The notes beneath the pieces were generated by a model that saw nothing but the letters and a program-made list of their open reading frames with translations, had not been told where the DNA came from and did no database searches. Made by a program: the position numbers and the translations under genes. Source: Vicinamibacteraceae bacterium (GTDB lineage Bacteria > Planctomycetota > Phycisphaerae > Phycisphaerales > UBA5793). Taken from it: a stretch of DNA of 35,122 bases. Below, in pieces: positions 1 through 35,122 of the stretch (its first letter is position 1; each line of letters begins with the position of its first letter). The stretch spans positions 1 through 35,122 of the forward strand of contig WYBR01000093.1 in the NCBI GenBank assembly GCA_011525805.1. The letters run 5' to 3'.

Positions 1-2
1 AG

Positions 3-50
3 CGCGCATTCACGAGTGTCGTGTCGGTCACCTACAGGGTGAGGCAGTAG
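3..50 (+). CDS. C-terminal end of an upstream phage gene (partial)
   Basis: Frame 3 is open from the window edge to TAG at 48-50 and reads RAFTSVVSVTYRVRQ. The stop lies 18 bases before the next gene, which has its own AAAGGA ribosome site in the gap. The position just before a tail tube gene is usually taken by a tail completion or head-tail joining protein, and the short beta-strand-like end would fit one. Only 15 residues are visible, so this is a positional guess. Confidence 0.4.
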   Translation, partial: RAFTSVVSVTYRVRQ

Positions 51-68
51 ACGAAAGGACCGTGACCC

Positions 69-500
69 ATGGGCTTCAAACTCGGCATGGAGGCCGTCCT
101 CAACTACAAGGTGGACGGCCAGGGCGCTGGCGGGGCGTGGCTCGAACTGACCAATGTCCGCGACGTGACGCTCAATCTCGAAGCGGCCGAGGCGGATCTG
201 ACCACCCGCGGCAATGCAGGCTGGCGCGCCAATGTCGCCACGCTCAAGTCCGCCACCATCGAGTTCGAGATGGTGTGGGACACGGCCGATGCCGGCTTCA
301 CCGCCATCCGCAATGCGTATCTCAACAACGCCATCCTCGGCTTCCAGGTCCTCGATGACACCGGTGGCGAGGGATTGCAGGCCGACTTCATGATCAGTTC
401 CTTCAGTCGCAGCGAGCCGCTCGAGGAAGGCATCACCGTCTCGGTGACGGCCAAGGTCGCCTACTCGGCCACGCCGCCCTCGTGGATCGGAGGTGCCTAA
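69..500 (+). CDS. Phage major tail (tail tube) protein-like
   Basis: This 143-residue protein probably polymerises into the tail tube of a siphovirus-like tail. It resembles the phage tail tube families (Phage_tail_2/TP901-1 major tail type): an N-terminal strand region, then a central stretch near residues 28-48 of the form NVRDVTLNLEAAEADLTTR leading to a GWRANVATLKSATI strand, and a C-terminal region reading VSVTAKVAYS. The length suits the family. It lies upstream of chaperone and tape measure genes, where tail tube genes normally sit. AAAGGA at about 54-59 is a good ribosome site for the ATG at 69. The next gene overlaps its stop as TAATG. The family call is from pattern and order, not from a search. 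Confidence 0.65.
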   Translation: MGFKLGMEAVLNYKVDGQGAGGAWLELTNVRDVTLNLEAAEADLTTRGNAGWRANVATLKSATIEFEMVWDTADAGFTAIRNAYLNNAILGFQVLDDTGGEGLQADFMISSFSRSEPLEEGITVSVTAKVAYSATPPSWIGGA

Positions 501-1102
501 TGCCCAGCAGTACCCTGTCACTCTCCGGCGAGATCGGCGGCGCGCCGTTGGGAGCCACGCTCCAGCGCACCGCGGACGGCGCCATCCGCCAGGGGCCGAT
601 CACACTGCCGGCCGCCGAAGCGGGAACGCTCTCGACGCGATCGACCGACACCACCGGTGTGCTCACCCTCGCGGGAACCACCCTTCAGATCGGCGATGTC
701 ATCGACATCTACTGGGATGGCGGCCGGCGCTACGACGTGGATGTGGATGGCGTGGCCGGCGATGACGTGACGTTCTCAGGGGGGGCCGGCGATGTGCTCC
801 CTGTTCAGGACAGCGCCGTGACGGCGGCCGAGCAGGTGGCGATCGCGCTGGCGTTCACCGGCGATGAACTCGTCGCCATCGGCGCCAAACTCGGAGAGCG
901 CGGCCACCTGAGCGTGCGCGACACCGGCGTGACGGCGCTGTCAATCGACCTCGTCAAGAACGAGACGTGGTTCTGGCTCGACGGCCAGCAGATCGTCAAT
1001 CCCCTCGCAGGCGACTCGGTCGATGGCCTCATGGCGAGCAACGCATCGTCTACGGCGACGGCGGTGCTGAACCTCGGTGTCCTGTACGACTCGACGCCAT
1101 GA
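500..1102 (+). CDS. Phage structural protein, unknown
   Basis: A 200-residue protein whose ATG shares one base with the tail tube stop (TAATG), preceded by GGAGGTG at 489-495. It is rich in Gly, Asp, Thr and Val, with alternating hydrophobic residues typical of beta-sandwich virion proteins. It has no signal peptide or membrane segment. Near residues 60-80 a run on metabolic-free polar strands (VIDIYWDGGRRYDVDVDG) suggests a beta-rich fold. I do not recognise a family. Its place between tail tube and assembly chaperone genes suggests a tail or neck component or a tube decoration domain. Confidence 0.6.
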   Translation: MPSSTLSLSGEIGGAPLGATLQRTADGAIRQGPITLPAAEAGTLSTRSTDTTGVLTLAGTTLQIGDVIDIYWDGGRRYDVDVDGVAGDDVTFSGGAGDVLPVQDSAVTAAEQVAIALAFTGDELVAIGAKLGERGHLSVRDTGVTALSIDLVKNETWFWLDGQQIVNPLAGDSVDGLMASNASSTATAVLNLGVLYDSTP

Positions 1103-1177
1103 GCCGTCGGGACGGGTGAATGTGAAGTTTCATGAACACGCATCGCTCGGAGATGCCACATCGGATCGGAGTGCAAC

Positions 1178-1366
1178 ATGGCCCCCTACGTCTTCCTCAC
1201 AATGCATGGCCTGTTCTTCGCCTGGCTCATCTGGGTCTTCTACAGAGAGGACAAGGAGCGGCAGGTCAGTGCGCTGCGGTCTTTCCCGGCGACCGAGTCG
1301 GATGCAAAGAGGGACATTCCATCGGAGCAGAGCACCAGTGAAGAACTTCAAGGACAACACGGGTAA
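1178..1366 (+). CDS. Small single-pass membrane protein
   Basis: A 62-residue protein starting at ATG 1178 with GGAG seven bases upstream. Residues about 3-21 form one hydrophobic segment (YVFLTMHGLFFAWLIWVFY) followed by a charged tail rich in Glu, Lys and Ser, so it is probably a one-pass inner membrane protein with a cytoplasmic C-terminus. Its 3' end overlaps the GTG start of the chaperone gene by 29 bases, which suggests translational coupling. Role unknown; small membrane proteins in phage tail clusters are uncommon, so it may be a moron-type gene. The good ribosome site and clear segment support it; the short length is the main doubt. Confidence 0.5.
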   Translation: MAPYVFLTMHGLFFAWLIWVFYREDKERQVSALRSFPATESDAKRDIPSEQSTSEELQGQHG

Positions 1367-1832
1367 CGAGTGGACCGTCGAGATCAACGTCGCGGCCCTC
1401 AAGCGCATCCGCTCGCTCACCGGCACCGACCTGCTCGAAGTGATCAGCGGCGGCGACCTCCTCGAACGCCTCATGCGCGACCCGGTGCTGCTGTGCGACA
1501 TCATCTACGCACTGGTGAAGCCGCAGGCGGATGAGAAGCGCATCAGCGATGAGGCCTTCGGCGCCGCGATGGCGGGCGACGCGATCGACGCCGCCACGGC
1601 GGCCCTGCTCGATGAACTGGTGGCTTTCTGCCCCAGCCCGAGGGACCGGGCCAACCTCGGGCGGGTGCTGCTGGTGGTCCGGCAAGCGATGGACAAGGCG
1701 CGCGACGTGGTCGAGGCGAAAATCGCCGGCGGCGAGATCGAGAGGATCGTCGAGGCCGCTCTGAGCCAGGCGAGCTCTGGCAACTCATCTGGCGCTGTGC
1801 CGGCATCCTCGGCCTCGATCCCGCCAGCCTGA
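1338..1832 (+). CDS. Tail assembly chaperone, G-type (upstream frame)
   Basis: A 164-residue protein from GTG 1338 (GGAG at 1324-1327). An ATG at 1077 in the same frame would overlap the two preceding genes and adds an implausible arginine-rich extension. The body has the look of gpG-type tail assembly chaperones: a short beta start (NEWTVEINVAALKRIRSL) followed by helices through GDLLERLMRDPVLLCDIIYAL. The last 22 residues after about VEAALSQ are low complexity (Ser, Gly, Ala, Pro), as expected where most ribosomes stay in frame and a minority shift to the -1 frame. It lies just upstream of the tape measure gene, the fixed position for this class. It would bind the tape measure protein during tail assembly. 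Confidence 0.6.
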   Translation: MKNFKDNTGNEWTVEINVAALKRIRSLTGTDLLEVISGGDLLERLMRDPVLLCDIIYALVKPQADEKRISDEAFGAAMAGDAIDAATAALLDELVAFCPSPRDRANLGRVLLVVRQAMDKARDVVEAKIAGGEIERIVEAALSQASSGNSSGAVPASSASIPPA

Positions 1833-1852
1833 CGCTGCGCGACCTCCTCGCG

Positions 1853-2071
1853 ATGGCCGAAGCGCGGCAGCGCGACGAGTGGGCTCGGGTCTCATCGATC
1901 ATGGCGCTCATCGCCAACACCCAGCGCAGCGCCAAACACCAGCGGGCGTTCCGGCCGAGCGATTTCGACCCGTTCGCGCGCCAGGGCGGCGTCATGCAGG
2001 CGGATGTGTCGGTACTGAAGGAAGTGTTCATCGAGGGCCGCGTGCCGAAACCGGCCCGGGAATCGCCGTGA
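1853..2071 (+). CDS. Tail assembly chaperone, T-type domain (-1 frame, probably made by frameshift)
   Basis: The ATG at 1853 opens a 72-residue frame, but the protein-like sequence clearly begins earlier in the same frame, from about 1772. There it reads ELWQLIWRCAGILGLDPA and then LTLRDLLAMAEARQRDEW. This is how T domains of gpGT-type chaperones look (Leu-Trp start, TLR-x-L motif, Met-Ala-Glu, then a helix, then FRPSDFDPF). Between 1682 and 1853 this frame contains no ATG, GTG or TTG, and no ribosome site precedes 1853. The domain is therefore most likely produced as a fusion to the upstream G frame by -1 frameshifting. The stop overlaps the next GTG as GTGA. Confidence 0.6.
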   Translation: MAEARQRDEWARVSSIMALIANTQRSAKHQRAFRPSDFDPFARQGGVMQADVSVLKEVFIEGRVPKPARESP

Positions 2072-2505
2072 TCGACCTGCGCATCAAGCAGATGTTCTTC
2101 GACCGCCCGAAGGTCAAACGGGCCGTCGATGCCGCGCGCCGCCGGGTGCTGAGCAAGGCCGGCGCCTTTATCCGTCAGACGGCGCGCACGAGCATCCGCA
2201 AGCGCAAGGGCACGAGCAAGCCAGGAGCCCCACCCCACTCGCACGTCGGCCTGCTGCGCCGCTTCATCCTCTTCGGCTATGACAAGCAGAGCGATTCGGT
2301 CGTCATCGGCCCGGTGGGATTCCGGGCCTCCAGCGCGCCGCGCGTGCTCGAACGCGGCGGCACGACCACGGTCGCCCGCCGCCGGCGCGGCAAGCGCACC
2401 GAGCGCCGGGTTCGAATCGCCGCCCGTCCCTACATGCAGCCGGCGCTGGAGAAGGAGCGGCCCAAACTCCCTGAACTCTGGCGCAACAGTGTGAGGGGGT
2501 CCTGA
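2068..2505 (+). CDS. Phage gp10/virion morphogenesis-like protein
   Basis: A 145-residue basic protein from GTG 2068, overlapping the stop of the T domain by four bases. It has many Arg and Lys residues, an APPHSH-x-GLLRRFI segment near residues 52-64 and a C-terminal ARPYMQPALEKE motif. The pattern of a lysine/arginine-rich middle followed by RPYM-x-PALE near the end is seen in HK97 gp10-like and virion morphogenesis proteins, which join head and tail or finish the tail. It sits between the chaperone and the tape measure protein. This is a slightly unusual place for a joining protein, so the family call is moderate. Confidence 0.55.
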   Translation: MIDLRIKQMFFDRPKVKRAVDAARRRVLSKAGAFIRQTARTSIRKRKGTSKPGAPPHSHVGLLRRFILFGYDKQSDSVVIGPVGFRASSAPRVLERGGTTTVARRRRGKRTERRVRIAARPYMQPALEKERPKLPELWRNSVRGS

Positions 2506-2508
2506 GCG

Positions 2509-4848
2509 ATGGCCGCCACCCAGGGCATCCGCGCCGGCCGCGCCTTCGTCGAGATCGGCGGCGACGACTCGCGCCTGCTCCGGGCGTTGCGGCGCGCCCA
2601 GGCCCGCCTCAAGGCCTTCGGCGACGGCGTGCGCTCCGTCGGCCAGAGTCTCGTCGCCACCGCGGCGGTCATCGGCACGCCCTTCGCCCTGAGCAGCATC
2701 GCCTTCGCCACCTTCGAGCAGAGCATGGCCCGCGTCCGCGCCCTCACCAACGCCAGCGAGAAGGACTTCAAGCGTCTCTCCGATGAAGCCAAGCGCCTCG
2801 GCGAGACGACGGTGTTCTCCGCCAGCCAGGCGGCGGACGCGATGGGCTTCTTCGCGCTGGCGGGTTTCAGCGTCGAGCAGATCCTCAAATCCATCGGCCC
2901 GACACTCAACCTCGCCGCAGCGGGCCAACTGGAGATCGCGCAGGCCGCCGACATCGCCGCCAAGATCATGGCCGGCATGGGAATCGAGGCTGACCGACTC
3001 GGCGAAGCGGTGGATGTGCTCACCAAGGCCATGACCACCGCCAACACCGATCTGCTCCAACTGGGCGACGCCATGAAGTTCGTCGGGCCGATCGCCAAGA
3101 GCGCCGGCATCGCCTTCGAGGAGATCGTCGCGGCCATCCAGCTGCTCTCAAACGCCGGCATCCAGGGCGAGATGGCGGGCACGACCCTGCGCGGCGCGAT
3201 TCTGGCGCTGACCAGCCCGAGCAAGGAGGCGGCCGACACGCTCAAGGAACTCGGCGTGAACGTGCTCGACGCGCAGGGCAACGTGCGGCCGCTGGCGGCG
3301 ATCATCGATGATCTGAACCGCGCGATGGAGGGAATGGGCTCGGGCAAGCGCCTCGAAATCCTCGGCAGGATCTTCCAGGCCCGCCAGGCGGCGGGCGTGG
3401 CGGAACTGCTCTCACAGGGCGCTGACAAACTCCGCGACTATCAGAACGCCTTGCAAGGCGCAACCGGCACCGCCGAGCGCATCGCCGGCGTGCAACTCAA
3501 CACCCTCAAGGGTCAGGCCATCATCCTCAAGAGCGCCCTCGAAGGACTGGGCATCGCCGTGGGCGAGTCGATCGTGGCGCCGCTGCGCATCGCCACGCAC
3601 CTGATCACGAGAGTCACCACGGCGATCGCGCAGTGGGTGCGCGAGAACCGATCGCTGGTCGTCGTTGCCGCCGGTTCGGTGGCTGTGCTCGGGGCCGTCG
3701 GCGTGGCGCTGGTGCTGGTGGGCGCCAGTGCACAGGCCGCGGCGTTCGTGATTGGTGGGCTGGTGTCGGTGATTACCGCCGTGAGAGTCGCGTTCGCCGC
3801 TGCCGCCGCGATTATCGGCGCCGTCATCTCGCCCGTCGGCCTGCTCATCGCCGCCGTCGCAGTGCTCGGCGGGACCGTCATCGCATGGTCCGGCGCGGGC
3901 GGCAAGGCCCTCCAGTGGTTGCGCGACCGCTTCGGCGAACTGAGCAAGTTCGTCGGCGCCGTGGCGGGCGGCATCCGTGATGCGATGACCGGTGGCGACA
4001 TTGCACTGGCCGCTCGCGTCCTGTGGGCGGGCCTGCGCGTGGCGTGGGAGCAAGGCATTCAGCCCCTGCGTCAGGCCTGGATCGGTTTCAGCGCCGGATT
4101 CCAGCGCGCCGCGATCATCGCCTTCTCCGGCGTGCGCAAGGCGTGGGTCGAGGTGCGCGACTGGTTCGAACGCAACTTCCCCGATTTCACCGCCGGCATC
4201 GCCAAAGGCTGGGCCAATCTCGCCGCAAGCGTGCAGCGCATCTGGGCCCGGGTGACGAACTGGCTTGCCGATCGCTTCACCGAGGTCATGGGTCTGCTCG
4301 ATGAGACGCTCGATGTCGAAGGCGCCAAGGCGCTCAATCGCCGAGAACTCGACGCCGACCTCGCCGGGATCGAATCGCAGCGCAAGGATGTCATCGCCGA
4401 AGCCGAGCGCCGCCGCGGTCGCAGCGACGCCCAGCGCGAGCAGGAGAAGGAAGCGGCTCTCAATGCCGTCGATGCCCAGCGCGCCGAGGCGCTCGCTGAT
4501 CTTGATGAGCAGACGGCCGCGCGCATCCGCCAGGCCGAAGAGGCATTGGCACGCACGAAACAGGAACTGGCGCAGGCGGTCGAGACGGCGCGGCAGCGGC
4601 GCGAAGAGGCGCTCGCCAGCGGGCAGGACCCGGCGTCAGCCGCTTTGCAGCGTCTGGCTGACTTCGGCGATCAGCTCGATCTGCTCGCCAGTCGCGTCAG
4701 TGTGCGCGGCACCTTCGACGCGTCAGCCGTGCGCGGCCTCGCCGCCGGCGATGACAGCGCCGAGCGCACCGCACGAGCCACTGAGCAGACCGCCCGCCAC
4801 ACCAAGCGCCTCGTCGAGGCGTCCAGCAAGGGACTGGCCTTCGGATGA
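2509..4848 (+). CDS. Phage tail tape measure protein (TP901 family)
   Basis: A 779-residue protein that sets tail length and probably helps DNA entry. Residues about 65-240 match the TP901 tape measure core: FEQSMARVRALTNASEKDF, then LGETTVFSASQAADAM, then AMKFVGPIAKSAGI, then AGTTLRGAI. Residues about 383-463 are a long Ala/Val/Leu hydrophobic region able to form several membrane segments. Residues about 604-705 are a charged coiled coil rich in Glu, Arg, Ala and Gln. If the usual relation of about 0.15 nm per residue holds, the tail would be a little over 100 nm. The ATG at 2509 follows a GAGGGGG ribosome site. The stop overlaps the next start as ATGA. Confidence 0.9.
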   Translation: MAATQGIRAGRAFVEIGGDDSRLLRALRRAQARLKAFGDGVRSVGQSLVATAAVIGTPFALSSIAFATFEQSMARVRALTNASEKDFKRLSDEAKRLGETTVFSASQAADAMGFFALAGFSVEQILKSIGPTLNLAAAGQLEIAQAADIAAKIMAGMGIEADRLGEAVDVLTKAMTTANTDLLQLGDAMKFVGPIAKSAGIAFEEIVAAIQLLSNAGIQGEMAGTTLRGAILALTSPSKEAADTLKELGVNVLDAQGNVRPLAAIIDDLNRAMEGMGSGKRLEILGRIFQARQAAGVAELLSQGADKLRDYQNALQGATGTAERIAGVQLNTLKGQAIILKSALEGLGIAVGESIVAPLRIATHLITRVTTAIAQWVRENRSLVVVAAGSVAVLGAVGVALVLVGASAQAAAFVIGGLVSVITAVRVAFAAAAAIIGAVISPVGLLIAAVAVLGGTVIAWSGAGGKALQWLRDRFGELSKFVGAVAGGIRDAMTGGDIALAARVLWAGLRVAWEQGIQPLRQAWIGFSAGFQRAAIIAFSGVRKAWVEVRDWFERNFPDFTAGIAKGWANLAASVQRIWARVTNWLADRFTEVMGLLDETLDVEGAKALNRRELDADLAGIESQRKDVIAEAERRRGRSDAQREQEKEAALNAVDAQRAEALADLDEQTAARIRQAEEALARTKQELAQAVETARQRREEALASGQDPASAALQRLADFGDQLDLLASRVSVRGTFDASAVRGLAAGDDSAERTARATEQTARHTKRLVEASSKGLAFG

Positions 4849-5651
4849 GTACGGAAGTTCAGGAACGCGGGATCAGTCGAACGACCAGCAGCGGCCGGAG
4901 CCCATCGACCGAGCGCTTGTATTGGGTGCGCGGCACGAGCGATGATCTCGAGGCGCTGGCCGCGCTCGAAGCCGAGGTGCCATCCTTCTACGGCGGCCTG
5001 CCGCTCTACCAGGTGCGTGTCGAAGAGGCCGGGCCCGATCTCTACGACGGGACGGTCAGCTACCAGGTCGATTCATCCACCGATCCGCCCGACACCGGCG
5101 AGAGCACCTTCACCTTCGAGACCGGCGGCGGCAGTGAGCACATCACCCAGTCATCAGCCACCATCGCTTCGTACTCGCCCCCGGGGAAAACCGCTCCGGA
5201 CTTCAAGGGGGCGATTGGCGTCACGGCAGACAGTGTCGAGGGTGTGGACATCGTGGTGCCCGTCTACCAGTTCACCGAGACGCACTACCTCGACGACAGT
5301 CTGGTGACGCCCACATATAAAGGTACGCTCTTCTCCCTCACCGGCCGAGTCAACGATGCCCCTTTCAAGGGCTTCAACGCGGGTGAGTGCCTGTTCCTGG
5401 GCGTCAGCGGCTCCAAACGCGGCCAGGGCGACTGGGAACTCACCTTCCGCTTCGCCTCGCGGCCCAACCGCACGAGTCTGAGCATCGGCGACATCACCGG
5501 CATCGACAAAAAGGGCTGGGAGTACCTTTGGGTGAGGTACGCCGAGGCCGAGGACGCGACCGCCGGCGCGATCGTGAAACGACCCGTCGCGGTGTACGTC
5601 GAGCGTGTGTATGACAGCAGCGACTTCACAGGGCTGGGGATCGGAACATGA
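4845..5651 (+). CDS. Phage distal tail/baseplate-region protein, unknown
   Basis: A 268-residue protein starting inside the tape measure stop (ATGA) and ending inside the next start (ATGA), so it is translationally coupled on both sides. It has an acidic, beta-rich composition with many Thr, Gly and aromatic residues, no signal peptide and no membrane segment. A central region (IVVPVYQFTETHYLDD, then FKGFNAGECLFLGVSGSKR) looks like a folded beta domain. Its position directly after the tape measure gene is typical for distal tail or baseplate hub proteins. I recognise no named family; it may be specific to phages of this bacterial group. Confidence 0.65.
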   Translation: MSTEVQERGISRTTSSGRSPSTERLYWVRGTSDDLEALAALEAEVPSFYGGLPLYQVRVEEAGPDLYDGTVSYQVDSSTDPPDTGESTFTFETGGGSEHITQSSATIASYSPPGKTAPDFKGAIGVTADSVEGVDIVVPVYQFTETHYLDDSLVTPTYKGTLFSLTGRVNDAPFKGFNAGECLFLGVSGSKRGQGDWELTFRFASRPNRTSLSIGDITGIDKKGWEYLWVRYAEAEDATAGAIVKRPVAVYVERVYDSSDFTGLGIGT

Positions 5652-6442
5652 GCGGCGATTCCCTGCGCAAGGTGAAATCCGGCGACCCGCTCAACATCCC
5701 TGCGGCGGCCTACAACGCCTTCGTCGATGCAGCGGTCGATCTGCGCCAGCGCCAGCACGAGGAATCACGCGAACCGCAGCGCCTGCGGCGGGACAACGAC
5801 GTGATCCTCGTGCTCAACTCCACGGGATCGACCGTGAACCGCTTCGGCGTGCTGGCGATTACCGATCCGATCATCGCACCCACTGATGCCTTGGAACTCG
5901 AACGTGTCGCGTTCACCGGTGTCGTGCCCGCGGCTGAGCACGCGGGCAAGTTCGCCATTCTCCTCGAAACCGCCGCGCCCGGAGCGATCGTCCGCGCCGC
6001 GATGGGCGGCGTCGTGCCCGTCAAAGTCGGCCTGCTCCAACCCGATGACGAGTTCGCGGATGTCGCGCCTGGCCAGACCGGCTACCTCAACAGCGGCGAC
6101 AGCGGCCCGGCTCAGATCCTCTGGGTGGAATCCTCGCTGGTCCCGGTGCGCCAGGCGATTGTCCGCCTGCCAGCGGGTGGCGCCGCCGTCTGCCTCGCCA
6201 GCGCGAGCGGCCTGGCCTTCGACGCCAGCGGCTGTCTCAAGATGGACACCACCGTCAACAGCACCGTGCAACTCACCCTCGTGACCGGCGTGACTCACGC
6301 CATTGTCGGCAACGTCCTGCGCATCACGGCGCAGCGATCGATCATTACCCTCTTGCGCAACGTGGCCGGCGTGGTCATCGGCGTCGGCGCCACGCCGACC
6401 ACGGACCAGACCAGCGACGTGAACCTCGAGAGCTGCCCCTGA
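5648..6442 (+). CDS. Phage structural protein, possible fibre or tip component
   Basis: A 264-residue protein coupled to the previous gene by an ATGA overlap. The N-terminal 45 residues are helical and charged (LRKVKSGDPLNIPAAAYNAF, then a run of Arg, Gln, Glu). The remainder is Val, Ala, Gly and Thr rich in short strands such as VTGVTHAIVGNVLRI. A helical start that attaches to the tail followed by a beta-rich body is the common plan of tail tip and fibre adaptors, but no family motif is visible. The PGQTGYLNSGDSGPAQI segment near residues 140-160 resembles the carbohydrate- or capsid-exposed loops of such proteins. Function inferred only from position and composition. Confidence 0.55.
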   Translation: MSGDSLRKVKSGDPLNIPAAAYNAFVDAAVDLRQRQHEESREPQRLRRDNDVILVLNSTGSTVNRFGVLAITDPIIAPTDALELERVAFTGVVPAAEHAGKFAILLETAAPGAIVRAAMGGVVPVKVGLLQPDDEFADVAPGQTGYLNSGDSGPAQILWVESSLVPVRQAIVRLPAGGAAVCLASASGLAFDASGCLKMDTTVNSTVQLTLVTGVTHAIVGNVLRITAQRSIITLLRNVAGVVIGVGATPTTDQTSDVNLESCP

Positions 6443-6445
6443 CTC

Positions 6446-6505
6446 GTGGTGCGCGATCGAACGGAGTCGAACTCACTTGTGGTGAGCGACCAACGGGAGT
6501 CGAAC
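6446..6505 (+). repeat. Imperfect tandem repeat carrying ribosome-site-like motif
   Basis: Two 27-base units at 6446-6472 and 6479-6505 match at 22 positions with a 33-base period. Each ends in GGAGTCGAAC. The second unit puts GGGAG seven to ten bases before the ATG at 6507 and so acts as its ribosome site. The first copy is a decoy or a relic of duplication. Confidence 0.6.
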
Positions 6506-6506
6506 C

Positions 6507-7463
6507 ATGCCCCTCATCCTCGGCCCATCCGGCAACATGCTGCTTCTCGGCCCGACGGGGTTGCCAGCGACGAGCACGAAATGCTGCTGCTGCAAGGAAG
6601 GGATCGACTGCCCGCACTGCCCGTGCTGCGAGTGCTGGGTGTGCGGCGATGGCTACAAGCACGCGCTGCCCACCGCCGGCTGCCACAACGCCAGCGGCAA
6701 AGCTTGCCTGACGGTGACGGTCAGCGGCCTGACGTTTGTGACCAACTGCCGCACGTTCCGCAACAACAACTGCGTGGCCGCGCCGGGCACATGGGCTTCG
6801 TACAAGTACCTCTCCGCCGCTATGCCCGATCTGGTGCTGCCCTTCAACTGGAACGACGGCGCCCACACGCCGATTCGCGATCCCGACCTGCCATGTGCCG
6901 AGATCGTGCCCGGCACGGTCTGCCGCCAGTGGCACATGTGCGTGGTGCTGCCCGACACCGGCATCGACGCCACGCAGTACGTCAACGCGAACTGCACCGG
7001 CACGAGCAACACGTTCAGCGTGCTCATCACCAGCGCCGTGCTCGATTACCAGGTCGTCGGCACCACGCGCCGCTTCGTCCTCTGGGTCACTGCCTCGCCC
7101 GCCGGCACCATCCCGATCCCGATCTTCTTCGGCGCGGCGAACTTCGACGCGCGCCAGTGCGCCAACTACTCGACCTGGCCACTGGTCATCCCCAACGGCC
7201 TGAGCAGCACCGCGTGCCTCTGCGGCGGGTCCGGAACGGCCATGCATCCAGCGGCCACCGGCGGCACGGCGACGCTCACGATGGCGTGCGACACGGATTG
7301 CAGTGGTTTCGACGGCGGCGTTGGGATGGCGATGCTTGAGAACGCGGGCCCAGCGATCGCGCCGCATCGCTTTGCCGATGCCGCGGCGATGGATGTGGCT
7401 GATGCTCGCGAGGAGCGAAGGCTCGGGTGCCAGAACTGTCGCAAGCGGCGATCTACGGCATGA
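6507..7463 (+). CDS. Cysteine-rich phage structural protein
   Basis: A 318-residue protein, last of the tail cluster. Residues about 27-51 contain an extraordinary cysteine run: KCCCCKEG, then CPHCPCCECWVCGDG. More cysteines follow throughout (for example ASGKACL, TNCRTF, NNNCVA, LPCAEI, DTDCSG). The rest is Thr, Gly, Asn and aromatic-rich, consistent with a beta-structured extracellular or virion surface domain. There is no signal peptide, so the cysteines could bind metal or form disulfides after release. The C-terminal 40 residues are charged (DAREERRLGCQNCRKRRS) with one more CxxC. A tail tip or host-binding role fits its distal position, but nothing in the sequence proves it. Confidence 0.6.
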   Translation: MPLILGPSGNMLLLGPTGLPATSTKCCCCKEGIDCPHCPCCECWVCGDGYKHALPTAGCHNASGKACLTVTVSGLTFVTNCRTFRNNNCVAAPGTWASYKYLSAAMPDLVLPFNWNDGAHTPIRDPDLPCAEIVPGTVCRQWHMCVVLPDTGIDATQYVNANCTGTSNTFSVLITSAVLDYQVVGTTRRFVLWVTASPAGTIPIPIFFGAANFDARQCANYSTWPLVIPNGLSSTACLCGGSGTAMHPAATGGTATLTMACDTDCSGFDGGVGMAMLENAGPAIAPHRFADAAAMDVADAREERRLGCQNCRKRRSTA

Positions 7464-7515
7464 GCCGCAGAGAAGCCATCGACGCCGGCAGGACGATTGA
7501 CGGTGCCGGCTCCCT

Positions 7516-7527
7516 CGCGGGCCCGCG
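7516..7527. repeat. Perfect 12-base palindrome between convergent genes
   Basis: CGCGGGCCCGCG is a perfect palindrome in the gap between the plus-strand phage gene ending at 7463 and the minus-strand gene ending at 7580. With no loop and no T-run it is a poor intrinsic terminator. It could still form part of a weak bidirectional terminator or simply reflect GC-rich composition. Confidence 0.3.
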
Positions 7528-7579
7528 GGACGACAAGCTCCCCCGCGGATCGATGGTTCAATTCTTCTGCGAGCGTGCG

Positions 7580-7999
7580 CTACTTCGCCGCGTACTGCCC
7601 ACGCCCGACCCGCTTGAACAGGTCCTTGCGCTTGAGCAGCGTCAGGTTGACGACCGTCGTGAAGTTCGCGGCATTGGACTTGTAGCCGGACTTCTTCACC
7701 GCCTCGGCCGCCTCGAAAACGCTCATGGTCCTGCCCTTGAGCAGCCTTTGCAGCACCGCGTTGAGCGGCTGGTGACTGGCCGATCGCGTTCGCGCCCCTG
7801 CGGACCGATTGACGTGGCGCCTGCCAAAGGCGTTGCTTGCTCTAGCCTCCAGCGCCGAAAGTTCGGCCTCGATCTCGGCCAGCTCCTTCTGCAACGCCTC
7901 TCGCCTCGATTCGAACTCGCCAGCCATCGCCTGCCTCCGTTCGAGTTCGCGGATCAGTTCCACCGTCGGGACGCGGCTGAGGTCGGGTTTCCTGGCCAT
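7580..7999 (-). CDS. Coiled-coil plus winged-helix small protein
   Basis: A 139-residue protein from the ATG at 7999, chosen because GGAG lies just upstream on the minus strand; a longer frame to 8053 has no such support. Residues about 10-55 form a charged coiled coil (ELIRELERRQ, then EALQKELAEIEAELSALEA). A basic linker follows, and then a helical C-terminal domain near residues 83-139 reading MSVFEAAEAVKKSGY, then FTTVVNLTLLKR, and ending GRGQYAAK. That last pattern matches the short winged-helix domains that read HTH then beta-wing and occur in many planctomycete proteins. It is probably a DNA-binding dimer with a chromatin-like or regulatory role. It faces away from the metal genes and shows no operon partner. 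Confidence 0.7.
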   Translation of the reverse strand: MARKPDLSRVPTVELIRELERRQAMAGEFESRREALQKELAEIEAELSALEARASNAFGRRHVNRSAGARTRSASHQPLNAVLQRLLKGRTMSVFEAAEAVKKSGYKSNAANFTTVVNLTLLKRKDLFKRVGRGQYAAK

Positions 8000-8078
8000 C
8001 TGACTTCTCCGTTCTCCACGGGTGTCTCGCGGGTGCTGCGCTTGGGACCACAATTCAGCGGCACAGAATACTAACTCG

Positions 8079-8195
8079 ATGCTGCCGGAACTTCTCGCCA
8101 GCGTTATCTCCGCGGCGGAAGTCCACGGCGACTGGTGGCATAGCGACTTTCATGAAGGCAGCGACACAAAACGGAGACGGGAAGGTGCACAGTAG
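8079..8195 (+). CDS. Possible small ORF or gene remnant
   Basis: ATG 8079 to TAG 8195 encodes 38 residues beginning MLPELLASVISAAEVHGDWW and then HSDFHEG. The amphipathic start and the WWHSDFHE segment look more protein-like than random frame-shadow sequence, and no other gene covers this stretch. There is no clear ribosome site. It could be a remnant of a larger gene or a spurious frame. Confidence 0.22.
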   Translation: MLPELLASVISAAEVHGDWWHSDFHEGSDTKRRREGAQ

Positions 8196-8325
8196 TTCGT
8201 TGAACGGTACCGGGTTGCGCATCCCCGCACGAGCGATCCTCGGCGAGCGTGGCGGGACAATCGCAGCGTCTCGGCATTCCTCCTCGTGGCGCGTTCAGCC
8301 GAATCTTGGAGTCTCAGATATGTGC

Positions 8326-8357
8326 TTGCACCAGTAGGGAAAGTTTCGCTCTACAAT
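8326..8357 (+). promoter_or_regulatory. Candidate promoter of the CDF gene
   Basis: TACAAT at 8352-8357 is a good -10 box; the only -35 candidate is TTGCAC at 8326-8331, with a long 20-base spacer. Transcription would begin within a base or two of the ATG at 8363, which has no ribosome site, so the transcript could be leaderless. Confidence 0.4.
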
Positions 8358-8362
8358 CATCA

Positions 8363-9292
8363 ATGCCCCCCGATCACGCGCGCAGCGCAGAGCACGTGGG
8401 CGATCTGAACCTGGTCGTTGCTGTGGCCATCAACCTAGTGCTGACGGTCGCGCAAATCGTCGGCGGCGCGCTCTCCGGCAGCCTGGCGCTCCTGGCTGAT
8501 GCGCTGCACAACTTCAATGACGCAATCTCACTGCTGCTGGCGCTGGTGGCCCGGCGCATCGGCCGGCTGCCGCCGGATGAGCAGCGCACCTTCGGCTATC
8601 GCCGCGCTGAAACCGTCAGTGCGTTGATCAATCTCACAGCTCTCGTGGTTGTCGGATTGTTTCTGAGCTACGAGGCGATCTTGCGATTCTTTCAGCCAGC
8701 CGAGGTGGGTGGCTGGGGGATCATCATCGTCGCCGGCATCGCGCTGGTGATCGATGTCGGGACAGCTCTGTTGACCTACTCCATGTCTCGCCAGGAGATC
8801 AACATCTGGGCAGCGTTCGTCCACAACGTCGCGGACGCCCTTGCATCCGTAGGCGTCATTCTTGCCGGCCTCTTGATCATCTTCCTGGACTGGAATCTCG
8901 CTGATCCCATCATAGCGCTCGTAATCTCGATGTACGTGATCTATCAGGGCGTGACGGGGATGAAACCATCTATCCGTGTGCTCGTAGACTCCACACCCAA
9001 GAACACCAGCCTTGAGGAGGTGGTGCAGGCGATCAAGCGCGTCAATGGCGTGCGCTCCGTCCACCATGTTCATCTGAGAATGCTTGATGAGCGTCACGCA
9101 TCGCTGACCGCCCACCTCGTCGTTGGAGAGGCGAATCACTCGCTGGCCGATCTGGCCGTCATCAAGAAACTGGTGAAGGGCCGACTGGCAGACGACTTCA
9201 ACATCGGGCACGTCACGGTGGAATTCGAGAGTGCGGCCGAGGCGGCTGTTGACGAGCACTCGACCACCGTTGTGCCGCGCCCGCCGCACTGA
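8363..9292 (+). CDS. Cation diffusion facilitator metal exporter (CzcD-like)
   Basis: A 309-residue inner membrane proton/metal antiporter expected to move Zn, Co or Cd from cytoplasm to periplasm. About six membrane segments lie in residues 13-215. The metal site is visible as H49-x3-D53 in segment 2 (LADALHNFNDA) and H154-x3-D158 in segment 5 (FVHNVADALASVG). The HD-type pair is typical of Zn-transporting members, rather than the D-type Fe/Mn members. Residues about 215-300 form the ferredoxin-like cytoplasmic domain with VRSVHHVHL. The ATG at 8363 is chosen because the membrane domain starts directly after it; an ATG at 8249 would lie upstream of the likely promoter. It precedes the RND metal pump genes, which fits a two-step export route. 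Confidence 0.9.
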   Translation: MPPDHARSAEHVGDLNLVVAVAINLVLTVAQIVGGALSGSLALLADALHNFNDAISLLLALVARRIGRLPPDEQRTFGYRRAETVSALINLTALVVVGLFLSYEAILRFFQPAEVGGWGIIIVAGIALVIDVGTALLTYSMSRQEINIWAAFVHNVADALASVGVILAGLLIIFLDWNLADPIIALVISMYVIYQGVTGMKPSIRVLVDSTPKNTSLEEVVQAIKRVNGVRSVHHVHLRMLDERHASLTAHLVVGEANHSLADLAVIKKLVKGRLADDFNIGHVTVEFESAAEAAVDEHSTTVVPRPPH

Positions 9293-9391
9293 GAAGACCG
9301 ATGAGCCCGATTGCCAAAGCCGGCGGCGCGGCACGGTTCAATGCCGGCGGGGCGGCGCTCCGATGCTCGGGCCTCACCGCCGCACCCGTTG

Positions 9392-10273
9392 CTAGTTCTC
9401 ATCGCGCTTTTTCTGCTCCGGGAATAACACGTAGCGAGCCGGGTCGAATGGATTGCCCTCGTAGCGAGTGACACCGGCATGCCCATCCAGGAAGGCCATT
9501 GAGTAAGCGCCAAGGGCGCCGTGATGGGTCTGATTGGGTGCTATCCGGAATACGGCGTGGAAGTTTCCCGGTTCATCGAGATAGGCCACGAACTGCGAGG
9601 CGATCTGCAATCGCGCGCGGGTGTAGGCTCGAACGCCAGTCGGCCAGTTCATCGGCTCCGCCACGTCGTTGTAGAAGAACGCGTGCCAAGGATACCACGT
9701 CCCATTGAAGGCGTACGACGTCCCGACGAGCAAGTACGCGCTAGTGCCCTGCGTCGGCTCCGGCTCGCTGAAGTCTTCCGTGAAGTTGTAGGCCAAGTCA
9801 TCCGGGCACTGAAAGACCGGGAAGTTAAACTGCCGCGGATCGAGAAAATCCTGGCGCGAAGTGGTTCGGTCGCCTCGCGGTTGATCGGGATGAACGTATC
9901 TGTTGAGCGGGCGCTCGTATGGAAGGTACAGGTGGTCCCACGCGCTCTCGGGCCTGGTGGTGTAGCGCCCGCCGTGACTGTAGTTGTCGAGCAGTGCGTG
10001 GCCGCGCGGGACCAGGATGGGCATGAGATCATTGTGCTCATCGAGGTACATGGCCGTCGCGGTCATGACCTGGCCCAGATTGCTCAGACAGCCCGCTTGG
10101 CGCGCCGCATGTCGCGCCCGAGCGAGCGCCGGCAACAGCAAAGCGATGAGCAGAGCGATCACGGAGATGACCACAAGGAGTTCGATAAGTGTGAAGGCGC
10201 CGCGACGCCGCGGTCCAGCGCCATCGAAGTCGCATCCGCGAGCCGGAATTCGGGCATTGGGAAGGTGGTTCAT
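9392..10273 (-). CDS. Type II pseudopilin-like protein (prepilin N-methylation motif)
   Basis: A 293-residue exported protein. After a basic leader, residues 25-50 carry the prepilin signal [11 protein letters not shown] followed by a hydrophobic helix, with Glu31 as the conserved acidic residue. The family pattern continues with the small helix [18 protein letters not shown]. Near residues 251-266 the sequence [16 protein letters not shown] is a variant of the planctomycete H-x9-DG motif with a longer spacing. Such proteins are very numerous in Planctomycetota and are thought to be surface pseudopilins; their specific roles are unknown. It runs opposite to its neighbours and has its own upstream region shared with the metal operon, and nothing links it to metal export. 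Confidence 0.85.
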
Positions 10274-10487
10274 GGCGATTTCCCGCCGTTGTGCAGCAGA
10301 TGCGGCCGCTCACCCCACGCGAAGTGGCAGGTGTGAGCACAACCGCCGCAATGGTTGCGGTATTCCCGCTGTCGATGGAACCAGCGCGATGCCTGCCCGT
10401 TTCAGCTCCATGACGGATGCTTCGGCGGCCGTATGAGCGGAGGCGGCGACGAGCGGGTTTGCGGAGGTACTCATCCAGTTCTCCGCC

Positions 10488-10516
10488 CGGACACACGCCA
10501 ATGCCACGTCTACAAT
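10488..10516 (+). promoter_or_regulatory. Candidate promoter of the RND metal efflux operon
   Basis: CGGACA at 10488-10493 and TACAAT at 10511-10516 are 17 bases apart, upstream of the ATG at 10529. The nine bases TCTACAATC also occur before the CDF gene at 8350-8358, which may indicate a shared promoter type. No MerR- or ArsR-type regulator gene is present nearby. Confidence 0.4.
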
Positions 10517-10528
10517 CGGACCCTCGCG

Positions 10529-10957
10529 ATGCGACGATCCCTCGCCCCCATTCTGGTTTGGACCTGTCTACTGGCATTCGGACTCGGGAGTACGGCACTG
10601 CGCGCTGGCCTCGTGCTCTGTTCGGATGTGCATGGCGGCGAGCGCGTGGAGTTGGGCTGCATGAAGACCGGTGTCGGCGAGTGCCGCTCCGGCGCCGCCA
10701 CCAGCGACCCGACGGGTGAAGACGATCCGTGCGGGCCGCACCCCTGCGAAGACACTCCGCTCAGTGTTGACGACGCAGGGGCTCAGATCGCGCCGCGCGC
10801 GGACGGTCTGCCTGCGATCGTCCCTTCACTTCTCGCGACCACGATTGTGCGCGATACCGATCAGGTCGGGATCCGGCTGTACACGAGACTGAAGTTCTCG
10901 TCGGCACGCGCGCCCGATTCCGTCGTCCGGCTCCGATCCGTCATCCTCCTCGTCTAG
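10529..10957 (+). CDS. Small exported protein at the head of the metal efflux operon
   Basis: A 142-residue protein with a Sec-type signal: MRRS, then the hydrophobic core APILVWTCLLAFGLGSTAL, then ARAG. The mature part has about five cysteines (VLCSD, LGCMK, GECRS, DPCGPHPCED) and an acidic stretch, so it may bind metal in the periplasm. Start ATG 10529 is the one that places the signal at the N-terminus; the frame is open further upstream but without signal or ribosome site. It lies 132 bases upstream of the CzcC-like gene on the same strand. No family recognised; a periplasmic metal sensor or metallochaperone is a reasonable but unproven guess. Confidence 0.55.
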   Translation: MRRSLAPILVWTCLLAFGLGSTALRAGLVLCSDVHGGERVELGCMKTGVGECRSGAATSDPTGEDDPCGPHPCEDTPLSVDDAGAQIAPRADGLPAIVPSLLATTIVRDTDQVGIRLYTRLKFSSARAPDSVVRLRSVILLV

Positions 10958-11089
10958 CGCCAGAGGGTTTCTTCGCCCACGCTTGACGGCGACTGCCGTT
11001 GAGCCGCTGTGGCGTTGGTTTGTGGACTGCGCGCGCCGATGCATCGCCAGTTCCGTCCAGTCCCTCTCAATGTACTCACGAGGAACACA

Positions 11090-12511
11090 ATGTTCGTACA
11101 TCTGCATACTCCGCGCCGGAGGTGCCGTAGGGTACTGAGCGCTGCCCTCCCCACTCTGACAACTGCATGCCTGATCGGGTGCCAGACGACCGCCCCGCCT
11201 GACCCCGCAACAGAACAGGCCGTGGTGGAAGCAACCGGAGTGGAAGTCGTCATTCAATTCAAAGTCGAAGGCGGTCCACTCGACGAATCGGTATCGGCGG
11301 ACACCCTCAAGCTCGGTCAGGCCGTCGAGCGCGCCGTCACAACCGATCCGGGTCTTCAGGCGGCGCTAGCGAGAGTACGCATCGCGCTGGCGGATGCCGA
11401 TCAGGCGCGACTCCTCCCCAACCCGGTCCTCAACATCGCACTGAGGTGGGGTACAGGATCACCGGTCATCGAGGCCTCGCTCGCGCAGGACTTTATCGCC
11501 GCGATGCAGATTCCGCGCCGCTCCAGCGCCGCGGACAATCGCCTTCGCCAAACAGCGGCCGATGCGGTGACGGTCGCTCTGGACGTGGCGTCGGAGGTGC
11601 AGGAAGCATATGTGTCGGCGCAGGCGACCGATCGGCTCCTTCCGATCCTGGAGACTCGGCTCGATCTGCTTCAGAAACTGGTCGGAGTGGCGCGCGATCG
11701 ACTTGAAGCCGGAGAGGGTATTCGAGGTGATCTGACCACGCTCGAGGCGCAGCGCGTGGAACTTGAGGTGGAGATCGCTGACACCCGCCTCCGACAGCGT
11801 CAGGAACGACTGAGGCTGGCGCGACTCATCGGCGAGCCATCAGGGGCAGCAGCGTGGGTGCTGGACTCTTGGGTTGCGCCGCCGCCACGATCTGATCTTG
11901 AGTCGCGATGGGTAGAGGTGGCCCTGCTCCATCGACCCGAGGTGCAGGCCATCGGCTGGCAACTCGCTGCGCTGGGAGATGAGGAGTCGCTGCTGCGACT
12001 GCTGCCGTGGGAGGGCGCGGAGGTAGGCGTTGAGGCCGAGCGAGACGGCGAGTGGACAGCGGGGCCGGCGCTCGCCTTGCCGCTTCCAATGTTCGACCTG
12101 GGCCAGGCCCGGCGCGCGCGTCTCAGCGCTGAGCAGATCGAGGTGCGCCACGATCTCACGCGTGCCAAGCGGCAGGTCGTTGAAGAGGTCCGTCGAGCCT
12201 ACGAAGCGCTCGCGGCAAACACCGCCAACCTTGAGCGGATCCGTCGAGAGTTGATCCCCCTCCAGCAGCAGCGCCGACAGCAGGCGGAGGACGCCTACCG
12301 CGCCGGCCAGACTGATGTGACGCCCCTGTTCCTTGCCGAGCAGGATCTTCGGGCCACGCAGGCCAGGGCGATAGACATCGAACGGGAGACCGCGCTCGCA
12401 CAGATCCGCTTGCAGCGTGCCGTCGGCGGCGCCGGCGTCGTTGGGGCAACAGGTCTTGGAAACGAGGGCGGCGAGCCCGCTTCGCAGCAATCCACCGCGG
12501 CAGCGAACTAA
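11090..12511 (+). CDS. Outer membrane efflux lipoprotein (TolC/CzcC-like)
   Basis: A 473-residue outer membrane channel for the RND pump. The start at ATG 11090 follows AGGA at 11081-11084. Residues about 12-28 form a signal ending in the lipobox LIGC, so the mature protein is lipidated. The rest shows the duplicated helical hairpins of the outer membrane efflux family: ALARVRIALADADQARLLPNP, a well-kept repeat start, near residues 90-110, then the second half near residue 285 onward with helices through EEVRRAYEALAANTANLERI. The typical LFLAEQDLRATQARAIDIE stretch near the end supports it. It is followed 41 bases later by the adaptor gene. Confidence 0.88.
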   Translation: MFVHLHTPRRRCRRVLSAALPTLTTACLIGCQTTAPPDPATEQAVVEATGVEVVIQFKVEGGPLDESVSADTLKLGQAVERAVTTDPGLQAALARVRIALADADQARLLPNPVLNIALRWGTGSPVIEASLAQDFIAAMQIPRRSSAADNRLRQTAADAVTVALDVASEVQEAYVSAQATDRLLPILETRLDLLQKLVGVARDRLEAGEGIRGDLTTLEAQRVELEVEIADTRLRQRQERLRLARLIGEPSGAAAWVLDSWVAPPPRSDLESRWVEVALLHRPEVQAIGWQLAALGDEESLLRLLPWEGAEVGVEAERDGEWTAGPALALPLPMFDLGQARRARLSAEQIEVRHDLTRAKRQVVEEVRRAYEALAANTANLERIRRELIPLQQQRRQQAEDAYRAGQTDVTPLFLAEQDLRATQARAIDIERETALAQIRLQRAVGGAGVVGATGLGNEGGEPASQQSTAAAN

Positions 12512-12552
12512 CCCAGACACTCGGGCAGATCACTGCCCCGGAGAGCATCACC

Positions 12553-13980
12553 ATGAGCACCTTGAGCACCTTGAGTACCTCGAGATCAATCAGCCTCCCG
12601 CACCTGCGGGTCAATGCACAGATCATCGCGGCGATACTCGTCATCGCGGCACTCACCATCGCCGGATGCGATCGGGATCAGCACTCGGAGGAGGATGGCC
12701 ACGATCACGGAGAGACGAGTGCCGTCAAGATGACTGGCGCCCACCAGGAAGGGGACGGGCACGATCATGATGAGCCAGATGAGGCCACGCCGGCTGGCCA
12801 GCACGAGGAAGGCGACGGCCATGCCCACTCTGAAGGCGAGTCAGAGGCTCACGTAGATGAGGTCACGCTCGCACCCGACGCGATCGAGCGGTACGGCATC
12901 AAGGTGGAGCGCGCCCAAACCAGAATCCTCCAGCACACATTGGTTGCTCCAGCGCGGGTCGGATTCAACATCGAAGCAATGGCCCATGTGGGCTCACCGC
13001 TGTCGGGGCGGGCCGTGGAGATCAAGGTCCGACTCGGCAGCATGGTGGAGGTGGGCGACAATCTCGTCGTCGTCGAAAGTCCGGAACTCGGCGAGGCGCA
13101 GAGTGACTTCCTCATCAAGCGGACGGCGGCGCAGACCATCGTTCCGACGGTCGAACTCGCGAAGTCGTCATGGGACCGGGCGCGAGGACTCCATGAGAAG
13201 TCCGAGGGAATCGCGCTGGCCGAGGTGCAGACGCGCGAGGGCGAGTACAAGGCCGCCCTCGCCGCGCAGCAGTCCGCGCAGGCGGCGGCGACCGCCGCAG
13301 AGAATCTCCTTCACATCCTCGGGATGAAGCAGGCGGAAGTGGAAATGCTCATTCAGAGCGGTGAAGTTGATCCCCGATTCACCATCCATGCTCCCCTGGC
13401 GGGCCAGGTCGTCGAGCGCGAGGTCACGCTCGGGGAACTCGTCGGACCCGATCGGGAGAAACTGCTCGTCATCGCGAACACCGAGGTTCTCTGGGTGCTG
13501 GCGGATGTACCAGAAGCGCGCGTGCATGAAGTGCAGGTCGGAGCAGCGGCATGGGTGACCGTCGGAACCCTCGGCAATCTGAACTATCAGGGACAGGTGG
13601 CGTTTGTATCTCCGTTTGTCGATCCGACGACCCGGACCGCCCAGGTTCGGATCGAAGTGCCGGCATCCGAGATCGCACTCAGGCCGGGCATGTTTGCGCA
13701 GGTCGAGATCGTTGCGTCCGATCCCGGCGGCACCACGTCTGCGGCGGTGATCGCAGTCCCCGAAACGGCGATTCAGACGGTCGAAGGCGACCCGGCGGTG
13801 TTCGTCCCCGTCGCCGGTGAACCGAACACCTTCGCCAAGCGGGCGGTCAGCATCGGCAAGACCATCGGCGGGCTTGTGCCGATCCACTCTGGTCTTCAGG
13901 AGGGTGAGGAGTTCGTTGTCGCCGGGAGTTTCATCCTCAAAGCCGAGTTGGGCAAGGGCAGCGCTGCTCACGAGCACTGA
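12553..13980 (+). CDS. RND efflux periplasmic adaptor, His-rich (CzcB-like)
   Basis: A 475-residue membrane fusion protein linking the inner membrane pump to the outer membrane channel. The N-terminus has a hydrophobic helix near residues 20-36 ending in a lipobox-like IAGC. Residues about 37-100 contain three His/Asp/Glu-rich repeats (EEDGHDHGE, EGDGHDHDE, EGDGHAHSE), likely periplasmic metal-binding sites. The barrel-sandwich and hairpin follow (VGSPLSGRAVEIKVRLGSMV, then the coiled region with AAQQSAQAAATAAE), then the beta-barrel domain with VAFVSPFVDPTTRTAQVR and LRPGMFAQVEI. The C-terminus ends HEH. GGAGAG lies upstream of the ATG. His-rich extensions are typical of CzcB and ZneB-like adaptors. 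Confidence 0.9.
   Translation: MSTLSTLSTSRSISLPHLRVNAQIIAAILVIAALTIAGCDRDQHSEEDGHDHGETSAVKMTGAHQEGDGHDHDEPDEATPAGQHEEGDGHAHSEGESEAHVDEVTLAPDAIERYGIKVERAQTRILQHTLVAPARVGFNIEAMAHVGSPLSGRAVEIKVRLGSMVEVGDNLVVVESPELGEAQSDFLIKRTAAQTIVPTVELAKSSWDRARGLHEKSEGIALAEVQTREGEYKAALAAQQSAQAAATAAENLLHILGMKQAEVEMLIQSGEVDPRFTIHAPLAGQVVEREVTLGELVGPDREKLLVIANTEVLWVLADVPEARVHEVQVGAAAWVTVGTLGNLNYQGQVAFVSPFVDPTTRTAQVRIEVPASEIALRPGMFAQVEIVASDPGGTTSAAVIAVPETAIQTVEGDPAVFVPVAGEPNTFAKRAVSIGKTIGGLVPIHSGLQEGEEFVVAGSFILKAELGKGSAAHEH
12554..12580 (+). repeat. Three 9-base repeats at the 5' end of the adaptor gene
   Basis: TGAGCACCT occurs twice and TGAGTACCT once in tandem, giving the protein start MSTLSTLSTS. Because the unit is nine bases, copy number changes would keep the frame. 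Confidence 0.7.
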
Positions 13981-14042
13981 TTCCTGCCCTCATCACTGAT
14001 GCATCTTCGCCGCCACGGCCGGCCCCTATCGGAGTTCCTGTC

Positions 14043-17000
14043 ATGCTCGAATCGGTCCTGCACTTTTCCATCAAGAACCGCTGGCTCATCCTGCTCCTTA
14101 CCGCCCTCGTCGCGGCCGTTGGCGTATTCTCGCTCAAGCGGCTTCCGATCGACGCCGTTCCAGACATCACCAACAACCAGGTCCAGATCAACGCGATGGC
14201 GCCGTCACTCTCTCCTACCGAGGTGGAGAAGCAGGTGACGTTTCCCATTGAGAACGCCCTGGCCGGGATTCCAGGTTTGCAATCAACCCGTTCGCTCTCG
14301 CGCAACGGCTTTTCCCAGGTCACGGCGGTGTTCGATGACGACCTCAACATCTACTTCGCGCGCCAGCAGGTGACCGAACGACTTGGTGAAGCCAAGGAGT
14401 CGCTGCCCGAGGGGGTCGAGCCGGTCATGGGGCCGATCGCCACCGGTCTGGGCGAGGTTTATATGTGGACCGTCGCCTATGAACACCCGCACGGCCAGGG
14501 CGCTCCGGTGTCAGACGGTCAGCCCGGCTGGCAGAGTGACGGTTCCTACCTGACGCCGGAGAACCGCCGGCTCGCCAACAACCTGGAGCGGTCCTCCTAT
14601 CTCCGCGAGGTGCAGGATTGGATCATTCGGCCACAGCTCAAAAGCGTGAAGGACGTCGCAGGCGTCGACGCCATCGGTGGTTACGTTAAGCAGTACCACG
14701 TGCAGCCTGATCCGATGAGGCTCGTGTCCTATGGATTGAGTTTCGCCGAGGTCATCGAAGCGATCGAGCGGAATAACGTCTCGACCGGCGCCGGGTACGT
14801 TGAACACAAGGGCGAGTCTTACCTCGTGCGCGCCACCGGCCGAATCGAGACCGTCGACCAATTGGAATCGATCGTGGTCGGGACGCGCAATGGCGTGCCG
14901 ATCTACATCCGCGACATTGCCGTCCCCGGGGGCGTCGCGATCGGCAGGGAACTGCGGACGGGGTCCGCCAGCGAGAACGGCGAAGAGGTCGTGGTCGGGA
15001 CGGCGATCATGCTCATCGGCGCCAACAGCCGCACGGTCGCCGCCGCCGTTGACGCCAAGATGGCCGAGGTCAGCCGCAGCCTTCCGCCGGGCATCGTTGT
15101 GCAGCCCGTGCTCAACCGGACCAAGCTCGTCGATGCGACGATCCACACCGTTCAGAAGAACCTGATCGAAGGCGCCATTCTTGTCATCGTCGTGCTGCTC
15201 CTGCTGCTGGGCAATTTCCGCGCCGCGATCATCTGCGCGCTCGCCATCCCGCTGTCGATGCTCATGGCGGCCACTGGCATGGTTCAGAATGAGGTGAGCG
15301 GCAACCTGATGTCGCTGGGCGCGATCGACTTCGGCCTTATCGTCGATGGTGCGGTCATCATTGTCGAGAACTGCCTTCGCCGCCTGGCCGAACGGCAGCA
15401 TCATGAAGGACGATTGCTCACCCTTCAGGAACGGCTGCACGAGGTCATGGTGGCCGCCAAAGAGATGATCCAGCCGTCGGTGTACGGCCAGGCGATCATC
15501 ATCACTGTGTACATTCCGATCCTCGCTCTCACCGGCGTCGAAGGCAAGATGTTCCGGCCGATGGCCCTGACGGTCATCTTCGCCCTGGCGAGCGCCTTCA
15601 TCCTCTCTCTCACCTTCGTGCCGGCGATGGTGGCCATCCTGATCCGGGGGCGAGTGCAGGAGAAGGAGATGTTCCTCATTCGCTGGGCCAAGGCGCTCTA
15701 CCAACCGGTCCTGGCGTGGGCGATGCGCCTTCGCTGGCTCGTCACCGCGACAGCGGTGGTGGCGTTCACCGCTTCAGCAGTCCTCTTCACTCGACTCGGG
15801 CAGGAGTTTGTGCCCACGCTCGACGAAAAGGACATCGCGATGCACGCCATGCGAATCCCCTCGACCTCGCTCACTCAGTCGCAGGCCATGCAGTTCGACG
15901 TCGAACGCGTCGTGGCGCAGTTCCCCGAAGTCGCATTCGTGTTCTCCAAGACCGGCACGGCGGAAATGGCCACCGACCCGATGCCGCCCAACGTATCCGA
16001 CACGTTCATCATCTTCAAGCCTGAGGACCAGTGGCGATCCGAAGAGGAACTCGACCGCATCATTGCACAGCGGCAGGCGGCGATCGGCGCTGCCGACCCG
16101 CACGAGGACACCCACGAAGGAGAAGAAGAGGGACACGAAGAGATCCGACTGGAAGGGCACAAGGGCAAACTGCAGCAACTTCTCGCTCTCACCCTTCAGG
16201 CCGTCCCAGGCAACAACTACGAATTCACTCAACCTATTCAGATGCGGTTTAACGAACTCATCTCGGGCGTGCGCGGCGACATCGCCGTCAAGGTCTACGG
16301 CGACGACTTCGACAAGATGCAGGAAACCGCCCAGGCGATACTCGAAGTCCTTCAGTCAATCCCCGGCGCCGCCGACGCCAAGGTCGAACAGACCGAAGGC
16401 CTGCCCGTCATGACCGTGGATATCGACCGGTCGGCCATCGCCCGCTACGGCTTGAGTGTCGCCGATGTGCATGCCGTCGTCGCCGTGGCGATGGGCGGGG
16501 CCGAGGCCGGCCTTGTGTTCGAAGGTGATCGAAGGTTCGACCTGGTCGTGCGCCTGCCCGATGCGCTCCGCGGTCGGATTGATGTGCTCGACCGCCTGCC
16601 CATCCCTCTCCCCCGCGGTCCGGAGCCGACGCAGACAATACAAATGGCCAGCGTCACAGGCGGGTTGAATGGCGTCGATCATGAGGAGACGGGTTTCATT
16701 CCCTTGGGCCATGTCGCCGCCATTGACGTGGCCGAAGGGACCAACCAGATCAGCCGCGAGAACGGGAAGCGCCGAATCGTCGTGCAATGCAATGTGCGCG
16801 GCCGCGACCTCGGCTCGTTCGTCAAGGAGGCCCAGGCACAGGTTGCGAACGTGCCGCTTCCTCCAGGTGGCTGGCTCGACTGGGGCGGCCAGTATGAAAA
16901 TCTCGTCGCGGCCAAGCAGCGGCTGACCATCGTCGTGCCGATCTGCTTCTTCCTGATCTTCCTCCTGCTCTTCTCGACCTTCAAGAGCGTCAAGTATGCC

Positions 17001-17588
17001 CTGCTGGTCTTCAGCGCCGTCCCCCTAGGCCTCACGGGGGGCATCGTGGCGCTCTGGTTCCGGGGAATGCCATTCTCGATCTCAGCGGCAGTCGGTTTCA
17101 TCGCCCTCTCCGGCGTGGCCGTGCTCAATGGACTGGTCATGGTCACGTTCATTAACCAACTCCGCGCTGAAGGACTCGCGCGTGACGCAGCAATCGTCCG
17201 AGGATGTCTGACGCGCCTGCGCCCCGTGCTGATGACCGCGCTGGTCGCCTCGCTGGGATTCGTCCCAATGGCTCTCGCGACTGGCACAGGCGCGGAGGTG
17301 CAGAAGCCCCTCGCCACCGTCGTGATCGGCGGCCTGACGTCCAGCACGCTGCTCACGCTGCTTGTCCTCCCTGCACTCTACCGCATCTTCACCGGTTGGG
17401 ATCCGACCGGTCGTCCGTTGCCCGTCTCCCAACCGTGGGAAGGTCCGCATGCAGGGCCGCTTGAAGTGAATGCCCAAGTTGTCGAGCCGCCTTCAGCCGC
17501 GAAAGGCCCTTCTTCGCCATCGCCGGACGCGCCGAGCGAATCGAACAGACCGCATCGACCCCCCGAGCCGCCGAGCGGGACAAACTGA
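14043..17588 (+). CDS. Heavy-metal RND efflux pump (CzcA-like, HME family)
   Basis: A 1181-residue inner membrane proton-driven pump. It begins with IKNRWLILLLTALVA and has the HME start motif LPIDAVPDITNNQVQI. Segment 4 carries DFGLIVDGAVIIVEN with D429, D435 and E442, the signature of divalent-cation (Zn/Co/Cd) pumps rather than the Cu/Ag type. Residues about 680-700 are a His/Glu-rich insert (HEDTHEGEEEGHEE) in the second periplasmic loop. A Pro/Ser-rich tail of about 60 residues follows the last membrane helix. Together these make it longer than the usual 1040-1060. A GGAG site precedes the ATG. The order CBA with the other genes is standard. Confidence 0.93.
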   Translation: MLESVLHFSIKNRWLILLLTALVAAVGVFSLKRLPIDAVPDITNNQVQINAMAPSLSPTEVEKQVTFPIENALAGIPGLQSTRSLSRNGFSQVTAVFDDDLNIYFARQQVTERLGEAKESLPEGVEPVMGPIATGLGEVYMWTVAYEHPHGQGAPVSDGQPGWQSDGSYLTPENRRLANNLERSSYLREVQDWIIRPQLKSVKDVAGVDAIGGYVKQYHVQPDPMRLVSYGLSFAEVIEAIERNNVSTGAGYVEHKGESYLVRATGRIETVDQLESIVVGTRNGVPIYIRDIAVPGGVAIGRELRTGSASENGEEVVVGTAIMLIGANSRTVAAAVDAKMAEVSRSLPPGIVVQPVLNRTKLVDATIHTVQKNLIEGAILVIVVLLLLLGNFRAAIICALAIPLSMLMAATGMVQNEVSGNLMSLGAIDFGLIVDGAVIIVENCLRRLAERQHHEGRLLTLQERLHEVMVAAKEMIQPSVYGQAIIITVYIPILALTGVEGKMFRPMALTVIFALASAFILSLTFVPAMVAILIRGRVQEKEMFLIRWAKALYQPVLAWAMRLRWLVTATAVVAFTASAVLFTRLGQEFVPTLDEKDIAMHAMRIPSTSLTQSQAMQFDVERVVAQFPEVAFVFSKTGTAEMATDPMPPNVSDTFIIFKPEDQWRSEEELDRIIAQRQAAIGAADPHEDTHEGEEEGHEEIRLEGHKGKLQQLLALTLQAVPGNNYEFTQPIQMRFNELISGVRGDIAVKVYGDDFDKMQETAQAILEVLQSIPGAADAKVEQTEGLPVMTVDIDRSAIARYGLSVADVHAVVAVAMGGAEAGLVFEGDRRFDLVVRLPDALRGRIDVLDRLPIPLPRGPEPTQTIQMASVTGGLNGVDHEETGFIPLGHVAAIDVAEGTNQISRENGKRRIVVQCNVRGRDLGSFVKEAQAQVANVPLPPGGWLDWGGQYENLVAAKQRLTIVVPICFFLIFLLLFSTFKSVKYALLVFSAVPLGLTGGIVALWFRGMPFSISAAVGFIALSGVAVLNGLVMVTFINQLRAEGLARDAAIVRGCLTRLRPVLMTALVASLGFVPMALATGTGAEVQKPLATVVIGGLTSSTLLTLLVLPALYRIFTGWDPTGRPLPVSQPWEGPHAGPLEVNAQVVEPPSAAKGPSSPSPDAPSESNRPHRPPEPPSGTN

Positions 17589-17649
17589 GTGCTTGGCCAG
17601 CAGATGGGCTCGCCCCACGGACTTTGAGGATTGCACGAGCCGCGCCACG

Positions 17650-17922
17650 ATGTCGCTTCGCAGAAAGAAACGACGACGACGCAAGCACCCGCCGCGTCAG
17701 CAACCACTTCGGCGACCAGCAGATCCCGCGCCGCCCGGCTGGAAGGTGCTTTCGATCGCGGGCGCGGCGATCATCGTCGATGGCGCCTGGGCGCTTTGGA
17801 TCATTCGCGAGTACCGCATCTATCGGCACCTGCATTTCAACCCCATTTCCTTCACCATCTGCATCTTTCTCACTGCATGGGCCGCATGGCAGGGATGGCT
17901 CTACTTTCGACACAATCAGTGA
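17650..17922 (+). CDS. Small membrane protein at the end of the metal operon
   Basis: A 90-residue protein with a very basic start (MSLRRKKRRRRKH) and two hydrophobic segments near residues 30-50 and 65-83 (VLSIAGAAIIVDGAWALWII, then ISFTICIFLTAWAAW). The basic N-terminus would stay in the cytoplasm and the two segments form a hairpin. The ATG at 17650 is preferred because the frame further upstream overlaps the pump gene tail. It lies 61 bases after the pump stop, so it may be the last gene of the efflux operon. No family recognised. Confidence 0.6.
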   Translation: MSLRRKKRRRRKHPPRQQPLRRPADPAPPGWKVLSIAGAAIIVDGAWALWIIREYRIYRHLHFNPISFTICIFLTAWAAWQGWLYFRHNQ

Positions 17923-18161
17923 TCTCCGATGGGCTACGAAACATGGCAACCAGATCACCGAGCCTCCAAGCGATGGTCGGGCTCGAGCGGGATCTTGAAG
18001 CAGTCTTGAGCACCGCAGCGGGGCGCTTGGTGAGCACCATCGACCAGTCTGTTCAGTCATAGTGAAAGTACCACTTGCAACTTCCGGAACCGCCACCCGC
18101 CTCGCGTGTCTCTTTTCCCCTCTCGCGCTGTTGCGAAGAGTGTTGCGCCCGCTCTATTGCC

Positions 18162-18278
18162 GGGCCGGTTGCAAACGCAGCCGGCCCTGTGGTCTTCTGG
18201 AGACGCCGCCGGGAGGCCTCGGTGGCGTTTGCGTTTGCAGGCCGCTGTTGCGCAAGTACTGCCAAAGGCCACCGAAGC
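18162..18278. repeat. Nested inverted repeats, candidate structured RNA or cruciform
   Basis: Three pairs are visible. GGGCCGG at 18162-18168 pairs with CCGGCCC at 18181-18187. TGCAAACGC at 18170-18178 pairs with GCGTTTGCA at 18231-18239. GCCTCGGTGGC at 18216-18226 pairs with GCCACCGAAGC at 18268-18278 apart from one mismatch. The first two pairs compete in space, so alternative folds are possible. Confidence 0.5.
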
Positions 18279-18301
18279 GGGGCCGTGTCTCCACCGGTCG
18301 C

Positions 18302-18322
18302 GCGCCCATGATCGATGGGCGC
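18302..18322. repeat. Perfect 8-base hairpin
   Basis: GCGCCCAT and ATGGGCGC are exact inverted repeats around a five-base loop (GATCG). There is no T-run on either side, so it is more like an operator or leader hairpin than a terminator. Confidence 0.55.
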
Positions 18323-18455
18323 GGCCGCGATCGCCGAGGGCACCGGTTTGGTCGACGTCCTTCCGAGTCCCCGTCCCTTCAGGGTAGAGGGACATCACTG
18401 CGATTGCCCCCGCAGAAGCGCCGAGGCCCATGTCGTACCGGCGCAGGAGATTTCG

Positions 18456-18506
18456 ATGGATCAGCAATTGACAGCAACTGCCAGTGGGTCTTCAATGCCG
18501 TCGTGA
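18456..18506 (+). CDS. Possible 16-residue leader peptide
   Basis: ATG 18456 has GGAGA five bases upstream, a much better ribosome site than that of the HTH gene. The frame reads MDQQLTATASGSSMPS and its TGA overlaps the GTG start of the HTH gene as GTGA. It may couple translation of the HTH gene, or it may be the true N-terminus separated by a frameshift. Confidence 0.35.
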   Translation: MDQQLTATASGSSMPS

Positions 18507-18760
18507 CTGCCCCTCGCCAGAGATCGCGTAGCGCTCGAGTTCCGACGGAGGTGCACGGCGGCAACCTTGTCCCTGCCAACGCAGTGTTCACGATTGATGA
18601 TCTTGTCGTCTACCTGAAGGTCCCGAAGTCCACGGTCTACAAGCTTGCGCAAGAGGGCAAGATACCCGGTCAGAAGGTCGGTCGGCACTGGCGCTTCCAT
18701 CGCTCAGTCATCGATCGGTGGTTGGGAGACAATGTCGACGGCCATCGCAGTGCGCGTTGA
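18503..18760 (+). CDS. Excisionase-type helix-turn-helix protein
   Basis: An 85-residue protein from GTG 18503. The last 50 residues are a clear HTH_17/excisionase domain: FTIDDLVVYLKVPKSTVYKL, then AQEGKIPGQKVGRHWRF, then HRSVIDRWLG. Domains of this type bind DNA as winged helices in excisionases and in small regulators. It stands 30 bases before the ATPase gene on the same strand, so it could be the transcriptional regulator of the defence operon. Alternatively it is the excision factor of the island, though no integrase is near. The frame is open upstream to 18062, but that part is arginine- and proline-rich noise over the hairpin region. Start uncertain; the HTH call is firm. Confidence 0.75.
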   Translation: MTAPRQRSRSARVPTEVHGGNLVPANAVFTIDDLVVYLKVPKSTVYKLAQEGKIPGQKVGRHWRFHRSVIDRWLGDNVDGHRSAR

Positions 18761-18790
18761 AGTCGCTCGGTTCGATGTAGAGGAGGATCG

Positions 18791-21505
18791 ATGCTTGGCC
18801 TGAACCTCAGAGAAGAGTTCAAAGGGCGCCGGCTCAAGGGCACGGCGATCGAGCTGACGAACAAGAACAACACCGGCGCGACACAGATCCCTGCTGGCGA
18901 CTTTCTGCGCATCACGTATCCGAGCAGTGATGTACTCAAGATGCTCGAAGCGGCTGGGCCGGAGAGGGGGCAACCGATTGTCCTGAAGGGTGAGCGCGGC
19001 CAGGGCAAGTCCCATCTCATGGCCGTGCTATACCACTGCTTGACGGATCATGCAGCAGCGCAGGCTTGGCTCAACTATTGGGCCGACCTCCTCGACGATC
19101 CGAAGATTACAAACATTCCGCTGCGCGGTGGCATGCACGTCATCCGCGAGAGCCTGCACCAGCAGCACTATAAATTCCTGTGGGACGTCCTTTTCGACAA
19201 CCATCCGCACGGCAGGTACTGCAAGGGCAAGTGGGAAGCCCTCGGCGAAAGCAGAACAGACGTACCCAGCGACACGCTCGTTCTTGATATGCTGTCGCAT
19301 ACACCAACCGCGCTAGTTCTCGATGAGTTCCAGACGTGGTTTGACGGTGTCACCAACACGAAGCAGTATCCGTGGCGCACCTGGGCGTTCAACTTCATCC
19401 AGATCCTCTCGGAAATCGCCAAGGAGCATCCGGACAAACTCGTGCTCGTTGCTTCCGTGCGCAACGGCTCGACCGATGCTTTCCAGCAGATCCAGCGCGT
19501 CAACCCCGTGATCGTCGACTTTGCCGGTCCGAGCGCCAAGAGAGATCGATGCCGGCTCCTTCTACACCGCCTGTTCGAGAATCGACTTCAAGTGTCCCGA
19601 TCCGCGATCGAGTCACTGCTCGACACGCACATTAGGGAGCACTGCAGGCTACGGAACACGCCGCCCGCCGAGCAGGAACGGATCCGCAATGAGTTCATCG
19701 ACGCTTGGCCCTTCGCCAGCCATTTGATGCAGTTGCTGGAGGATCAGGTGCTGATCGCGACCAGCGCTCAGGGCACTCGAGATTTGATTCGTGTTCTCGC
19801 CGACTTGTTCAAGCAGGCTGGCGAGACGATGCCTGTCATCACGGCAGCAGACTTCAGACTGGACGACGAGAAGAGCGGGATCGCTGCACTGCTCGACTCC
19901 GTAGCCAACCAGCATCATGCAAAACTGCGCGAGAAGGCCCTTCGCAACCTTGAAGCTGTGCGCGACGCGGTTCCAGACACCGCCAAGCGCCTCCCGCGGT
20001 TGGAGCAGATCATCGGTGCGCTTTGGCTTCGTTCGCTCGCCGACATCAATCAGGCGGGTGCCGATCACGCCACGCTGCACGTGGACGTGACGCGAGACAA
20101 GCCCGTCGACGACAATGCCTTTCTGGTCGAGCTCACAACAATCGTCGAGAACAGCTTTAATATCCACGAAGACGGCAATCGCTACATCTTCAGAGAAGAG
20201 GAGAATCCTCAGGCGAAGTTGATCGCGAGCGCTCGCAACGACAAATTGTTCCTGGAGGAGCAGGATCTCGCCCATCTCGCCCGCGAGGTGCGCTACGTCA
20301 TCGGTGGTGGACAGGACACGGCAACGCGGTTCCGCGTCATTGTATTGCCGCAGGCGTGGAATCGTGATCCGTGGGACAGCGTGGAAGAACCCGACCAGCC
20401 CGCGCAATGGGATGATCGTATTCCGATTCTGATCCTGCCCGAGTCCCCGACGAAGGTCGACGCTGCCTTGGGGCGTTGGCTCAGGGACAATTTGCAGCGG
20501 AATCGGAACGCCGTTCGCTTCCTGATCCCGCAGGATGGCAGCACCAACCTGTTCCTTGACCGCGATCTCGTGATTCTCGCCCGCTGCGTGTTTCTCGCGG
20601 AGCAGTGGAAAGCGCAGAATCCCGAGTATGGACGCCTCCAGTCGAAGTACCAGAAGGAGTTGCGAGAGATCTTAAAGGCTCGATTCGACCGCTTCGCCGT
20701 CATCGCCAACTGGAATTTCCAGCAGCCGGAGAACTGTCGGTTCCACGTCGAATCCCACCGCTCGCAGGGAACCGTCATTCCCGAGGCAATCGACAAACTG
20801 GTCAACGAGAACCTCTTCATCCCGGAAGACTTCGAAGAGTTCATCCTTGCTGCGGCGGCCAGCAATGAGCCGATCGGCAAACTTCTCCGCGAGTTGAAGG
20901 AGCCGCGCCCCGGTGGCCAAGACTGCATTCCGTGGCTGGGTGAGACTCTCGTCAAGGAGCGGATCATTCGGCTCTGCACCAAGGGTCAGATCGCCATCAA
21001 TCTCCGCGGAATGGAGTACCTCCAGTCACGTGATGGCGAAACGGAGGATGCTGCGTGGAGGCGGATGCGTGGGAAACTCGGGACAGGGAAACATCTCGAT
21101 GAAACCTACGTCCTGCTCCCTCAGAATGTGCCCGGCACTGGCGGTGTCTCCGGCGGAGCGGGTGGAGCCGGTGGCGAAGGTGGACCGGGCCCAGGAGGTG
21201 GGATGACGACGAATGGCGGCGCGAGTGGCGGATCGACGACCGGCGGCGATGGCAAGGCTGGAGGCGAACAGACAAACGGAGGCCTCTTCGGGGCCGGCAC
21301 GCGGGTGCCGATCAATTTCCCCGCCACCTCGGCGCTCAACCTGCTTGGCCGAATCGAATCTCATGGGATCAAGGCTGGTACTCAACTCCACAATCTCGAT
21401 CTTAAGGTGAATAGGCTGACCGGCGCCCAGCTCCATGAGTTGATCAGAAAACTCCCTGACGGCATGACCTACGAGCTTGGCATGGAAACGGAGCAGCCGG
21501 GATGA
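18791..21505 (+). CDS. DUF499 P-loop ATPase (BrxC/PglY-like)
   Basis: A 904-residue cytoplasmic ATPase, first large gene of the defence operon, with GAGGAGG just before its ATG. Walker A is GERGQGKS at residues 67-74 and Walker B is ALVLDEF at 174-180. The surrounding sequence (FLRITYPSSDVLKML before, HLMAVLYHCL after) has the DUF499 look. BrxC and PglY of BREX systems are related large ATPases. Residues about 777-835 are an almost pure Gly/Ser/Thr/Ala linker, followed by a 55-residue C-terminal domain (LNLLGRIESHGIKAGT, then LHNLDLKVNRLTGAQ) that may be a docking module. Its stop overlaps the next start (ATGA), so stoichiometry is probably coupled. It likely assembles with the methylase and PglZ-like protein. 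Confidence 0.82.
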   Translation: MLGLNLREEFKGRRLKGTAIELTNKNNTGATQIPAGDFLRITYPSSDVLKMLEAAGPERGQPIVLKGERGQGKSHLMAVLYHCLTDHAAAQAWLNYWADLLDDPKITNIPLRGGMHVIRESLHQQHYKFLWDVLFDNHPHGRYCKGKWEALGESRTDVPSDTLVLDMLSHTPTALVLDEFQTWFDGVTNTKQYPWRTWAFNFIQILSEIAKEHPDKLVLVASVRNGSTDAFQQIQRVNPVIVDFAGPSAKRDRCRLLLHRLFENRLQVSRSAIESLLDTHIREHCRLRNTPPAEQERIRNEFIDAWPFASHLMQLLEDQVLIATSAQGTRDLIRVLADLFKQAGETMPVITAADFRLDDEKSGIAALLDSVANQHHAKLREKALRNLEAVRDAVPDTAKRLPRLEQIIGALWLRSLADINQAGADHATLHVDVTRDKPVDDNAFLVELTTIVENSFNIHEDGNRYIFREEENPQAKLIASARNDKLFLEEQDLAHLAREVRYVIGGGQDTATRFRVIVLPQAWNRDPWDSVEEPDQPAQWDDRIPILILPESPTKVDAALGRWLRDNLQRNRNAVRFLIPQDGSTNLFLDRDLVILARCVFLAEQWKAQNPEYGRLQSKYQKELREILKARFDRFAVIANWNFQQPENCRFHVESHRSQGTVIPEAIDKLVNENLFIPEDFEEFILAAAASNEPIGKLLRELKEPRPGGQDCIPWLGETLVKERIIRLCTKGQIAINLRGMEYLQSRDGETEDAAWRRMRGKLGTGKHLDETYVLLPQNVPGTGGVSGGAGGAGGEGGPGPGGGMTTNGGASGGSTTGGDGKAGGEQTNGGLFGAGTRVPINFPATSALNLLGRIESHGIKAGTQLHNLDLKVNRLTGAQLHELIRKLPDGMTYELGMETEQPG

Positions 21506-22509
21506 CGCTGACTTGCGACCAGCTTCGGCGTCTCCAGTCCGAGGAGCCCGAGACCGCCTGGGCCACGATTTTTGCCCACGCTTGGGATGTGTGCTCCGCT
21601 CCGTTTGGGAGCGCCAAGCCGGACTCAGAGGTAGTTCGACGAGACCGCGAACTCGCGGATGTCGACCTGTTCCTCGCGACTGCTGGCTGGGATCTCTGGG
21701 AGCATTATGAATCGGCCGTTCCCAGAACTTCGGAGGTGCTCGCCAACTGGTGGACCTCGCGCAGCCATGCTCGTGCCGTGCTGATCCTCGACGCTCTATC
21801 CCTGCGCGAGGTCCCTTGGATTCTCGCCGGAGCGGCTGAACGCGGCTACACGATCCGTGATGCCCGCACCACCGGCGCTGAGCTGCCACCTGACACGACA
21901 CCCTTCGCAAAGGCGCTCGGCTTTGGCCAGCGATCCTCGCTCGGCGCCAACGCTGCCGGCGCGGCACACCGGCTTCCGGGGGCTCGGACCGAATGCACGG
22001 ATATTGCGTGGGAGGACTGCGCCCAGTTCATCGGCTCCGAGTCTGATTGGGTCTTCTGGCACCAATGGCCGGACAAGGATGTGCATGACTTCGCGGATGC
22101 CGGTGAGGGCCTGCGTCCCCTCATCGCCAAGGCGTCCGAGCACCTCCAGAGTGATGCCTTTTGGAACCTCGTCGGTCGCCTCGCCGAGGGCAGGCGGCTG
22201 GTGATCACTTCGGATCATGGCTACGCCGCAAGCGAGCAGTTCCCGGATGCCGGTTCAGATCATGCGGGGTATCTCAAGCAGGTCTTCCGAAGCGGGCGGT
22301 GCGCAGATGCCGCTTCGCAGCGGGGAGCGTGGGTGCCCCCCATTGACCTTCTGCTCGAAACACAGCACGGTAAGCACCTCTTCGTGAATGGTCGCCGCAA
22401 GTGGAGAAGCGCCGGCGGCTATCCCACACTGACGCACGGCGGACTTTCAGTTCTCGAGGTGGCTTCCCCCTTCATCGAACTCTCCGGAAGACAGACGGGA
22501 ACCGAATGA
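21502..22509 (+). CDS. Compact PglZ-like protein
   Basis: A 335-residue protein of the alkaline phosphatase-like PglZ type. Residues 92-106 read AVLILDALSLREVPW, the metal/nucleophile strand with D97. LVITSDHGYA at 233-242 gives the Asp-His-Gly metal-binding motif. YPTLTHGGLSVLEVASPF at 307-324 gives the C-terminal THGG motif typical of PglZ. PglZ proteins of BREX usually have about 650-900 residues; this one keeps the catalytic core but lacks the large N-terminal region. It overlaps both neighbours by ATGA junctions. In BREX, PglZ is needed for defence and binds the methylase and ATPase; its enzymatic activity is not settled. The family call rests on motifs and operon context. Confidence 0.75.
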   Translation: MTLTCDQLRRLQSEEPETAWATIFAHAWDVCSAPFGSAKPDSEVVRRDRELADVDLFLATAGWDLWEHYESAVPRTSEVLANWWTSRSHARAVLILDALSLREVPWILAGAAERGYTIRDARTTGAELPPDTTPFAKALGFGQRSSLGANAAGAAHRLPGARTECTDIAWEDCAQFIGSESDWVFWHQWPDKDVHDFADAGEGLRPLIAKASEHLQSDAFWNLVGRLAEGRRLVITSDHGYAASEQFPDAGSDHAGYLKQVFRSGRCADAASQRGAWVPPIDLLLETQHGKHLFVNGRRKWRSAGGYPTLTHGGLSVLEVASPFIELSGRQTGTE

Positions 22510-25500
22510 CTCAGATCGGCACGAAGTCTAAGTCGAAATCGAAGTCCCAGCCCTGGAAGGATGAGGGCATCACGAAAGCCGAATGGGTGGCACGCGAGGT
22601 CGCCAGGGCCGTGAACGCGGGCAAAGCCTGGGACTTGGAGACCGTCGACTTCTCCGATCCCAACCGCCCCCTCACTTGCCTGGAGGTGGACTTCCCGATC
22701 ATCCCCATCAACCAGATCGCGGCCATTGAAGGCAACGCCGGCAAACCCATTTACCAGATGTCGAAGTGGTGGGCACGCCGTCGCAGCAGCGTATTCCGCT
22801 CGATGCTGCTCGCCGCCGCCATCAAGGCTCCAGATGACCCCGCCGAGGCCGCCAAACTCGTGTGGGATGTCTACTACGGCAACCACCAGAAGAAGGGCAC
22901 CTTCAAGCACCTCAAGGTCGCCGACATCTTCATGGGTGGTGGCACAACCGTCGTCGAGGGCTCGCGCCTCGGCATGCAGATGTACGGCAACGACCTCAAC
23001 CCCGTCGCGTGGTTCGTCGTCAAAAACGAACTGGCACAGGTGGACAAGGCCGAGGTCGAGGCCCTGCTCGCCGACATCGAGGCCGAGGTCAAGCCGCAGA
23101 TCATGCCCTTCTACGCCTGCGACTGTCCGCGTGGGCACAGAGGCAAGTGGACACAGATCAGCACAAACACCGTGATGGGCAGCGACTTCGACCCGCTCAC
23201 GCTCTCGCCGGAGCAGCGGAAGGACTACCGCTACGAAGGCCCCGAAGTCATCTACACCTTCTGGGCCAAGCACGGGCCCTGCCCCGTGACCGGGTGCGGC
23301 CACCGCACACCGATCATGTCCAGCCCCGTGATGGCGGTGAAGTCGATTTCCATAAAGGCGTGGAAGCGCACCTGCAGGTACTGCGGCGAGAAGTACGACA
23401 TCGAGGAGCGCGACGCCCGCATGGCGCCCGGCGTTGAACTCGTGGTCGCGGACACGGAGCACCCCTATGCCGTCGCCGCGCTCAACATGGCGGGCAACCC
23501 GGAGACGGTCACCTGCCCGCACTGCGGCAAGGAGGAGCGGCTCGGGAAGCTCGCCAAACCGGGCAAGAAGGCGATCGAGTTGTCGTTGCTTGTTCATCCC
23601 GACTGGCTTAAGGGCGAACCAGCCCAAGACGGGAAAGGGCGGCCCTATGGCGGCAGCGCCGATGACGCCGTGGACGCCACCGCGCGATGGAACCAGGCAC
23701 GCGCTGCCACCTGCGATCTGGTCGAGATCCGCGGTGAGCTACCGGATGAAGTAACGCTCGCCGACGGCACCCGCATCAAGACGGGCAAGGAGGGCGGCAC
23801 CGTTGGGGGCAAGAGCGCATTTACATGCCAGGAGGAAACCTGCGGGCAGACGCACGACGTCCGTGAAGCCATCGCCGAGACGGGAACGAACGGCCCAATC
23901 GCTATGTACGCAATCCAAGGCTTCTGTCCGGCGTGCAATGGCAATAGCGACGCATACAACGGTCGCTTCTTCGTGCCGGTGCGAGACACTCGTGCCTACG
24001 ACGCGTGTCTTCAGGAATGGGAGACGAGGAGAGCAACCGACCTCGCGGGCTTCTGGCCCACCAATGAAGTGCCGTTCGGCTTCATGACAGCAATGGCCAA
24101 CGGTGACATCCGGCAGGCGCACGGGTTCACCCACTGGTGGAAGATGTTCAATGCGCGACAGCTCATGGTCAACGCGGCGCTACTTCGTGCTATCTCCGAG
24201 TCTTCGTCTGGCGTTGCAGGCGAATTCGTGCTTGGTGCCTTTCAGACATTCATCCGCAACAACTGCCTGATGGCGTTCTGGCACAAGGCTCGCGATCACT
24301 TCGCGCCGGCGCTATCCAACAGCAACTATCATCCAAAGGACGGCAGCATCGAAGTCGGTGCGTTCTCCAATGTGGGGTACGGTCCGTGGCCGTCCACTCT
24401 GGGGAACTTACTGGACGCACTTGACTGGCTAGCTGATCCGTATGAGACCGTGCAGAACGCCAGGCTTGCTGCCACTTCCCCACACTTGTCCGAGTTCCTC
24501 AGTGGAATGAGCGAGAAGGCGAGATGCAGGGATCCCCTATGTCACAGCGAGTCGATCGCGTGCCTCTCCTCGTCCGAGCGGCTGACTTGTGGCACATCCA
24601 CCGAGCTCGAGACCATCCCTGACGGCTCCTACGACGCGGTCGTCACCGATCCACCGTTCGGCGGCTTGCTGCACTACTCCGAACTGGCGGACTTCTTCTA
24701 CGTCTGGCTGCGGCTTGTGCTCAAGGACAAATACCCCGAGTACTTCTCGGCGGAGTACACGCCCAAGACGATGGAGGCGGTCGCCAACCGGGCTCGACAC
24801 CCCGGCGATGACGAGGAAACCGGGCGCAGCAACGCCGATGTCTTCTACCAGCGGTTGCTCACCGCCTGCTGGCAGGAGGCCAAGCGCATCCTCAAGCCCG
24901 CCGGCGTCCTCGCGTTCACGTTCCACCACAAGGAGGACGAGCCGTGGGTATCGGTGCTGGAGTCGCTGTTCGATGCTGGCTTCTTCCTTGAGGCCACCTA
25001 CCCGATCCGCGGCGATGAGACCAAGGGTGAGGGCCAGTTCGGCTCCAAAGCGATCGAGTTCGACATAATCCATGTCTGTCGCCAGCGGACCGAGGAGCCC
25101 AAGCCGATCTCGTGGGCGAAGCTGCGGCGCCAGGTGCTTCAGGATGTGCGCGACATTCAGGACCTGCTGGAGCACCATCAGGAGGAAGGCTTGCCCGAGG
25201 CGGATCTCCAGGTCATCCGTCGCGGCAAGGCGCTGGAGTATTTCTCGCGGCACTACGGGCAGGTGTTCAAGGGACCGGACACGCCGATGACGGTCCTCGA
25301 AGCGCTGCTGGGTATCAATCAGTTGCTCGACGAGGAAGCGGGCGGCATTAAGGAGCCGCCTCCGCACAACGCCGAGCCATTCACACGCATGCTGCTGCGC
25401 CTGTTCGACGGCAAGGCCGAGTTGCCGCGCGACCAGATCCAGAAGTTCCTGCGCGGCACGGGCAGCGCGCCATCTGACTTTGAGAGCCGCGGCTGGGTAA

Positions 25501-25847
25501 CGGAGAAGAAGAAGGTGTTCTACCTTGTGCCGCCGCTCGAATTGGCGCAGCGGTGGGTCGGCAAGCAGCGCAAGGGCATGACCAGCGACTACGACCAGGC
25601 GATGTATTTCATCGGCGCGTGCTTCGAGAACAGCGGGATCAATGCCAGCGAAACGCTGAACAACCCCAACTTCCGGCCACACCCCGCGCTGGGGGCGATC
25701 CTCAGTTGGTTCAAAACGCACGGCGCCGACTCGCCGACACGCAACGCTGCGGTCATCGCAGCGCAGCTCTATCGCACCTGGGCCGCGAAGCATCAGGAGA
25801 AGGAGCGCGAACTCATGCTCTTTGAAGATCTCGGGGAGGAGGACTGA
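22506..25847 (+). CDS. DUF1156 adenine-specific DNA methylase with zinc ribbons (PglXI-like)
   Basis: A 1113-residue methyltransferase starting in the previous stop (ATGA). The DUF1156 start is plain: INQIAAIEGNAGKPIYQMSK, then WWARRRSSVFRSMLLAA. Motif I is DIFMGGGT at residues 140-147 (S-adenosylmethionine binding) and the catalytic motif IV is DPPF at 715-718. Between them lie four zinc-ribbon pairs (CDCPRGH, CRYCGEKY, CPHCGKEE, CPACNGN). COG1743-type methylases with DUF1156 replace PglX in type 3 BREX. It would modify adenines to mark self DNA and might also take part in restriction. The stop shares a base with the next ATG. Confidence 0.88.
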   Translation: MTQIGTKSKSKSKSQPWKDEGITKAEWVAREVARAVNAGKAWDLETVDFSDPNRPLTCLEVDFPIIPINQIAAIEGNAGKPIYQMSKWWARRRSSVFRSMLLAAAIKAPDDPAEAAKLVWDVYYGNHQKKGTFKHLKVADIFMGGGTTVVEGSRLGMQMYGNDLNPVAWFVVKNELAQVDKAEVEALLADIEAEVKPQIMPFYACDCPRGHRGKWTQISTNTVMGSDFDPLTLSPEQRKDYRYEGPEVIYTFWAKHGPCPVTGCGHRTPIMSSPVMAVKSISIKAWKRTCRYCGEKYDIEERDARMAPGVELVVADTEHPYAVAALNMAGNPETVTCPHCGKEERLGKLAKPGKKAIELSLLVHPDWLKGEPAQDGKGRPYGGSADDAVDATARWNQARAATCDLVEIRGELPDEVTLADGTRIKTGKEGGTVGGKSAFTCQEETCGQTHDVREAIAETGTNGPIAMYAIQGFCPACNGNSDAYNGRFFVPVRDTRAYDACLQEWETRRATDLAGFWPTNEVPFGFMTAMANGDIRQAHGFTHWWKMFNARQLMVNAALLRAISESSSGVAGEFVLGAFQTFIRNNCLMAFWHKARDHFAPALSNSNYHPKDGSIEVGAFSNVGYGPWPSTLGNLLDALDWLADPYETVQNARLAATSPHLSEFLSGMSEKARCRDPLCHSESIACLSSSERLTCGTSTELETIPDGSYDAVVTDPPFGGLLHYSELADFFYVWLRLVLKDKYPEYFSAEYTPKTMEAVANRARHPGDDEETGRSNADVFYQRLLTACWQEAKRILKPAGVLAFTFHHKEDEPWVSVLESLFDAGFFLEATYPIRGDETKGEGQFGSKAIEFDIIHVCRQRTEEPKPISWAKLRRQVLQDVRDIQDLLEHHQEEGLPEADLQVIRRGKALEYFSRHYGQVFKGPDTPMTVLEALLGINQLLDEEAGGIKEPPPHNAEPFTRMLLRLFDGKAELPRDQIQKFLRGTGSAPSDFESRGWVTEKKKVFYLVPPLELAQRWVGKQRKGMTSDYDQAMYFIGACFENSGINASETLNNPNFRPHPALGAILSWFKTHGADSPTRNAAVIAAQLYRTWAAKHQEKERELMLFEDLGEED

Positions 25848-26368
25848 TGGTCCGTACCCGGTTCAACCAGGGCTGGTCTCGGCGCGGGTGTTCTCTCCTG
25901 TGGGACGCCGAGACGCTTGCCGAGATCGTCGATCCAATGGATGTCGTCTCGATGCGCGGGATGTTCGCGATGGTGGACGCGTGGCCGGACGACCTCCCTG
26001 CTGCGGGAGGGGACGCCGTCGTCGTGGCCGGCGTGGAGGGCTGCATCGATGTGCTGAGCGGCCTCGACGCGGAGCGATGGCTCGTTGAGGATCTGAGTCG
26101 CGCGATCATGTCGTTTCAGGAGCACTACGAGGGCGCTGCCGGGCTCGTTTTCTGGCTCCCCTCCGGGCGCAGCCGGGTTTTCATGCGCGGCGCCAGCGAA
26201 GAGTACTACCTCCGGCATCGCGGCTCGGGCGAGCAGGGACTTCACATCGGGCGCTTCCTGTGGTCTGGGGCCGAAAACGAGATCGAGCGGATCATGAACA
26301 CCGACGACCATGGGGCGGACTACGACGGAAAGCACTGGGTGGGTCTGTACCACCCGAGGATCAGTTGA
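25847..26368 (+). CDS. Unknown 173-residue protein of the defence operon
   Basis: Starts in a TGATG junction after a strong GGGGAGGAGG site and ends overlapping or just before the helicase start, so it is clearly part of the operon. No Walker motif, zinc site or membrane segment is seen. A strand-helix pattern AVVVAGVEGCIDVLSGL near residues 56-72 and a helical run WLVEDLSRAIMSFQEHYEG near 78-96 are followed by LVFWLPSGRSRVFMR, suggesting an alpha/beta fold. BrxF of type 3 BREX has a similar length, but it is a P-loop ATPase and this is not. DUF3780, which accompanies DUF499 and DUF1156 in some loci, is another possibility that I cannot confirm. Confidence 0.7.
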   Translation: MVRTRFNQGWSRRGCSLLWDAETLAEIVDPMDVVSMRGMFAMVDAWPDDLPAAGGDAVVVAGVEGCIDVLSGLDAERWLVEDLSRAIMSFQEHYEGAAGLVFWLPSGRSRVFMRGASEEYYLRHRGSGEQGLHIGRFLWSGAENEIERIMNTDDHGADYDGKHWVGLYHPRIS

Positions 26369-26370
26369 AC

Positions 26371-29157
26371 GTGACGCAGGTCGGTTTCAAACCCGGAGAG
26401 CGCGTCGCCCACGTCAACTTTGGCGAAGGGATCGTGGTCGGGATCGGCTCCGACGGTTACCTGCGCGTGTTCTTCCCTTCCGGCGAGCGCCGGGTCAACG
26501 CGGCCACCGTGGCCCCCGCGCGGAGCCGGATTGATCGCATTCTCGAAAATGTCGCAGGCGGCGATGATCGACTGCGCCGGGCATGGCTGCACGTCGAAGC
26601 CCACGCTCTCCCGCTCATGGAGAATGCCGCCGCGCTTACTGCCGCGCGGATTGACCTGCTCCCGCACCAGGTCGTGCTGACGCATCGGATCGCCACCGCG
26701 ACGCCACGGCGCTTTCTGATCGCCGATGAAGTCGGTCTCGGGAAGACGATCGAAACCGCGCTGGTTCTGCGAGAACTTGCCAGCCGCGGGGAACTCAGTC
26801 GTGCATTGATGATCGTTCCTGCTGGCCTGGTGAACAACTGGCACCGAGAGTTGAATGAAGTGTTCAACCTGAACTTCGAGGTGTTCGGGAGTTCCGGCGA
26901 CGTGACTGACCGACGGTCGAACGCGTTTGCCAAGCACGATCGGCTCATCGCCAGCGTGGACACACTGAAGCGCCGCAACCGCGTGCGACGGATTCTCGAA
27001 GCGCCGAAGTGGGATCTCGTGGTCTTTGATGAAGCGCATCACCTGTCCGCGTACAAGAGCGGTGGAAAGATCCGCAAGACGGAAAACTACAAGCTGGCGG
27101 AGGCGATGCGCGATCACGCTCGCGATCTGCTTTTGCTCTCTGCGACGCCGCACCAAGGCGATCACTTCCGTTTCTGGATGCTTATCCAGTTGCTCAACCC
27201 GACGCTGTTCGCGGATGCTGACGAAATGGTGGAGGAGCGGCACCGACTCAACAGCGTTGTGTTCCGCCGCACCAAAGCGGACGCATGCACGCCTGATGGC
27301 TCACCACTGTTCGCCCGGCGCTGGGTACACACTGAGTCTTTCACGATGTCGGACGGCGAGCGGGCGTTCTACGCAAGGCTCCGCGAGTATCTGCAGGACG
27401 GCTTTGATCTCGCGAAACAACAGGGGAACGAAGGTCGCGCGCTCGGCTTCGTGATGACGATCTTTCAGAAGATCGCTGCGTCAAGTTTCGCGGCGGTCCA
27501 GAGCACGCTCCGGCGCCGCCAACTCATGCTGACGATTCACGAGGCCATCCTGAAGGATCAAGCGCTCGACATCGACGGCCATCGCCGACTCCTCGACGAC
27601 GCCCGTCGCCTCATTCATCGAGAGAGACGGCTTCCGGACGACACGGCTGGACGTGGAGAAGTGGATCGCATTCTTGCCGATCTGAAGATGCGGCTCATCC
27701 GCAAACTCGACCTCGACCAGCTGGCGATGGCCGCTTCGTCGGAGAGCGGGGAAGCGACGACGGCGCAAGGCGAGGATCTTGCAGCAGTCTGCGTGGCCCT
27801 CTCGCTGCCCGAGGAGCGGATGCGGATCGAAGAGGTGTTGTCGGCGTGTCCATCCGCGCGAGAGACGAAGGTTGAGAAGCTATTGCGGGGCCTCGGTGCG
27901 CTCTGGGAGCAGAACCCCGATGAGAAAGTGGTGATCTTCGCAACCTACCTGGCCACCGTTGACCTGCTTTCGAGGGAAATAGAGGCTTCCTACCCGGGGC
28001 AGGGTGTCGTCGTGCTGCGCGGAGGCGACCACGGCGCCAAGCTGGCAGCGGAAAAACGCTTTCGCCGGCCGGACGGCCCGCGCGTACTGGTCTGTACGGC
28101 CGCCGGGCGCGAAGGGATCAATCTTCAGTTCTCTCGGGTGCTGTTCAACTTCGACCTGCCGTGGAACCCGATGGATGTGGAGCAGAGGATCGGACGCATC
28201 CACCGGTACGGGCAGAAGGACACCGCGCAGGTCTACAACCTCGTACTCTCAGACACCATTGAGGGAAAGATCTTTCTGCTGCTCACCGACAAGCTGCTCG
28301 AGATCGCCCGAGCACTGGGCAAGGTCGATGAGCATGGTAACGTCACAGAGGATCTCAAGGCGCAAATCCTCGGCCAGCTGTCCGACCGACTCAGCTACGA
28401 TCAGTTGTATCGCGATGCGCTGTCCGACCCAGAGCTGAAGCGGACGCGGGAAGAACTCGAGGCTGCGATCTCGAACGCGAACGAGGCCAGAAAGGTCGTA
28501 TTCGAACTCTTTCAGGATCTCGACCGGTTCAGCTTGGACGACTACAAGCCGTTCGCCGACATCGATGCCGGCAAGACGCGGATCGAGGCTTTCATGAGCG
28601 CATCCCTCGCGGCGGATGGCGCACGGTTGGTTCCTGACAAGGATGGGTGTCTCCGGATCGAAGTGCCGGATGCGGACAATCCCGCAAGATTCACCTTTGA
28701 TCGTGATAGGGTCCAGGCTGACGAGCGGCTGGAACTCTTGGGGTTGGACCATCCACTCGTGTCGGAGATGCTTCGGAGGTGGAAGTTACAGCCCCCCGAG
28801 CAGCTCGGGGTCGCGGTGGACGGCGCCTCCGCGCTCCCTCGCGGGATTCTCACCGTCTGGTCGGTCGAATCATTCGGCAAGGCGACTGAGTTCACATCGC
28901 ACGTGGTAAATATTGCCGTGGACTCAGCCGGACAGCGTCTACCAGCAATGGAGAAGCGTTTCGCCGAGGTCTTCTCGTCTGCCCGCGCGCAGTCAAGACT
29001 AAGCGTGGAGGACCGCAGACGCCTATTCGAGAGTGCTATTGAACCTGCGCTCCAACGCGAGCTGGGTCACCGTGGGCTGGCCGGCGCTTCAGGCGGGCAC
29101 TCGGCGGAGTTGCTCGCGTGGGTGGAGGTTGTAGCTGAGAGAGGCGGTCGGGAGTGA
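26371..29157 (+). CDS. SNF2-family DEAH helicase (BrxHII/DrmD-like)
   Basis: A 928-residue superfamily 2 helicase. It starts at GTG 26371, with GAGGA at 26356-26360; TTG 26365 is an alternative that overlaps the previous stop. Residues about 3-40 form a small Tudor/KOW-like domain (FKPGERVAHVNFGEGIVV). Walker A is EVGLGKT near 120-127, DEAH at 220-223, SATP at 257-260, and motif VI QRIGRIHRYGQ at 605-615. This spacing and the NFDLPWNPMDVEQRIGRIHR motif are typical of SNF2 enzymes in BREX type 3 (BrxHII) and DISARM (DrmD). DrmA and DrmB are absent here, so BREX is the better comparison. It would translocate on double-stranded DNA, perhaps to act on unmodified phage DNA. Confidence 0.88.
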   Translation: MTQVGFKPGERVAHVNFGEGIVVGIGSDGYLRVFFPSGERRVNAATVAPARSRIDRILENVAGGDDRLRRAWLHVEAHALPLMENAAALTAARIDLLPHQVVLTHRIATATPRRFLIADEVGLGKTIETALVLRELASRGELSRALMIVPAGLVNNWHRELNEVFNLNFEVFGSSGDVTDRRSNAFAKHDRLIASVDTLKRRNRVRRILEAPKWDLVVFDEAHHLSAYKSGGKIRKTENYKLAEAMRDHARDLLLLSATPHQGDHFRFWMLIQLLNPTLFADADEMVEERHRLNSVVFRRTKADACTPDGSPLFARRWVHTESFTMSDGERAFYARLREYLQDGFDLAKQQGNEGRALGFVMTIFQKIAASSFAAVQSTLRRRQLMLTIHEAILKDQALDIDGHRRLLDDARRLIHRERRLPDDTAGRGEVDRILADLKMRLIRKLDLDQLAMAASSESGEATTAQGEDLAAVCVALSLPEERMRIEEVLSACPSARETKVEKLLRGLGALWEQNPDEKVVIFATYLATVDLLSREIEASYPGQGVVVLRGGDHGAKLAAEKRFRRPDGPRVLVCTAAGREGINLQFSRVLFNFDLPWNPMDVEQRIGRIHRYGQKDTAQVYNLVLSDTIEGKIFLLLTDKLLEIARALGKVDEHGNVTEDLKAQILGQLSDRLSYDQLYRDALSDPELKRTREELEAAISNANEARKVVFELFQDLDRFSLDDYKPFADIDAGKTRIEAFMSASLAADGARLVPDKDGCLRIEVPDADNPARFTFDRDRVQADERLELLGLDHPLVSEMLRRWKLQPPEQLGVAVDGASALPRGILTVWSVESFGKATEFTSHVVNIAVDSAGQRLPAMEKRFAEVFSSARAQSRLSVEDRRRLFESAIEPALQRELGHRGLAGASGGHSAELLAWVEVVAERGGRE

Positions 29158-29274
29158 TTCAGCGGCACGGAACCGGTCTTAGCCCGCCAATCGGGTTCTG
29201 GGGGTCTTCGGGAGTCGGCGGAGGCGCTCTGATGGCCGGCTGCTGTAGGCGATTGAAGCCTCCTGAATTGCTGG

Positions 29275-29293
29275 CTTTACACATGGTGTAAAG
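29275..29293. promoter_or_regulatory. Perfect palindromic operator before higB
   Basis: CTTTACAC and GTGTAAAG are exact inverted repeats with a three-base centre (ATG), lying 41 bases upstream of the toxin start. An AT-rich TTTACAC/GTGTAAA palindrome is the form of HigA-type operators, so the HTH of the antitoxin probably binds here to repress the operon. The surrounding TTGCTG (29268-29273) and TAAAGT (29289-29294) may be the promoter boxes it covers, with a short 15-base spacer. Confidence 0.75.
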
Positions 29294-29334
29294 TCGGACA
29301 TTGACCTATCGCAAAAGCCGATCTACCCTAGTGG

Positions 29335-29631
29335 ATGGATGTCCGGTTTGCCGACGAGCAGCTGGGACGATTGGAATCCGACCCCGCCTTCAACGGGGGG
29401 TTTGGGCAGGATGTGGTGCGCGGTTTTCGCAAGGTCATGCAGGTCATCCGGGCGGCCGTGGACGAGCGCGATTTCTATGCGATGAAGTCGTTGCACTTTG
29501 AAAAGCTGCGAGGCAATCGGAGTCACCAGCACTCGATGCGGCTGAACAGGCAGTGGAGGTTGGTCATTGAACTGGAGCGTACCCCGAGCGGCAAGGCAGT
29601 CGTTGTCATCTCTGTTGAGGATTACCACTGA
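29335..29631 (+). CDS. higB: HigB/RelE-superfamily toxin
   Basis: A 98-residue toxin predicted to be a ribosome-dependent mRNA endonuclease. The pattern SLHFEKLRGNRSHQHSMRL then NRQWRLVIELE and the end VVVISVEDYH matches HigB/GraT proteins, where the KL-x-G loop, the final Arg of NRQWR and the C-terminal YH are conserved. The length is right for the family. Toxin-before-antitoxin order is the higBA arrangement. It follows the palindromic operator and is 66 bases upstream of the antitoxin. Its position directly after a defence operon is common for such pairs. Confidence 0.88.
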   Translation: MDVRFADEQLGRLESDPAFNGGFGQDVVRGFRKVMQVIRAAVDERDFYAMKSLHFEKLRGNRSHQHSMRLNRQWRLVIELERTPSGKAVVVISVEDYH

Positions 29632-29652
29632 AGTGAAAGTATTGGAATCGGC

Positions 29653-29688
29653 CCACCGGATAACAGGTGGCGGAGCCCCGCAAGGGGC
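29653..29688 (+). promoter_or_regulatory. Two short hairpins directly before the antitoxin ribosome site
   Basis: CCACC at 29653-29657 pairs with GGTGG at 29666-29670, and GCCCC at 29675-29679 pairs with GGGGC at 29684-29688 around a GCAA tetraloop. The second hairpin ends one base before the GGGAG ribosome site at 29689-29693, so it could set the translation ratio of toxin to antitoxin. No T-run follows, so it is not a terminator. Confidence 0.4.
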
Positions 29689-29697
29689 GGGAGCAGC

Positions 29698-30870
29698 ATG
29701 ATGGCCATCGAACCAAATATGCGCGCGGGTCCGGCGGACGCGTTTGCCCCGGGCGAGTTCATCCGCGACGAGTTGGAGGCTCGCGGCTGGGAGCAGCGCG
29801 ATCTTGCTGACATTATGGGCCGCCCGGAGCGGACGGTCAGCGAGCTCATTGCGGGCAAGCGGGCGATCACGCCTGAGACGGCACAGCAGCTGGGTGAGGC
29901 GTTCGGCACAACCGCTCAGTTCTGGATGAACATGGAATCAGCATACCGGCTTCACCGACTTGGGAAGCCCAACGAAACTGTCGCCCGCCGCGCTCGGCTG
30001 TACTCGATCGCGCCTGTCAAGGAGATGATCCGCCGCGGCTGGATCATGGAATCAGCGAGTGTGGATGTTCTGGAGGAGCAGATCAAGCAGTTTTTCCGGG
30101 TGCCTTCGCTCGAAGAGGCCCCCTCCGTGTGCGCCGCGGCGGCGCGAAAGGCTACGGGTAACGACACACATTACTCCGAGTTCACGCCGGCGCAGAGAGC
30201 TTGGCTTTGTCGCTCTCGGCAGCTCGCTGAGACGCTGAAGGTGGCCAAATTCGACCTAGCCAAGTTCAGAGCGCATCTCCCTGCGGTCAAGAACCTGCTC
30301 ACCAATGCAGAAGATGTGCGGCAGGTTCCAAAGCTCATGGCAGAGTTCGGCGTGCGCTGCGTTGTGGTCGAGCATCTCCCCCAAACGAGAATCGACGGCG
30401 CCTGTTTTTGGCTAGATTCGAAGAGCCCGGTTGTGGCACTTTCGATGCGCTTCGATCGCATCGACTGGTTCTGGTTCACGTTGATGCATGAACTAGGCCA
30501 CATCGATGCTGGCGACGGCCGCTACGAGCCCATTCCGCCGGACATCGATCTCGTCGGAATGGACAGTAGCCAGACACCGGACAAGCCTGCCTTCGAAAGG
30601 GCTGCAGACTCCTTCGCGTCTTCGTTCCTAATCCCGGACGCCCAGCTGTCAAACTTCATTGCTCGCGTCCGTCCGCTGTACTCGAAGAAGAAAATCGAAG
30701 GATTTGCAGCCGTGCAGCAAATCCATCCGGGGTTGGTTGTCGGGCAATTGCAGTACCGCAAGGAGATTTCCTATGCCAATCTCCGAGCCTACCTCGTGAA
30801 GGTTCGCGCCCACTTGTTGGAGACGGTGCTGTCCGACGGATGGGGAGTCACGCCGCCAACCGGAAAGTGA
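29698..30870 (+). CDS. higA: HigA antitoxin fused to ImmA/IrrE metallopeptidase domain
   Basis: A 390-residue two-domain protein. Residues about 17-80 are a HigA/XRE helix-turn-helix (PGEFIRDELEARGWEQRDLA, then MGRPERTVSELIAGKR) with the typical TAQFWMNMESAYRLHR end. Residues about 225-345 are an ImmA/IrrE peptidase with HELGH at 264-268 and the third ligand Glu300 in FERAADSFASSF. The HTH would repress the operon through the palindrome and neutralise HigB. The peptidase part could cleave the antitoxin itself or another repressor under stress. Plain HigA proteins have about 100 residues; the fusion form is a known but less usual class. The adjacent ATG at 29701 is an alternative start. Confidence 0.88.
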   Translation: MMAIEPNMRAGPADAFAPGEFIRDELEARGWEQRDLADIMGRPERTVSELIAGKRAITPETAQQLGEAFGTTAQFWMNMESAYRLHRLGKPNETVARRARLYSIAPVKEMIRRGWIMESASVDVLEEQIKQFFRVPSLEEAPSVCAAAARKATGNDTHYSEFTPAQRAWLCRSRQLAETLKVAKFDLAKFRAHLPAVKNLLTNAEDVRQVPKLMAEFGVRCVVVEHLPQTRIDGACFWLDSKSPVVALSMRFDRIDWFWFTLMHELGHIDAGDGRYEPIPPDIDLVGMDSSQTPDKPAFERAADSFASSFLIPDAQLSNFIARVRPLYSKKKIEGFAAVQQIHPGLVVGQLQYRKEISYANLRAYLVKVRAHLLETVLSDGWGVTPPTGK

Positions 30871-30889
30871 ACTGGAAAGAGAGCGCACG

Positions 30890-31357
30890 ATGCAGAAGTC
30901 CCGGTATAACGAGCAGATGCAGCAGCTTGTCGTCGAGTATCAGAAGGCTGGCCAGCCTTGGCCGGCAACGACGCGGGACATGGCCGCGTGGATGGTCCGT
31001 ACCGGAAAGTGGCAACCATCGCGCGAACTCGCGATCGAGCAGTGTGCCGACGACCTCGCCCGGGCCATGCGTGAGGAATTCATTACCGACCGTCAGGGGC
31101 GGCGCGTTCGGGCAAAGCACGCGGCGCGGCGCGAAGTGAACGGCGAGCAGCAGACCTTTTGGGCTGATCTCCGGACAGCACCGCGCGAGCATATGGAGAT
31201 CGCATTCTCCCAGCGCCGGCAACAGATCGTCAGCGACTGCGCCCAGCTGAAGCGCGATGTTGACTGCTACAACGAGAACTTCAACGAAGGCACTGCTATC
31301 CAGATGGTCTTCGACTTCACCATGGATCTCGAAGAACTCGAAGCGGCCTACGCCTGA
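30890..31357 (+). CDS. Conserved protein of unknown function, 155 residues
   Basis: Starts 19 bases after the HigA stop with a GGAAAGAG site in between. It is a charged, mainly helical protein without signal or membrane segment. The stretch TTRDMAAWMVRTGKWQPS near residues 27-44 is followed by helices with EQCADDLARAMREE, a basic patch RRVRAKHAARRE, and the end MVFDFTMDLEELEAAYA. The DMAAWM...GKW pattern with the basic patch suggests a helical nucleic-acid-related domain. I have the impression of a widespread family beside HigA-type genes, but cannot name it. It probably belongs to the same operon as higBA. Confidence 0.65.
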   Translation: MQKSRYNEQMQQLVVEYQKAGQPWPATTRDMAAWMVRTGKWQPSRELAIEQCADDLARAMREEFITDRQGRRVRAKHAARREVNGEQQTFWADLRTAPREHMEIAFSQRRQQIVSDCAQLKRDVDCYNENFNEGTAIQMVFDFTMDLEELEAAYA

Positions 31358-31421
31358 CGGCCGCGCCGCGCTCCATGAGCGCAGAATGATCCGTTTCAGA
31401 CAGGGGAAGGAGCCCGAACGG

Positions 31422-32594
31422 ATGCCACAGTACTCGCCGAAGAGAATTATCCGGAACATCTCAAAAAACCTGCTTCAGCGCTATTTCGAGAGCCGCGGCC
31501 TTCTCGGCGACTTCGAGTGGGACGAGTACGAGGATGGTGATCCGACGGAGATCATCGAGGCACTGGATTCGTTGAAGCCGAGTGAGCAGGAATCCGTGGA
31601 CACGGACCTGATGACCATCAACGAACTTGCCTCGGAGGGAGGATCGAAGCTCATCTACGAGGACGCGGCATTGTGGAAGCGGCCTTGGGCGGCTCAACTC
31701 GACGGCATGGCGAACGATTGCGAGCGGGCATTGCTCGCGCTCATCGAGGACCGGAAACTCGTGGAGCGGGTGCTGGGATACCAGGAGATTGACCGGTTTG
31801 CGGAGAGCCGGTGGCGACGGTGGAACGTCGGGAAGCGCCTCCAGGTCGAGGATGACGAGAACCATCGCGGGAGGCTTGCCAAGGCGCTCCGCGCCATTCT
31901 CAAAGACCAGGGACGCGGGAGACGGTGTCACGTAGAAACCTTTGAGCGCCGCGATCCCGACCGGTTCTGCTGCTTCGCCTATCCGGAGAACCACCCGAAA
32001 ACCGACCTCGGCTACGACGACCAGGATCGGTTCATCCGTCACGCGCGACGAACGGCTGGTGAGGTCATTTTCGTCTACCGGCGCGAGGAAGGCATCTTGG
32101 AGATGGTGGCGGCAGGCGACAGGCAGCACAAGGACAGGGTTTCCGAGGCCTTCTGCAAGGAGATGCTCGGGCTGAAGGCACTGCCCGATCCACGGTCCAA
32201 ACCGCCCTACGACCTGTCAGCATTGAAGAGCGGGCATTTTGCTTTCAAGACTGACCCTGGCGACCACATTGCAGGAGTCGAAATCCGGCTGCTCCGGTTC
32301 GATCTTCCGGGAAAGGGGTATCGTCGGATCGTGCTTTCGGGCCGGCCAACACCCGATATGCCGGATCTGCTTCGGTCGCTAGTGGACGAGGCCATAGACA
32401 AATCAAAGTTGCCGTTCTCGGAACTCCATGTGTCCCAGGCGCGTCTTTCGTTCAAGTTTCGCAGGCAGAATGGCGGCCGCGGCAAGACGGTGACCTTCGA
32501 GATCACCTATCCGGATTCGTGCAACCTTAAGGACTTCGGCGACGACGCGGTCGCCAAGAGGTACCTCATCAAGTGGGGCATCGCCCGTGTCTGA
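31422..32594 (+). CDS. Unknown 390-residue protein
   Basis: The start at ATG 31422 is chosen because GGGGAAGGAG at 31403-31412 is an ideal ribosome site for it; ATG 31386 is weaker and an ATG at 31257 overlaps the preceding gene. The N-terminus (YSPKRIIRNISKNLLQRYF) is basic and helical, followed by an acidic segment (DEYEDGDPTEI). A middle domain near residues 150-240 holds several aromatic and charged residues (FCCFAYPENHPKTD, then GEVIFVYRREEGILEMV). The C-terminal third is beta-rich. No signal peptide, membrane helix or catalytic motif is recognised. The GTG of the next gene overlaps its end by eight bases, showing coupling. Confidence 0.65.
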   Translation: MPQYSPKRIIRNISKNLLQRYFESRGLLGDFEWDEYEDGDPTEIIEALDSLKPSEQESVDTDLMTINELASEGGSKLIYEDAALWKRPWAAQLDGMANDCERALLALIEDRKLVERVLGYQEIDRFAESRWRRWNVGKRLQVEDDENHRGRLAKALRAILKDQGRGRRCHVETFERRDPDRFCCFAYPENHPKTDLGYDDQDRFIRHARRTAGEVIFVYRREEGILEMVAAGDRQHKDRVSEAFCKEMLGLKALPDPRSKPPYDLSALKSGHFAFKTDPGDHIAGVEIRLLRFDLPGKGYRRIVLSGRPTPDMPDLLRSLVDEAIDKSKLPFSELHVSQARLSFKFRRQNGGRGKTVTFEITYPDSCNLKDFGDDAVAKRYLIKWGIARV

Positions 32595-33477
32595 TCCATT
32601 GGCCGAACTTCTGATTCGAGTTGAGTACCTGCGCGATGGTGTGCTGACACCACAGGATGCGCGGGCATGGCCGCGCGAGTGGCTCGCGTCGATCGAAACG
32701 ACGGGGATTCTCGACCCGCATGCGCAGGCAGAGGAGATCATCTACGACGGGTGCGACCATGAGTGCGCAGTGCCGAACCTCGGATTCGAAGCACACCCAG
32801 ATGATCCGGAACGGTTGGTCTCTGTCCATCGGTGCCTGCATGGCTGCGGAGTCGTGTTTCTGGAACCCCGCGACTTCGAGCAGTGGCGATTCAGTCTGGT
32901 TGGTCTGGCTCGGTCCGTGGCCGCCGCGATCGGCGCATCCGGTGTCATCGTTGAAGATGTGCCGGGCCGTGTCGTGCTGGTCGGCACGGCCAATGTCGGT
33001 GGGCAGGCCAGTGAGGTGTTCCTCGGCTTCGGATTGGCGCGTTCGGATTCGGCAGTCATCATCGCGACCGCCCAGCGGCTTCGGGCCTCGGAGCGTCCGG
33101 TGGTGCTTTCCGTCGGAGTGAAGCCCGGCGACATCTGGTCGCTTGGAACTCGACCGCGGACTGCTGTGCTCGCAGAACATGCTGTTCTGGAAGTCGGCTG
33201 CCTCAGCCTCGATCTGGCCCGCATCTTCCCGACACCGGGAATGATCGAAGTCAAGCCGAGCGATTGGCTCACCGTCACGGAAGCGGCTGAAATGCTGGTC
33301 GAAGATCTCTCGTGGCTGACCATCGAAAAGGCTAGAGCCAGGGTGTCAAAGGCCGCCGGCAATGAGGTGTTCAAGACCAACGGCCTCGAAGGAACACTGC
33401 GCAGAATCGAACGGCACTCGTTCAGCACGTGGCGCCTCGAACAGCGCAACAGAGATCTCGCGAAGGACGATTGGTAG
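32587..33477 (+). CDS. Unknown protein with Cys4 cluster and C-terminal HTH
   Basis: A 296-residue protein from GTG 32587, overlapping the previous gene by eight bases. Cys56-x3-Cys60 (CDHEC) and Cys83-x3-Cys87 (CLHGC) form a probable zinc site. The middle (residues about 95-215) is an alpha/beta region with VVLVGTANVGGQA and VVLSVGVKPGDIW. The last 70 residues are a helix-turn-helix of excisionase style: WLTVTEAAEMLVEDL, then IEKARARVSKAAGNEVFKTN, then HSFSTWRLEQRNRDLA. DNA-binding function of the end is a fair inference; the role of the front is unknown. It is the last gene before the tRNA fragment that marks the likely island edge. Confidence 0.7.
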   Translation: MSDPLAELLIRVEYLRDGVLTPQDARAWPREWLASIETTGILDPHAQAEEIIYDGCDHECAVPNLGFEAHPDDPERLVSVHRCLHGCGVVFLEPRDFEQWRFSLVGLARSVAAAIGASGVIVEDVPGRVVLVGTANVGGQASEVFLGFGLARSDSAVIIATAQRLRASERPVVLSVGVKPGDIWSLGTRPRTAVLAEHAVLEVGCLSLDLARIFPTPGMIEVKPSDWLTVTEAAEMLVEDLSWLTIEKARARVSKAAGNEVFKTNGLEGTLRRIERHSFSTWRLEQRNRDLAKDDW

Positions 33478-33611
33478 CCATCTCGCTGCGCGGTGCGCAC
33501 CGCGCTCCGCCCCGAAAACGACCGCAAAACCTCGCAATAGCCGCATCGCTTGCAATCCGCAACCCTCGGCCCTACCGTCGCTTACGAGTCTCGCGCTCGG
33601 GCAAGGTTCCT

Positions 33612-33653
33612 CTGTCGATCCGGTGGTTGCGGGTTCGAATCCCGTCCGCCTCG
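33612..33653 (+). tRNA. 3' half of tRNA-Asp(GTC), likely attachment site
   Basis: Starts in the anticodon loop CTGTCGA (33612-33618, anticodon GTC at 33614-33616) and continues with the 3' anticodon stem TCCGG, variable loop TGGTT, T arm GCGGG-TTCGAAT-CCCGT (33629-33645), 3' acceptor strand CCGCCTC and discriminator G. The bases before the loop (TTCCT) do not pair with the stem, and no GAGGCGG 5' acceptor strand lies within 150 bases upstream. A half tRNA beginning in the anticodon loop is what tyrosine recombinases leave at one end of an element. The full tRNA would lie at the other, unseen end. CCA is not encoded. Confidence 0.75.
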
Positions 33654-33658
33654 CTTCA

Positions 33659-33697
33659 CAGGCCCCTGCGGTATCGCCCAGGGGCCTGGTCTGTTTT
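33659..33697 (+). terminator. Intrinsic terminator after the tRNA-Asp fragment
   Basis: CAGGCCCCTG at 33659-33668 and CAGGGGCCTG at 33679-33688 form a perfect 10-base-pair stem around a 10-base loop, followed by TCTGTTTT. It sits five bases after the tRNA fragment, so it was most likely the terminator of the original tRNA gene. Confidence 0.85.
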
Positions 33698-33821
33698 GGT
33701 GAGACTATCCTGCTCAGCCGCGCTCGAGGTGGTGGATGGCCGTTCAGCCCCGGCCCGGCCCACTGCCATATGGTGATGCGCTCGTTCACCTCCCAATTCA
33801 TTCAACCCTTGGGATACACCC

Positions 33822-35122
33822 ATGACCACCACCCCCATCTCCCGCCGCACCTTCCTCGCCACCACCGCCGCCGCCGGCGCTTCCGCCGTCGCTGCGCCCG
33901 GCCTCGCTTCGCTCCTCGCGCCGCACATCGCGCGCCCCGCCCGACCCTTCCTCCGCGACACCAAACTCCGCGTCCTCTCCATCGGCGTCATCGGCACCAT
34001 CGGCGGGCATGACCGCAAGACCATCGCCGCGCATCCCCTCGCCGAGATCGTCGGCCTGTGCGATGTCGACTCCACCGCCCTCGCCCAGGCCGCGGCCGAT
34101 CATCCCTCAGCCTTCACCTGCGCCGACTACCGTGAAGCCTTCGACAAACACGCCGACAAGTTCGACGCCGTCATCGTCGCCACCCCCGATCACTCCCACT
34201 GCGCGATCATGACCCTCGCGCTCGCCCGCGGCAAGCACGTCTACGGCCAGAAGCCGCTCGTGCAGCAACTCGAAGAACTCGACCTCCTCGGCCGCGCCGT
34301 CTCCGCCCGGCCCGACCTCATCACCCAGACCGGCGCGCAACGCATCGAGTCCCCCGCCCGCCGCGCCGCTGTCGACATCCTGCGCAGCGGCGGCCTCGGC
34401 CCCGTCATCGAAGTCCACGTCGCCTTCGGCGGAGGCGCCCTCGCCGGCGGACACTACTTCGCCGACGGGAAACTCGGCGAGCCGATCGACCCGCCCGAAG
34501 GCTTCGATTACGACCTCTGGCTCAACGGCGCCGAGTACGAGCCTTGCCGACCCGACATGGTCCAGCGCCGCTGGCGCTCCTGGTGGAACTACGGCGGCGG
34601 ACAGATCGCCGACTGGGTCGTCCACCTCACCGACGTCCTCTTCTATGCCTTCCCCGAACTTCAGCACCCCACTCACGTCTGCTCGCGAACACCCTCGCGC
34701 GACCTGACCCACTTCCACGCCGACCGCGTCCTCTCAACCCTCACCTACCCCGTCAACTCCGACCGCTTCGCCAACACCACCTGCAACTTCCACTTCTACG
34801 ACACCGGCCTCAAGCCCGACCGCGCCCAACTCGGCCTCGGCGAAGGCCAGTGGCCCGACGGCATCCTCACCATCGTCGTCTGCAAAGGCGGCACCCTCGT
34901 CCTCGCCCCCAGCGGACCGATCGAAATCTGGCGCGAAGGTCAGATGACCGACGGCCTCGCCTGGCCCGGCCTGCCGACCTACGAGTCCTTCAACCACTGG
35001 CACGCCTGGGTGGACAAGGCCCTCGGCCGCGAAACGCCCCACCACTGGGCCCCCTTCGAGGCCGGCCTGCGCTGCACCGAGCCGGGCCTCCTCGCCGTCA
35101 AGGCCGCAAAGTACCCCGGCCA
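33822..35122 (+). CDS. Gfo/Idh/MocA family oxidoreductase with Tat signal (3' truncated by window)
   Basis: The frame is open from ATG 33822 to the window edge (433 full codons). It starts with a Tat signal: SRRTFLATTAAAGASAVAAP. The NAD(P)-binding site follows as SIGVIGTIGGHD near residues 51-62, then VGLCDVD, and the family's EKP motif appears as GQKPL near residue 144. The second half reads IEVHVAFGGG, then GFDYDLWLNG, then RRWRSWWNYGGGQIADWVVH, all standard in secreted planctomycete sugar oxidoreductases. It is expected to act on a sugar or inositol substrate at or outside the inner membrane. Its codons end in C far more often than those of the island genes, which supports it being core chromosome. 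Confidence 0.88.
   Translation, partial: MTTTPISRRTFLATTAAAGASAVAAPGLASLLAPHIARPARPFLRDTKLRVLSIGVIGTIGGHDRKTIAAHPLAEIVGLCDVDSTALAQAAADHPSAFTCADYREAFDKHADKFDAVIVATPDHSHCAIMTLALARGKHVYGQKPLVQQLEELDLLGRAVSARPDLITQTGAQRIESPARRAAVDILRSGGLGPVIEVHVAFGGGALAGGHYFADGKLGEPIDPPEGFDYDLWLNGAEYEPCRPDMVQRRWRSWWNYGGGQIADWVVHLTDVLFYAFPELQHPTHVCSRTPSRDLTHFHADRVLSTLTYPVNSDRFANTTCNFHFYDTGLKPDRAQLGLGEGQWPDGILTIVVCKGGTLVLAPSGPIEIWREGQMTDGLAWPGLPTYESFNHWHAWVDKALGRETPHHWAPFEAGLRCTEPGLLAVKAAKYPG

Follow-up and report, generated by a model that had tools for sequence, protein, structure and literature searches.

The window, by which we mean the whole stretch of 35,122 nucleotides that was analysed (contig WYBR01000093.1 of assembly GCA_011525805.1, Vicinamibacteraceae bacterium), contains a defence operon which we place, with a probability of about 0.85, among the Type-3 BREX-Related (BR) systems by its match to the published gene-set definition. 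These systems were named in print in January 2026 (Rakesh & Krishnan, NAR 2026; PMC12839542), and their definition is restated in PMC13326643. The published set consists of a DUF499 ATPase, an N6-methyltransferase, a nuclease-less BrxHII-like helicase, a PglZ that is standalone and active, and an iSTAND protein that resembles BrxB and evolves fast (PMC12839542). All five parts have counterparts in the window, that of the iSTAND being a proposed one with a weak link to BrxB, and nothing contradictory was found. Gene set, gene order, recurrence, fold and catalytic motifs were established in the present analysis. The initial annotation had proposed a BREX relative with parts common to DUF499/DUF1156 loci, which is borne out. 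It had also considered an undescribed subtype, and this does not hold: the gene set agrees in full, short PglZ included, with that of a subtype already named (PMC12839542), and the operon is a new member of this known type. New here are an upstream HTH gene in part of the family, a cargo slot within the operon, and a PglZ without the N-terminal BrxB-binding part; the main text of PMC12839542 mentions neither an upstream excisionase-type HTH nor SIR2-HerA or lipase-like cargo inside the operon.

Layout and components of the operon

The six genes form one tight operon at 18584-29157 (Table 1); all of them lie on the + strand in the order first noted, and their coordinates have been refined. From the ATPase to the helicase, successive genes overlap by 1-4 bases (junctions of -4, -4, -1 and -4), and a 30-base gap separates the end of the HTH gene from the ATPase start. 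The methyltransferase begins at ATG 22506 and not at GTG 22401. As the HTH gene is taken, with uncertainty, to start at GTG 18584, positions 18456-18583 are probably non-coding. A HigB/HigA pair is found downstream of the operon in the window.

Table 1. Genes of the operon, in window coordinates
Feature	Coordinates	Strand	Remarks and basis
Excisionase/MerR-type HTH protein	18584..18760	+	58 aa if started at GTG 18584, which is uncertain; probably regulates the operon
DUF499-type AAA+ ATPase	18791..21505	+	904 aa; motifs, sibling PF04465 matches, tree
Standalone short PglZ	21502..22509	+	335 aa; alkaline-phosphatase-superfamily metallo-phosphodiesterase; alignment, profile, AF2 fold
DUF1156 DNA methyltransferase	22506..25847	+	1113 aa; zinc ribbons; profile matches, alignment, motifs
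173-aa protein, proposed BrxB-like inactive STAND/P-loop domain (iSTAND)	25847..26368	+	operon co-conservation, AF2, hhalign
BrxHII/DrmD-type SNF2 helicase	26365..29157	+	930 aa, TTG start at 26365; BrxH/DrmD profiles

The ATPase carries a Walker A (GERGQGKS at 67) and a Walker B motif (ALVLDE at 174), and a Gly-rich linker precedes its C-terminal domain; an RRM-like C-terminal domain is described for the Type-3 BR ATPase (PMC12839542). The window protein itself stays below the threshold of the DUF499 model, and it receives this label because 9 of 15 aligned siblings match PF04465 (best 8.5e-11); its relatives are annotated as DUF499 at NCBI. Weak matches were obtained to HmaC (1.6e-4) and BrxC (5e-4). 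In the ATPase tree, it lies apart from BrxC and other DUF499 proteins and joins the other ATPases linked to PglZ (support 95), in a group that unites two long branches. The siblings' matches and the tree point to a DUF499-type ATPase distinct from BrxC, as in Type-3 BR.

In the methyltransferase, motif I (FMGGGTT at 142) and motif IV (DPPF at 715) are present, and the zinc-ribbon cysteines C259/C264/C290/C293 and C337/C340/C441/C446 are invariant in 15 of 15 methyltransferases aligned, a further pair (C474/C477) being variable. Its best PADLOC match is HmaB (3.3e-37); NF042963 (1.1e-23), PglXI (2.6e-21) and, weakly, mad2 are matched as well, and against DUF1156 it scores 23.3 bits at a Pfam cut-off of 24. 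Such a DUF1156 methyltransferase with two 4-Cys zinc motifs corresponds to the subset of Type-3 BR methyltransferases that bears two 4-Cys fingers (PMC12839542).

The helicase matches BrxH at 4.5e-98 over residues 96-892 of 930, DrmD at 2.6e-91, and also HmaA, and has the motifs GLGKT (124), DEAH (222) and QRIGRIHRYGQ (607). The Pfam search found SNF2 and helicase domains only and no nuclease domain, so that the protein is BrxHII-like without a fused nuclease, as published for Type-3 BR. Type-1 BR, which is the Hma system (HmaA/HmaB/HmaC), resembles the window operon in its methyltransferase (HmaB), its helicase (HmaA) and, weakly, its ATPase (HmaC). However, the Hma helicase usually bears a PD-(D/E)XK nuclease and Hma has neither PglZ nor iSTAND; Type-1 BR was rejected on the missing nuclease and the presence of PglZ. 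Type-2 BR was set aside since a DUF3780 gene and an HKD nuclease on the helicase are absent among the six window proteins. The DrmD-like helicase suggested DISARM, but the neighbouring genes match no other DISARM component, and ARMADA requires a YprA helicase, which is absent from the window operon.

The HTH protein matches HTH_17 (2.3e-15) and TIGR01764 (1.5e-14); only some of the relatives have such a gene 5' of the ATPase, and the protein probably controls expression of the operon. MADS, suggested by the mad1-like HTH, was rejected because the score against MAD1 (65.9 bits) lies below the curated NCBIfam cut-off of 80 and none of the remaining mad genes gives a good fit.

The short PglZ and the 173-residue protein

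Taken alone, the window PglZ matches no Pfam model. Profile comparison gave matches to a solved PglZ (6.7e-7) and to PorX (3.7e-5), with a weak one to the BREX-3 PglZ model (0.015), and the AF2 model aligned with PorX at Z 15.0 over 285 residues and with BREX PglZ at Z 11.3 over 284 residues. In the alignment of 14 sequences, D97, S100, R102, E103, D191, D238-H239-G240, H312-G313-G314 and E319 are invariant. With a PorX/PglZ fold and invariant catalytic residues, the protein is thus short but not degenerate. The description of PglZ as reduced is correct in length, as the N- and C-terminal domains of Type-1 BREX PglZ are missing, but the catalytic domain is complete. Alignment, profile and fold agree on a standalone PglZ with intact metal-binding residues, the form that characterizes Type-3 BR.

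The PglZ domain of PorX, a T9SS response regulator, shares the fold and the DHG and HGG(I/L)S motifs with the window protein; PorX has in addition a receiver domain and a signalling role, whereas the window PglZ is standalone. Compared with the Type-1 BREX PglZ-BrxB-BrxC complex, the window core can be laid over Acinetobacter PglZ at residues 380-762; residues 1-98 of the Acinetobacter protein were co-crystallised with BrxB (PMC13326643). This BrxB-binding segment is absent from the window PglZ, thus any contact between iSTAND and PglZ would have to differ from that in Type-1 BREX.

The 173-aa protein is co-conserved within the operon across relatives. No Walker A was found by motif check, and a sequence search of the family against Pfam and solved structures gave no match. 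Its AF2 model (pLDDT 90) folds like a P-loop NTPase devoid of Walker motifs, nearly all VIA-aligned top matches being of the RecA/Rad51/KaiC type (Z up to 4.8). Foldseek with this model returned nothing under E 0.001 and did not list BrxB, which excludes nothing. By hhalign, the family shows a weak similarity to BrxB, scoring higher than each of 150 column shuffles, and against the BrxF profile it is no better than shuffles. The Type-3 BR iSTAND is described as BrxB-like, without Walker motifs and with a three-stranded insert after strand 4 (PMC12839542). Most likely, though on weak similarity, the 173-aa protein is such a BrxB-like iSTAND, and this is the softest link in the Type-3 BR assignment. 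Since the similarity to BrxB exceeds shuffles and the model is P-loop-like, the earlier statement that no BrxB is recognisable is probably wrong.

Recurrence of the operon and alternative readings

The order ATPase-PglZ-methyltransferase-iSTAND-helicase recurs in about 20 loci of several phyla. These loci are chromosomal, plasmid-borne or on IMG/VR contigs, and the recurrence excludes a chance arrangement. The hosts are MAGs of the window's phylum, Schekmanbacteria, Halomonas, Tenderia, Aminobacter, Ensifer and Klebsiella, next to IMG/VR contigs. The operon is present in 11 of 392 genomes of the phylum, the window's own included, and in none of 60 relatives besides the window's own genome; such patchy spread fits a defence module that is mobile. 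Copies are also found on conjugative plasmids (the input rows of the first structure prediction were free of plasmid-derived sequences). Within the operon there is a recurrent cargo slot, taken by SIR2-HerA on Klebsiella plasmids and in some relatives by an AAA15-like ATPase with a partner or by lipase-like cargo; SIR2-HerA and the AAA15-like ATPase with its partner look like defence cargo.

It is conceivable, if improbable, that the window clade represents a fourth lineage of the BR type. Its ATPase, 173-aa subunit and multi-ribbon methyltransferase would then be a closed set which acquired PglZ separately, and the 173-aa protein would replace BrxB in linking the ATPase to a PglZ without the known BrxB-binding region. 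If true, the five proteins would make up a minimal PglZ restriction machine, activated by a route of its own and with a slot built in for further effectors, e.g., SIR2-HerA. We also regard as unlikely a separate lineage or further BR subtype whose hallmarks are the 173-aa protein and a methyltransferase with two ribbons, and whose PglZ and small subunit were gained independently of published Type-3 BR. Window-type ATPases do cluster tightly, with a long stem (1.91) separating them from the deeper PglZ-linked loci in the phylum and in Halorubrum, and the small protein of this deep group has 142 aa and is weakly alike (21.9 versus a shuffled maximum of 21.2). However, both groups fall together in the ATPase tree (95), gene order, methyltransferase cysteine pairs and helicase are common to them, and their PglZ proteins can be aligned with 30 invariant columns; moreover, the two-4-Cys-finger subset already belongs to Type-3 BR (PMC12839542).

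A non-defence operon for DNA modification or element maintenance, e.g., plasmid or integrated-element control, is very unlikely, as chromosomal copies occur too, their distribution is patchy, nearly every part is homologous to BREX, and SIR2-HerA or the AAA15-like ATPase with its partner sits inside the operon of some relatives; the copies on plasmids or IMG/VR contigs, the excisionase-type HTH and the neighbouring HigB/HigA pair would fit it. Canonical BREX type 3 after gene loss, with which the window has in common a BrxHII-type helicase, a PglXI-type methyltransferase, a PglZ (weakly matched, as given above) and a BrxC-like ATPase, can practically be dismissed, since the operon set recurs intact and is not a product of decay, the window ATPase is DUF499 instead of DUF6079 and separates from BrxC in the tree, its PglZ is about half the size, and canonical BrxF has an intact P-loop in the copies examined, unlike the 173-aa protein. 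No match to DUF6079-type BrxC, BrxB, BrxL or BrxF (NF033453) was found in the window's genome, which agrees with the annotation for BrxF and BrxL. No BrxA is recognisable either; its model (PF08849) had no match in the genome, but the control genomes were equally silent, which makes that search uninformative.

Proposed mode of action

By analogy with BREX, the Type-3 BR operon very probably methylates the cell's DNA as a mark of self and turns the small PglZ against invading DNA that lacks the mark. The DUF1156 methyltransferase would read its target motif through the zinc-ribbon-bearing recognition insert and methylate the host copies, probably at N6-adenine, and the DUF499 ATPase, the iSTAND protein and PglZ may scan, or assemble on, incoming DNA. 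At unmethylated sites, this complex, aided by the SNF2 translocase, would activate PglZ, which as a putative metal-dependent phosphodiesterase/nuclease could nick or degrade the invader or block its replication. Complex formation, self-marking, the effector role of PglZ and phage restriction are here inferred from BREX; in the literature, we found no experiment on, or demonstrated activity of, any Type-3 BR system.

With five proteins, no other core nuclease seen, and a PglZ reduced to the catalytic domain, Type-3 BR is the leanest of the PglZ-based systems in nature. For the question of how PglZ and BREX stop phage, it would allow a direct test of PglZ as effector and of iSTAND switching without the N-terminal BrxB-binding region. 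Together with SIR2-HerA, Type-3 BR is carried on conjugative Klebsiella plasmids and thus circulates in clinical bacteria, where it may form a barrier to phages.

Operon layout and probable assignment to Type-3 BR

The initial annotation had described a compact defence operon encoding an HTH protein, a DUF499-type ATPase, a short PglZ-like protein, a DUF1156 methyltransferase, a 173-residue protein and an SNF2 helicase. This description proved sound and well read; gene set, order and tight coupling were all confirmed. From the ATPase through the helicase, each gene overlaps the next by 1-4 bases at the stop and start codons, and a 30-base gap separates the end of the HTH gene from the ATPase gene. 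At 0.60-0.65, the five large genes have a G+C content near the window value of 0.636. The upstream neighbour is an efflux operon, and the three ORFs beyond the toxin-antitoxin pair, for which a Pfam search gave no match, may be part of the same defence island.

The operon displays four defining features of the Type-3 BREX-Related (Type-3 BR) system of Rakesh and Krishnan (NAR 2026, PMC12839542), and it was therefore filed under that system, with a probability of membership of roughly 85%. The earlier reading as a possibly undescribed subtype has been overtaken by that paper.

Profile matches place the HTH protein in the excisionase family; an HTH gene lies 5' of the ATPase gene in part of the relatives. 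In the ATPase, motif inspection found both Walker A and Walker B intact. AAA_16 is the only Pfam match of this protein itself, and DUF499 was matched by 9 of 15 aligned relatives (best 8.5e-11). The ATPase tree sets the PglZ-linked ATPases on one side and away from both BrxC and the other DUF499 proteins, a separation that PMC12839542 reports as well. Long branches were flagged by the tree program, so the grouping of the window clade with the clade of deeper PglZ-linked loci is not firm. The methyltransferase carries the motifs FMGGGTT and DPPF, and two four-cysteine sets are invariant in the alignment of its relatives. SNF2 motifs are present in the helicase, in which a Pfam search found no nuclease domain.

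Positions of the operon, its neighbours and features of related loci (L handles; positions within each locus)
Feature	Sequence	Positions	Strand	Remarks
Six-protein operon	window	18584-29157	+	gene calls
HigB-like toxin, then HTH + M78-peptidase protein (HigA/ImmA-like)	window	29335-30870		directly 3' of operon, 177-base gap
Three unannotated ORFs (155, about 409-445 and 296 aa)	window	30890-33477		3' of toxin-antitoxin pair
Operon relative with inserted SIR2 + HerA-like gene	L007	7884-20447		between PglZ and methyltransferase
Operon relative with inserted SIR2 + HerA-like gene	L107	5691-18714		as L007
Operon relative with inserted SIR2 + HerA-like gene	L108	5691-18714		as L007
Membrane-anchored protein, GHSLGG lipase-like motif	L020	13066-14244		between methyltransferase and small protein
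Same	L042	8686-9933		as L020
AAA15/OLD-like ATPase	L021	9250-10383		within operon
AAA15/OLD-like ATPase	L023	2157-3940		within operon; 199-aa partner
142-aa small protein	L025	14979-15404		5' of helicase, deeper PglZ-linked locus
142-aa small protein	L027	6397-6822		as L025
DUF499, PglZ, methyltransferase, 132-aa protein, in order	L043, Halorubrum plasmid pHLAC01	6369-12866		no helicase directly after

The 173-residue protein and PglZ

The 173-residue protein, retained in the operon of nearly all complete window-clade relatives, matched no Pfam family and, by sequence, no solved chain. Its model is confident (pLDDT 90), and the VIA-align rows, mostly RecA, Rad51, Dmc1, KaiC and ATPase-dead paralogues (Z 4.0-4.8), suggest at a weak level a P-loop NTPase-like arrangement; motif inspection found no Walker A. 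A profile of five BrxB proteins from the window's phylum aligned to residues 52-104 and scored above all 150 column-shuffled controls, while BrxF did not exceed such controls in the same test. The 142-residue protein of the deeper loci also scored above shuffled controls, with weak similarity. BrxB and BrxF are homologous according to published work and neither finds the other in this test set, thus sequence alone is not decisive. The protein is probably the iSTAND (inactive STAND/P-loop domain, BrxB-like) of the literature.

The 335-residue PglZ gave no match in a single-sequence Pfam search, and its family profile found the solved BREX PglZ (6.7e-7) and PorX (3.7e-5). Its AlphaFold model, of moderate confidence (mean pLDDT 69.6), superposes on PorX (Z 15.0, 285 residues) and on Acinetobacter PglZ (Z 11.3, 284 residues); the next fold is autotaxin (Z 4.7), which belongs to the same superfamily. 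D97, S100, R102, E103, D191, DHG 238-240, HGG 312-314 and E319 are invariant among 14 sequences with identity down to 24%. In the superposition, the protein starts at the equivalent of about residue 380 of Type-1 PglZ, and therefore lacks segment 1-98, the part co-crystallised with BrxB (PMC13326643). Hence the iSTAND, if acting here, must contact PglZ differently or work via the ATPase.

Catalytic motifs are intact in the ATPase, methyltransferase, helicase and PglZ. For BREX, a complex of BrxB with BrxC and PglZ is known, as is stimulation of BrxC by BrxB (PMC13326643); Type-1 PglZ is a published metal-dependent nuclease. In the mechanism we propose, self DNA would be marked by methylation, and an ATPase-iSTAND-PglZ complex together with the SNF2 motor would sample DNA and let PglZ cut what is unmarked. 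As a pared-down model of PglZ action, the operon is of somewhat greater value than as a discovery.

Recurrence and cargo

The order ATPase-PglZ-methyltransferase-small protein-helicase is repeated around PglZ relatives in these genomes and contigs: MAGs of Phycisphaerales (PglZ 80% identity) and Schekmanbacteria, genomes of the window's phylum, Halomonas, a Ca. Tenderia plasmid, Aminobacter and Ensifer plasmids, IMG/VR contigs, and plasmids of Klebsiella and other Enterobacterales. Near the window's own genome the distribution is patchy (0 of 60 relatives carry the operon). Across the phylum, 11 of 392 genomes, the window's counted, have a match, and one of these (locus L028) resembles BREX type 3.

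About 34 plasmids of Klebsiella, Enterobacter, Citrobacter and Raoultella, most of them conjugative, carry an operon relative whose PglZ is 52% identical. Three closely examined ones hold the SIR2-HerA pair, which is also found, 75% identical, on E. coli chromosomes without the remaining operon. The membrane-anchored lipase-like protein is a possible extra effector, and the AAA15/OLD-like ATPase occupies differing positions. The names HerA, lipase-like and AAA15-like are readings of the sequences, not database matches. On plasmid pK518_KPC the annotation of the ATPase gene leaves out the N-terminal 213 residues; blaKPC-2 is located about 4 kb upstream.
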